From positions 1 to 49,871 of the forward strand of contig JABINZ010000084.1 of assembly GCA_018698135.1 (NCBI GenBank): a DNA stretch of 49,871 nt, in the 5' to 3' direction. The translations under genes and the position numbers were made by a program. Source of the stretch: Bacteroidota bacterium (GTDB lineage: Bacteria > Bacteroidota > Bacteroidia > CAILMK01 > JAAYUY01). Below are positions 1 to 49,871 of this stretch, in pieces (positions within the stretch are counted from its first letter, which is position 1; every line of letters starts with the position of its first letter). The notes under the pieces are model-generated. The model saw only the letters and a list, made by a program, of their open reading frames with translations. It ran no database searches and was not told where the DNA came from.

Positions 1-493
1 CCTCTGAGTCATTGATTTTTTCACATATTTTTTGAGATTGGATGTTATAATCCAAAGCTTTTTCATATAATCCCATCGTAACATAAATCATACTCAGGTT
101 ACTAAGGATTGCTGCTTCATTTTTTTGATCCCCAATTTTTTGCCATAGCTCTAAAGAAAGCTTGAAATATTTTATTGCTTGGTAATAATCACTTATGTAA
201 TAGTAAGAGCCTCCTAAATGTAAATAGGCAGAGGCAATACCATTATCAAAGTTTATATTCTTAGAAATGCGTAATGCTTTATTTGCATATTTTAAGGAGG
301 AATCTGTTGATATTGCCCAATAAAATTCTGAGATTCTATTTAATGCAAATACATTTTGTTCTGTTTCTGCTGAGGTCAGAATGTTTTTGAAACTGTCTAT
401 TTTGTCTTGATTATCTGCAAATAATTGAACACATAGTGTTACAAAAAATAGTATTACTGAGATTTTTTGAATGTGATGCTGCAAGCACTTCAT
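1..493 (-). CDS. TPR-repeat secreted or membrane protein, 5' part only
   Basis: The frame is open from an ATG at 493 to the left edge, so only the first 164 residues are visible. The protein starts with a basic/hydrophobic signal segment (ISVILFFVTLCVQLFA), followed by helical repeats with TPR character, for example 'ASAYLHLGGSYYYISDYYQA' and 'AILSNLSMIYVTMGLYEKAL', about 40 residues apart. In Bacteroidota such exported TPR regions often precede a membrane helix and a histidine kinase or LuxR-type output domain. That part would lie outside the window, so the output function is unknown. It is divergent from the ThpR gene. A CCTGACAGG sequence (496-504) lies directly before the start codon. Confidence 0.75.
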   Translation of the reverse strand, partial: MKCLQHHIQKISVILFFVTLCVQLFADNQDKIDSFKNILTSAETEQNVFALNRISEFYWAISTDSSLKYANKALRISKNINFDNGIASAYLHLGGSYYYISDYYQAIKYFKLSLELWQKIGDQKNEAAILSNLSMIYVTMGLYEKALDYNIQSQKICEKINDSE

Positions 494-610
494 ATCCTGA
501 CAGGCTTAATTTAGTGCTAAAATACAAAAAGACTTTCACATCTTGATTAATTCAGATTGTCGATAAGTCGAATCTATTGCCATGATGTAATGATGGATAT
601 TTGCAGGAAT

Positions 611-1180
611 ATGAGAAGGCTGTTTATTTCGATACCCATTAACCTGCATTATACAAAGCTGTGTAATGAATTTATTCAGCAGCAGCAACTCGACAAAATT
701 CGCTGGATTAAACCTGAAAACTGGCATGTAACACTTATATTCATTGGTTATTTTCATCAAAAATATCTGACTGATTTAGCAAATCATTTAACGGATTTTT
801 TCTCAAATATTTGTTCCTTTTCCATCGATTTTGAAAAATTCATCTATCAGCCAGAACCGAAAAATCCACGGATGATATGGGCTAAATTTAAGCAGTCCTA
901 TCAATTTGATAATTTAGTGCAAGAAACCTTTGCTTACTTGAAAGAATGGTATGAACAGCATCATTTAGAATTCAATATTCACATCAGAAATACAAATATT
1001 CCACACATAACATTGGCTCGACCTAAACAAAACGATCAGCCTTTTCCCAAGCTAAAGTACAGCAAAGTAAATCCATCGGTTTTAGAGGTGAAAGACTGTC
1101 ATTTGTTTGAATCGAAACTTCTGCCAAAAGGTGCAGAATATCATTTATTGCATACTTTTAGCTTTGACTCGAGTAATTAA
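611..1180 (+). CDS. thpR: RNA 2',3'-cyclic phosphodiesterase (ThpR/LigT, 2H family)
   Basis: 189 residues, the usual family length. The two catalytic H-x-T motifs of 2H phosphoesterases are clear: HVTLIFIG in the N-terminal half and HITLARPK in the C-terminal half. The family hydrolyses 2',3'-cyclic phosphates on RNA ends, or ligates tRNA halves in vitro, in the cytoplasm. The frame is open from 557, but the ATG at 611 gives the family-typical start MRRLFISIPI and has AGGA just upstream, so I prefer it. The thioredoxin gene follows after 9 bases on the same strand and may be co-transcribed. Confidence 0.85.
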   Translation: MRRLFISIPINLHYTKLCNEFIQQQQLDKIRWIKPENWHVTLIFIGYFHQKYLTDLANHLTDFFSNICSFSIDFEKFIYQPEPKNPRMIWAKFKQSYQFDNLVQETFAYLKEWYEQHHLEFNIHIRNTNIPHITLARPKQNDQPFPKLKYSKVNPSVLEVKDCHLFESKLLPKGAEYHLLHTFSFDSSN

Positions 1181-1189
1181 AATAATAAA

Positions 1190-2002
1190 ATGGAGAACTC
1201 ATTTGATATAAAAGATTTTCAACAAGAAGTAATTCAAGAAAGCAAAAAAAGGCCTGTATTGGTTGATTTTTGGGCCAGTTGGTGTCAGCCATGTAAAATA
1301 TTAGGTCCTGTGCTTGAAAGCATTGCTGACGAAAATAAAGAAAAGTTTTTGTTCAAAAAGCTGAATACAGAAGAGTTTAAGGATGTTGCAAAGGAATACA
1401 ACATAAGTAGCATTCCTGCAGTAAAGCTTTTTGTGGATGGCGAGGTAAAAGCTGAATTTTCAGGTGCCCAGCCAAAACGCAATATTGAAAAATGGCTGGA
1501 TGAAAATATTCCATTGGCAAGTCAGCAAGAGTTGGACGAAATAAAGCAAGAGCTTACTCATGGATTTAATAAATCAATTCGTCAGCGCCTGGCAAAATTA
1601 ATTTACGAGGACGACAAATTGGATGAAGCAAGAATTTTGTTAGCCAAAAATATTCTATTTGAAGAAGGGAATATTGCCAAAGAAATGGTGATAATGATAC
1701 AGGCTTTTAGTCATTATTATAAAGATGCTGAAGCTATTATCAACTATGCTGATTTTCTGTCAATTTCAGAGGAGTCAATAGAAGCGGGACCTTTTAAAGA
1801 AAAGCTAGTCAATGCTATAAATGGTGCAAAGAATTCTGACTTTGATAAAGTGTTTGAAAACCTGATCAATATTGTCATGATCAATAAGGAGTTTATGGAT
1901 GAAGTTGCCAGAAAAGTCTGTGTTGCCTTGTTTATATTATTAGGCCCCGATCATGATATGACACTAAAATACAGACGCAGATTTGATATGTCGCTCTATT
2001 AA
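1190..2002 (+). CDS. cnoX: Thioredoxin-domain chaperone of the CnoX/YbbN type
   Basis: 270 residues. Residues 1-110 are a thioredoxin fold with a complete redox motif WCQPCK and the cis-proline segment 'SSIPAV'. Residues 115-270 are helical, with TPR-like character and the YbbN-type C-terminal pattern ('QRLAKLIYEDDKLDEARILL', later 'MTLKYRRRFDMSLY'). This architecture matches CnoX/YbbN, a holdase that protects proteins from oxidation and hands them to GroEL or DnaK. Some CnoX proteins, including that of E. coli, lack a full CxxC; here both cysteines are present, so thiol reductase activity is possible. No signal peptide, so cytoplasmic. Confidence 0.8.
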   Translation: MENSFDIKDFQQEVIQESKKRPVLVDFWASWCQPCKILGPVLESIADENKEKFLFKKLNTEEFKDVAKEYNISSIPAVKLFVDGEVKAEFSGAQPKRNIEKWLDENIPLASQQELDEIKQELTHGFNKSIRQRLAKLIYEDDKLDEARILLAKNILFEEGNIAKEMVIMIQAFSHYYKDAEAIINYADFLSISEESIEAGPFKEKLVNAINGAKNSDFDKVFENLINIVMINKEFMDEVARKVCVALFILLGPDHDMTLKYRRRFDMSLY

Positions 2003-2099
2003 TTAGTGCACAATTTCGCAGTTCACAGATTAAAATCCTGCATTCACCAGATTGTGCTTTCATTGGTTTGCCATGCAACTTACATTTGTTCTTGATTTC

Positions 2100-2107
2100 T
2101 AAATTTG
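2100..2107 (+). promoter_or_regulatory. Putative Bacteroidota -7 promoter box (TAAATTTG)
   Basis: Matches the TAnnTTTG consensus. Transcription would begin near 2112-2116, downstream of the TTG (2105) and about level with the ATG at 2111, which favours the ATG at 2129 as start of the LiaF-like gene. No good -33 TTTG at the usual spacing. The intergenic stretch also has a spaced 7-base inverted repeat, GCACAAT (2008-2014) and ATTGTGC (2051-2057). Confidence 0.45.
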
Positions 2108-2128
2108 ACAATGTATAAAAGTAAAATC

Positions 2129-2893
2129 ATGAGAGATAGATTTAAAGACCGTGGTGAAATGAATTACCCAGAAGGCAAAAAAGGCTTCGTTGAAGATTGT
2201 AAGAAAAAGAGTAATAACAAGTTTAAGTCTTTGGCGTTTGCCATAACCGTACTAACAGTAGGTGTGTTGTTGTTATTAAGAAACACAGGCATTTTATCTG
2301 ATTCGGCCTCTGAGGTGTTCTTTTCCTGGCAGATGCTGGTGGTTGCTCTTGGCTTCATTAATTTATTTGGACGTTCCTTTTTATTTGGCATTTTCCTGAT
2401 ATTGGTTGGGGGCTTTTTTATGGGGGCCGATTTTTGGGGTTTCACCTATGAAATTCAAAATTTATTCTGGCCAATCATTCTAATTTTTGCTGGCTTATCC
2501 ATTCTTTTATTCTCATTCGGATATTTTAAAAAAAAGCGCATCAACATAAGCAACTCAGACGAAAACTATATGGATGAAGTTTGTGTTTTTGGAGGCAATG
2601 AAAAAACTGTTTCAGCCAACGCATTTAAAGGAGGACGCCTGGTTTATGTGTTTGGTGGTTCAAAAATAGACTTGCGTGATGCACAAATGGAAGATGGAAA
2701 TCATATACTTGAAGTAGTCATGGTGTTTGGAGGAGCTTCCTTAATTATTCCGCCTGATTGGAATGTTAAATCTGATGTACTTAATTTATTTGGTGGTTTT
2801 TCGGATAAGCGTAGAACTTCACAAGTCAACAATAATAAAACGCTAACTATCAAAGGAGTTGTTATCTTTGGTGGAGGAGAATTAAAAAGTTAG
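2129..2893 (+). CDS. LiaF-like membrane protein (DUF5668 plus LiaF C-terminal-like domain)
   Basis: 254 residues from ATG 2129 (MRDRFKDRGE). After a polar N-terminus come four hydrophobic segments (about residues 32-51, 60-76, 79-95, 105-130), then a soluble beta-rich domain with repeated 'VFGG' motifs (VCVFGGNE, VYVFGGSK, VMVFGGAS, VIFGGGE). These repeats are the hallmark of LiaF/YvqF C-terminal domains. In Firmicutes LiaF restrains a cell-envelope stress kinase. Here the next two genes encode a LytS-type kinase and a LytTR regulator, so an analogous membrane sensor or modulator role is inferred. The frame extends to TTG 2105 and ATG 2111, but the promoter box overlaps those starts. Confidence 0.8.
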   Translation: MRDRFKDRGEMNYPEGKKGFVEDCKKKSNNKFKSLAFAITVLTVGVLLLLRNTGILSDSASEVFFSWQMLVVALGFINLFGRSFLFGIFLILVGGFFMGADFWGFTYEIQNLFWPIILIFAGLSILLFSFGYFKKKRINISNSDENYMDEVCVFGGNEKTVSANAFKGGRLVYVFGGSKIDLRDAQMEDGNHILEVVMVFGGASLIIPPDWNVKSDVLNLFGGFSDKRRTSQVNNNKTLTIKGVVIFGGGELKS

Positions 2894-2900
2894 CATCCAT

Positions 2901-3956
2901 ATGATATCAGCTGTAGGTAAAAATAAAACAGTAATCCTCTATTTTTCGCTGTGGATAGCGGTTGCTATTGTGCATGTGCTTATACTTGGCTTGGGTTATA
3001 ATAAACCTTTTGTATATGCTGTGTTCGACAGTCTTGTTTTTAATGCCTTGTTTGCTTTGCTGGGAATTGGACTTTGGTATATTGCCATGTATTCAAATCT
3101 TAAGAAAACAGCAGTCATTGAAATTATTATACATCATTTAACAGCAACTACTGTTGCCGTAATTGTTTGGTTGAGTGCTGGTTTCTTTATTTTGAAGCAA
3201 GTATTACAAATTGATGCTGAATATGAGGCATTTTTAATGAGCACGCGCACCACAAGAATCATTAGTGGAGTTCTGTATTATGCCATTTTGATGTCCATTT
3301 TTTATTTGATTATAAGCTTAAGAGAACTTGAGGAGCGCATCAAACACGAATCCAGATTGAACGAACAATTGCGTGAAGCCGAATTGAAATCTTTACGCTC
3401 TCAAATACGACCTCATTTTTTATTTAATAGTTTGAATTCTATCAGCTCACTAACTATTTCAGATGCAGCCAAGGCACAAGAAATGGTCATTAAATTGTCA
3501 GAGTTTATGCGTTACTCATTAACTCAACTTGATGAACAATTGATAAACTTGAAAGAAGAGCTATACCATGTAAAACTTTATCTGGATATTGAGAAAGTAC
3601 GCTTTGGAAAAAAACTAATTATTGAATACCATATTGATGAGCAATGCGAAGCATTTAAAGTACCCGCTTTGATATTACAGCCTTTGGTTGAAAACGCTAT
3701 TAAGTATGGTGTTTATGAATCGCTTAATGAAAGTAAAATCATAATCGCAACAAAATGCGAAGGAAATTTTCTGCATATAGAAGTGAAAAACTATTACGAT
3801 CCTGACTCTGTTCAGCGAAAAGGAACAGGAACCGGTTTGGCCAATATCACCAAACGCTTATCAACTATATATGGTCGCACTGATTTGATTTCCATTGACA
3901 AGCAAGATAATAATTTTATTGTGGAACTTAATATTCCTGGATATGCAAAAACTTAG
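2901..3956 (+). CDS. LytS-type sensor histidine kinase (His_kinase family)
   Basis: 351 residues. Four transmembrane segments (about 10-30, 38-62, 74-98, 120-140) are followed by a short coiled region and the PF06580 phosphoacceptor block 'SQIRPHFLFNSLNSI' with His172. A GHKL ATPase domain follows: N box 'LVENAIKYGV' and G box 'KGTGTGLANI'. No large extracellular domain, so sensing is probably within the membrane or through the LiaF-like protein encoded 7 bases upstream. Its end overlaps the next gene by 14 bases, which implies translational coupling and a kinase-regulator pair. Confidence 0.9.
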   Translation: MISAVGKNKTVILYFSLWIAVAIVHVLILGLGYNKPFVYAVFDSLVFNALFALLGIGLWYIAMYSNLKKTAVIEIIIHHLTATTVAVIVWLSAGFFILKQVLQIDAEYEAFLMSTRTTRIISGVLYYAILMSIFYLIISLRELEERIKHESRLNEQLREAELKSLRSQIRPHFLFNSLNSISSLTISDAAKAQEMVIKLSEFMRYSLTQLDEQLINLKEELYHVKLYLDIEKVRFGKKLIIEYHIDEQCEAFKVPALILQPLVENAIKYGVYESLNESKIIIATKCEGNFLHIEVKNYYDPDSVQRKGTGTGLANITKRLSTIYGRTDLISIDKQDNNFIVELNIPGYAKT

Positions 3957-4686
3957 CGTTTTAATTGTTGATGATGAGTCGTTGGCAAGGGATTTAGTAA
4001 AAACCTATTTGCAGGATATTCCTGATATACAAATTGTTGGCGAATGTGAAAATGGTTTTGAAGCCTTGAATTCTATACAAAAAAACAAGCCTGATCTTGT
4101 TTTTCTGGATGTGCAGATGCCCAAAATAAACGGCTTTGAATTACTGGAAGTATTGGAAGAAAAACCTGCCATTATTTTTACAACAGCATTCGATCAATAC
4201 GCAATTAAAGCGTTTGACATGAGTGCCATTGATTATTTGCTAAAACCATTTTCAAAAGAGCGATTTCTGAAAGCTTTGGAAAAGGCAAAAGAGCAATTAA
4301 CGTTGAAAGAACAGCAACCCAGTCTGGATGATTTAAGGGAAAAAATAGATAACAATAACGAAAGCTTGGATCGGATGGTGGTTCGACATGCAGGTAAAAT
4401 AGTTGTATTAGCTATTGATAGCCTGCAATATTTTGAGGCACAAGACAACTATGTTATGATTTATACTGAAAATGGCAAATATTTGAAGGATAAATCGATG
4501 AAATTCTATGAAGAGCATTTACCGAAGGGAGACTTCATTCGAATTCACAGAAGTTATATTGTGGCCGTGAACCAAATTGAATCTGTTGAGCAATATTCCA
4601 AAGACACGCATTTGGTAATTTTAAAATCAGGTGCAAAATTAAGGACCAGTGCCAGTGGCTATAAAAGGTTAAGAGAGATTTTCTAA
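3943..4686 (+). CDS. LytTR-family response regulator
   Basis: 247 residues. A receiver domain at 1-120 has the acidic pair D10/D11, phosphoacceptor D56 in 'VFLDVQMP' and K101 in 'LLKPF'. Residues about 142-247 form a LytTR DNA-binding domain ('FIRIHRSYIVAVNQIESVEQ'). It should be phosphorylated by the LytS-type kinase it overlaps and control envelope or export genes; targets cannot be read from the window. The frame is open from 3895, but the ATG at 3943 gives the normal receiver start MQKLSVLIVDDE, so I used that one. Confidence 0.9.
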   Translation: MQKLSVLIVDDESLARDLVKTYLQDIPDIQIVGECENGFEALNSIQKNKPDLVFLDVQMPKINGFELLEVLEEKPAIIFTTAFDQYAIKAFDMSAIDYLLKPFSKERFLKALEKAKEQLTLKEQQPSLDDLREKIDNNNESLDRMVVRHAGKIVVLAIDSLQYFEAQDNYVMIYTENGKYLKDKSMKFYEEHLPKGDFIRIHRSYIVAVNQIESVEQYSKDTHLVILKSGAKLRTSASGYKRLREIF

Positions 4687-4759
4687 ATCCACTATTCTTT
4701 TTCTACTTTAGACTAATTCTGATTTTTCATATCCATCAGTCCAAATATAAAATTTGACC

Positions 4760-4767
4760 TAAGTTTG
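4760..4767 (+). promoter_or_regulatory. Putative -7 promoter box for aprBA (TAAGTTTG)
   Basis: A TAnnTTTG match 27 bases before the AprB start codon, giving a 5' leader of about 20 bases. A looser match, TAAGTTTT, lies at 4773-4780. No clear -33 element. The separation from the upstream regulator gene (4687-4794) and the presence of this box suggest aprBA has its own promoter. Confidence 0.4.
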
Positions 4768-4794
4768 TAAGCTAAGTTTTAAACGAAATAGCTT

Positions 4795-5232
4795 ATGCCA
4801 AGTTTTGTAATTACCGATAAATGTGATGGTTGTAAAGCACAGGATAAAACAGCCTGCCAATACATATGCCCAAACGACCTCATGCTTCTGAATAAAGAAA
4901 CAAATAAAGCTTATAATCGGGCTCCCGAAATGTGTTGGGAGTGTTATAACTGTGTAAAAATTTGTCCAACTCAGGCCGTTGAGGTTAGGGGATATGCCGA
5001 TTTTATGCCTATGGGAGGAGTGGTTCAACCACTTAGAAGTTCTGACTCCATTATGTGGTCGGTTAAGTTTAGGAGTGGAAAGGTCAAGCGATTTAAGTTT
5101 CCTATTCGCACAATTGCTGAAGGAAGTGCTAAGCCAGATGCAGATATGAAAACGGACTCTGAAGATATCAAAAGTCCGATGTTGCGCACAGAGCCTGAAT
5201 CTTTAGGCACATCTGAATTACAAAAATTATAA
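4795..5232 (+). CDS. aprB: Adenylylsulfate (APS) reductase beta subunit, AprB
   Basis: 145 residues, close to the family's usual length of about 150. The N-terminal 60 residues carry two [4Fe-4S] ligand sets: C10-x2-C13-x7-C21-x3-C25P and C47-x2-C50-x2-C53-x3-C57P, in the AprB-specific contexts 'CDGCKAQDKTACQYICPNDL' and 'MCWECYNCVKICP'. The middle has the AprB strand 'IMWSVKFRSGKVKRFKFPIR', and the C-terminal tail is the segment that wraps around AprA in known structures. It passes electrons to the FAD of AprA for APS <=> AMP + sulfite. aprA starts 22 bases downstream. Start ATG 4795 gives the conserved MPSFV. Confidence 0.96.
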   Translation: MPSFVITDKCDGCKAQDKTACQYICPNDLMLLNKETNKAYNRAPEMCWECYNCVKICPTQAVEVRGYADFMPMGGVVQPLRSSDSIMWSVKFRSGKVKRFKFPIRTIAEGSAKPDADMKTDSEDIKSPMLRTEPESLGTSELQKL

Positions 5233-5254
5233 TGATCAATCTGAAATTAGTTTT

Positions 5255-7153
5255 ATGAGTATAATAGATCAATTCGAACAAGTTGAGGTAACAACTGATT
5301 TGCTTATTCTTGGTGGAGGTATGTCAGCCTGTGGTGCTGCTTTTGAAGCAGCTCATTGGGCAAAGAAAAATAATCTGAAAGTGACTGTAGTAGATAAAGC
5401 TGCCATGGACAGAAGCGGTGCAGTGGCTATGGGGCTTTCTGCGATCAACCTTTATCTGGGTTTGAAAGATGGTGAAAATACCATAGAAGATTATGTGAAA
5501 TATGTGAAGACCGACCTCATGGGAATTACCCGTGATGATTTGGTTGCTAACATTGCCCGACATGTAGACGGATCCGTTCATTTGTTCGAAAAATGGGGAT
5601 TGCCCATCTGGAAAGATGACGAAGGGAATTATGTACGTGAAGGTCGCTGGCAGGTCATGATCAATGGTGAATCATACAAAACCATAGTGGCTGAGGCAGC
5701 CAAGAATGCCTTATCCGAAATGGCAGAATATGGTGAATATTATGAAAGAGTATTCATTACCAATCCCATTATGGATGGCGATAGAGTGGCTGGAGCAATT
5801 GGTTTCAGTGTACGTGAAAAGAAAGTTTATATTTTCAAAGCCAAAGCAGTTATTTCAGCCATGGGAGGAGCTGTTCATGTATTTAAACCTCGCAATGTTG
5901 GCGAAGGTTTAGGTCGTAGTTGGTATCCTCCATTTAACTCAGGTGCTTCAACTTATTTTACAATGAAAGCAGGTGCTGAGATGACTTGTCAGGAAGTGCG
6001 TTTTGTTCCTATTCGTTTTAAAGATGGATATGGGCCTGTTGGCGCTTGGTATCTTTTATTCAAAGCCAAATCGACCAATGCTGCTGGTGAAGAATATATG
6101 GAAACCAATAAAGCTGAATTGGAGAAGTGGGGAGTATATGGAAAGTCCAAACCCATTCCAACGAGCCTCCGAAATCACCTGATGTTGATTGATGAACGAA
6201 AAGGAAAGGGTCCTTTTTATATGCAAACAGCAGAAGCCATTAAAAAAATAGCTGAAGAAGAAGGAGATGAAAAAGCGGCCAAAAGAAAACTCAAGCATCT
6301 GGAAAACGAGGCATGGGAAGATTTTCTGGATATGACTATCAGTCAGGCTTTACTTTGGGCATCTACCGATGTTTTCCCAGAAGAAAAAGCATCTGAAATT
6401 GCACCTACAGAACCCTATTTCATTAGCTCACACTCTGGAGCTTCGGGTGCATGGGTAAGTGGGCCAGAAGACATGGAAGGATATCATTGGGGTTATCCAA
6501 ACATGACCACAATTAAAGGACTTTTTGCCTGTGGCGATTCTTCCGGAGCATCCAGTCATAAGTTTTCGTCCGGTTCTTTTACCGAAGGACGAATTGCTGG
6601 AAAAGCAGCTGTTAATTTTATACTCGACAACAATGCGCTTCCAAACTTTGATGATGCTATAATCGAAGAAATGAAAGCAGAAATGCTTAAACCATTAGCA
6701 CTTTTTGAAGAACATAAAGATCATTCTACAGATAAAGATATAAACCCGAACTTCATCAAACCCAAGATGTTTATGTTCCGTTTACAAAAAATAATGGACG
6801 AATATGCAGGTGGAGCCGGTTCCTCCTTTATGACTTCACAAAAGCTTTTAGAAAAAGGCTTGGAGTTTCTCACGTATATGGAAGAAGATTCAACAAAACT
6901 GGCTGCTGAAGATTTGCATGAACTTATGCGGGTATGGGAAAATATACACCGGATGAGCCAAGCTTTTGCTCATGTACATTCAGTGATGTTCAGGGAAGAA
7001 ACACGCTGGCCGGGCTATTATTTGCGCACCGATTTTCCAAACCTTAAAGAGGACGAATGGAAGTGTTATGTCAACTGCAAACGCGATCCTGAAACAGGCG
7101 AATTTGAAGTCTTCAAAAAGGAAATGATAGAGTTGGTGAAGTTGGAAGAGTAA
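5255..7153 (+). CDS. aprA: Adenylylsulfate (APS) reductase alpha subunit, AprA
   Basis: 632 residues. The N-terminal FAD-binding segment is 'LLILGGGMSACGAAFEAA' (16-33). AprA-specific regions are intact: 'FEKWGLPIWK' (111-120), W223 in 'RSWYPPF', 'VRFVPIRFKDGYGPVGAW' with R249, and 'SSHSGASGAWVSGPED' with H393. R249 and H393 match the active-site Arg265 and His398 of Archaeoglobus AprA. The end 'EEWKC...CKRDPETGEFEVF' is also family-specific, so this is not fumarate reductase or L-aspartate oxidase. It reduces APS to sulfite and AMP, or works in reverse in sulfur oxidisers. No sat, qmoABC, aprM or dsr gene is visible, so direction is unresolved. A terminator follows at 7209. Confidence 0.96.
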   Translation: MSIIDQFEQVEVTTDLLILGGGMSACGAAFEAAHWAKKNNLKVTVVDKAAMDRSGAVAMGLSAINLYLGLKDGENTIEDYVKYVKTDLMGITRDDLVANIARHVDGSVHLFEKWGLPIWKDDEGNYVREGRWQVMINGESYKTIVAEAAKNALSEMAEYGEYYERVFITNPIMDGDRVAGAIGFSVREKKVYIFKAKAVISAMGGAVHVFKPRNVGEGLGRSWYPPFNSGASTYFTMKAGAEMTCQEVRFVPIRFKDGYGPVGAWYLLFKAKSTNAAGEEYMETNKAELEKWGVYGKSKPIPTSLRNHLMLIDERKGKGPFYMQTAEAIKKIAEEEGDEKAAKRKLKHLENEAWEDFLDMTISQALLWASTDVFPEEKASEIAPTEPYFISSHSGASGAWVSGPEDMEGYHWGYPNMTTIKGLFACGDSSGASSHKFSSGSFTEGRIAGKAAVNFILDNNALPNFDDAIIEEMKAEMLKPLALFEEHKDHSTDKDINPNFIKPKMFMFRLQKIMDEYAGGAGSSFMTSQKLLEKGLEFLTYMEEDSTKLAAEDLHELMRVWENIHRMSQAFAHVHSVMFREETRWPGYYLRTDFPNLKEDEWKCYVNCKRDPETGEFEVFKKEMIELVKLEE

Positions 7154-7170
7154 GTAATACAAGTAAATAA

Positions 7171-7199
7171 CCCTGACAGGGTTTCAAACCCTGTCAGGG
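7171..7199. repeat. 29-base perfect palindromic repeat, copy 1
   Basis: Arms CCCTGACAGGGTTT and AAACCCTGTCAGGG around a single C. Flanking A7170 and T7200 extend the stem to 15 bases. The identical 29 bases recur at 10466-10494, so the two copies bracket the propeller gene. A stem of this strength after aprA could stop transcription or protect the 3' end. It resembles dispersed REP-like palindromes in Bacteroidota intergenic regions (from memory, not checked). Confidence 0.9.
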
Positions 7200-7208
7200 T
7201 ATATATTC

Positions 7209-7238
7209 AAAAGGGAAGCAGTAATGTTTCCCTTTTTT
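7209..7238 (+). terminator. Rho-independent terminator after aprBA
   Basis: A 9-base stem, AAAAGGGAA (7209-7217) pairing with TTCCCTTTT (7228-7236), with a 10-base loop and a run of six T (7233-7238). It lies 55 bases after the aprA stop and is correctly oriented to end the aprBA transcript. Confidence 0.7.
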
Positions 7239-7572
7239 AATAGTTTAGCAAATAAATAATACTAATTATTCGAATAAATAAATATCATATATATATACAA
7301 ATACAGGCATGAATATTTGTATTGTTTCTGTATAATTGACCTATCTATTTTGGATTTTCTTACATGCTTCAAATTCCCTTCTAAAATCCATCAAAAACAA
7401 CCCTTTGACTTCACCCATTATATAATTACATACATGCTTCATTGTGCTTAAATATAAATTAGTTTTCGACAAATTAATGTCAATTATGCATATCTACATT
7501 TTGTCATATTATTTTTTATAATTATACAATTAATTAATTGGTAATGACGAGGGTTTTAATTAATAATTGATT
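7239..7572. other. AT-rich intergenic region with small repeats before the propeller gene
   Basis: No gene supported. Very AT-rich. It contains a perfect 9-base inverted repeat, ATACAAATA (7295-7303) and TATTTGTAT (7314-7322); an 8-base inverted repeat, TGGATTTT (7351-7358) and AAAATCCA (7383-7390); and an 11-base direct repeat TACATGCTTCA at 7361-7371 and 7431-7441, exactly 70 bases apart. These are candidate regulator sites for the downstream gene; no known operator is recognised. Confidence 0.5.
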
Positions 7573-7580
7573 TAATTTTG
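7573..7580 (+). promoter_or_regulatory. Putative -7 promoter box (TAATTTTG)
   Basis: TAnnTTTG match 22 bases before the ATG at 7602. Its last three bases form the TTG (7578) that would otherwise look like an upstream start codon, so the box argues for ATG 7602. No good -33 box. Confidence 0.45.
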
Positions 7581-7601
7581 AAAAGCACAAAACACACAAT
7601 T

Positions 7602-10457
7602 ATGAAAAAGCTGTACATACTTCATATTATTTTGTTATTTGCACTCAGTATTCATGCACAAAATTGGACTCAAATAACTAAAGCTGTAGCTTCTGACCGA
7701 GCTGAAGATGATCGTTTTGGTTGTAAGGTCGCCATCTCAGGGGATTATGCCATAGTTGGAGCATTCTTAGAAGATGAAGATGCTTCAGGAGGAAATACAG
7801 CTTCATCTGCTGGATCTGCATACATATTTAAGAATATTGCAGGTATCTGGACACAGATACAAAAAGTAGTTGCTTCTGACAGGAATGGATCGGCTAATTT
7901 TGGTAGTTCAGTTGATATTAACGGAGATTATGCAATAATTGGAGCCCCTAATGAAGACTATGATGCTTCCGGTTCAAATTATATTATTAATCCGGGTGTA
8001 GCATACATCTTTAAAAATATTTCAGGAACATGGACTGAGATAAAAAAAATCGTAGCCTCTGATCGTGCACGGGATGAATTTTTTGGGAACTCAGTTTCAA
8101 TTTCTGATAACTATGCAATAGTTGGTGCCTATCAAGAGGATATAAGTACAAGTTATACAACTAATGAAGGTGCAGCATATATCTTCACTAATAATTTAGA
8201 CAGTTGGACACAGTTACAAAAAATCGTTTCTTCTGACAGAGCTTCTGCGGATTTTTTCGGAATCTCAGTATCCATTTCAGGAGATTATATAATTATTGGA
8301 GCACATTATGAGAGTGAAGATGTCCTGGGGGCCAATTCATTAAGCAATGCCGGGTCTGCCTATTTATTTAAAAATAATGCTGGTACTTGGTCTCAAGTGC
8401 AAAAAATCGTAGCTGGTGATAGAGATACTTACGATCAATTTGGAGTATCTGTATCCATTTCAGGAGATTACGCAATTATTGGAGCTCAAACTGAAGATCA
8501 TGATGTCTCTGGAACGAACCTTTTAAGTAATGCCGGATCCGCCTATATATTCAAAAATAATTCTGGTACATGGTCTCAAATACAAAAGATTGTTGCTAAC
8601 GATAGGGGTGCAGGAGATGCTTTTGGTTTTTCCGTTTCTATATCTGGAGATTATGCCTTCATTGGAGCTTGTTATGAAGATGAAAATGCTTCAGGATCTG
8701 CTACACTAAGTGCCGCTGGCTCAGCTTACATTTTCAAAAACAATACAGGAACATGGGCTCAATTTCAAAAAATAGTTTCCTCCGATCGGGCTATTGATGA
8801 TTATTTTGGATATTCAGTAGCCATTTCAGGAGATAATGCAATCTCAGGTGCATATTATGAGGATCATGATGCTTCTGGCCAGAATTACCTATGGGCTGCA
8901 GGTTCTTCCTATATTTTTTCGAATAGTACAACATGGAATGGAAGTACATGGAGTAATGGAACTCCTACTTCATCACAAAGTGCCAATGTTGATGGGGATT
9001 TAACAATTAGTACTGGATTGTCGGCAAATAATTTTACAATTTATCCTGGTGCAGATGTAACCATCAATAGCAGCCAAACACTTACAGTTGCTGGAGATTT
9101 TATCATTAACTCAGATGCTACTTCAACAGGTTCTTATATAAATAACTCTGGAACATTAACTGTTACTGGAGATAAAACAGTTCAACGTTATGTAGATGGT
9201 GGAACGAATGGCTATGTCCATTATGTATCTCCATCAATAAGCGATGCAACTGCTGCAGATTTGCTTGATGAAAACTTGGGTGACTATAATGTTTATAAAT
9301 ATGTACCAGGAGGTTCTCCAGTTTGGTCAAGGGTTTTCTCATCTACCTCATTGGGAGCAGGTAGTGGATATTGTGTAGCTTATGACAACAATAAAACCAT
9401 TGTATTTTCAGGTACATTAAATGATGGCAATGTAAATGTAACCGTGAGCAATAGTGGAACTGCCTATAATTTAGTGGGCAATCCCTATCCATCTCGTTTA
9501 GATGCTGATGCGTTTGTTACTGATGGAGATAACTCTGAGATTAGTGGAGCCATATATTATTGGGCTGATGATCATACTGCAGGTAGTGGTTATTCTACTG
9601 CTGATTATGCAACATGGACTACAACAGGAAGTACCGGAAGTAGCGGTGGTGGAACTTCAACTGCTGCAAATGATTATGTTGAAGTTGGGCAAGGCTTTTT
9701 TGTATTGGCAAGTTCAGCAGGAACTCTAATTTTTAAAAACAGTCATCGTGTTCATACAGCATCTGCTGACTTTTATACTCCAGCTATTAATGAAGTACAG
9801 CGCTTGTGGTTAAAGCTCACCAATAATGAATATGATTACTCCAATGATATTTTAATTGGATTCCTTGAAGAAGCCACAAATGATTATGATAGATTGTATG
9901 ATGCAGTTAAGAATCAGGGAAATGAAAACCTTTCATTCTATTCTATTATCGAAAATGATGACAGAAACTTTGTCATTCAAGGTTTACCTGTTCCAACATC
10001 AGAAAAGGAAATTAAGTTGGGATATTTTGCAAAACAGGCTGGGATCTATACGATTGATATTGATAATATGGAAAGATTTGATGGCTATAGCATTGTATTG
10101 GTTGACAAAGAAATGAATATAACGGTCAATCTTTTGGAGACAGATTATAGCTTCACAACAGCAAGTGGTGAGTTTGATGAAAGATTCAGTTTGTTTATTT
10201 CAGCCAAGTCTTCTTCAGTTGAAGAAGCGAATCAGGAAGTAAAAATCTATTCCTCCGAAAACCTGATTTATTTAAATATTCCTCAGGATGAAAATTATTG
10301 CATTTCAGTTTATGATATGCTCGGTAAAAAAGTATATTCATCCATACCTTCCAGTATTGGTTTTCAATCGATTGATTTAGGCCTGAAAACTGGATTCTAC
10401 CTGGTTAAGGTGAAGAATGAGACTAGCGAATACACAGAAAAAGTTTTTTTGAAATAA
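7602..10457 (+). CDS. Secreted seven-bladed FG-GAP-type propeller protein, T9SS cargo
   Basis: 951 residues from ATG 7602. A signal peptide (MKKLYILHIILLFALSIHAQ) is followed by seven tandem repeats of about 60 residues (DNA about 7669-8937). Consensus parts are 'KIVASDRA..D.FG.SVSISGD', 'YAIIGA..ED.DASG' and 'AGSAYIFKN..GTW'. Seven units are what a closed integrin-like beta-propeller needs. Next come a strand-rich region ('VDGDLTISTGLSANNFTIYP'), a middle domain seen in other large Bacteroidota surface proteins, and a type-A T9SS sorting domain at the C-terminus ('GFYLVKVKNETSEYTEKVFL'). Probably exported by T9SS to the cell surface as a binding or adhesion protein; the ligand is unknown. 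Flanked by identical 29-base palindromes. Confidence 0.85.
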   Translation: MKKLYILHIILLFALSIHAQNWTQITKAVASDRAEDDRFGCKVAISGDYAIVGAFLEDEDASGGNTASSAGSAYIFKNIAGIWTQIQKVVASDRNGSANFGSSVDINGDYAIIGAPNEDYDASGSNYIINPGVAYIFKNISGTWTEIKKIVASDRARDEFFGNSVSISDNYAIVGAYQEDISTSYTTNEGAAYIFTNNLDSWTQLQKIVSSDRASADFFGISVSISGDYIIIGAHYESEDVLGANSLSNAGSAYLFKNNAGTWSQVQKIVAGDRDTYDQFGVSVSISGDYAIIGAQTEDHDVSGTNLLSNAGSAYIFKNNSGTWSQIQKIVANDRGAGDAFGFSVSISGDYAFIGACYEDENASGSATLSAAGSAYIFKNNTGTWAQFQKIVSSDRAIDDYFGYSVAISGDNAISGAYYEDHDASGQNYLWAAGSSYIFSNSTTWNGSTWSNGTPTSSQSANVDGDLTISTGLSANNFTIYPGADVTINSSQTLTVAGDFIINSDATSTGSYINNSGTLTVTGDKTVQRYVDGGTNGYVHYVSPSISDATAADLLDENLGDYNVYKYVPGGSPVWSRVFSSTSLGAGSGYCVAYDNNKTIVFSGTLNDGNVNVTVSNSGTAYNLVGNPYPSRLDADAFVTDGDNSEISGAIYYWADDHTAGSGYSTADYATWTTTGSTGSSGGGTSTAANDYVEVGQGFFVLASSAGTLIFKNSHRVHTASADFYTPAINEVQRLWLKLTNNEYDYSNDILIGFLEEATNDYDRLYDAVKNQGNENLSFYSIIENDDRNFVIQGLPVPTSEKEIKLGYFAKQAGIYTIDIDNMERFDGYSIVLVDKEMNITVNLLETDYSFTTASGEFDERFSLFISAKSSSVEEANQEVKIYSSENLIYLNIPQDENYCISVYDMLGKKVYSSIPSSIGFQSIDLGLKTGFYLVKVKNETSEYTEKVFLK

Positions 10458-10465
10458 TACAACAA

Positions 10466-10494
10466 CCCTGACAGGGTTTCAAACCCTGTCAGGG
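10466..10494. repeat. 29-base perfect palindromic repeat, copy 2
   Basis: Identical to 7171-7199 and starting 8 bases after the stop codon of the propeller gene, so probably its transcription terminator or mRNA 3' end. The flanking bases are only weakly similar (both copies preceded by 'AA' and closely followed by AT-rich DNA), so the repeated unit is the palindrome alone. Confidence 0.9.
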
Positions 10495-10596
10495 ATACAT
10501 CCAATCAGAATCTCTCCCAAATAGTGCAAGTGTCAGTGGCTGTTAATCAGCGTAATTTAGCATGGCAATTCAGTTCAAAATCCTATATATGTTTGC

Positions 10597-10604
10597 TAAC
10601 TTTG
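10597..10604 (+). promoter_or_regulatory. Putative -7 promoter box for pyk (TAACTTTG)
   Basis: TAnnTTTG match 16 bases before the ATG at 10620. Transcription would start around 10609-10612, which rules out the upstream in-frame start at 10524. No clear -33 element. Confidence 0.45.
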
Positions 10605-10619
10605 AAAAAACTCTTAGTT

Positions 10620-12044
10620 ATGCGTCACGAAAGATCACAAACCAAAACAATAGTAACCCTTGGGCCTGCCTGCTCTAACAAAGAAGTCCTTCGACAAATG
10701 TTCATGGAAGGAGTGGATGTTTGTCGCTTGAATTTTTCGCATGGTAGCCACAAAGATCATTTAGCCAACATCCAAAACATATTGGAATTGGATAAAGAGC
10801 TGAATGCAAATGTGGCTGTGCTTGCCGATTTGCAAGGACCAAAGCTTCGAATTGGTGAGTTTAAGGAGGCCTATGTTGTTCTTAAAGAAGGAGATGTTGT
10901 TTCTTTTGTAACACAAGAGTGTTATTGCACGCAGGATCGTTTATACATGACTTATAAAAATTTTCCAAAAGATGTGAAAATTGATGAGTATATTTTAATT
11001 GATGATGGAAAAATTCGTTTGAAGGTACTTTCAACCAATCAGGATGATGAGGTGAAAGCGGTTGTTTTGAATGGCGGAAAATTGTCTTCCAAGAAAGGAG
11101 TTAACTTGCCTGATACACAGGTTTCTCTTCCATGCTTAACAGAAAAAGATTTAGCCGATTTACATTTTGCACTTGATCATGGTGTAGATTGGATTGCGTT
11201 ATCTTTCGTCAGAAATGCCAACGATGTCAAAGAGTTAAAAAGAATAATCAAAGAAAGAGGCAAAGAGGTTTCAGTTGTTGCCAAAATTGAAAAACCAGAG
11301 GCCTTAGATGATATTGACAGAATCATAGATGTGGCAGATGCCATCATGATAGCACGTGGAGATTTAGGCGTGGAAGTATCCTTTGATAAGGTGCCTATTA
11401 TTCAAAAAGACATTATCAAGAAATGCATTGAGCAAGCTACACCTGTTATTGTAGCCACGCAAATGATGGAAAGTATGATCACTAATTTTGAACCTACTAG
11501 GGCAGAAGCTACTGATGTGGCCAATGCGGTTGTTGATGGAGCAGATGCTTTGATGCTTAGCGGTGAAACTTCTGTGGGAAAATATCCGATTGAAGCCATT
11601 CGGAATATGCAAAAAATTATTGATTACACTGAGGAAAACGGCTTTGAATACAACCGTAAAATTGAGCATAACGATATCAAGCGCTTTTTGGCTGATTCGA
11701 TGTGTGATGCTGCCCGAAAACTTACCGACCGTACAAAAGCACATGCTATAATTACATTTACGCATTCAGGCTATTCTGCTTTCCGTATCTCCAGTTATCG
11801 ACCTAAAGCATCACTTTTTGTATTTACACAAAATAGAGTATTGCTGAGAAGAATGTCATTGGTTTGGGGAGTCCGATCCTATTTAATGGAAAAAACAGGA
11901 AATGCTGATGAATCCATTCAGTTTACAATTGATTATTTGAAAGGACGAAATTTGATACGTGAGCGCGATATTGTTGTCCATATTGGAAGCATACCGCTAG
12001 ATGAAAAAGGCAAAACCAACATGGTGAAACTAAGCTTTGCCTGA
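10620..12044 (+). CDS. pyk: Pyruvate kinase
   Basis: 474 residues from ATG 10620 (MRHERSQTKTIVTLGPAC). Family motifs in order: the substrate/K+ loop 'RLNFSHGSH', 'LADLQGPKLRIGEF', the catalytic lysine segment 'VVAKIEKPEAL', the Mg2+ motif 'IMIARGDLGVEV', 'VIVATQMMESM' and 'MLSGETSVGKYP', then a C-terminal regulatory-type domain. It converts phosphoenolpyruvate + ADP to pyruvate + ATP at the end of glycolysis, in the cytoplasm. The frame is open from 10524, but those 32 residues are unlike the family and precede the promoter box. Monocistronic by spacing. Confidence 0.97.
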   Translation: MRHERSQTKTIVTLGPACSNKEVLRQMFMEGVDVCRLNFSHGSHKDHLANIQNILELDKELNANVAVLADLQGPKLRIGEFKEAYVVLKEGDVVSFVTQECYCTQDRLYMTYKNFPKDVKIDEYILIDDGKIRLKVLSTNQDDEVKAVVLNGGKLSSKKGVNLPDTQVSLPCLTEKDLADLHFALDHGVDWIALSFVRNANDVKELKRIIKERGKEVSVVAKIEKPEALDDIDRIIDVADAIMIARGDLGVEVSFDKVPIIQKDIIKKCIEQATPVIVATQMMESMITNFEPTRAEATDVANAVVDGADALMLSGETSVGKYPIEAIRNMQKIIDYTEENGFEYNRKIEHNDIKRFLADSMCDAARKLTDRTKAHAIITFTHSGYSAFRISSYRPKASLFVFTQNRVLLRRMSLVWGVRSYLMEKTGNADESIQFTIDYLKGRNLIRERDIVVHIGSIPLDEKGKTNMVKLSFA

Positions 12045-12073
12045 TAATATTTTATTGCTAAGGCTTTATTTCG

Positions 12074-12081
12074 TAATTTTG
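12074..12081 (+). promoter_or_regulatory. Putative -7 promoter box (TAATTTTG)
   Basis: TAnnTTTG match 24 bases before the ATG at 12106. A TTATTG at 12052-12057 could act as a -33 element with a 16-base spacer, slightly short of the usual 19-21. Confidence 0.45.
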
Positions 12082-12105
12082 AAAACCACTCAATAAAGAA
12101 TAATA

Positions 12106-12972
12106 ATGATTAATCTAGATAAAAAATTAAAATCCTATTCTCTTTTGGCAACAGGTGTATTGGCATTTGGAGGTGTTCAGGCACAAATTCAATATACTGA
12201 TATTGAACCTGATTCTGTAATAAACAGAAATGAAACCATGTTGATTAATATGAATAATGGTGGAAAGGCAGAGTTTAAAATCCAAAATACTTTTTCTTCA
12301 TCGGTTAGTAGTGGATCTAGTTCAATTTATAACCTTTTGACACTTACTCCTGTTGATTCGAATGAGTTTTTGGGAATTCAATCAAATATTGTTACTTCAA
12401 GCTCATCATCAACCTATTTGTTTGTCCCTTCTGTTTTAGGAGCAAATGACAATATTGGTCCTAGTGAAAGCTATTGGACAGATAATTCCTATGGTATTTT
12501 ATATGCAAACGTTAAATATGCATATGGCTCCTATAGTTTTAATGTAAAAGCAGGTAAATGGTTGAATGAGGAGGATGCCTATGCTGGTGTTAGGTTTTTG
12601 TTTCAGGGAGATAGTATTTGGCATTATGGCTGGATCAGGCTTTCTGTTCCTAATGACTCAACAATAATTGTTAAAGATTTTGCTTATGAATCTCATGCTG
12701 GCAAAGCTATTAAGGCAGGCCAAACCTATTCAGCAGTGGAGGAAAAGGGAAAAGATTTCAAGCTATTTACAGCATCCAAAAACCTGATTATTGCTAATAA
12801 TGAAGAAAATGCAATGGTATTAATTTATAATACTTCAGGTCAGCTAATGGTTAACCGAGAATTGAATCAGGGGAAAAATCAAATTGACCTTAATCACTTT
12901 GTAAGTGGATATTATATTGTAAAAATTCAATATAAAGATGGAGTGTTTACCGAGAAGGTTTTGGTGAAATAG
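12106..12972 (+). CDS. Secreted protein with T9SS type-A sorting domain, function unknown
   Basis: 288 residues. The signal peptide is 'SYSLLATGVLAFGGVQAQ'. The middle (about 30-215) is a strand-rich domain I do not recognise; it contains 'FNVKAGKWLNEEDAYAGVRF' and 'GDSIWHYGWIRLSV', a pattern seen in other uncharacterised Bacteroidota exported proteins. Residues about 220-288 form the sorting domain, with 'LIYNTSGQLMVNRELNQGKN' and the final 'FTEKVLVK'. Predicted T9SS cargo released to or attached at the cell surface. It ends 1 base before the stop of the convergent lipoprotein gene, with no obvious terminator between them. Confidence 0.8.
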   Translation: MINLDKKLKSYSLLATGVLAFGGVQAQIQYTDIEPDSVINRNETMLINMNNGGKAEFKIQNTFSSSVSSGSSSIYNLLTLTPVDSNEFLGIQSNIVTSSSSSTYLFVPSVLGANDNIGPSESYWTDNSYGILYANVKYAYGSYSFNVKAGKWLNEEDAYAGVRFLFQGDSIWHYGWIRLSVPNDSTIIVKDFAYESHAGKAIKAGQTYSAVEEKGKDFKLFTASKNLIIANNEENAMVLIYNTSGQLMVNRELNQGKNQIDLNHFVSGYYIVKIQYKDGVFTEKVLVK

Positions 12973-12973
12973 G

Positions 12974-14323
12974 TTAAAACTTTATTTTATACATCCCACC
13001 CCAGCCACTACTAGCATAGAGAAACTGATTGTTAAAGTGTGTAACATCAATATTTAGAGGGAATTTTTTTTCACAAATCCATTCTTGTCCCCAATTAATG
13101 CATTTATTAAATGAGCTGCGATATAGAATACAATAATCCTCTTTGTATATTTTCGTACAAGTAGTATAAAATGTATTCTCATTAACAAAATGAACAGAAT
13201 TGCAATGTGTAATTCCATTTAAAAGATGCAAGGTTTTTAGCCCATCAGTTGTATAAAATACTGCTTGCCTAGCTTGCAGCAACATGGTATTTTCATCGTA
13301 AATAGCCATATCGTAAATATCATCATCAGGATTACGAACAATCGTCCAGTTATTTCCAGCATCCGAAGTTTTTATGATCGCACCATCAATCTGAATGATA
13401 AAGAAAATATTTTCAGAAATGCAATGAATTTTTTGAAAGCTTGAGCTCGGATTATAGCTAAGCTGGTGCCAACTATTCCCTCCATCAATAGTTCTGAAAA
13501 TCCGGCTATTTGTTAAAAACAAGCCAAGCATATCAGTAGCAAATGTGAGCGAATAAATAGGTCCATCGTTAAGGAAAACGGTGTCATGCCAATTCAATCC
13601 GTAATCGGAACTGCGATAAATTATTCCATGTTGTTCTGTCCATCCACCTGAGTTAATGGCAATGTCCTTTTTCCCATAAGCAAATACTTGCTTGTTTGGC
13701 GAAATATGAATGTCGGTAAATCTGGAATCTTTATCTGAAATAACGGTTGCCCAATATGCTCCTCCATTATCCGTTTTTAAAATATAATTCCCTCCTTGTA
13801 TAGCAAAGCCATTCATTTCGTCATAAAAGTTAAACTTCCGAATAGAGAAATTTCCAAATTTGAAGTAATCAGTAGATACCGATAGAACCGTATCTTTTGC
13901 ACGAAATATTTCTCCTTCAAATTCAGCACATTTTCTAAGGTAATACGATTCGCAATCACCACAACCATTATTAGAAACATTCATATGGTCTTCTCCCATA
14001 TAAATAACCTGATCGTATTTGGTTAATTCATGACTGCCAAATTTTGGAAGTAATGTAATAATAGCAGCTTGTCCATCTGGTTTTGGACGATATTTTCCTG
14101 CGCAAATTGTATTATTGTATTGAACAATCGTAAAATTCTGTTCGGAGGTAAATGTTATCAGGTCAAAGTCCTTTTTAAGTTCACCTCCCCAACCATCTCC
14201 TTTCGAAACCAGACTCCACTCTCCTTCGATATTGCTTTTTACAAAAACGAGTTCATCGTTAGAACAAGAAAAAAAATAAAGTAATATAGGAAGTATTATC
14301 AGTAGTTTTAGAAATGATTTCAT
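12974..14323 (-). CDS. Lipoprotein with Ycf48/Asp-box-type propeller
   Basis: 449 residues. A lipoprotein signal peptide ends in 'LLYFFSCSNDE', with Cys20 as the predicted lipid-bearing residue. The first domain (about 25-140) is lipocalin-like ('IEGEWSLVSKG', 'TKYDQVIYMG'). The rest carries Asp-box repeats typical of Ycf48-like or sialidase-fold propellers: 'KTDNGGAYWATV', 'SSDYGLNWHDTV', 'TIDGGNSWHQL', 'TSDAGNNWTIV'. No sialidase catalytic set is recognisable, so I do not call an enzyme. Probably an outer-membrane-anchored binding protein. A TAACTTTG box lies upstream on the - strand. Confidence 0.8.
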   Translation of the reverse strand: MKSFLKLLIILPILLYFFSCSNDELVFVKSNIEGEWSLVSKGDGWGGELKKDFDLITFTSEQNFTIVQYNNTICAGKYRPKPDGQAAIITLLPKFGSHELTKYDQVIYMGEDHMNVSNNGCGDCESYYLRKCAEFEGEIFRAKDTVLSVSTDYFKFGNFSIRKFNFYDEMNGFAIQGGNYILKTDNGGAYWATVISDKDSRFTDIHISPNKQVFAYGKKDIAINSGGWTEQHGIIYRSSDYGLNWHDTVFLNDGPIYSLTFATDMLGLFLTNSRIFRTIDGGNSWHQLSYNPSSSFQKIHCISENIFFIIQIDGAIIKTSDAGNNWTIVRNPDDDIYDMAIYDENTMLLQARQAVFYTTDGLKTLHLLNGITHCNSVHFVNENTFYTTCTKIYKEDYCILYRSSFNKCINWGQEWICEKKFPLNIDVTHFNNQFLYASSGWGGMYKIKF

Positions 14324-14345
14324 TAGAAATTTTTTAAACTCTTTT

Positions 14346-14353
14346 CAAAGTTA
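14346..14353 (-). promoter_or_regulatory. Putative -7 promoter box (TAACTTTG on - strand)
   Basis: The plus strand reads CAAAGTTA. It lies 22 bases before the ATG (14323) of the Ycf48-like lipoprotein, suggesting that gene has its own promoter separate from the hisS-to-vWA group upstream. Confidence 0.4.
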
Positions 14354-14458
14354 TTAAAACAATTTGGAGGAAATCTGTTAATTCGCTAAAAATGAGAGAA
14401 TAGTGTAATGGACTGATGGTTTATGTTCTTTGCAGGAGAAATTCGGACGTCAAAACGC

Positions 14459-16504
14459 TCAACCTCTTCTGGAGTTTTTTCTAATCTCCTCAATGAGTAC
14501 CGTTCGTGCTTGTTCTTCATCCAGTATATGAATGAAGTTTCCGTTTCCAAGGCTAGCCATTCGCTTCATTCTTCTAATGGCTTTATCATCATTGCCAAAA
14601 CCTATGACCGAAGTAATGATTCCTTTTTGGCGGTATTTTGTGATTAGGGCTATCAATTCAATTTCAGAATGATCGGGACTATTAAACACACCATCAGTTG
14701 CTACAATCACCTGGTTATTGCCATCCTCAATGTAGTTAAGTTCTGCAATAATGTATGCTCTTTCTAAACCCTTCACCCCGTGAGTCAATCCCATTGCCGC
14801 CAAACTATCAATGCTTTTAAAAATGGTGTCTTTTTCATCAGCAGGTAACTCCGTAAAAATAGTTGTGGGTTTGGAAGCATAACTGATCAGGGATAGTTGA
14901 TCAATATCACGAAGCACTTCGGTCAGCCTTTTCATAGCTGTTTTCAAATTATCCAATTTGTTTCTTTTCTTCATCGAAGAAGAAACATCAACCAGAAATA
15001 CAATATTATTTGCTGCATAATGCGTAGGAGATAAAACTACTCCTTTAGCCTCTTCAATCGGTTCGTTATTTTCTAGTATGGCTTCGATTGGTTTTTCTTC
15101 TTCTATAAGTGCAATTGGTTTTTCTTCTACAAATATTTTCTCCATTAAAAAATCCAGATCATGCGTTGGATATTCAATTTGAACTGTATCATTAAAAGGA
15201 ATATATCCTTCAGCAAGAATGGAAATAAAATAAGTACCAGCTATTAATGTTTTTTGATATTTCCCATCTTTCATGGTCAGATAGGTGTATTTTGCCTGAT
15301 CCTCATGTGTTAATGTTATTGATGCTCTTTTTACGGGCTCCCTATTTTCTTCATTTAGAATAGTGCCGGCAACAAAAAGTTTAGCAGGTTTTAACTCCTC
15401 TTCTATTACAATTTGTTGCAAACTTTCAGGCTTCATTTTCAAGCTTATAATATCCTGATTTGACTCAATAACAATGGTATCAATAAGCGGAAAGAAATTA
15501 GGAGCATTTACAGTAACATAGTAAACTCCTGCGGCAAGATTTTTATAGAATTTACCATCCTTATAGGTTTTATAATAGTATGGTGTTTGGTCTTGTTTGC
15601 TTTTTAAAATAACAGAAGCTTTGTCAATAGGAGTTAAATCCATTTCATTAAGGACAATGCCAATTATTTCGATGGGAACCGCCTCAGTTTCAATTTCCTC
15701 ATTTTCAAATTCAATTCGAATTTTATCTTTTTCTTCTACCGTATTTTTTTCTTCTGGAAGTTGTATTTCATCTATTTCTTCGGTATGAAGTGGCTCTATT
15801 TCTTTTTCAATAGTTGTTTCAGCAATTTCTTTTTGTGTTCCAATCGGATCCAATTCAAAAACCAATTCTGCTGAGTTTTTGTTTAAATAAAGCAATTCAT
15901 CCAAGTTGTTGTAAGCTTCTGCTGAAATAATTATTTGATACATGCCCAGTTTTAGCTTTTTTTTGAACTGGCCCTCTTTGTTTGCTTTTGCGGAAAACTT
16001 TTCACCATCTGAACTAATGAATTTTACTTGAGCATTAGGAATGGCTTCCTTTGTTTTGCTGTCAATTACAATCCCTTTGTGATCGTGATAAAGCATGGCC
16101 GGATCGGCAGGCATATTCACGGATGGGCATTCTAAATATGAAGTGACTTTTCCACTAATTGTAAATTCAAATGCTTTGGTGGAAGAACCTACATATAATT
16201 TGATTTTTGTGCTGAAGGGTCCAAGAGTTAATGGTTCGAAATAAATAAGTACTTGCCCTTTTTCTCCTGGTTGAATAAAGCTTGTGGCATATTTAATATG
16301 CACATTGGACGATCGAATGGCGTTCAGAAATGCTTCAGGCTGAGTACCTACATTCTGGTATTCAAAAATTGCAGGAGTCTGACTCCAATTCGATAATGTT
16401 CCAAAATCATGACTATAATTAGAAAACTTAATTTGCCCCGAGGAGGAAAAATTTATTCCAATCAGGGAAATAATTAGTAGGATATTTTTAATAAAAAATT
16501 TCAT
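14459..16504 (-). CDS. DUF1573 / carboxypeptidase-regulatory repeats / vWA-domain exported protein
   Basis: 681 residues. A signal peptide (to about 23) is followed by a DUF1573-like Ig domain (25-125: 'HDFGTLSNWSQTPAIFEYQN'), then three carboxypeptidase-regulatory-like domains near 145-225 ('GIVIDSKTKEAIPNAQVKF'), 278-360 ('GIVLNEMDLTPIDKASVIL') and 378-460 ('GTILNEENREPVKRASITL'), separated by acidic linkers. A C-terminal von Willebrand A domain (about 497-675) has an intact MIDAS set: 'FLVDVSSSM', the Thr in 'GLTHGVKGLE', and 'VATDGVF'. Probably a periplasmic or surface scaffold binding a ligand through a divalent metal. It is last in a likely operon with hisS, the SprT-like gene and the OstA-like gene. 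Confidence 0.8.
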   Translation of the reverse strand: MKFFIKNILLIISLIGINFSSSGQIKFSNYSHDFGTLSNWSQTPAIFEYQNVGTQPEAFLNAIRSSNVHIKYATSFIQPGEKGQVLIYFEPLTLGPFSTKIKLYVGSSTKAFEFTISGKVTSYLECPSVNMPADPAMLYHDHKGIVIDSKTKEAIPNAQVKFISSDGEKFSAKANKEGQFKKKLKLGMYQIIISAEAYNNLDELLYLNKNSAELVFELDPIGTQKEIAETTIEKEIEPLHTEEIDEIQLPEEKNTVEEKDKIRIEFENEEIETEAVPIEIIGIVLNEMDLTPIDKASVILKSKQDQTPYYYKTYKDGKFYKNLAAGVYYVTVNAPNFFPLIDTIVIESNQDIISLKMKPESLQQIVIEEELKPAKLFVAGTILNEENREPVKRASITLTHEDQAKYTYLTMKDGKYQKTLIAGTYFISILAEGYIPFNDTVQIEYPTHDLDFLMEKIFVEEKPIALIEEEKPIEAILENNEPIEEAKGVVLSPTHYAANNIVFLVDVSSSMKKRNKLDNLKTAMKRLTEVLRDIDQLSLISYASKPTTIFTELPADEKDTIFKSIDSLAAMGLTHGVKGLERAYIIAELNYIEDGNNQVIVATDGVFNSPDHSEIELIALITKYRQKGIITSVIGFGNDDKAIRRMKRMASLGNGNFIHILDEEQARTVLIEEIRKNSRRG

Positions 16505-16545
16505 AGTAATAGCCAGTCATTAATAACGAGTTGTATTCAATTTTG

Positions 16546-18090
16546 TTATTCAACTGTATTTGTTAAGCCATTGTCTCGTTTAAATATATCTTCAAATTTT
16601 ACTGGTTTTTCTTTTTGCCTCCAACGAAAATCTTTCAACAGAGGATCATTTTTATCCATGTTCTTAGCCGGCTGAACAATTCCTTCCGGTTGCAGATTAA
16701 ATCGTATTTCATCAATTTTATTGTCTTTCATTTTTATGTCGATGGTACTGGATTGAATGTTGTTTCGTCCGATGTATTTTTTCTCGCTATCCTGCAGGTA
16801 ATAGAGGGATTCTGCATTTCCTTTTACAAAAATGTTGTCCAACTTGTTTTCCAGAAAGTAGGCCTGTAAATTTTTTCCTTTAATTTGATTAAAACGACTC
16901 GAATCAACCATTTCAATCATAAATGAGGAGCCGTTCACATCCATTTTGTCAAGATTTTGATTGCTCGTATATATCTGAATAAAATCCCCTGTGATTTGTG
17001 AACTATCAAACCATAATACTGGTTCAACATAAATCAGAAAAGACGAATCAATCGTTTGATAGGATAATGAATCGCACTTAAGCTTGAAGTTAGTACTGAA
17101 TAATTTTACTTTATAGTAAGCCACAATTATGTTATCGTCAGTGGCTGGTATTTTAATTATTTTTAAAGTATCAGAATGCATGAAAAGGGTGTCGTCATCC
17201 ATATATTTTATGAATAGTGCGCTATCTGTAATCCATGTAGTATTTTTTAATTCGTCATGAAAAGAAAGATTGCCTTTGATTTCAGTATTATCTTTTTCTT
17301 CGATAATCCGAACCATTCCTTCTGCATGTGCATCTCCAGTATTGTCGTTGTAAAGAAGTTTATCACCATATATTTTTCGACTATTGCTAAAAACATAGGC
17401 GTTTTTTCGAAACTCTGCTTTCTTTGAATTGGTGTTATACCAACCTGCTTCGCAATATACCTCTGAATCATCTCCATCAATAGTGGTGGGTCCGAGAAAA
17501 GTGGCCACCCGATTATTGGCATTGTAGCGCAATGAATCGGTATGCATGGTAAAATCTGGATTCACTAAAACCACATCATGCTTAAAATACATATCCTTGG
17601 TGTTGGAATAATAATATCCTTGCTTACTGGTGAGTGTATTTGCTGAATCCACAATTGTTGCACCAAGTCTATATGACGCAATTTTACTTTCCATATGATA
17701 GGTAAGATGAGGTGTGCTGAGCGTCATGTCTTTATCAGAAAGTACCACATTATGGTCAACTTCTGCCAGCTTGGTTTCTAAATTATAATGTAGAAAATGT
17801 CCTGTTAAGTTAAAATCACTTCCCTGATTAATTCGCACATTATTATATGCTTCAAAGTAATTTTTGTTTTCAAAGTGATAAGCACTATCACAATACATCA
17901 GCGCTCCTTCGTGCTCTAAAATAACATTGCCAATTAGTTTTTTAAGTTTACCGGATTTGTTATCGATTCCTTCTAAATAATCGGCTTGAATAATTTTAAG
18001 TTTCTTGATGGGTTGAGCAAAAAGACTAGCATTTATCAGCAGAGATAAAACAAGCAGGTATAGGTATTTTGATGTTTTGCGTTTTGGCAT
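16546..18090 (-). CDS. OstA-like (LptA/LptD N-domain) protein
   Basis: 514 residues from ATG 18090 (MPKRKTSKYLYLLVLSLLIN), with a signal peptide ending near 'ASLFAQ'. The whole protein is a long run of short beta strands in OstA style: 'LIGNVILEHEGALMYCDSAY', 'VRINQGSDFNLTGHFLHYN', 'VYCEAGWYNTNSKKAEFRK', 'IKGNLSFHDEL'. This beta-jellyroll lipid slide is shared by LptA, LptC and the LptD N-terminal domain; the LptD barrel is absent. It probably helps carry lipopolysaccharide across the periplasm. The frame is open to 18141, but that start would overlap the SprT-like gene and spoil the signal peptide; from 18090 the gap is 22 bases. Confidence 0.8.
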   Translation of the reverse strand: MPKRKTSKYLYLLVLSLLINASLFAQPIKKLKIIQADYLEGIDNKSGKLKKLIGNVILEHEGALMYCDSAYHFENKNYFEAYNNVRINQGSDFNLTGHFLHYNLETKLAEVDHNVVLSDKDMTLSTPHLTYHMESKIASYRLGATIVDSANTLTSKQGYYYSNTKDMYFKHDVVLVNPDFTMHTDSLRYNANNRVATFLGPTTIDGDDSEVYCEAGWYNTNSKKAEFRKNAYVFSNSRKIYGDKLLYNDNTGDAHAEGMVRIIEEKDNTEIKGNLSFHDELKNTTWITDSALFIKYMDDDTLFMHSDTLKIIKIPATDDNIIVAYYKVKLFSTNFKLKCDSLSYQTIDSSFLIYVEPVLWFDSSQITGDFIQIYTSNQNLDKMDVNGSSFMIEMVDSSRFNQIKGKNLQAYFLENKLDNIFVKGNAESLYYLQDSEKKYIGRNNIQSSTIDIKMKDNKIDEIRFNLQPEGIVQPAKNMDKNDPLLKDFRWRQKEKPVKFEDIFKRDNGLTNTVE

Positions 18091-18112
18091 ATACTTATGC
18101 TGATTTGCAAAT

Positions 18113-18721
18113 TTAAGTCCGAACAGGTTTAACTTCTGCAAGTGGATTAAACAGATATATTTTTTTCGTTTTCAATTCAATGCATTTATAGCGTTTTCTG
18201 AGTTTTTCTTTCTTTTGAAACAAGCGTCCATTTCTCCATTCAAATACACTTTCCATGGGAATTTCTTCAATTGTAGGCAGTTGATTCGGATTATCATCAT
18301 ATTCTTTTAACAGTCTGCTTAAAACTGTATCGCTACTGCTTGATGCTTTTGGGTTTTGCATATGCTTGATGAGGTGTAACCTCAATTCGTCAGGAAATAC
18401 GCCATTTTGAAGCACAGGATACATGAGGTTAGAAAATACATTTTTCCATTCAATTCCGTGTGGGGCTGCTTTTCGTCCATGCATTTGCCATGTTTTGAGA
18501 TGAGCAATTTCGTGGATGAGTGTTATCAAAAAGGCATACGGATTCAAATCGCCTGAAATATGGATAACTGGTCTTACATTTTTGTGTCCAGCTCTAAACG
18601 AGCCATGTCTGGTTTTTCGGGGATTGGTGATTTTTATCAAAATACCCTGCTTGTCAAGCAACTCATCTATATAGGGTAAAGTTGAATCGGGTAGGAATTG
18701 TTCAAGCACTTTAATCGACAT
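18113..18721 (-). CDS. SprT-like zinc metallopeptidase
   Basis: 202 residues. The SprT signature is present: 'LITLIHEIAHLKTW' with the HExxH zinc site, then 'HGRKAAPHGIEWKNVFSNLM', whose second His would complete the zinc ligands. The C-terminal part (150-202) is basic and lacks the cysteine pairs of SprT zinc ribbons. The family includes DNA-protein-crosslink proteases in eukaryotes; bacterial members are poorly characterised. No signal peptide, so cytoplasmic. It follows hisS after 5 bases, so it is very likely co-transcribed. Confidence 0.85.
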   Translation of the reverse strand: MSIKVLEQFLPDSTLPYIDELLDKQGILIKITNPRKTRHGSFRAGHKNVRPVIHISGDLNPYAFLITLIHEIAHLKTWQMHGRKAAPHGIEWKNVFSNLMYPVLQNGVFPDELRLHLIKHMQNPKASSSSDTVLSRLLKEYDDNPNQLPTIEEIPMESVFEWRNGRLFQKKEKLRKRYKCIELKTKKIYLFNPLAEVKPVRT

Positions 18722-18726
18722 AAGCC

Positions 18727-20091
18727 TTATGCGTTGACTTCATTTATAACGCCCTGAATATTCAGTTTTTGCTGCTCTCCGGTTTTCATGTTTTTGAGAG
18801 AATACAGCTCATTTTTCATTTCATCATCACCAATAATCACCACATAAGGAATGTTCAACTTATCGGCATAGCTCATTTGCTTTTTCATTTTAGCATTGTC
18901 GGGATACAACTCTGCCCTGATTCCTGCATTTCTAATCTGCTGCAATAAAGGCAAACAATGTTCAGCTTCTTTTTCGCCAAAATTCACAAACAACAATTGG
19001 GTGGCATCTACTTGGTCTGAAGGAAATGCATCCAACTCATTCAATACATCATAAATACGATCAGCACCAAATGAAATCCCCACACCTGACATGTCTTTCA
19101 GTCCAAAAATACCAGTGAGGTCATCATAGCGCCCTCCTCCACAAATACTGCCGATTTGGATATCATTGGCTGCAACTTCAATAATGGCACCCGTATAATA
19201 ATTAAGGCCACGGGCAAGTGTCAGGTCAATTTCAAGCAATTTGTCGCAATTTACCTTTTCCAGCGAATTAATAATTGTCTGTATTTCTGCAATACCTTTG
19301 GCACCTATTTCGGTTTTGCCGGCTATGTTCGTGAGCATATCAATTTTGCTTTTGTTTGAGGACTCATCAGATGTCAATAAACCCTTAAGCTGGTCAATTG
19401 CTGTTTGACTGAGCTCCTTTGCTATTAGCTCCTGCTCTACTTTATCGATACCAATTTTATCCAACTTGTCAATAGCAATTGTAATGTCAATGAATTTATC
19501 GGATTCTCCAATTGCTTCCATTATTCCCTGAAGTACTTTCCTATTATTCAGCTTGATTTTAACTGAAATGCCAAGTTTGGCAAAAACATCATGAATAATT
19601 TGAATGAGTTCTACCTCGTTCAGTAATGAATTGGAGCCTATTACATCTACATCGCATTGGTAGAATTCCCTGTAACGACCTTTTTGAGGTCTGTCGGCAC
19701 GCCATACAGGTTGAATTTGATAACGCTTAAACGGAAAAGTAATGTCATTGAAATGTTCGACAACATAACGGGCAAAAGGAACCGTTAGATCATAACGCAA
19801 ACCTTTTTCGGCTATTTTTGATGTCAGCTTATTCGATTGTTTTGAAGCTAATTCCACATCACTTAGTTTGCCTAAATAATCGCCAGAATTCAAAACCTTA
19901 AAAAGTAATTTATCTCCTTCTTCTCCATATTTTCCAGTCAGAGTCGATAAGTTTTCCATGGCCGGAGTTTCGATAGAATGATAGCCATAGAGCTTGAAAA
20001 CGCTTTCAATCGTTTTGAAAATATAGTTTCTTCGGCTTGTTTCCATCGGATTGAAATCCCTAAATCCTTTGGGTGTTGACGTTTTAGCCAT
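18727..20091 (-). CDS. hisS: Histidyl-tRNA synthetase
   Basis: 454 residues. Class II features appear in order: motif 1 region '[11 protein letters not shown]', motif 2 '[20 protein letters not shown]', HisA motif '[12 protein letters not shown]', '[11 protein letters not shown]' and motif 3 '[12 protein letters not shown]', followed by a C-terminal anticodon-binding domain (about 350-454). It charges tRNA-His in the cytoplasm. A -7-like box (20107-20114) lies 15 bases upstream of the start, and the SprT-like, OstA-like and vWA genes follow closely, so hisS probably leads this operon. Confidence 0.97.
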
Positions 20092-20106
20092 AGCTTAAGT
20101 TTTGTA

Positions 20107-20114
20107 CAAAAGTA
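20107..20114 (-). promoter_or_regulatory. Putative -7 promoter box for hisS (TACTTTTG on - strand)
   Basis: The plus strand reads CAAAAGTA, 15 bases before the hisS ATG. It fits TAnnTTTG; no clear -33 element. Confidence 0.4.
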
Positions 20115-20132
20115 TTAAAAAAGATAAGTGAA

Positions 20133-20153
20133 TGCTGAAAATATTATTCAGCA
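20133..20153 (-). terminator. Small hairpin after gmhA, possible terminator
   Basis: TGCTGAA (20133-20139) pairs with TTCAGCA (20147-20153) around a 7-base loop. On the - strand a T-rich run (TTTTTT) follows only after about 11 bases, so termination of the dsbD-gmhA transcript is possible but weakly supported. Confidence 0.3.
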
Positions 20154-20175
20154 ATGGTGTATAAGAAGAACCTGC

Positions 20176-20748
20176 TTACAACCAAAGCTTTCGCTCTAAA
20201 TAGTCGATCAGTAGATGAATTACCTTAATATGAATTTCTTGAATACGGTCGGAATAGCCTGTATGGGCAACCCTGATTTCAATATCACAGATATCTGACA
20301 TGCCGCCACCATCTTTTCCTGTTAGCGCTATAACTTTCATTCCTCTTGATTGTGCTTCCTGTATGGCATTAATCACATTTGCCGAATTTCCGCTTGTGCT
20401 TATAGCCAAAAGTACATCTCCTTTTTTACCAACTGCCTCAATGTATCTGGAAAAAATGTACTCAAAGCCATAATCATTGGCCACGCAAGTAATGTGAGCA
20501 GGGTCAGAGATGGCCACTGCAGCAATGGCATTTCTGTCATCCCTGAAACGGCCAGTTAATTCTTCAGCAAAATGCATGGCATCAGCCATAGAGCCACCAT
20601 TGCCACAAGAAATGATTTTGTTTTCGTTATTAATACAATCGACCAATAGTTCACCAGCTAACTGAATATTTTTCAAATTATCCTGATTAGATAAAAAAGC
20701 ATCTAATAAGTTTCTGGCTTCTTCTAATTGCTTTTTGATTTCGTCCAT
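20176..20748 (-). CDS. gmhA: Phosphoheptose (sedoheptulose 7-phosphate) isomerase, GmhA
   Basis: 190 residues. A SIS domain carries the GmhA segments '[20 protein letters not shown]' and '[16 protein letters not shown]', with conserved '[20 protein letters not shown]' near the end (Glu and His typical of the active site). It converts sedoheptulose 7-phosphate to D-glycero-heptose 7-phosphate for LPS inner-core or S-layer glycans. I place the start at ATG 20748 ([10 protein letters not shown]); the in-frame upstream start at 20760 is TTG. The dsbD stop TAA (20752-20750) is separated from this ATG by one base, TAAGATG, which suggests reinitiation coupling. Confidence 0.93.
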
Positions 20749-20749
20749 C

Positions 20750-22786
20750 TTAATTTTCAAATGAAAAAGTAGATTCCGGTATTTGCTGTGATTTAAATTT
20801 CTTTAGACCCTCTGTTAAAAAGTCAATAAAATGCTGAACATTCTTGTCGTAAGAATGTGCTTTAACCATTTGTTTTTCTTCGTGATTTAAAATAACATAA
20901 TATGGTTGAGAGTTTACCTCGTATTTTCTTTGCTGAAAGTCCGTGTTTTTCTTACCAAGTTTTTTAATTGTACGCTTGCTACCTTCTGGCTTATACCATT
21001 CGTTTTCTGGCAGTTTTATCGTTTTATCGTCAACATATAAGGCAATGATAACAAATTCTTCACGTAGCAATTTTAAAACGCGGGGATCGGACCATACACT
21101 GGCTTCCATTTCACGACAGTTAACACAACCATGTCCGGTGAAATCAATAAAAATAGGCTTCCCCTGTTCTTTGGCGCAGATTAACCCTTGTTCATATTCG
21201 AAATAACCTGTAAGTCCATGTGGAAGGTGTAAGTCATCTCCATATTTAGGTTTTTCACACATGGCCTGTTTGCTATCTAATTCCGTGACATCCTTTCCTT
21301 CTAAAAGAATCATTTCTGCATTGGTTCGGATAATTTCATTCAGATCAAAATCATGTGTATGTTGTGGAGGCAGGTAGCCTGATAGTGCTTTTAGTGGAGC
21401 GCCAAACATTCCAGGCACTAAATACACCACAAAAGTGAATGTAGCAATGGCCATGATTAATTTGGGGACTCCTACGTGAGGAACATCAGAGTCGTGAGCA
21501 AATTTTATTTTTCCCAACAGATAAAACGCCATTAAAGTGAAAATGACAATCCAGAAAGCTAAATATATTTCGCGGTCTAAAAGCCCCCAATGATACGTTT
21601 GATCGGCAACAGATAAGAATTTTAATCCAAGGGCTAGTTCAATAAAGCCCAATATTACTTTCACATTATTCAACCAACCACCCGATTGAGGTAATTTGGC
21701 CAACCAATGTGGGAAAACGGCAAACAAAGTAAAAGGTAGGGCGAATGCAATTCCAAATGCAAGCATACCCATAATCGGTTTTAAGATTTCACCACCTGCT
21801 GATTGAAATACCAATGAGCCAACAATGGGGCCTGTACAGGCAAATGAAACTAATACTGTAGTTAATGCCATAAAAAATGGACCTGCCCAACCACCCTGAT
21901 CTGCTTTTTGATCAGACTTGGATATCATCCAATTGGGCAAGGTAATTTCAAACATCCCAAAAAAGGAGGCTGCAAAAAAGACAAAAATCAGGAAAAACAG
22001 TATGTTTGGTAACCAATGTGTGCTTAAGAAATTGCCAAAATCGGCACCGAATACAACAGCCATTACAGAACCAAATATGGTATAAATAGCAATGATTGAA
22101 AATCCAAATAATAATCCTTTTCTGATACCTTTTTTCTTTTCCTCTTCACCATGCATGAAAAAAGAAACTGTCATTGGTATCATTGGGAAAACACAAGGAG
22201 TAACAATAGCTGCTAATCCTGCTAGGAAAGCTATCAGAAGAAATCCCCAATCGGTTTCTTCAGTGGGCTCAGTTGCAGGAATTTCCGTATTTGCAACCTC
22301 TTCTTTCCCTGAAAGAAAGCTAAAATCAAATTCAAAATCAATTTCTTTGGGTGACAAACATTGCTTATCGTCACAGGCCATAAATTCTAAATAGCCGGTA
22401 ACTTTTGAAACATTCTTAATCTTAATTTTTTGTACAAAAACAGCTTTGTGCATAAACGACTTCAAAATCATATCGAAGTTTTCATCATAATCGGAATGCA
22501 CTTCAGACCTTTCTTCGACCTTGCCTATAAACTCAATGTCCGGATTATCATCGAAATTAAATGATGTCGGAACAGGAGTGATTGCATCCGGATCGTCACT
22601 GGCAATATCTTGAGAATATAAATGCCATTTGTCATCTATTTTAGCTGTCATCACCAATTCGTACTGATCGTTGACGATAGCTTTTATTTCAAATGTCCAA
22701 TTTACCGGATCTTGCATTTGTGAAAACACACTTGTAGAAGTAAGAAGGAAAAGAGTGATTATTAGTAAAAGCTTGCTTTTTGCCAT
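20750..22786 (-). CDS. dsbD: Thiol:disulfide interchange protein DsbD
   Basis: 678 residues with the three DsbD parts. (1) Signal peptide and an N-terminal periplasmic domain (about 25-165) with the cysteine pair in '[14 protein letters not shown]'. (2) About eight transmembrane helices (about 180-470) with the electron-carrying cysteines in '[11 protein letters not shown]' and '[11 protein letters not shown]'. (3) A C-terminal thioredoxin domain with '[11 protein letters not shown]' and the cis-Pro region 'NSQPYYVIL'. It moves electrons from cytoplasmic thioredoxin to periplasmic thiol substrates. It lies 20 bases after the M16-like gene and 1 base before gmhA, forming a three-gene operon. 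Confidence 0.94.
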
Positions 22787-22806
22787 TTTGCTGTAAATTA
22801 AATATC

Positions 22807-25752
22807 CTAATTGTTAATTATCTTACCTGAAAGGGAAACTTCTTTCATTGTACCCAAACCTGATTTGTCAAATTGTTTGATAATTTTTTCCTTATTGCCT
22901 ATGACCAGAAACTGCATTTCATCAGGATTGATAGTAGCTGAAACGAATTTTTTAAGTTTCCCTCCTTTGGTTTTCTTGACCACTTTCATACGACTTGAAA
23001 AATAGTCGTTTGGTAGGTTCTCTGTATTAATTGAGTTTAACAAACAGGCTTTGGATGAATTTGATTCATATTTGCAATTTTCCAATCTAAGATATTGTCC
23101 TGTCCACAGTTTTAAATCTTTCTTATTAGATTTTGTTGTAGCCAGAGCATTAATATGACTTAAAAGTTCATTAATGACTTTAGCAGCGCTATCGTAATCA
23201 GTCTGGAAACTTAGATAATAAGAATGTACATTTCCGGTAATTTTTTCAAATGAACCAAAATCACTGATGTTAGAATTCAATTTCAAATACTCTTTCAACA
23301 GCCCATCTTGTTTACCTAATATATGATTAAAGTATTTAGCCCTTGTGTTTTCATCGACATCAACAGGAAGATTTAGATAATTGACCAACACATCTGCTTT
23401 TTCATTTCTTTTGAAATCGCAATAATAAAATTGTTTCCCAAAAGGCAAAGTGTCGCCCTGAATTTTTGCTACAACATCTCCTGTTGGAACAGATTGCCAT
23501 TGTCTAAAGTTTTCAATGAGGTCACTCATTTGTCCTTCTGGTGCATTTCCAGTTATAAATACCTTGGAGTTTATGGGATCGAAAAGATAAACATATCTTT
23601 CAGATAGGCGTAGGACCATTACCATAAGTTCATCTTTATCAGTAATATAATCTTGCTTCTGCATTTCTTGCATTGGAAACATTCTGTTTATTAATAAATC
23701 TGAAAATAAATGATGAGGATTCAATTTCAAATATTGTTTTTCAGTGGAAAGTTGATCAACAATTGATTCCATATCTACATGAATGGGATGATTTGACAAA
23801 AACATTTCACGTAAAATCTCTTTTACAACATTCAGGTTGTTTGGTGAGGTTTCTACTTCGATGATCAAATGATTATTCAGGAATTTAAAGTCGAAAGATG
23901 TATTGCTATGTATCAGTTGATTCATAATATCCCCATTCATATGAGTTTCCATATAGGAGTACATCGAATGGAGAATAATCTCTTCAGTTTTTGGATTTTC
24001 AAGTAAAGTGCGAATATTACTGAAGTCAACCCGTAAGGTCAGATTAAAATTCTGACTTGTTAAATCCGGTGAGACAAAGTACGTAAGTCCATTTTCAAGC
24101 GTTACTTCTTTATAAATTGGGAAAGGATATGCCTTTACTTTATTTAATTTAGCCTTGTATGTACTTGCAGTTGGTATTTTTATGTTGGCAATTTCCTCTT
24201 CAAGTGTTGGTTGCACAATTGATTCTAACTCATGAATTTTATGATTATCAACACCTGCTTTTAGTTCAGCTTTACCTTTTGGCAAAACGCTAATGACAAC
24301 AGCTGGTTTATCAACAAGAAATTGGTTGGCAATTTCAAAAATTGAACTTGGATTAATAGCTTGAATGCTGGAAAGCTCATTGGATAAGCTATTTGGGTTT
24401 CCAAGATAAAACTCATAATCTGCAAGTGTTTTTGCTTCGTGAGCACTTAATTCAAATCCAGACAATAGTTTACCTATTTCAACTGCAGTGAGTAATTGCA
24501 TACGTCTATCCAGCTGAAATTGACGATTTTCAAAATCCATTCTGATTTTTTCAATATCAATCACTTCTCCATCTTTTTGCTCTCTGCGCTTTTGATCCAT
24601 TTCTTGCTCAGGAAGTTGGAAAGTATGTCGGATTGTATATTCAATAGTGTCTTTAATAACAGCCAGACTAACACCTGGTTTTGCAATAACCTCTATAATA
24701 AATTCACCCTCGTGCTTATAGGTTTTGTGATAAACATGAACATCTTCGGCTAGCTTGGCTGAATATAAAAGCTTAGATAAGCTGCCATTTTTTTCATTAT
24801 CCAGCATAAATGCGGCTATATTAAGGGCAACACTTTCGTTTGTGTATTTTGAAACACTGGGATATACCATTCGAAGAAAAGGCGTTTTTAGTTCTGTATT
24901 TTCATTAAAATGAGTGATATAACGATTTTTTGTTAGTGGGTCTACATTAGCACCATTAAGCAAATCTATTTGATTGCCAACTTTGTCGGATGTAAATGAA
25001 GTAGCAGGATAATTGGAGAAATATTTCGAAACCAATTTAATGGCATCCTCAGTATTAATATCTCCTGAAATAGAAAGAATCAAGTTATTGGCACCAAACC
25101 ACTCGGAGTAAAATTTCTTAATGTCAGTAAGTGCAGCTGATTGATATTGTTCAGTTTTACCTGTTATTTGCCAGGAATAAGGATGGGCAAATGGGTAAAG
25201 TGCTTTTCTCGCAAATATTTCTGCTTTTTCAAAACCATTATTGGATTGTTTATTCAACTCTTCCTGCAAAATTACCTCAATGGCATTTTGCAAACTGACT
25301 TGTGAAACGCCAGGGATGAACTCAAATAATCTTTTGGATTCTTTGGAAAGTGCGGATTCGAACAAATCGGAGGGAACAGAAAGTCTGCAATTTGTTTTGT
25401 CGATATCCAAATTCCAATCGTATTTTCCACCATAATCGGTGTAGAAATCAGAATTGACACTTTCATTCATTTCATAAAGCAAATAGGAAATCAAATACAT
25501 CACTTCTGTACGGTCAGCATAGCTGGCTGATGATCCAATTTTGTGTAAGAAATTAAGACTTACCACAGGATCAGAATGATCTTCATTAATAATGACGGTC
25601 ATTCCATTATCCAATTCATACTTTTCATGAGGGATACTGAATGATCCGAAAATATTGTTTTCCTTAGTAGTGTTGGATTCAATTTTTTTATACTGTGCGT
25701 ACAAGCCAGTGTAGAAAATAATTCCGGCTAAAATAAATGCAAATTTTTTCAT
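22807..25752 (-). CDS. M16 (insulinase/pitrilysin) peptidase homologue, catalytically inactive
   Basis: 981 residues, the size of a two-module (four-domain) M16 protein. A signal peptide ends near 'YTGLYAQ'. M16 features include 'YELDNGMTVIINEDHSDPVV', 'FLHKIGSSASYADRTE' and 'FYSEWFGANNLILSISGDIN'. Where M16 enzymes have the zinc site HxxEH, this protein has Y86-L-I-S-Y90 (25483-25497): both His and the catalytic Glu are replaced. The second module also has no HxxEH. It is therefore predicted to be a periplasmic or outer-membrane non-catalytic partner of an active M16 peptidase, or a binding protein. It leads an operon with dsbD and gmhA. Confidence 0.88.
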   Translation of the reverse strand: MKKFAFILAGIIFYTGLYAQYKKIESNTTKENNIFGSFSIPHEKYELDNGMTVIINEDHSDPVVSLNFLHKIGSSASYADRTEVMYLISYLLYEMNESVNSDFYTDYGGKYDWNLDIDKTNCRLSVPSDLFESALSKESKRLFEFIPGVSQVSLQNAIEVILQEELNKQSNNGFEKAEIFARKALYPFAHPYSWQITGKTEQYQSAALTDIKKFYSEWFGANNLILSISGDINTEDAIKLVSKYFSNYPATSFTSDKVGNQIDLLNGANVDPLTKNRYITHFNENTELKTPFLRMVYPSVSKYTNESVALNIAAFMLDNEKNGSLSKLLYSAKLAEDVHVYHKTYKHEGEFIIEVIAKPGVSLAVIKDTIEYTIRHTFQLPEQEMDQKRREQKDGEVIDIEKIRMDFENRQFQLDRRMQLLTAVEIGKLLSGFELSAHEAKTLADYEFYLGNPNSLSNELSSIQAINPSSIFEIANQFLVDKPAVVISVLPKGKAELKAGVDNHKIHELESIVQPTLEEEIANIKIPTASTYKAKLNKVKAYPFPIYKEVTLENGLTYFVSPDLTSQNFNLTLRVDFSNIRTLLENPKTEEIILHSMYSYMETHMNGDIMNQLIHSNTSFDFKFLNNHLIIEVETSPNNLNVVKEILREMFLSNHPIHVDMESIVDQLSTEKQYLKLNPHHLFSDLLINRMFPMQEMQKQDYITDKDELMVMVLRLSERYVYLFDPINSKVFITGNAPEGQMSDLIENFRQWQSVPTGDVVAKIQGDTLPFGKQFYYCDFKRNEKADVLVNYLNLPVDVDENTRAKYFNHILGKQDGLLKEYLKLNSNISDFGSFEKITGNVHSYYLSFQTDYDSAAKVINELLSHINALATTKSNKKDLKLWTGQYLRLENCKYESNSSKACLLNSINTENLPNDYFSSRMKVVKKTKGGKLKKFVSATINPDEMQFLVIGNKEKIIKQFDKSGLGTMKEVSLSGKIINN

Positions 25753-25775
25753 ATTCGTTTTTCAGTGATATTTTG

Positions 25776-25806
25776 TAGAATTCACATTTCATGAACGTGA
25801 GTTCTA
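25776..25806. repeat. Inverted repeat upstream of the M16-like gene
   Basis: TAGAATTCAC (25776-25785) and GTGAGTTCTA (25797-25806) pair over 10 positions with one G-T wobble and an 11-base loop. It sits 24 bases before the ATG at 25752 in the leader or promoter region. It may be an operator or leader hairpin; no T-run on the - strand, so it is unlikely to be a terminator for the gene before it. Confidence 0.4.
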
Positions 25807-25857
25807 TTGTTTTTCAATTATTATTCCAAAATAAACATGTACAATGAGGGAGCAAAT

Positions 25858-27702
25858 TTATCTCTTTATCATAAATTTTTGGGATATTCTTCCAAATTCA
25901 GTATCAAAAAGAAAAATATACTGACCACTAGGCAGACTTTTAATGTCAATATTGCAGTTGTGGTCGTTTGCATTTTTAAGTAATTCTTCTTTTTGAAGGG
26001 CCATTTTCCCCTCTATTGATAGAATTGTGAATGATACTCTGGATTGTTCGTAAAGGCTGTAATTAATTATAATATTTTGATTGGCAGGGTTTGGACTTAT
26101 CGATTTTAGCGAAAATTTGCCACCTACTTGACTGATTTCTGCTATGCTTTGAGGTTCTTTTTCTAATTTGGCAAAAGCAACATATATATCAAGATCTCCA
26201 TCTCCTTTTCTGCCATCTGCCCAAACAGCTATGGCATGTCCCTTTGTGGCTAAAACCTGATTATACTCCCCTACACCAAATTGATTATTTTTATTCCCAA
26301 CTGTGCTAAAGTTGGTAAAGGCAGAGCTTACGTTAAAATTGCTTGTAAAACTTTGCCCCCCATCAAAAGAATAGGCTAAATAGTATTGAGTGATTTCATT
26401 TTGGACATTTGAAACAGAATGCCTGCCATCATACCATCCTATTACTACAACTCCCTCTTCATTAACATATATATTTGAATAAAACTGGTCTTTTGGAGAA
26501 AGCTTATCGTCATCATTTAAAAGCTTGGGCTCTGTCCACGACACACCAGCATCAGTGGATCGGGCAAAATAAACATCACTTCCCGTGTTTTCATCTGAAT
26601 TAATTCCTTTAGCCGTCCATGTAATGTAAATATTTCCTGCATGAGCAGACTTGCCTTGATCAACTGCCATGTAAGGAGCTGGATAAATCCGAGGACTTGA
26701 TCCTGAACTTTTTACTCCGGTAATTGCGTCAGGCATCATGAAATTTGTAATCAATTTGGGACTGCTATAGCTTTCGCCTCCATCTGTTGATTTGCTATGC
26801 CATAAAGATCGTTTGTCATCGCAAAAAGTGACATGTACATGGCCGTTGTGGTCTACTGCTACATTACCAAATTGCACACTTGTAAACGATCCATTTGAAA
26901 TTTCAATGGGATTTAAATCAAACTCGCTACTGTCGGCTTGTTTACGTTGAACAACTATGCGGATTTTACCCGTCTGCATATTTGCCCGTAAATAAGAAAC
27001 ATACAAATTACCTTTATGGGCACTATTACTTTGATCGGTTGCCATCCATTGTTTGTCAGAAATTAAGGGCAAGGTTCCCAATGAATTTCCAGATGATAAA
27101 CAAATATAATTCGAGTCGGTTGTTTGCCAGTTAGCTCCTCCGTCATCAGAATAAGCCCAAAGTAATGCCCAATGATAAGAAGTAGTGCTGGTTCGGTATA
27201 AGCTTATCCATGTATAATAACACTTTCCACCAGCGTCATAGGCGAATACAGGATCTCCTCCACCAAGAACAGTTGCATTGCTTACATCCGGACGAGGGTC
27301 AAAATTGCTTTCACTCCAGCTTTTACCAAAATCTTTGCTGAAATAAATCGGTAGTGTATATCCTCCAAATGGAATCAATCGAATGGGGCAAAGAACAATG
27401 TTATTAGAGTCTGTAGGATTGAGTCCGGCATGAACCTCTGATTCTGCAATAATATTATTTGTTACTTGTGTTTCGGTTCCCAATGAGCGTCTGAAAGTAG
27501 AATGACCATTTTCCCAAATCCTTTCGGCTTCAACAAATGTTTCTATTTGTTCAGGTTCAATTCGTAATTTTTCCTGGATTATCTCCTGGATGGATTCTTG
27601 AATTTGCTTATTTTGTGCATAATTTTGAGCCAGAATTGAAATAGGTAGTAAGCCCGAAAAAAAGAAGATTGAAATAAGTATAATGGAGCCACGTAATGTC
27701 AT
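25858..27702 (-). CDS. Secreted Asp-box (sialidase-fold) protein with T9SS sorting domain
   Basis: 614 residues. A signal peptide (to 'LLPISILAQ') and a helical stretch are followed by a six-bladed-propeller-type region with five Asp-box motifs: 'SKDFGKSWSES', 'SDDGGANWQTT', 'STDGGESYSSP', 'STDAGVSWTEP', 'SFDGGQSFTSN'. Residues about 535-614 are a type-A T9SS sorting domain ('SISPNPANQNIIINYSL' to 'GRISQKFMIKR'). The FRIP motif and full arginine triad of true sialidases are not evident, so glycosidase activity is only a possibility. Probably a surface or released protein. Divergent from tadA. Confidence 0.82.
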   Translation of the reverse strand: MTLRGSIILISIFFFSGLLPISILAQNYAQNKQIQESIQEIIQEKLRIEPEQIETFVEAERIWENGHSTFRRSLGTETQVTNNIIAESEVHAGLNPTDSNNIVLCPIRLIPFGGYTLPIYFSKDFGKSWSESNFDPRPDVSNATVLGGGDPVFAYDAGGKCYYTWISLYRTSTTSYHWALLWAYSDDGGANWQTTDSNYICLSSGNSLGTLPLISDKQWMATDQSNSAHKGNLYVSYLRANMQTGKIRIVVQRKQADSSEFDLNPIEISNGSFTSVQFGNVAVDHNGHVHVTFCDDKRSLWHSKSTDGGESYSSPKLITNFMMPDAITGVKSSGSSPRIYPAPYMAVDQGKSAHAGNIYITWTAKGINSDENTGSDVYFARSTDAGVSWTEPKLLNDDDKLSPKDQFYSNIYVNEEGVVVIGWYDGRHSVSNVQNEITQYYLAYSFDGGQSFTSNFNVSSAFTNFSTVGNKNNQFGVGEYNQVLATKGHAIAVWADGRKGDGDLDIYVAFAKLEKEPQSIAEISQVGGKFSLKSISPNPANQNIIINYSLYEQSRVSFTILSIEGKMALQKEELLKNANDHNCNIDIKSLPSGQYIFLFDTEFGRISQKFMIKR

Positions 27703-27727
27703 GCTTCGAATTTATTTTATATAAAAA

Positions 27728-27735
27728 CAAATTTA
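27728..27735 (-). promoter_or_regulatory. Putative -7 promoter box (TAAATTTG on - strand)
   Basis: The plus strand reads CAAATTTA, 25 bases before the ATG (27702) of the Asp-box protein. On the plus strand TATCTTTA (27740-27747) is a near match that may serve tadA, so this 89-base region is probably a divergent promoter. Confidence 0.4.
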
Positions 27736-27791
27736 GGTCTATCTTTACAATTCACCCTAATGATTAATTAGTAAAGAAATATTTAAAACAT

Positions 27792-28253
27792 ATGATCTCC
27801 TCGACTTTCAATGATGATTATTTTATGAAAAAGGCTTTTGAGGAAGCCCAAGCAGCATTGGAAGAGGGAGAGGTTCCTGTTGGTGCAATTATAGTTGCCG
27901 AAAATAAAATTATTGGCAGGGGACATAATCAAACGGAAATACTTCATGATGTGACTGCACATGCTGAAATAATAGCTATTTCGGCAGCATCAAATTATTT
28001 GGGATCTAAATATCTGAAAGATTGCAGATTGTATGTTACACTAGAGCCTTGCGCGATGTGTGCAGCAGCTATTAATGCAGCACAATTGGAAAGCCTTGTA
28101 TTTGCTGCAGACGATCCCAAGAAAGGTTATAGGCTGTATAAACCTTCATTAATTCACCCCAAGCTAAAAGTTATTAGCGGTATTCGACAAGATGAATGCA
28201 GAATGATATTGCAGGAATTTTTTGAGGAAAAAAGAAATAAGAATGATAATTGA
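27792..28253 (+). CDS. tadA: tRNA-specific adenosine deaminase TadA
   Basis: 153 residues. Cytidine-deaminase fold with the zinc/catalytic motif 'TAHAEIIAI' (His ligand and catalytic Glu) and 'LEPCAMCAAAI' (two Cys ligands); 'DDPKKGY' matches the TadA C-terminal part. It deaminates A34 to inosine in tRNA-Arg(ACG). The length and motif spacing fit TadA better than guanine or cytosine deaminases. The stop overlaps the next gene by 11 bases. Confidence 0.93.
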   Translation: MISSTFNDDYFMKKAFEEAQAALEEGEVPVGAIIVAENKIIGRGHNQTEILHDVTAHAEIIAISAASNYLGSKYLKDCRLYVTLEPCAMCAAAINAAQLESLVFAADDPKKGYRLYKPSLIHPKLKVISGIRQDECRMILQEFFEEKRNKNDN

Positions 28254-29232
28254 CCCACGCATTATAGACTTTTTAAGTACGAAACACAAAATTCTAATTA
28301 CAACTCATGTTCGGCCTGATGGGGATGCCATCGGATCCTCTTTGGCTCTCATGCATTTTCTTAGAAAAAAAGGTCATTATGTAATGCTAACTTTTCCTTC
28401 CATTTTTGCCGATTATCATAAGTGGTTTCCTGGTGTGGAAGATGCCCTGATATATCCACATAAGAAAGGAAGCGTTGAAACCTTTTTAAAAAATACAGAT
28501 TTGATTATTGCTGTAGATTTTAATGATTTAAAAAGGAATGCAGATTTGGGTAAGTATTTAGCTGAATTGGAAATACCCAAACTGATGATAGATCATCATC
28601 CCGAACCAGATACAAGTTTCACCTATGAAGTTTGGAGTACAAAATATTGTGCAGCTGGTGAGGCTGTATTTGATTTAATTAATGCCATTGACGAAACTTC
28701 GTTAATGGATCAGACTATTTGCACTTGCCTATATGCAGCGATTATTTCTGATAGTGGATCTTTTCGCTACCCTTCGGTGACCAAACGAACGTTTGAAATT
28801 GCCTCAAAATTACTTGAATCAGGCATAGAACATAGCCTGATACAAAGAGAAGTGTACGATAATTTCAGTGAGAAGAGATTGCGTTTTTGGGGGCATTGTG
28901 TGACAGAAAAAATGGAATTTATCGAAGAACATAAAGCAGCATTTATTAGCGTATCCAAGGAAGATTTTGAAAAATTCAAAACCAAGGCTTCAGATACGGA
29001 AAATCTGGTGAATTTCCCTATGAATATTAAGGATGTCATCATCTCAGTTTTGCTGGTTGAGCACGATGGCTTTATCAAATTATCGTTTCGATCAAAAGAT
29101 GAATTCCCTGTAAATGAGCTGGCGAAAAAATACTTTAATGGCGGTGGACATTTGAATGCTGCAGGTGGTGAAAGCAAATCGGATATGGCAACTGCCATCC
29201 AGGAATTGAGAGATGGATTGAAAACACTCTAA
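28243..29232 (+). CDS. nrnA: DHH/DHHA1 phosphoesterase (NrnA-like oligoribonuclease / pAp phosphatase)
   Basis: 329 residues from ATG 28243. DHH motifs in order: 'THVRPDGDAIGSSLAL', 'LIIAVDFND', 'LMIDHHPEPD', 'AAIISDSGSFRYPS', then the C-terminal DHHA1 glycine-rich loop 'KYFNGGGHLNAAGGES'. NrnA-family enzymes degrade short RNA oligonucleotides or pGpG and dephosphorylate pAp to AMP; which activity dominates cannot be read here. pAp arises in assimilatory sulfate reduction, not the AprBA route, so no link to aprBA is claimed. The frame is also open from TTG 28222, but the ATG is better and overlaps tadA by 11 bases. Confidence 0.9.
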   Translation: MIIDPRIIDFLSTKHKILITTHVRPDGDAIGSSLALMHFLRKKGHYVMLTFPSIFADYHKWFPGVEDALIYPHKKGSVETFLKNTDLIIAVDFNDLKRNADLGKYLAELEIPKLMIDHHPEPDTSFTYEVWSTKYCAAGEAVFDLINAIDETSLMDQTICTCLYAAIISDSGSFRYPSVTKRTFEIASKLLESGIEHSLIQREVYDNFSEKRLRFWGHCVTEKMEFIEEHKAAFISVSKEDFEKFKTKASDTENLVNFPMNIKDVIISVLLVEHDGFIKLSFRSKDEFPVNELAKKYFNGGGHLNAAGGESKSDMATAIQELRDGLKTL

Positions 29233-29281
29233 ATATTTAAAAATTTTGCTAACTTGACTATCAATTCAAATAGCAATTCGT

Positions 29282-30253
29282 ATGCATAATAAAGTGCAAT
29301 ATGTTTTATTCATTGTTTTATTTTGTTTCCAGATACTTATTTTTAGTAATTGCGAAACAGAAGGCAGAATACCAAGGCTGAAAACAAGTGAAACTACTAA
29401 TATTACTTCAACAACTGCAATTAGTGGAGGCAGTATTTTGTCAAATGGAGGTGAGTTTATAATTGCTCGTGGCGTTTGTTGGAGTGAAAATCAAAACCCA
29501 ACAATTCTGGATAGTGTTGTAACAAATGGAAGTGGAGATGGAAGTTTTTCCAGTATACTGAAAGGTTTAATTCCAAATACAAGCTATTATGTAAGGGCAT
29601 TTGCAACCAACATTAATGGAACAGGTTATGGAAAAGAAATTACATTTTCTACAACCAGTATCTCAGATGTGGATGGGAACAGTTATAACTATGTAACAAT
29701 AGGAACTCAAGTTTGGATGCTTGAGAATTTAAGAACCACAAAATATAGAAATGGTGATCCGATTCCGAATGTAGCAGATAGTCACCTTTGGGTGAATCTT
29801 AATTCTGCAGCATATTGTAATTACAATAATGATATAAATAATGTCGCAATCTATGGGCGCTTATACAATTGGTTTGCAATAAATGACTCTAGAAATATTG
29901 CCCCTGAAGGTTGGCATGTTGCTTCAGATGCTGAATGGCAAATTTTAGTGGATTATCTTGATGGAAATAAAATGGCAGGTTTTAAACTTAAAGAGTCAGG
30001 ATTAAGTCATTGGAAAACCCCAAACTTTTCAAATAATGAAAGCGGTTTTACAGCACTTCCTTCAGGAACAAGAGATGGGTATTATGGAACTTATTTGAAT
30101 ATTGGATTTTATGGGTTTTGGTGGACTTCAACTCCATATTTAGATCTTATGCAATGGGCAAATTACAGATGCATGATAAATGAGGAAAGAAATGTGTATC
30201 GACAGCGGATAATGAATACTGCTGGCCATTCTGTCCGCTGTATCAGGGATTAG
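29282..30253 (+). CDS. FISUMP-domain lipoprotein
   Basis: 323 residues. A lipoprotein signal ends in 'ILIFSNCETEG', with Cys27 as predicted lipid site. Residues about 32-127 form an Fn3-like domain ('GLIPNTSYYVRAFATNINGT'). Residues about 130-323 match the Fibrobacter succinogenes major paralogous (FISUMP) domain: 'DGNSYNYVTIGTQVWMLENL', 'YGRLYNWFAI', 'PEGWHVASDAEWQILVDYL', 'SGFTALPSGTRDG' and the final 'AGHSVRCIRD'. Such proteins are surface-exposed in Bacteroidota and Fibrobacter and have no established activity. It ends 3 bases from the convergent ribBA stop, so both genes share an almost non-existent intergenic region. Confidence 0.85.
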   Translation: MHNKVQYVLFIVLFCFQILIFSNCETEGRIPRLKTSETTNITSTTAISGGSILSNGGEFIIARGVCWSENQNPTILDSVVTNGSGDGSFSSILKGLIPNTSYYVRAFATNINGTGYGKEITFSTTSISDVDGNSYNYVTIGTQVWMLENLRTTKYRNGDPIPNVADSHLWVNLNSAAYCNYNNDINNVAIYGRLYNWFAINDSRNIAPEGWHVASDAEWQILVDYLDGNKMAGFKLKESGLSHWKTPNFSNNESGFTALPSGTRDGYYGTYLNIGFYGFWWTSTPYLDLMQWANYRCMINEERNVYRQRIMNTAGHSVRCIRD

Positions 30254-30256
30254 AAA

Positions 30257-31468
30257 TTATTTTAAATCTTGTGCATGCAGGTCATGCCCCATTTTATCCT
30301 TTTTTGTTTTCAGATATTTTTGGTTGAATTCATTAGGCTCAATCTCTAAAGGTATATGTTCTGAAATATTAAGACCATATCCTTGCAGGCCAATTCGTTT
30401 CGCAGGATTATTCGAAATAAGTTTAATATTATTTACGTTCAAGTCGCGTAAAATTTGAGCACCTACTCCATAATCTCTTTCATCAGGTTGAAAGCCTAAA
30501 TGAAGATTCGCCTCTACAGTATCAAAACCGTTTTCCTGTAGTTTATAAGCTTTTAGTTTGTTTACCAAACCAATTCCTCGCCCTTCCTGATTCATATAAA
30601 TAACAACACCTTTGCCATCATCTTCCACCATTTGCATGGCTTTATGCAGCTGAGGTCCGCAGTCGCAGCGGTATGATCCAAAAATATCTCCTGTTACACA
30701 AGATGAGTGAACCCGAACCATAATGGGTTCGTCTGCTTCCCATTTTCCTTTAACCAATGCCAGATGAACTTCGTTTGTTGTTAATTGTTTGTAGGCAATA
30801 ACATCGAAATCGCCAAATTCAGTAGGTAAATCTACATCAATCAATCGTTCAATTAATGATTCAGTAGATAATCGGTAGGCAATTAGGTCTTTTATCGAGA
30901 TGATTTTGAGATCAAACTTTTTAGCAATTTTAAAAAGCTGAGGAAGCCTTGCCATGGTTCCATCGTCATTTAAAATTTCGACCAAAGCTCCGACAGGCTC
31001 AAAACCTGCTAAACGAGCCAGATCAATAGTTGCTTCTGTATGTCCTGACCTACGCAATACGCCACCTTCTTTTGCTCGCAAAGGAAATATATGTCCGGGT
31101 TTTCCAAAGTCTTCAGGTTTAGTTTCCGGGGCAATTAATGCCTGTATTGTTTTAGACCGATCAGCTGCAGAAATTCCGGTTGTACATCCATGCCCATTTA
31201 GGTCGATAGATACGGTAAAAGGAGTTTCATGTAAAGCAGTATTATTGGTTACCATCAGTTCCAAGCCTAATTCATCAGCTCGCGATTCGATTAAGGGTGC
31301 ACAAATTAATCCTCGACCTTCTTTAGCCATAAAATTAATTTGTTCAGGGGTAGCATTTCTGGCAGCTGTAACAAAGTCTCCCTCATTTTCTCTGTCCTCG
31401 TCATCAACAACGATTATTAATTTTCCCTTCTTGATGTCCTCTATTGCCTCTGTTACTTTGTTTAACAT
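30257..31468 (-). CDS. ribBA: Bifunctional riboflavin enzyme RibBA (DHBP synthase / GTP cyclohydrolase II)
   Basis: 403 residues from ATG 31468 ([16 protein letters not shown]). The DHBP synthase half (1-205) has the acidic loop '[13 protein letters not shown]' and '[17 protein letters not shown]'. The GTP cyclohydrolase II half (206-403) has the zinc site '[17 protein letters not shown]' and the catalytic '[19 protein letters not shown]'. Both active sites look complete. It makes DHBP and the pyrimidine precursor of riboflavin. The frame is open further, to 31537, inside the glycosyltransferase gene; the ATG at 31468 comes 1 base after that gene's TAA (TAAGATG), the same coupling arrangement as dsbD-gmhA. 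Confidence 0.96.
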
Positions 31469-31469
31469 C

Positions 31470-32642
31470 TTACTGATATCTTTGAGTGGGTTGCCATATA
31501 TTCGACTTAACCCCTTTAATAAACTTAAAAAAACCAATCAATAAAGCCAAATTCATCAAATAGAAATGGCTTATAAAACGCAACAAATTTAAGTGAAGAT
31601 TAATACTGCGCAAGAAAGTATCCATTAATGGAATAATTAGTAATATAATTTGTCCAAAAAGGCTGATCTGAAAAAATAGTCCTTTCTGAAAAAGCATGAC
31701 ATTGGAGGTTAAAAGAAGTAGCAAAAAAAATGGGCCTAGCCAGCGTAATATTTTGTGAGAAACAAAACTAAAGGAAACACCAGAATAAAGGGGCCATATT
31801 AGCTTCCAATAACGAAAAAGATTCTGAAAATTACCAATTGAAATACGCACTTTCCGCCTAAACTCTTCTTTGATTTTGTTTGAGATATCTTCATAACAAA
31901 TGGCATGAAGCTCGTTAATGCAAACACCTTTATTTTCGATTACATTCATGGTAATGTAAAAATCATCCATGAAAAAACGAGCAGGAACAGCTGCATAATA
32001 TTGCGGGCGAATGGAATAACAACCACCAAAAGCGCCAATCATTGAACCCCACAGAATTCCTTCCTGATATTTAATCAAATTTTCGCGGCTGATATATTTT
32101 TCTTCCTGAAAGGAAATACCGTCTTTTCTGAAGCGTGAATTAATAATATTACCACCAACCAACGATATCTCATTGTTTTTATAATGCTTCACTAATTGGT
32201 AAATGGTATCTTCTTCAAAAATCACATTGGCATCTGTTAAAATGAAAATTTCGTTACTTGCATTTTTAACCAATTCGTTTATGATAGATGATTTTCCTGT
32301 TCGTCCCGGGAACTTAAACAGTTTTAAATTCGAATAGTTTGCTTCAAAGCTTTTAATAATTTCATTGGTTTTATCGGTAGATGCATCTGAACCTATCAGG
32401 AATTCAATTTTGTCGATAGGGTAATTGCTTTCAAATGTTTTACGAATTTTTTCTTCAATAACTAATTCCTCATTGTAAGCTGCCAATAAAATGGAAACGC
32501 TAGGTAATTCCATATCATTCGGTTGAAAAACAAGATCATTTTGTTTTTTATTACGAGCCAAAAATGCAATTATCCATGGGTAAAACAGGTAGGACTGTAA
32601 AATACAGAAAATGCTTAATATGAAAATAATTTCCCAAATCAT
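31470..32642 (-). CDS. Membrane glycosyltransferase, family 2
   Basis: 390 residues. An N-terminal membrane helix (about 3-27) is followed by a GT2 catalytic domain: '[18 protein letters not shown]', '[16 protein letters not shown]', '[14 protein letters not shown]', the DxD-like '[12 protein letters not shown]', '[12 protein letters not shown]' and an acceptor region with '[17 protein letters not shown]' and a QxxRW-like '[16 protein letters not shown]'. Three or four C-terminal membrane helices follow (about 295-375). It resembles processive synthases, but the exact QxxRW motif is not present, so the product is uncertain. It lies 2 bases after the GT4 gene and 1 base before ribBA. Confidence 0.85.
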
Positions 32643-32644
32643 AA

Positions 32645-33859
32645 TTAGCTGTGCTTCTTATTAATGGGTTTAATTTGTTGCAGTTTTGACAGAAAATTCT
32701 CGATTATCTCTTTGTTATTGTATTTAGTTTGGACCAATTTAATTGCTTCTGCTCCAATTTTTGCTGCCAGTGATTTGTCAGCTTGAAGCAACCTTGTTTT
32801 TTCAAGAAAAGCTTGTGGACTATCGGCAATCAGTATATTTTTCCCATCCTCATAGGCAATTCCTTCGGCTCCAACCTGAGTTGAGATTATACATTTACCC
32901 AATGCCATTCCTTCAATTACTTTTATACGCATGCCACTTCCCGAAATAAGCGGAACTATCATAACTTCATTTTCCTTGATAAAGGCATGAGCATCGTCTA
33001 CTTCACCAATGATTTTAACTCCGGGGTGTTTGCTATCCAGAAAAGATTTGGGCATGTTTCGACCCGCAACCTGAAACGTTAATGTGGGAAATTCAGCATA
33101 TATCAATGGCCATATATCCATTAAAAACCATTCCAGAGCTTCCTGATTTGGGAGCCAATCGAGGGCTCCTAAATGAAAAAATGTTTGTGGTTTTGTTTTT
33201 TGAGGATCGGCTTTAAAAAGTTCAAAATCGATTCCTGAAGGCGTGGTGATTAATGGGATTTTACATCCATTGTCTCTGAAAAAATCACCATCCATATCCG
33301 TAATTGGTGCAATGGCATCAAAAGAATTAAGTGTACCTATCTCAAATTTCTTCAACCTCTTTACCATCACATTGAGGAAAAGTTTTTTTAATCCGCTGGT
33401 TTGTCTGGCTAGCCGTTGCCATATGAGGTGCTCTACATTATGCGATCTTAATACAACCAAAGCATTGCTGCATTGTTTGATTAGTGGTAAGTACATACTA
33501 ACCTTCAAACTTTCAATGATAATTATATCATAGGAATTCCTTTTCAGTAAGTTTTTTAGTTTGAACTTAAAAGCTGTATCGGAATAGCGAGTAAGGTAAT
33601 AGGGCTTATTGGTAAAAAAATTAAAAAAAGCACCAATCAGCGTAATATCACTATTAATTCGCTGGCTATGAAACTCACCCAATTTTTGAATTGATTCTGG
33701 TAAATTATTCAGATCTATATCATGTTTATTTGTGATCGGCACAAGTAATGTCAAATTTACGCCAGTATCAGCAAGCCCTTTGCTCAAATTATACATGGCA
33801 ATAGCTCCGCCATCTTTCAATGGGTAAGGCATTCGAAAGCAGAGTTGAAGGATATTCAT
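32645..33859 (-). CDS. Glycosyltransferase, family 4 (GT-B)
   Basis: 404 residues. An N-terminal acceptor-binding domain 'MNILQLCFRMPYPLKDGGAI' with 'VVLRSHNVEHLIWQRLA' is followed by a C-terminal donor-binding domain with 'FFHLGALDWLPNQEALEWFL', 'VKIIGEVDDAHAFI', 'VMIVPLISGSGMRIKVIEGM' and 'GKCIISTQVGAEGI'. The E-x7-E-like block of GT4 is recognisable around 'GSGMRIKVIEGMALGK'. No membrane segment; probably peripheral at the inner membrane, making surface or capsular polysaccharide. Part of the lptF-GT4-GT2-ribBA run. Confidence 0.9.
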   Translation of the reverse strand: MNILQLCFRMPYPLKDGGAIAMYNLSKGLADTGVNLTLLVPITNKHDIDLNNLPESIQKLGEFHSQRINSDITLIGAFFNFFTNKPYYLTRYSDTAFKFKLKNLLKRNSYDIIIIESLKVSMYLPLIKQCSNALVVLRSHNVEHLIWQRLARQTSGLKKLFLNVMVKRLKKFEIGTLNSFDAIAPITDMDGDFFRDNGCKIPLITTPSGIDFELFKADPQKTKPQTFFHLGALDWLPNQEALEWFLMDIWPLIYAEFPTLTFQVAGRNMPKSFLDSKHPGVKIIGEVDDAHAFIKENEVMIVPLISGSGMRIKVIEGMALGKCIISTQVGAEGIAYEDGKNILIADSPQAFLEKTRLLQADKSLAAKIGAEAIKLVQTKYNNKEIIENFLSKLQQIKPINKKHS

Positions 33860-33911
33860 TTTATTACTTGTAAAAGATTATTCGATCTGTAATTTGCAAA
33901 ATTAAAGGAAT

Positions 33912-35351
33912 TTAGATTTGGTCACTGTTTATTTTTAATTTGTTTGCAATCCATTCCATGAAACGTTCATATTTTTCATTGCTAAATAAAACGGAATCTG
34001 AATTTGCCTTGAAGGTTAGGAAAATAGCAACAGGTGTAAGCACAAAAACAGGCAACCACATTCCAAACCAAGGGTCTACAATTAATTGCTTGGAAAGCTT
34101 TTCACCAGTCATTGAAATAACATGAAAAGAAATGAAAAGAAAAATGGAAACTACTGTAGGCATGCCCAATCCCCCTTTTCGAATAATAGCCCCCATGGGA
34201 GCACCAATTAGAAACAAGAGTAGTATAACAATTGATAGAATAATCTTTCTATGCCATTCAATTTGATAACCAACCATGGCAACATTTAAAACGTTGAGGG
34301 TACTTGCAGGAGATCCCACCAAATGCTTGGCAGTTCTCGAATTTGCAAGTGCTCTTCTATAAATCAATTCTTTATCTTTAAGTTGAAACTGAACAAGCAT
34401 ACTATCCATATTCATAATCAAGCTATCATCGGAAATTCCCATAAATGAGCTGTCTTTCAGAAAATAAAGGTATGGCCTTAGGTATTCGCGGGTTTTAGGC
34501 TTCAACTCTTCCATCTCTATTCTTACAGAATCTTGCTTATTCGTTAATTCGCCCATATTGAGCATTTTAAAATTGCCTTTAAACAATTGCACATCCGAAC
34601 GGTCGAATTTGAAAGATGATAGATCAAAAACAATTTGATATTCTTCAAAACCCAGCTGACTATGAGGTAATGTTTGGTGTGAGTTTTTTAAAGTTCGGAT
34701 TTCTTCATAACGATGTCCATTGTATAGCGTTAAACTCAGTAAATTTTCCTCCTCATTATGTTTCATTTTTCCCTTCTCTGCTCGAATTACAATTAAATTT
34801 TCCGATCCGGTAGTATGGTCATAAATCAGTACATCATAAATATCTTCACCATTTTTATCCTTTTGACCAACACGAATATTGTATTGATCTATTCCATTAT
34901 AAAAAAGACCATCTTTTAAGTCAAAGGAGGGTTTTTTTTCTTGTACATCATACAGCAAGGTGCCAAATTTTAAATTAGCATTAGGAAGTGTATAATTTGA
35001 AAAAAGAAAAGCACCTGCCCCAATAAAAAGCATGCTGAAGAAAAGAGGCGAAATAACGCGAACCAGTGAAACGCCTGAGGATTTATATGCCATGAGCTCG
35101 TTGTTTTCTGCCAATCCGCCAAAGGTCATGATGGAGGAGAGTAAAACAGCAAGAGGAAGAGCTAATGGAACCAAGTGAGCTGAAGCATAAAAAAGCAATT
35201 CTGCAATGATATACCATTCCAGACCTTTCCCTGCCAATTCGTCAACATATTTCCATAGAAACTGCATTACGAGAACAAACAGGGCTATAAAAAAGGTAAT
35301 TATAAATGGACCTGTGTAATGTCTAAATGATAATTTTATAAGTTTTCTCAC
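33912..35351 (-). CDS. LptF/LptG-family LPS export permease
   Basis: 479 residues. The YjgP/YjgQ architecture is clear: N-terminal membrane helices (about 12-32, 52-72, 98-120) with 'ELLFYASAHLVPLALPLAVL' and 'NELMAYKSSGVSLVRVISPL', a large periplasmic beta-jellyroll domain (about 125-350), then three C-terminal helices with 'GAPMGAIIRKGGLGMPTVVS'. It is the transmembrane subunit of the LptB2FG ABC exporter that extracts LPS from the inner membrane. Only one of the F/G pair is present here; the other must be elsewhere. It seems to lead the run of two glycosyltransferases and ribBA, 52 bases before GT4. Confidence 0.9.
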   Translation of the reverse strand: MRKLIKLSFRHYTGPFIITFFIALFVLVMQFLWKYVDELAGKGLEWYIIAELLFYASAHLVPLALPLAVLLSSIMTFGGLAENNELMAYKSSGVSLVRVISPLFFSMLFIGAGAFLFSNYTLPNANLKFGTLLYDVQEKKPSFDLKDGLFYNGIDQYNIRVGQKDKNGEDIYDVLIYDHTTGSENLIVIRAEKGKMKHNEEENLLSLTLYNGHRYEEIRTLKNSHQTLPHSQLGFEEYQIVFDLSSFKFDRSDVQLFKGNFKMLNMGELTNKQDSVRIEMEELKPKTREYLRPYLYFLKDSSFMGISDDSLIMNMDSMLVQFQLKDKELIYRRALANSRTAKHLVGSPASTLNVLNVAMVGYQIEWHRKIILSIVILLLFLIGAPMGAIIRKGGLGMPTVVSIFLFISFHVISMTGEKLSKQLIVDPWFGMWLPVFVLTPVAIFLTFKANSDSVLFSNEKYERFMEWIANKLKINSDQI

Positions 35352-35488
35352 GAATCTGTTTATGCAAAAACAGGTGCAATTTAGGTCATTCCTATCTATT
35401 TTGCTTCTATGACAACAGCTTTAATGGTATAGTTGTTGTCAATTCAGCATTCTTGTTAATGATCGAGCTCAGGTTAATACAGAATGTT

Positions 35489-35496
35489 TAATTTTG
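35489..35496 (+). promoter_or_regulatory. Putative -7 promoter box for secA (TAATTTTG)
   Basis: TAnnTTTG match 52 bases before the secA ATG, giving a leader of about 45 bases. Upstream, in the same 197-base divergent region, TGACAACA (35410-35417) and TGTTGTCA (35434-35441) form an 8-base inverted repeat that may be a regulator site shared with the divergent lptF-like gene. Confidence 0.45.
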
Positions 35497-35548
35497 CTTC
35501 ATTATAAATGATGGTTTTTATTAAAATACAGCGAATCAAAAAATTACA

Positions 35549-38500
35549 ATGTCGAATACTCTAGCCAAGGTTCTAACCTCAGTGTTTGGAAACAAGTCTG
35601 ACAGGGATGTAAAGTCAGCAACGCCTTTAGTAATTAAAATTAATGAGGCATATGAGAAATTCCACTCCTATTCGGATGATGAGATAAGAGAGAATACTAC
35701 GAAATTCAGAAATCAAATTCAAGAGCATCTGAATTCAATTGATGATAAAATTAGTACAATTAAGAACTCAATTGATACGGATCTGGATATGCAACCAGAG
35801 GATAAGGAAGAATTGTATCGTAATATAGATAAGCTTGAAAAAGAAAGAAATGAGGAACTTGAAAAAGTACTAAAGCAAGTACTTCCTGAGGCATTTGCCA
35901 CAATGAAGCAAGTTTCCAAGAGGCTTACAGAAAATAAACAATTGGTTGTTACAGCCAATGATAGGGATAAGGAATTAGCTGTTTCTAAAGATTATGTAAA
36001 GATACAAGGTGATCAGGCGACTTATGCTAATGAGTGGGATGCTGCAGGTGGATTAATCAAATGGGAAATGGTTCATTATGATGTTCAGCTGATTGGAGGA
36101 GTTGTTCTTCACGAAGGTAAAATTGCTGAAATGGCAACTGGTGAAGGAAAAACGCTGGTATCTACTTTAGCAGCATACTTAAATGCACTTTCAGGACGGG
36201 GAGTTCATATAGTTACGGTGAATGATTATTTAGCCAGACGTGACTGTGAATGGAATGGGCCTTTATATGAATTTTTAGGTATTCGTGTTGATTGCATAGA
36301 ATATCACAAACCCAATTCGTCAGAGAGAAGAAATGCTTATTTGGCTGATATTACCTATGGAACAAATAACGAGTTTGGTTTTGATTATTTGAGAGATAAC
36401 ATGGCCAGAAATCCAGAAGATTTAGTTCAGCGCAAACACCATTATGCCATGGTTGATGAGGTTGACTCTGTTTTGGTTGATGATGCTCGTACTCCCTTAA
36501 TTATTTCAGGACCTACTTCAAACACTGAAAAAGATCAGGAAACATTTTTAGAGCTAAAGCCAAGAGTTGAAAAACTGCTAAAGTACCAAAAGGAATATGT
36601 AAACAAAGCTTTGAATATTGCCAAATCTGCACTATCTAAATCTTTGGATCATAAAGAAACAAGCGAACCAGCTATGATGCTGTTGCGAGCGTTTCGAGGT
36701 CTACCTAAAAACAAAGCAACTATCAAATTTTTAAGTGAATCTGGGATTAGGAGTTATATGCAGAAAGTTGAAAATTATTTTATGCAAGAGCAATCAAAGC
36801 ATATGCCTGAAATAGACAAGGAACTGTATTTTGTAATTGATGAGAAAAATAATTCCATTGAGCTTACCGATATGGGAATTGAAACAATTACTTCTCAAGG
36901 CGAGGATCCTACATTTTTTGTTTTGCCAGATGTAGGAGCTGAAATTTCGGCTATTGATGATTCTGAATTACCCGATAATGAAAAGATATCCCAGAAGGAC
37001 ACGCTTTTAAAAGAATTTTCGCTTAAGTCAGAACGAATTCATGTTATCAATCAACTACTAAAAGCGTATACACTTTTTGAAAAGGATGTAGAATATATTA
37101 TTGGCGAGAATAGAATTAAGATTGTTGATGAACAAACAGGACGTGTTCTTGAAGGAAGGAGATATTCTGATGGATTGCATCAGGCTATAGAAGCTAAAGA
37201 AAATGTTAAGATTGAGAAACTGACTCAAACCTATGCAACCATCACCTTGCAGAATTATTTCAGGATGTATCACAAACTTTGTGGCATGACAGGTACTGCT
37301 GAAACCGAAGCAGGTGAATTCTGGCAAATATATAAATTGGATGTGGTAGTTATTCCAACAAACAGACCGATTGTTCGTGATGATAAAGATGATTTGATAT
37401 ATAAAACTGTTCGCGAAAAATACAATGCTGTTGTTGACGAAATAGAGCAATTAGTGAATGCTGGAAGGCCGATTTTAGTGGGAACAACTTCCGTAGAAAT
37501 TTCAGAATTATTAAGTAAAATTCTGACCAGAAAAAAAATTAAACACAATGTGTTGAATGCCAAGCAGCACCAACGTGAAGCTGATATTGTTGCTGAAGCA
37601 GGACAGGCAGGAGCTGTAACCATTGCGACCAATATGGCAGGAAGGGGAACTGACATTAAACTTCGCGAAGGAGTTGTTGCATCAGGTGGTTTAGCCATTA
37701 TTGGAACCGAAAGGCATGATTCACGAAGAACGGATCGGCAGTTACGAGGTCGTGCGGGTCGACAAGGGGATCCAGGTTCATCACAGTTTTATGTGAGTTT
37801 GGAAGATAATTTAATGCGTTTATTTGGTTCGGAACGAATTGCTAAATACATGGACCGACTGGGCTTGAAAGATGGTGATGTCATTCAACATTCCATGATA
37901 TCGAAAAGTATCGAACGCGCTCAAAAGAAAGTCGAAGAAAATAACTTTGGTATTCGTAAACGTTTATTGGAGTATGATGATGTAATGAACAGCCAACGTG
38001 AAGTTATTTATACACGTAGAAGAAATGCACTTTATGGCGACAGACTGGAAGTTGACATTAACAATATGTTGAGGGACTTTTGCGATGACGTTATTGATGT
38101 GAACAGAAATGAAGGTGATTTTGACTCATTCAGCTTAGATGTTGTTCGCTATTTTGCGACTCAAAGTCAAATTACTGCAGATGAATTTAAAGAAGAGAAG
38201 CAGCATATATTAGCTGACAAACTATTTGTAAATTTGAAGGAAGCTTACAACAGGAAGGTTAATGCAATTGCAGAAAAAGCATTTCCTGTTATAAAAAGAG
38301 TTTATGAAGACAGAGGCAAGGTGCTTAAATATATTGTGGTTCCTTTTTCTGATGGAAAGAAAGCTGTTGATGTATTAGTAGATCTGGAAAAAGCCTATAA
38401 GTCGAAGGGAAAAGAAATTTTAAAGTCATTTGAAAAAATGACAACCTTATCACTTATTGATGATTTTTGGAAAGAACATTTACGTGAACTGGATGATCTG

Positions 38501-38866
38501 AAGCAAAGTGTTCAAAATGTGACTTATGAGCAGAAAGATCCAATCTTAATTTACAAACTGGAGTCTTTTAAACTCTTTGAAACTGTTTTGGGAAAAGTTA
38601 GTCGCGAAGTTCTTCCAATGATTTTCAAAGGAGATATATTAACACAAGATCCTGACGATGTATCAGAAGGAACAGCAAAACGAGGAGCAGGATTAAGCAA
38701 TTTAAAGGAATCGAGACCTCAGGATTTTGAAGGTACTAAGCCACCTGTTGGAGCTACCAATGCAGAAGAAAGGAAAGTACCGGTTAGAGTGGAAAAGAAA
38801 GTGGGTCGAAATGATCCATGCCCATGTGGGAGTGGGAAAAAATACAAAAGTTGCCATGGAGAATAA
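35549..38866 (+). CDS. secA: Preprotein translocase ATPase SecA
   Basis: 1105 residues, longer than the roughly 850-900 of most bacteria, as usual in Bacteroidota. Walker A 'EMATGEGKTLVSTLAAYL' and DEAD-like 'YAMVDEVDSVLVDDARTPLI' are present, as are 'VTIATNMAGRGTDIKL' and 'RRTDRQLRGRAGRQGDPG'. The extra length lies mainly in a charged coiled insertion near residues 50-110 and another near 340-430. The C-terminus keeps the SecB/lipid-binding zinc motif 'GRNDPCPCGSGKKYKSCHGE'. It drives export of signal-peptide proteins through SecYEG, the first step for the many exported proteins in this window. It overlaps deoC by 11 bases. Confidence 0.98.
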   Translation: MSNTLAKVLTSVFGNKSDRDVKSATPLVIKINEAYEKFHSYSDDEIRENTTKFRNQIQEHLNSIDDKISTIKNSIDTDLDMQPEDKEELYRNIDKLEKERNEELEKVLKQVLPEAFATMKQVSKRLTENKQLVVTANDRDKELAVSKDYVKIQGDQATYANEWDAAGGLIKWEMVHYDVQLIGGVVLHEGKIAEMATGEGKTLVSTLAAYLNALSGRGVHIVTVNDYLARRDCEWNGPLYEFLGIRVDCIEYHKPNSSERRNAYLADITYGTNNEFGFDYLRDNMARNPEDLVQRKHHYAMVDEVDSVLVDDARTPLIISGPTSNTEKDQETFLELKPRVEKLLKYQKEYVNKALNIAKSALSKSLDHKETSEPAMMLLRAFRGLPKNKATIKFLSESGIRSYMQKVENYFMQEQSKHMPEIDKELYFVIDEKNNSIELTDMGIETITSQGEDPTFFVLPDVGAEISAIDDSELPDNEKISQKDTLLKEFSLKSERIHVINQLLKAYTLFEKDVEYIIGENRIKIVDEQTGRVLEGRRYSDGLHQAIEAKENVKIEKLTQTYATITLQNYFRMYHKLCGMTGTAETEAGEFWQIYKLDVVVIPTNRPIVRDDKDDLIYKTVREKYNAVVDEIEQLVNAGRPILVGTTSVEISELLSKILTRKKIKHNVLNAKQHQREADIVAEAGQAGAVTIATNMAGRGTDIKLREGVVASGGLAIIGTERHDSRRTDRQLRGRAGRQGDPGSSQFYVSLEDNLMRLFGSERIAKYMDRLGLKDGDVIQHSMISKSIERAQKKVEENNFGIRKRLLEYDDVMNSQREVIYTRRRNALYGDRLEVDINNMLRDFCDDVIDVNRNEGDFDSFSLDVVRYFATQSQITADEFKEEKQHILADKLFVNLKEAYNRKVNAIAEKAFPVIKRVYEDRGKVLKYIVVPFSDGKKAVDVLVDLEKAYKSKGKEILKSFEKMTTLSLIDDFWKEHLRELDDLKQSVQNVTYEQKDPILIYKLESFKLFETVLGKVSREVLPMIFKGDILTQDPDDVSEGTAKRGAGLSNLKESRPQDFEGTKPPVGATNAEERKVPVRVEKKVGRNDPCPCGSGKKYKSCHGE

Positions 38867-39518
38867 AGAAGAGAAACCTATATCACAATATATTGAGCAT
38901 ACGTTGCTTAAAGCTGATGCAACAAAAGCAGATATTGAAAAACTTTGTGAAGAAGCAATTGAAAATGATTTTGCTGGTGTTTGTGTTCCACCTTATTATG
39001 TAAAAGCGGCTAGTGCAGCGCTTCTTGAAAAGAAACCTAAAGTGATTACTGTTGTTGGTTTTCCCTTGGGTTATAATTTGATAGCCGCAAAAGTGGAGGA
39101 AAGCCGCAAGGCAATTGAAGAAGGAGCCGATGAAATTGATATGGTTATGAATGTAGCTGCTTTTAAAAGTGGTGATTTTAGTCATGTTAAAGATGGCATT
39201 GAGAGTGTCGCAACATTTTGTCGCCTTAAAGCAAAACCATTGAAAGTGATTATTGAAACTGGATACCTTAGTAAAGAAGAAATTGTTAAAGCTTGCGAAA
39301 TATGTGCTGAGGTGGAAGTTGATTATGTTAAAACATCCACTGGGTACAACGGTGGTGCCACGGTAGAAGATATTCAATTAATGAGAGAGAATTTGCCTGC
39401 TAAAATAAAGCTAAAGGCTTCAGGCGGAATTCGGGATAGAAAATTTGCTGAGGCATTAATAAAGGCTGGTGCTGATCGATTAGGAACATCTGCAGGTATT
39501 CAAATCATTAAATCTTAA
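38856..39518 (+). CDS. deoC: Deoxyribose-phosphate aldolase
   Basis: 220 residues from ATG 38856 (MENKEEKPISQYIEHTLLKA), the standard size. The Schiff-base lysine is in 'VDYVKTSTGYNGGATVED', and the second conserved lysine in 'KLKASGGIRDRKFAEALIKA'; 'VVGFPLGYN' and 'EIDMVMN' are family segments. It splits deoxyribose 5-phosphate into glyceraldehyde 3-phosphate and acetaldehyde, the last step of deoxynucleoside breakdown. The frame is open from 38727 within secA, but only the start at 38856 yields a normal protein; the 11-base overlap with the secA end suggests coupled translation. Confidence 0.96.
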   Translation: MENKEEKPISQYIEHTLLKADATKADIEKLCEEAIENDFAGVCVPPYYVKAASAALLEKKPKVITVVGFPLGYNLIAAKVEESRKAIEEGADEIDMVMNVAAFKSGDFSHVKDGIESVATFCRLKAKPLKVIIETGYLSKEEIVKACEICAEVEVDYVKTSTGYNGGATVEDIQLMRENLPAKIKLKASGGIRDRKFAEALIKAGADRLGTSAGIQIIKS

Positions 39519-39528
39519 AAATAAGAAA

Positions 39529-39981
39529 ATGATAAACCGTTCCCTTTTACTAATGTTATTTATTTTGGCAGCCCAATTTGTCTCTGCCCAAACTGATTCT
39601 TTTCAAGGCATTAAAAAAGGTGAAGTTGCTATTTTTCGTGATGTGAGGCTGGATACACTGGTTCAAAGAATTTATGTTGAAAATGAAGATTTGCCTCAAA
39701 TCAATGGCTATCGCATTCAGATTTATTCCGGTTCGAAACGAACGATTGCCAATCAGGTTAAGGCTGCTTTTATGGTTGAGTATCGAGAGGAGAGAGCTTA
39801 TTTAAGCTATATCCAACCCTATTTTAAAGTTAGAGTTGGGAATTTTCGATCAAAAGCAGAAGCAATTAAGCTTTATGAATCATTAAGAGAGAATGAAAAG
39901 TTTAAGGCAGTTTTAATTGTAGTAGATAAAATTGACCTGCCTGAATTATTAGAATATCCTTTAGATGAAATCAAAGATTAA
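39529..39981 (+). CDS. Exported SPOR-domain protein
   Basis: 150 residues. A signal peptide (MINRSLLLMLFILAAQFVSA) is followed by a short linker and a SPOR domain (about 60-140: 'INGYRIQIYSGSKRTIANQV', 'PYFKVRVGNFRSKAEAIKLY'). SPOR domains bind denuded peptidoglycan glycans at division sites; here it is a free periplasmic protein without other domains. It overlaps the M20 gene by 17 bases and follows deoC after 10. Confidence 0.85.
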   Translation: MINRSLLLMLFILAAQFVSAQTDSFQGIKKGEVAIFRDVRLDTLVQRIYVENEDLPQINGYRIQIYSGSKRTIANQVKAAFMVEYREERAYLSYIQPYFKVRVGNFRSKAEAIKLYESLRENEKFKAVLIVVDKIDLPELLEYPLDEIKD

Positions 39982-41146
39982 TCAACTTGCAAATGCATTT
40001 TTTCCTGCAGTTGTTCAACAGCGGAGATATTTACATGCAAATCCGGAGCTTTCTTTTGATGAAGTAAATACCCATGCTTTCATTGCCAATGAACTTAAGA
40101 AATTAAATATTCCATTTGAAAAGGTTGCAGGAAATGGTTTGCTTGGATTTATAGAAGGTAAAAATAGGTCGAACATTATAGCATTACGCGCTGACATGGA
40201 TGCTCTTCCTATTCAAGAAAAAAATGATTTTGATTTTTGCTCAACCAATATCGGTGTTATGCATGCTTGTGGTCACGATATGCATATGGCCAGTTTATTA
40301 GGTGCTGCAAAAATATTAATGCAAATAAAGGATGAGTTGAACGGAAGTGTGAAGCTCATTTTTCAACCTGCAGAAGAAAAAATACCTGGTGGTGCAAAAG
40401 CCATGATAGAGGCAGGGGTGTTGAGCAATCCTGATGTAGATTTCATATTCGGACAACATGTTTTGCCAGAGCTTGAAAGTGGCAAAATCGGACTAAAAGC
40501 AGGGCCTTTTATGGCTTCCAGCGATGAAATTTATATAACAATTAAGGGGAAAGGTGGGCATGCTGCCATGCCTTGGAAACTTATCGATCCAATAAAAATT
40601 GCTTCTCAGTTAGTATTGAATCTTCAGCAAGTAAGTGAAAGTTTGGCTCCTTCGAATATTCCTACCGTTATATCAATTGGGCGTTTTATTGGTGATGGTG
40701 CAAACAATGTAATTCCTGAGGAAGTGAAACTAGATGGAACTTTCAGAACTTTTGATGAAAAATGGAGGAAGCAAGCACACGATCATATCAGACGTATTGC
40801 CACTGAGACTGCAGAAGCCCAGGGCGCTACGGTTGAAGTTGAAATTCGAAATGGCTATCCTTCATTATTCAATAATGAGCTTTTATATGAAGAGGTAAAA
40901 AAAGCAGCTTATGATTATTTGGGAGTTGAGCAGGTCGAAGATTTAGACCTCCGAATGACAGCCGAAGATTTTGCCTATTTTGCAAAAGAAAAACCAGCAG
41001 TTTTCTATCGATTAGGCGTATTCAATAAAGACATGAAGAACACATCTCCTCTTCATTCGGCCACTTTTAATCCAGATGAAAAAGCATTGATAACTGCTAT
41101 AGGTTTCATGGCTTATTTAGCCTACTTCAAGTTATTGCATGCATAA
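39965..41146 (+). CDS. M20-family amidohydrolase (N-acyl-amino-acid / hippurate hydrolase type)
   Basis: 393 residues. M20D motifs: 'IIALRADMDALPIQEKNDFD', 'GVMHACGHDMHMASLLGAAK', 'VKLIFQPAEEKIPGGAKAMI' (catalytic Glu pair) and 'GKGGHAAMPWKLIDPI' (dimerisation-domain His); near the end 'MTAEDFAYFAKEKPAVFYRL' and 'PLHSATFNPDEKAL'. These match IAA-amino-acid or hippurate hydrolases that cleave N-acylated amino acids; the substrate cannot be read from sequence. No signal peptide, so cytoplasmic. Overlapped at both ends, by the SPOR gene (17 bases) and the M43 gene (8 bases). Confidence 0.9.
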   Translation: MKSKINQLANAFFPAVVQQRRYLHANPELSFDEVNTHAFIANELKKLNIPFEKVAGNGLLGFIEGKNRSNIIALRADMDALPIQEKNDFDFCSTNIGVMHACGHDMHMASLLGAAKILMQIKDELNGSVKLIFQPAEEKIPGGAKAMIEAGVLSNPDVDFIFGQHVLPELESGKIGLKAGPFMASSDEIYITIKGKGGHAAMPWKLIDPIKIASQLVLNLQQVSESLAPSNIPTVISIGRFIGDGANNVIPEEVKLDGTFRTFDEKWRKQAHDHIRRIATETAEAQGATVEVEIRNGYPSLFNNELLYEEVKKAAYDYLGVEQVEDLDLRMTAEDFAYFAKEKPAVFYRLGVFNKDMKNTSPLHSATFNPDEKALITAIGFMAYLAYFKLLHA

Positions 41147-42395
41147 GTTTATGTTAAAATATCGTTTGTCGATTCTGAGTTTGTTCTTGTTTTTGACTGG
41201 ATTTGCTCAAGAAATTCCATTCGATAGTTTTTCAAAAAAAGGTTGTTTCACTCACGAGATGACGAAAATCAACTTAAGTCGCTTTGTTCAAGGACGAAAC
41301 CCTATTTATAGAAATAGTACTTCCTTAGCCGAAGATGATTATTATATTATTCCCTGTGTGGTTCATGTTATTCATGATGGTGGTATAGAGAATATTTCTG
41401 ATGAAATGATCAAAAGCCAGATTGCTGTATTAAATGAAGATTTTGGACATTATGGTTCTCACAATATTGATGTAAGAGGTGAGGATGCAAAAATTAGATT
41501 TTGTCTTGCATCAAAAGATCCAAATGGCCTAAAAACTTCAGGCATTGTTCGGCTGCAGTCAAGTTATGCCGATTTAGACTCTAAAGATGAAATGTCGACC
41601 AAAGATTTAAGTTATTGGGATCCGCATAAATATCTAAATTTTTGGATTGTAAAATCAATTGATAAAGATCCAAAATTGCTAGGCTATGCATATCGTCCTA
41701 CTCAGTCAGGTGGGCCTGATTTTAATGGTGATGGCATTGTTATTACCTATAAATATTTTGGGAGAACAGGCACAGGATTTAATAATCTGGGTAGAACCTG
41801 TACACACGAAGTCGGACATTATTTCGATCTGATGCATGTGTGGGGAGGCGATGAAAATGGGGAAGGTGATTGTAAAGATGATGATGGGATTTTTGATACC
41901 CCAAACTGTTCATCCACTTTTTTTTCACATCCTACAAACTCCTGTCCGCACCCAAATCAATGCAATAATACACGATTGATTGAAGATTTTATGGATTATT
42001 CCTATGATGCTTGTATGAAGCTTTTTACAGCAGGACAAAATGATAGAATGCGCTTAATTATTCAAACGCATCGATCCGAATTGGTAAGCTATGATAATTT
42101 GGTGAATGCAGGTTGTATCAACGAATATGACTCGCTAAATTCGAACTCAAGGGTTGATATTAGAAGTTCTCCGGCACAACGACAAATTGTATTCGAAACA
42201 CATTACAGCCGAGGTTCATCTGATTTATTATTTAATGTTTATGATGTTTCGGGAGCTTTGCTGAAAGAAGAAAAAATAAGTGGAATTGGCAAAAATTCAG
42301 TGCCCTATAATTTAATTGAGTTTCGCCCTGGTATTTATATAATTAAGGGATCTTTTGCTGGAGAAAATTTCTATCACAAGGTGTTAATATATTAG
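41139..42395 (+). CDS. Secreted M43-family zinc metalloprotease with T9SS sorting domain
   Basis: 418 residues from ATG 41139, or 414 from the in-frame ATG 41151, which gives a more typical signal peptide (MLKYRLSILSLFLFLTGFAQ). The pappalysin-type (M43) domain has zinc motif 'CTHEVGHYFDLMHVWGGDEN' and a downstream Met-turn region 'EDFMDYSYDACMKLFTAGQ'. 'CKDDDGIFDTPNC' is also typical. Residues about 345-418 form a type-A T9SS sorting domain ('LLFNVYDVSGALLKEE' to 'FYHKVLIY'). An exported protease attacking host, prey or environmental protein is likely. It ends 5 bases from the convergent lipoprotein gene. Confidence 0.9.
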   Translation: MHKFMLKYRLSILSLFLFLTGFAQEIPFDSFSKKGCFTHEMTKINLSRFVQGRNPIYRNSTSLAEDDYYIIPCVVHVIHDGGIENISDEMIKSQIAVLNEDFGHYGSHNIDVRGEDAKIRFCLASKDPNGLKTSGIVRLQSSYADLDSKDEMSTKDLSYWDPHKYLNFWIVKSIDKDPKLLGYAYRPTQSGGPDFNGDGIVITYKYFGRTGTGFNNLGRTCTHEVGHYFDLMHVWGGDENGEGDCKDDDGIFDTPNCSSTFFSHPTNSCPHPNQCNNTRLIEDFMDYSYDACMKLFTAGQNDRMRLIIQTHRSELVSYDNLVNAGCINEYDSLNSNSRVDIRSSPAQRQIVFETHYSRGSSDLLFNVYDVSGALLKEEKISGIGKNSVPYNLIEFRPGIYIIKGSFAGENFYHKVLIY

Positions 42396-42400
42396 CTTTT

Positions 42401-42796
42401 TTATTGTAAATCAGCTTCAGTTATTATAAAAGTGGATTTATATATTGTTTCAGAAATCATCTCAATATCCCAATTCTCACTATCACTTAGTTTTTTAATA
42501 AGCAAACGCCCGCTTTTGCTATAAATACTGTAGCATTCCCAAGGTTGTATTGCAGCAAAATTGTAAGTATTTGTATCAAAATCTTTAGCCTCTGAAACAA
42601 ACCTGTTTAAGTGTAGTGCCTCAGTGTGCAAAAGTGTATTAAAACTTGGAATTTGTATTGAAGCACGACCCTGCTGGATAATAATTGTATCAAAAGATTG
42701 ATTGCTAGTATATCTACTAATATAAACTTCACGTTCACAAGAGAGTAATATAAATGTTAGCAATGGAAAAATAAAAAGAGCTATAAGTTTATTCAT
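42401..42796 (-). CDS. Small lipoprotein, function unknown
   Basis: 131 residues from ATG 42796 (MNKLIALFIFPLLTFILLSC); the frame also allows ATG 42814. The lipobox 'FILLSCEREV' predicts lipidation and outer-membrane location. The remainder is strand-rich with no recognised domain ('SFDTIIIQQGRASIQIPSF', 'WECYSIYSKSGRLLIKKL'). Stands alone between the M43 protease (convergent) and the nucleoside phosphorylase. Confidence 0.7.
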   Translation of the reverse strand: MNKLIALFIFPLLTFILLSCEREVYISRYTSNQSFDTIIIQQGRASIQIPSFNTLLHTEALHLNRFVSEAKDFDTNTYNFAAIQPWECYSIYSKSGRLLIKKLSDSENWDIEMISETIYKSTFIITEADLQ

Positions 42797-42879
42797 GACA
42801 AGTTTATTTAGCAATGCTAAAACTAAACTATCTCAGATTTATTGTATAGAACTCAGGTGAAATAGTTTAAAAGAATAGA

Positions 42880-43755
42880 CTAAAGTGTAATAGCAATATC
42901 TAACACTTTAACAGCCAACTCTTCCATCCTATCAGAATAATTTATGGAAGCAACACCTGTTGCTCGATTTGCCAAAACCAAGTCAACTGTAATGGCATGA
43001 TGCCCCAATAGTTTCGACAAACCATAAATAGCTGAGGTTTCCATTTCAAAATTCAGAATTTTTTGATCCTCATAATGGAATTTTGCCAAACAATCGTTTA
43101 AGCCAGGATAGGCTAATGGGGCACGCACGCTTCGTCCCTGCGGGCCGAAAAACCCAGGAGCTGTAATGGTTATGCCATGGTAAAAGTCGTTCTCAAAACG
43201 TTTTTGAAGTTCCTTAGAGCATGCATATAGGTAAAAAGAGATTTTGCTTTCATGCTGATGTAAATGTGCCTTCAATTTATCATAAATACGTTTTTCATCA
43301 GTCGTATATTTTCCTTGGTAAAACTTCAGCAAATTATCAAATCCTAAACCATAATCAGATACTATAAATGAGTTAACTGGAATTTCGGCATGCAATGTTC
43401 CGCAAGTGCCAATTCGAATAAAATTCAGTGATGTTAGTTTTTCTTTAAGTGTCCGATTTTCCAAATCTACATTAACAAGAGCATCTAATTCGTTCAGTAC
43501 AATGTCAATGTTATCGGGTCCAATTCCTGTAGAAACTACGCTTATTCTTTTGCCTTTGTAAAAACCTGTATGTGTGTAGAACTCACGCTTATTTTTTTTG
43601 ATTTCTATACGATCAAAAAACCGGCTAATAAGCGGAACCCTGTCTTTATCTCCAACTAAAATAATGGTATCAGCAATATCTTCAGGCTTGAGATTTAAAT
43701 GATAAACACTTCTGTCATCATTAAGAATAAGCTCTGATTCTGGAATATACTTCAT
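42880..43755 (-). CDS. Nucleoside phosphorylase (uridine phosphorylase-like)
   Basis: 291 residues. PNP/UDP phosphorylase fold: 'ADTIILVGDKDRVPLISRFF', phosphate-binding 'ISVVSTGIGPDNIDIVLNEL', 'FIRIGTCGTLHAEIPVNSFI', and 'ILNFEMETSAIYGLSKLLGH' with the Met-Glu that contacts ribose. An insertion relative to short uridine phosphorylases ('FYLYACSKELQKRFENDFYH') resembles Bacteroidota members annotated as uridine phosphorylase. It splits nucleosides with phosphate; base preference is uncertain. With deoC elsewhere in the window it would serve nucleoside salvage, but the two are not co-transcribed. Confidence 0.85.
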   Translation of the reverse strand: MKYIPESELILNDDRSVYHLNLKPEDIADTIILVGDKDRVPLISRFFDRIEIKKNKREFYTHTGFYKGKRISVVSTGIGPDNIDIVLNELDALVNVDLENRTLKEKLTSLNFIRIGTCGTLHAEIPVNSFIVSDYGLGFDNLLKFYQGKYTTDEKRIYDKLKAHLHQHESKISFYLYACSKELQKRFENDFYHGITITAPGFFGPQGRSVRAPLAYPGLNDCLAKFHYEDQKILNFEMETSAIYGLSKLLGHHAITVDLVLANRATGVASINYSDRMEELAVKVLDIAITL

Positions 43756-43904
43756 AATTAAACCCTTTGGCTAATACGAAGATAGAAGAAATCACTTAAT
43801 GATTGCAAATTGCAAAATGACAGTTTGAACCTATGTATGAAAATAATAAGCGTTGATGAGTGGAAGATAACTGGCCTACCCTAACATATCGGCAGTACAG
43901 AAAA

Positions 43905-44483
43905 CTATATATTGATATTGTGTTTAACCAACATTTTCCTCAGATTCAGCAATGCGTAACGCATTCTTCCCAATGAAGTATTGATGCTTACATTGGTTAA
44001 ATCGGATATTTCCTTGAAACTCAAATCAGCATAATGTCGTAAAATCAAAACTTCCTTTTGTTCTTTTGGCAGACTTTGAATAAGCTTTTTCAAAACGCTT
44101 ATTGTTTCGTCATGAATGATCTCATCTTCACGATTATACTGAACAATTTTTAAAGATGCCATCAAATCGTTTCCACTGCTATCAGTAATCAGTGGCATTT
44201 TCTTGACCTTCCTAAAATGATCAATAACCAAGTTTCTGGCAATGCGCACAACCCATTGGTAAAACTTGCCTTCTTCTTTGTATTTCCCGCTTTTCAGGGT
44301 ATTAATCACTTTAACAAAGGTGTCTTGAAAAACATCTTCCGCCAATGCACGATCCTTGATAAGAAATAAAATGTAGGAAAATAATTTGCTCTGGTGACGA
44401 TTAATAATTTGTCTTAAACAATTCTCATCTCCATTCAAATAGTTTTGAATGAGCATTTCGTCACTAATAATGGCTTTACGCAT
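43905..44483 (-). CDS. ECF-type RNA polymerase sigma factor
   Basis: 192 residues. Region 2 (about 20-90: 'LFSYILFLIKDRALAEDVFQ', 'DTFVKVINTL', 'FYQWVVRIARNLVIDHFRK') binds the -10 element; region 4 (about 128-185: 'LPKEQKEVLILRHYADLSFK', 'EISDLTNVSINTSLGRMRYA') binds the -35 element. No anti-sigma gene follows: the next gene downstream is the nucleoside phosphorylase 149 bases on. It is divergent from the UvrA gene. Confidence 0.92.
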   Translation of the reverse strand: MRKAIISDEMLIQNYLNGDENCLRQIINRHQSKLFSYILFLIKDRALAEDVFQDTFVKVINTLKSGKYKEEGKFYQWVVRIARNLVIDHFRKVKKMPLITDSSGNDLMASLKIVQYNREDEIIHDETISVLKKLIQSLPKEQKEVLILRHYADLSFKEISDLTNVSINTSLGRMRYALLNLRKMLVKHNINI

Positions 44484-44850
44484 ACCTCTACAGTTTTAGG
44501 TGTGAAAAAACTATGTGTTACTTAGTGTAGAGGTTGTTCGAATGGTGAAATTTAGAGGTTATTAAATACTAATTTAGACTACCAATATACAACATTAATT
44601 AACGGAAACCAAGACTTTTGTCAATAAATTTGTTTAGCTCCACTAAACAAGTGTTTCACTGCTTTTCCCCTGCAGTTTTCTTTTTAGTTTTATATTATGT
44701 TTTGTGAACATATTAACAGGCTCTAAATGTTTAGTTCTGAAAAAGTTAGGGTGTTGCAGGAAGTGATTAATTCATTTAAAAAGTAATTAATTCGCGCAAA
44801 GCATATACTGTTGGTTTGCTGAAGCTTTGTTAAATTTGCTGTTCGAAATT
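44484..44850. other. Divergent intergenic region between the sigma factor and uvrA
   Basis: 367 bases without a supported gene. Near the uvrA end there is a direct repeat: AAGTGATTAATTC (44761-44773) and AAGTAATTAATTC (44781-44793), 13 bases, one mismatch, exactly 20 bases apart (two helical turns), on the upstream side of the uvrA promoter box. Nothing else recognised. Confidence 0.5.
44831..44838 (+). promoter_or_regulatory. Putative -7 promoter box for uvrA (TAAATTTG)
   Basis: TAnnTTTG match ending 12 bases before ATG 44851, with TTG at 44811-44813 as a possible -33 element (17-base spacer). It implies a very short leader (about 6-10 bases) and rules out the in-frame TTG at 44827. Confidence 0.45.
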
Positions 44851-47703
44851 ATGCCGCAAAAAATAGTTGAAACATATAAGAATACCAGAGATTTAGAAGG
44901 TTTAAGTCATAAATCCTATTTATTACTTAAGAATGGTCATCAAAATAATCTCAAGAATATTGATTTGGCAATACCCCACGGAAAATTGGTTGTTGTTACA
45001 GGAGTATCTGGTTCCGGAAAATCATCTTTAGCATTTGAAACATTATACGAAGAGGGTCGAAGAAGGTATGTCGAAAGTTTGTCGGCCTACATTCGTCAGT
45101 TTTTGGGAAAAATAAGAAAACCTTTAATAGACTATATTAAGGGATTGCCCCCAGCTATTGCCATTGAACAAAAAAGATCTACATCGAATTCTCGATCGAC
45201 TGTAGGTACTGTAACTGAGATGTTTCACTATCTCAAATTGCTTTATGCCCGTTTGGGGAAAACCTATTCTCCTGTTTCTGGAAAAGAGGTAAAACGGCAA
45301 CGTGTTGATGACATTGTTGATTTTCTGGTTAAGCAGAAAAAGGATTCTCAAATACGTATTTTAGCGGAATTGAAATTAAAAGAAGATAGACTTTGGCCGG
45401 AAGAGCTTGGTATTCTTCTTCAAAAAGGATTCTCAAGAATAGTAATTTCCAGTGAAGATTATGATATTGAAGATATATTATCCAGCTTGGAGGAAAAAAC
45501 AATCAAGCCAGATTTATTAGATGCATTAGAATCAAATGCTTTTATTTTAATTGATCGTTTGATTTTAGATATTAGCGACAAGGATATTAATTTACGAGTT
45601 TCTGATTCAGTTCAAACGGCTTTGCACGAAGGGCACGGACGATGTTTGGTGCAACTGAATGGAAGTGAAAAATACAGTTTCTCCAATCAGTTTGAAGCAG
45701 ATGGAATCATATTCGAAGAACCAACTCCTGATCTTTTTTCATATAATAGCCCTTACGGTGCTTGTGATGAATGTGGAGGATTTGGCGAAATACTTGGCAT
45801 TGATGAGAACAAAGTAATTCTGAACAAGCAGCTTTCATTATATGATGGAGCAGTTATTTGTTGGGAAGGTGAGAAAATGAGTAAATGGAAAAAAGACTTT
45901 ATTCGCTCTGCAGATAAAGTGAATTTTCCAATATTTAAACCTTATCAGGAGTTAACCGAAAAGGAAAAAGACCTTTTATGGGATGGGTTTGATGAAACGG
46001 AAGGTATTTATGATTTTTTCAACTACCTCGAAAGCAATACCTACAAAGTTCATTACCGAATTTTCTTATCACGTTTTAAAGGAAGAACACGTTGTAAATC
46101 CTGTAAAGGTACGCGCCTCCGAAAAGAAGCTACCTATGTAAAAATTGGAGGGAAACACATCGGAGAATTGTTGCAATTACCCGTTAGCGATTTAAAGGAA
46201 TTCTTTGATCAGTTTTCCAAGGAAAATCTTAAAAATCCTATTGCTGAGCGATTACTACGTGAGATTAATTTGCGTTTGAACATGATGGTCAATGTGGGTT
46301 TAGGTTATTTGTCGCTGAATCGCACATCTCGCTCTTTGAGTGGAGGAGAAACACAACGAATACAATTGATTTATTCTTTAGGTAGTAATTTAACGGGAAG
46401 TTTATACATTTTAGATGAGCCAAGTATTGGTTTGCATCCTAAAGATACAGCCCAGTTAATTCAAGTATTAATTGGCCTGAGAGATTTGGGAAATACAGTT
46501 GTTGTGGTTGAGCATGATGAAGATATTATTCGGGCTGCTGACGAAATAATTGATTTAGGGCCACATGCTGGAAGGTTTGGTGGTAATATTATTTTTCAGG
46601 GAAATCATGAAAAAATAAAAAAGGAAGGTAGCGGTATAACAGCTCAATACCTAAATGGGGAATTGAAAATTCCAATAAGAAAGAAAATCACAGACTTTGA
46701 ACATTTTATAGAAATAACAGGCGCATCTCAATACAATCTAAAAAATATTGATGTAAAAATCCCTTTGCAAGCCATAAGTGTGGTGACCGGAGTTTCTGGT
46801 TCAGGAAAAACAACATTGGTCAAGGAGGTTTTGTTTGAAAGCCTAAAGAATATTGGAGAATCATTAAAACCCGATGCTGTTAATTGTAAAGAAATTAGTG
46901 GACGCTTTGATAAAATAAGAAATATTGAATTTGTATCTCAGGATAGTATTGACAGATCGCGTAGATCTAATGCAATCACTTATTTAAAGATTTTTGATCA
47001 TATCAGGGAGTTGATGTCTTCGCAGCAACTTTCAAAAATAAACGGCTACACACCTGCTTATTTTTCTTTCAATGTAGATGGTGGAAGATGCGAGGAGTGT
47101 AAGGGTGATGGGAAAATAGTTGTTGAAATGCAATTTGTGGCTGATATGAACCTGATTTGTGAAGAGTGTAAAGGCAAACGCTATAAGGACGATATTTTAG
47201 ATGTCATGTATAATGGTAAAAATATCAGCGATATACTTAATATGACTATCAGTGAGGGAATGGAGTTTTTTGCTGATCAAAAAGCCATTATCAGTGGGCT
47301 CGAACCTTTAGTGCAGGTTGGATTGGATTATCTTCAACTTGGGCAACCCACTTCCACATTAAGTGGTGGTGAGGCACAACGATTAAAACTGGCCAGTTTT
47401 CTGGCTAAAGGATTGAAAAAAGCTGATCCTTCATTGTTTATTTTCGATGAACCAACTACTGGATTGCACTGGCACGACATCAATAAATTGCTGAATTCTT
47501 TCAATGCTCTTTTAGACATTGGTCATACTATATTAATAATAGAGCACAATCTGGAAATTATTAAGAATGCCGACTATCTCATTGATCTAGGCAAGGAAGG
47601 TGGAGAAGAAGGTGGCTATTTGGTTTATCAAGGACCTCCTGAAAAATTGATTGGAAATAAAGATTCATATACAGCCAAATACCTGAAAAGCAAACTAAAT
47701 TAG
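44851..47703 (+). CDS. uvrA: UvrA-family excinuclease ATPase, divergent paralogue type
   Basis: 950 residues from ATG 44851. It has both ABC modules: Walker A1 'GVSGSGKSS' (51-59), signature '[13 protein letters not shown]', Walker B1 '[13 protein letters not shown]'; Walker A2 'GVSGSGKTT' (from 647), '[15 protein letters not shown]', '[13 protein letters not shown]'. The C-terminal zinc module is intact (CEEC near 747 and CEEC near 770). The N-terminal zinc module keeps C305/C308 ('[10 protein letters not shown]'), but the usual first CPxCG pair is replaced by 'FEADGI' (281-286). The normally strict 'QSPIGRTPRSNPATY' is '[15 protein letters not shown]'. It resembles the second UvrA lineage of Bacteroidota (from memory). 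Role in nucleotide excision repair is likely but may be specialised. Confidence 0.9.
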
Positions 47704-47707
47704 TGTA

Positions 47708-47780
47708 TACGCCTCAGTTGGTGTTATCACCAACGGTTTTCTGGATTGTCATTTTGTTGGTGATAACACCAACAAGGGCA
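47708..47780. repeat. 73-base hairpin repeat, copy 1
   Basis: The two 18-base arms GTTGGTGTTATCACCAAC (47717-47734) and GTTGGTGATAACACCAAC (47756-47773) are exact reverse complements around a 21-base loop. Each arm is itself a 7-base-stem mini-hairpin, so a long hairpin or a double hairpin can form. Begins 5 bases after the uvrA stop. Confidence 0.9.
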
Positions 47781-47855
47781 AAAGGATTGAGATTAAAACT
47801 TTGTCGACAACCGCGGTCAATAGGTTTCCCATGCTAAAAGTTCTCACTCAACTCT

Positions 47856-47878
47856 GGTTTAAGTTTGCAACTTAAACC
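47856..47878 (+). terminator. Palindrome followed by T-rich DNA, possible terminator
   Basis: GGTTTAAGTT (47856-47865) pairs perfectly with AACTTAAACC (47869-47878) around TGC, followed on the + strand by TTTTATTTAT. It could end uvrA transcription; the low GC of the stem weakens the call. Confidence 0.4.
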
Positions 47879-47978
47879 TTTTATTTATCTGCAATTTTGG
47901 TTTATTCATTATTCGCCCATTTGCAAACTTTAGCTAGGATTGGTTTTTATACTTTCAGACCACACAGGTTTAGCCTTT

Positions 47979-48051
47979 TACGCCTCAGTTGGTGTTATCA
48001 CCAACGGTTTTCTAGATTATCATTTTGTTGGTGATAATACCAACAAAGGCA
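47979..48051. repeat. 73-base hairpin repeat, copy 2
   Basis: Same length and layout as copy 1 with four differences, all G-to-A or C-to-T. The arms are 47988-48005 and 48027-48044. The single arm change (C to T) leaves a G-T/U wobble in both the long hairpin and the mini-hairpin, so the structure is preserved. Confidence 0.9.
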
Positions 48052-48112
48052 GAATTTGCAAACTTGAGCTAGGATTGGTATGCTAAAAGTTCCTGTGAGT
48101 TTTAAAAGCAAT

Positions 48113-48934
48113 TTATACAGCCACCCCAAACTCCCTCAATGCATCATTCAAAGAAGTTTTTAAATCAGTTGAGGCTTTTCGTTTGCCGATGATCAAAGCA
48201 CATTGCACCTGATATTCTCCTGCAGGAAATTTTTTGGGATAAGAGCCTGGGATAACTACTGATCTGGCAGGAATTCTACCTTTCAACTCAATAGGTTTAT
48301 CTCCACTTACATCAATAATTTTTGTCGATTTTGTAATAACAACATTGGCTCCAAGCACTGCTTCTTTTTCAATATGAACTCCTTCTACAACTATGCTTCG
48401 CGAACCAATAAAGCAGCCATCTTCAATAATAACCGGAGCTGCTTGAACAGGTTCCAAAACACCACCAATTCCAACACCTCCACTGAGATGAACATTCTTT
48501 CCTATTTGAGCACAAGAACCAACAGTGGCCCAGGTATCTATCATGCTACCTTCGTCAACAAAAGCACCAATATTCACATAAGATGGCATAAGTATTACAC
48601 CTGCTGAAATATAGGCACCATATCGAGCAACAGCATGAGGCACCACCCGTATTCCTAATTCAGCATAATTCGATTTTAATGGAATTTTATCATGGAATTC
48701 CATTGGGCCGGCATGTGAAGATGACATTTTTGAAATTGGGAAGTAGAGAATAACAGCTTTTTTGATCCACTCATTTACGATCCAACCGTCTGCATTGGGT
48801 TCTGCCACACGCAGTTTACCTTTATCCAATAGTTCGATAACTGAGAGAATATCTTCTTTGCTTTTTTCATTATTCAATAAGCTTCTGTTTTCCCAGCTTG
48901 CTTCTATGCTTTTTTTTAAATCAGAAATATTCAT
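48113..48934 (-). CDS. dapD: Tetrahydrodipicolinate N-succinyltransferase
   Basis: 273 residues, the family's usual length (274 in E. coli). The N-terminal helical domain includes 'GKLRVAEPNADGWIVNEWIK'; the left-handed beta helix has 'AVARYGAYISAGVILMPSYV', 'DEGSMIDTWATVGSCAQIGK', 'HLSGGVGIGGVLEPVQAAPV' and 'IIEDGCFIGSRSIVVEGV'. It transfers a succinyl group from succinyl-CoA to tetrahydrodipicolinate in the lysine/diaminopimelate pathway feeding peptidoglycan. It begins 8 bases after the propeller-like gene on the same strand. Confidence 0.96.
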   Translation of the reverse strand: MNISDLKKSIEASWENRSLLNNEKSKEDILSVIELLDKGKLRVAEPNADGWIVNEWIKKAVILYFPISKMSSSHAGPMEFHDKIPLKSNYAELGIRVVPHAVARYGAYISAGVILMPSYVNIGAFVDEGSMIDTWATVGSCAQIGKNVHLSGGVGIGGVLEPVQAAPVIIEDGCFIGSRSIVVEGVHIEKEAVLGANVVITKSTKIIDVSGDKPIELKGRIPARSVVIPGSYPKKFPAGEYQVQCALIIGKRKASTDLKTSLNDALREFGVAV

Positions 48935-48942
48935 GTTTTACA

Positions 48943-49871
48943 TTAAAAGCGTGATAGATAAATTTTGTTGTCTTTTCCAGCTATCAGCTCCAGTTTACCA
49001 TCTCCATTCATATCGAAAAATGTGAAGGGCGTATTGCATTCTACCGGAAAATTTCGCTCTGGAACACCATTGAGATCCGACATATATAACTTATTCATTC
49101 CCTTATTTACGTAGGCAAGTTGATAGTGGTCTTCAATTTTTAACAGTTTGGGATGGAATGTAGCAGGAGCTTCCAAGGAAAGTGAATATAGAATTTCTCC
49201 TTCTTTAGAGAATACAAGAAATGAACTTTGATCAACAAAAATTAAATCTTTTTCTTTGTCTGCATTCAAATCGACATAATCAAAAAACACCTCTTGACTA
49301 AAATTGCCGAATCGTTGCACCTCAACTGCATCAGTCATGCTGATAAAAAAAGTGTTTCCTGAAGTGTCAATTGATATAAGATAGGAGTCGTCATTGTCGA
49401 CACCAAATCGCATTTGCAAAGGATTGCTGAATTTTGTTTGCAGGTAAATTTTCTTATTTATTTTATTTCCTTTTAAATCCCATCGATAAAAATTGCCCTT
49501 ATCGGACACACCAAAAAACTGGGTTTTATTTGAGCGTACAAAATAGCGAATAGGGAAATTCAAATTTCCGCTAATTTCCTGTGGGCTCCAGCCAGACATT
49601 GGTTCTCCTCTGAGGTTGAAACCAAAAATATGATTCTTTTCTGTTCCTACAAAAATACGTGTATCTGTTTTACTTTTTTGATATAAACTTATTCCAGAAC
49701 TTGCTTTTGCGCTTAAGCGAATAGGATAATTAGCTGTATTTCGACCCAATCTATCAATCAGTTGAAGGTGAGTTTCAGTTGTAAATAAATACTGTAGTTT
49801 TTTGTTTTTATAGAAATCTACCTGGTGAATATCGCCCACTATTTTGTTATCCAATTGTCTTTTCCATAGAA
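48943..49871 (-). CDS. C-terminal part of a large propeller-like protein, 5' end outside the window
   Basis: The frame is open to the right edge (309 residues visible, ...LWKRQLDNKIVGDIHQ...). The first in-frame candidate, a TTG at 49854, is an internal Leu codon, so the true start lies beyond the window. The sequence has WD/PQQ-like blades ('RIFVGTEKNHIFGFNLRGEP', 'TQFFGVSDKGNFYRWDLKGN') and calcium-loop-like 'DLNADKEKDLIFVD' and 'DMNGDGKLELIAGKD' of VCBS/FG-GAP repeats. There is no T9SS sorting domain at this end. Probably periplasmic or envelope-associated; function unknown. Confidence 0.7.
   Translation of the reverse strand, partial: LWKRQLDNKIVGDIHQVDFYKNKKLQYLFTTETHLQLIDRLGRNTANYPIRLSAKASSGISLYQKSKTDTRIFVGTEKNHIFGFNLRGEPMSGWSPQEISGNLNFPIRYFVRSNKTQFFGVSDKGNFYRWDLKGNKINKKIYLQTKFSNPLQMRFGVDNDDSYLISIDTSGNTFFISMTDAVEVQRFGNFSQEVFFDYVDLNADKEKDLIFVDQSSFLVFSKEGEILYSLSLEAPATFHPKLLKIEDHYQLAYVNKGMNKLYMSDLNGVPERNFPVECNTPFTFFDMNGDGKLELIAGKDNKIYLSRF

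Follow-up and report, generated by a model that had tools for sequence, protein, structure and literature searches.

Two identical palindromes that enclose a secreted propeller gene in a Bacteroidota genome are very probably non-autonomous copies of a REP-like element that arrived by two separate insertions, with a REP-associated tyrosine transposase (RAYT) gene of the same genome (G000:C24:4365-4985) as their likely partner. The pair looks like two separate insertions because the same hairpin is dispersed in the genome and also flanks this RAYT. We regard the palindromes and RAYTs as a GTAG-less REP/RAYT system, a variant of REP/RAYT.

The palindrome pair and its surroundings

The window, by which we mean the whole stretch of 49,871 nucleotides that was analysed, holds the following features around the pair:

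5255-7153, plus strand: upstream gene, an FAD-binding protein adjoining aprB, which we infer to be aprA (APS reductase alpha)
7171-7199, no strand assigned: palindrome copy 1, probable GTAG-less REP-like element, 17 nt 3′ of the aprA stop
7209-7236, plus strand: a further hairpin, distinct from the palindromes, with a 12-bp stem leading into a T-run, found from the sequence and absent from the output of the consensus terminator scan
7602-10457, plus strand: gene between the palindromes, encoding an FG-GAP_2 propeller that carries a Por_Secre_tail, a signal for type IX secretion
10466-10494, no strand assigned: second palindrome copy, with the same sequence as the first, 8 nt 3′ of the propeller stop
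10620-12044, plus strand: downstream gene, pyruvate kinase

Both palindromes described by the first-pass annotation, at 7171 and 10466, are present with zero base differences. The 29-base sequence (CCCTGACAGGGTTTCAAACCCTGTCAGGG) has perfect arms, the central C being the exception, is absent from 100 dinucleotide shuffles of the window, and in each copy folds, as single-stranded RNA, into a 13-bp stem closed by a 3-nt loop. The flanks of the two copies have only the AA on the left in common. Judging from its letters, the hairpin at 7209-7236 is likely an intrinsic terminator after aprBA, and an Rfam search of the window returned no family at its gathering score. The propeller ATG at 7602 was taken from the sequence, and propeller searches were run from 7605 onwards.

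A dispersed palindrome family

The source genome matches the 29-mer at no more than 3 mismatches in nine places on seven contigs (C24, C78, C81, C84, C166, C198 and C279), three of them exact, with the third exact copy, besides the window pair, on C279. The strict identity of the pair had been read as a sign of recent duplication, gene conversion or a mobile REP-like element; since identity is normal within the palindrome family, neither of the first two is required as a pairwise event. Counting the copies also shows that the palindrome is not confined to the surroundings of the propeller gene, and the located copies in this genome adjoin unrelated genes.

The palindrome occurs in 21 of 395 genomes of the class, the source genome included, and copies are also present in Planctomycetes and KSB1. 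Copy numbers elsewhere reach 57 places in G141, 44 in Brocadia carolinensis and 36 in a KSB1 genome, with 12 in the cultured Flavobacterium endophyticum and 3 in Marinilabilia rubra, and viral contigs held no exact match to the palindrome pattern. The element measures 29 nt, or 33 nt where an AA/TT foot is present, and each arm is itself nearly self-palindromic (CCCTG-A-CAGGG). Stem changes are paired: all of 111 sites have either CG or TA at position 2/28, positions 6/24 and 10/20 are paired in 107 and 108 sites, respectively, and the pairing at these three positions exceeds every one of 2,000 shuffles. With either strand checked, a GT[AG]G foot was found at a single one of 125 sites, 50 of which come from G141; the commonest feet are TTAC, ATAC and ATAA, and CGTC does not rank within the top 15. 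Among the papers listed by an open-access literature search, by arm sequences and by element and RAYT type, none was found to describe the element, and the arm-sequence matches were unrelated by title.

RAYT genes accompany the palindromes

A search for a REP-associated tyrosine transposase gene, as the first-pass annotation had proposed, found one on contig C24 of the source genome, bracketed by palindromes at 4312 and 4986. The suggestion of a mobile REP-like element gains support from this arrangement, from the dispersed copies and from similar pairings in other genomes. RAYT matches occur in 110 of the 395 class genomes, the source genome included, and in 19 of the 21 palindrome genomes (two having no match) versus 91 of the 374 others (Fisher p 1e-9, uncorrected for kinship). 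Among the copies listed, at least 10 of the 21 genomes have one that lies inside a RAYT or no more than about 133 bp away. Less in keeping with the pairing, the RAYT match of G023 is weak (1.2e-9), and in a search of ten named genomes the KSB1 genome with 36 copies had a single match, at 4.7e-10, and M. rubra had none. A pattern scan of a genome collection found a RAYT in the stretch retrieved at only 14 of 118 loci, 12 of these RAYTs being no further than 70 bp from a copy.

Of the 30 RAYT loci of the class with the best scores, 28 have a hairpin with a stem of at least 13 somewhere in the locus and 26 have one within 400 bp, the other four having none inside that distance. The apex of these hairpins is GTT...AAC in 24, the arms are usually different, and seven are of the CCCTG type. 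By the same measure, such a stem occurred anywhere in the locus in one of 21 control loci and the GTT...AAC apex in none, four of 25 controls having been left out for holding the palindrome itself. A second RAYT of the source genome (C204) has its own palindrome family, ACCTAAC(A/T)GGT, and G018 has two RAYTs with different families; ACCTAACAGGT represents an arm family distinct from that of the 33-nt element. Another RAYT of the source genome (C255, L183) has no hairpin nearby. The idea that arm type follows RAYT phylogeny was not supported: on a 34-RAYT tree the arm type changes 8 times, where 300 shuffles average 8.4, in a coarse test that counted 28 of the 34 rows, omitted unlabelled ones and scored G078 (CCCTGACTGGG) and G064 (CCCTGTCAGAG) as CCCTGWCAGGG, and the CCCTGWCAGGG types do not group.

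Identity and predicted fold of the RAYT proteins

Under the curated cut-off of NCBIfam NF047646, this family matches three RAYT proteins (7.9e-11 to 1.3e-17), and the cut-off of PF01797 is not reached by these RAYTs. When a 19-row RAYT profile was compared with the PDB, the sole match was 4er8 (8.7e-7), E. coli TnpA-REP bound to a REP hairpin. This entry is also the best Foldseek match (E 1.4e-7) for the structure modelled (mean pLDDT 77.9) for a related RAYT of a Bacteroidales MAG, with IS608 and ISDra2 ranked lower; the predicted fold is TnpA-REP-like.

Amongst the 19 aligned RAYTs, NHFH is invariant and the Y before IHxNP nearly so, whilst RAYTs of a wider set, outside this alignment, carry NHLH (two RAYTs), NHYH or DHFH. 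The Y motif of subclass 2.4, YIxNNP, has an exact counterpart in one row out of 19 in alignment A2 and in 3 of 8 in A3, the motif mostly reading YIHxNP; YIH[QN]NP occurs in 2 of the 19. An SS motif is present in the tail of the aligned proteins. The Trp of the GTAG-reading region is absent from all 19, the position of W94 in 4er8 being occupied by F in 18 and L in one, with Q next in one row.

Copies inside genes

Thirteen of the 125 sites, across the 21 genomes, lie within open frames. In-frame palindromes occur in RAYTs, in cas1 (two genomes), in an IcmF-like mutase and in adhesins; in the tnpA gene, in-frame copies sit between HuH and Y in G018 (P0002), G064 and L203. A 33-nt element amounts to 11 codons and has two of its three frames open, so that it could enter genes in frame. 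Tandem adhesin repeats of G018 each carry the palindrome, which there replaces an equal number of residues, with none added, a pattern not accounted for by simple insertion.

Mechanism and alternative explanations

By analogy with TnpA-REP and IS200/IS605, the element would fold in single-stranded DNA into a hairpin of 13 to 15 bp with a 3-nt loop, and the HUH-Y1 transposase would bind this hairpin, cleave next to the foot and aid the placing of copies elsewhere by copying or transposition, with the C24 RAYT probably the one that serves. The window copies would have landed separately, just 3′ of the aprA and propeller stop codons. The relatives searched gave no precise empty site matching either window copy: at the aprA end of G001, of the same genus, the palindrome is missing, but the two sequences already part at the stop codon. 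The site of the C166 copy, between two Rrf2 genes, is not syntenic in G001. Insertion into pre-existing hairpins was also considered as a rule and rejected, the match beyond the foot being 343 against a shuffled mean of 370, and one base further 342 against 354 (120 sites, flank pairing shuffled within genomes).

Could the identical pair instead define a movable cassette, as was first suggested, with recombination excising, inverting or swapping the propeller gene? One surface-protein gene is indeed enclosed by two identical copies, the 450 bp after aprA in G001 show neither palindrome nor propeller, and the palindrome in every tandem adhesin repeat of G018 means that rearrangement near such repeats does occur. 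However, when nine copies are placed at random, 5.7% of trials bring two of them within 3.3 kb of each other, the other close pair of the source genome brackets the RAYT, and no palindrome was located on any further contig of that genome that matches the propeller or the sorting tail (two further loose copies having no assigned place). G001 has aprA and pyruvate kinase on separate contigs, and the 1.46 kb upstream of pyruvate kinase have no DNA match to the propeller region; nothing in this layout points to a clean loss of the propeller segment alone, within a comparison limited by both contigs ending there. None of the relatives searched for the window neighbourhood has the same arrangement. 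A 29-bp repeat is, besides, short for homologous recombination. With located copies beside unrelated genes and so little shared by the flanks, a cassette appears very improbable, and the bracketing of the propeller gene is probably a coincidence.

It is unlikely that the palindromes were retained as transcription terminators or 3′-end mRNA stabilisers, although a mobile element might also play such a part secondarily. The window copies lie 8-17 nt 3′ of stop codons, and over the 125 sites in 21 genomes the median distance is 26 nt to a gene 3′ end and 51 nt to a 5′ end (genes called from long open frames), with 22 convergent gaps versus 8 divergent; yet the orientation bias against background gaps reaches only p 0.056. 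The consensus scan reports both window copies as terminator-like on the minus strand, whereas the flanking genes are both on the plus strand, where no T-run follows either copy, and the scan yields 5 terminator-like sites versus 2.5 expected. At least five consecutive T within 10 nt, on either side, accompany 11 of the 125 sites, the separate T-run hairpin comes after the first window copy, and the copies inside open frames also speak against this role. The earlier terminator reading is weak. We find it quite unlikely, too, that the palindromes are remnants, as solo ends or MITEs, left by an ordinary insertion sequence of the IS200/IS605 type and not REPs: the HUH-Y1 fold is common to RAYTs and IS200 transposases, and IS608 and ISDra2 are lower-ranked fold matches, but TnpA-REP leads both the fold and the profile comparison, different RAYTs go with different palindrome families in the source genome and in G018, and in-frame palindromes within the RAYT gene agree with TnpA-REP subclass 2.4 as outlined in PMC6006769.

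Comparison with known systems

The REP-like reading rests on several likenesses to REPs and REPtrons: a short (20-40 bp), dispersed and mostly intergenic palindromic repeat, cognate elements flanking a RAYT gene with an HUH and Y1 core, and several RAYTs per genome with their own families. The system differs from known REPs and REPtrons in the near absence of GT[AG]G 5′ of the hairpin, in the missing counterpart of W94 and in arms that are nearly self-palindromic. A GTAG foot commonly defines REPs, and according to the account in PMC8266576 it helps hairpin recognition and, in some systems, cleavage-site choice.

As described in PMC6006769, subclass 2.4 (Bertels RAYT group 4) spans Bacteroidetes and other phyla, has a variable loop and resembles our system in its in-frame element copies in tnpA between HuH and Y, but its REPs carry GT[AG]G, double-foot forms included, and its proteins a WQ motif, both absent here. 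Subclass 2.6 (Bertels RAYT group 5), in the same account, shares a mostly Bacteroidetes distribution, atypical structures without GT[AG]G and an SS motif after the core; its structures are weaker and accompanied by WQ, NH[LIV]H and YIH[QN]NP, whereas here we find strong 13-15-bp stems, no WQ, NHFH and in-frame tnpA copies. Compared by description only, an overlap with subclass 2.6 is possible. Rickettsia palindromic elements are similarly kept in frame within coding genes, but in the description of PMC3733652 they are tagged CGTC, which is not a common foot here, where a RAYT also accompanies the elements.

Tentatively, and rather short of calling it probable, we posit a separate GTAG-free REP branch, present as an element in at least three phyla, in which a Trp-less transposase reads a 33-nt element with two near-self-palindromic arms and a GTT-YNR-AAC apex. 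Such elements would enter genes in frame, including the loop of their own transposase, with copies persisting, and would offer ready-made peptides to Cas1, a B12 mutase and adhesins. A large GTAG-less family with transposases that lack the reader Trp makes guide-free cleavage-site choice directly testable, in-frame palindromes are shown in conserved Bacteroidota proteins, and such palindrome pairs should be taken for cassettes or terminators only with caution.

As a minor observation on element structure, some copies centre a longer inverted repeat, with 17 pairs past the 29-mer in L122 and 11 in L033, the foot included.

The palindrome pair as part of a dispersed family

The 29-base palindromes at 7171-7199 and 10466-10494 are indeed identical, as the first-pass annotation had reported (0 differences; shuffled sequence gives none), and they stand beside a pyruvate kinase gene and the following features.

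4795-7153: APS-reductase pair aprBA (PF12139 identifies the beta subunit; the alpha subunit is assigned from its position and FAD domain)
7209-7236: second, separate hairpin leading into a T-run, 3' of the first palindrome copy
7602-10457: gene for an FG-GAP_2 propeller protein that carries a type IX sorting tail

That identity had been taken to suggest recent duplication, gene conversion or a mobile REP-like element. The genome count proposed as a check places the palindrome, at up to three mismatches, in 9 places across the 4.2 Mb and 287 contigs of this genome (no mismatch in three, one in three, two in two, three in one), and a looser pattern finds 11 sites. Considering that the copies are dispersed, and that the flanks of the window pair have only a left-hand AA in common, the identity is a trait of the family and not the mark of a private duplication. 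With nine sites placed at random, a pair fell within 3.3 kb in 5.7% of trials. Four contigs of the same genome (C70, C121, C161 and C261) carry clusters of related palindromes, ACCTATCTGGTTGAATAAAACCTGATAGGT, which in the first three adjoin another repeat, ACCTAACAGGTGGCC...TCCTGTTAGGT.

The idea that the pair defines a movable or recombining cassette around the propeller gene is not supported. None of the genome's other contigs that match the propeller or its sorting tail carries any of the located palindromes. In the same-genus sister G001, no palindrome follows aprA, where the contig ends; its pyruvate kinase gene lies on a different contig from aprA, with no propeller in the 1.46 kb upstream, at which point that contig also ends. 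The sister's aprA is 87% identical, and no match was found at E 1e-3 in the 11 other relatives searched. The case for transcription terminators is weak: sites 3' of stop codons are common (median 26 to the gene 3' end, by open-frame gene calls), but the orientation bias is slight (22 convergent versus 8 divergent gaps, p 0.056) and only 11 of 125 sites have T-runs. It is the hairpin at 7209-7236 that looks like an ordinary terminator, though absent from the output of a consensus terminator scan. Perhaps the palindromes play a role in mRNA stability.

Association with a REP-associated tyrosine transposase

On contig C24 of the window's genome, a gene encoding a REP-associated tyrosine transposase (RAYT) lies between two palindrome copies. 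Three RAYT proteins match NCBIfam NF047646 at E 7.9e-11 to 1.3e-17, below the family cut-off, and a profile of 19 RAYTs found a sole PDB match, TnpA-REP (4er8, 8.7e-7). A structure model of a related RAYT, L203 (eight-row alignment, mean pLDDT 77.9), again has 4er8 as its top fold match (E 1.4e-7), followed by IS608 (2.6e-3) and ISDra2 (3.1e-3). Across 395 class genomes, this one included, the palindrome occurs in 21 and a RAYT in 110; RAYTs are present in 19 of the 21 palindrome genomes versus 91 of the 374 others, counts which carry no kinship correction and include some distant RAYT matches. At least 10 of the 21 palindrome genomes have a copy inside a RAYT gene or no more than about 133 bp away from one. 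We infer that RAYTs move the palindrome, and that the two window copies are separate insertions.

The hairpin design at RAYTs is broader than any one sequence. Hairpins with stems of at least 13 occur in 28 of the 30 best RAYT loci (61 in total), within 400 bp of the RAYT in 26; a GTT...AAC apex is found in 24 and a CCCTG type in 7. Such stems occur in 5 of 25 control loci, four of these being window copies or loci fetched for the palindrome; the remaining 21 yield one such stem and no GTT...AAC apex. The arms vary (CCCTGACAGGG, CCTTCAAGG, CCTGCAAGG, CTTTCCGAAAG and others), while a length near 33 and an often nearly self-palindromic arm recur. A second RAYT of the window's genome has its own element family, ACCTAAC(A/T)GGT; no such hairpin lies near a further RAYT of this genome, on contig C255, nor near two RAYT fragments of the sister G001, which has only two palindromes, both altered, and one weak RAYT match (C78, 3.3e-11).

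Paired change and the hairpin foot

The palindrome is maintained by paired change. Most letters are fixed by the search pattern, so only the free positions are informative: 2/28 is CG or TA in 111/111 sites, and pairing holds in 107 at 6/24 and in 108 at 10/20, all above each of 2,000 shuffles, which do not preserve kinship (in the wider set of 125 sites, 50 are from G141 alone). Positions 14/16 pair in 55/111 sites, which does not exceed the shuffles (mean 64); the loop therefore has three bases.

GT[AG]G stands as the 5' foot at 1 of 125 sites; AA/TT or AC/GT prevails, depending on the clade. Of 19 RAYT rows, 18 have F and one has L at the position of W94 in 4er8, and Q follows in one of 19. 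PMC6006769 ties the reading of GTAG to the W94 region, describes structures without GTAG in subclass 2.6 and class 3, and calls in-frame copies in tnpA unique to subclass 2.4. The present RAYTs unite in-frame copies with GTAG-less elements and agree only in part with either feature list. At L122:1525, L033:7651 and L032:7637 (genomes G098 and G016), a copy sits exactly central in a longer inverted repeat, with 7 to 15 further pairs past the foot.

Spread beyond the class

Among the matches listed (80 of at least 118 stretches), the exact pattern occurs in Bacteroidota, Planctomycetes (Brocadia, Kuenenia) and KSB1. Of 118 pattern stretches (at least that many exist), 14 contain a RAYT, and in 12 of these a copy is no more than 70 bp from it. 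Copies number 26 in Brocadia pituitae, 44 in B. carolinensis, 16 in Kuenenia hertensis, 36 in KSB1 and 12 in Flavobacterium endophyticum. Across ten named genomes, RAYT matches weaken from 1.6e-98 (the genome of L203) to 1.1e-34 (B. pituitae), 1.2e-18 (Kuenenia), 1.8e-15 (B. carolinensis) and 4.7e-10 (KSB1), with none in Marinilabilia rubra, and the element's RAYT partner outside Bacteroidota is therefore uncertain.

In-frame copies and a possible rearrangement

The palindrome lies inside open frames at 13 of 125 sites, including one short frame of doubtful coding value (L123); the proteins concerned include RAYTs, Cas1, an IcmF-like mutase and adhesins.

L050:1115-2047: cas1 with in-frame palindrome
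L124:1985-2950: cas1 with in-frame palindrome
L024:2-7321: adhesin repeats of genome G018, SprB/PKD-like (named by eye)

The two cas1 genes belong to genomes of different families and carry the palindrome at different protein positions; against 4zkj, each Cas1 has 13 extra residues at the palindrome, and the mutase has about 14 against 4xc6. In the RAYT model, the palindrome peptide falls within a low-confidence stretch between the HuH strand and the long helix. The G018 adhesin has two palindrome types among its repeats, and ten residues separate W(S/T) from the next conserved position in nine plain repeats and likewise in six with palindrome-coded peptides; these equal gaps point to either replacement instead of addition, or later trimming.

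Two G018 contigs (L026:49-77 and L024:51-79) join adhesin flanks at the palindrome in differing orientation, which is either an inversion or an assembly error. In G141, four palindromes about 220 bp apart, some with similar flanks, form a small tandem array (L130:1512-2206).
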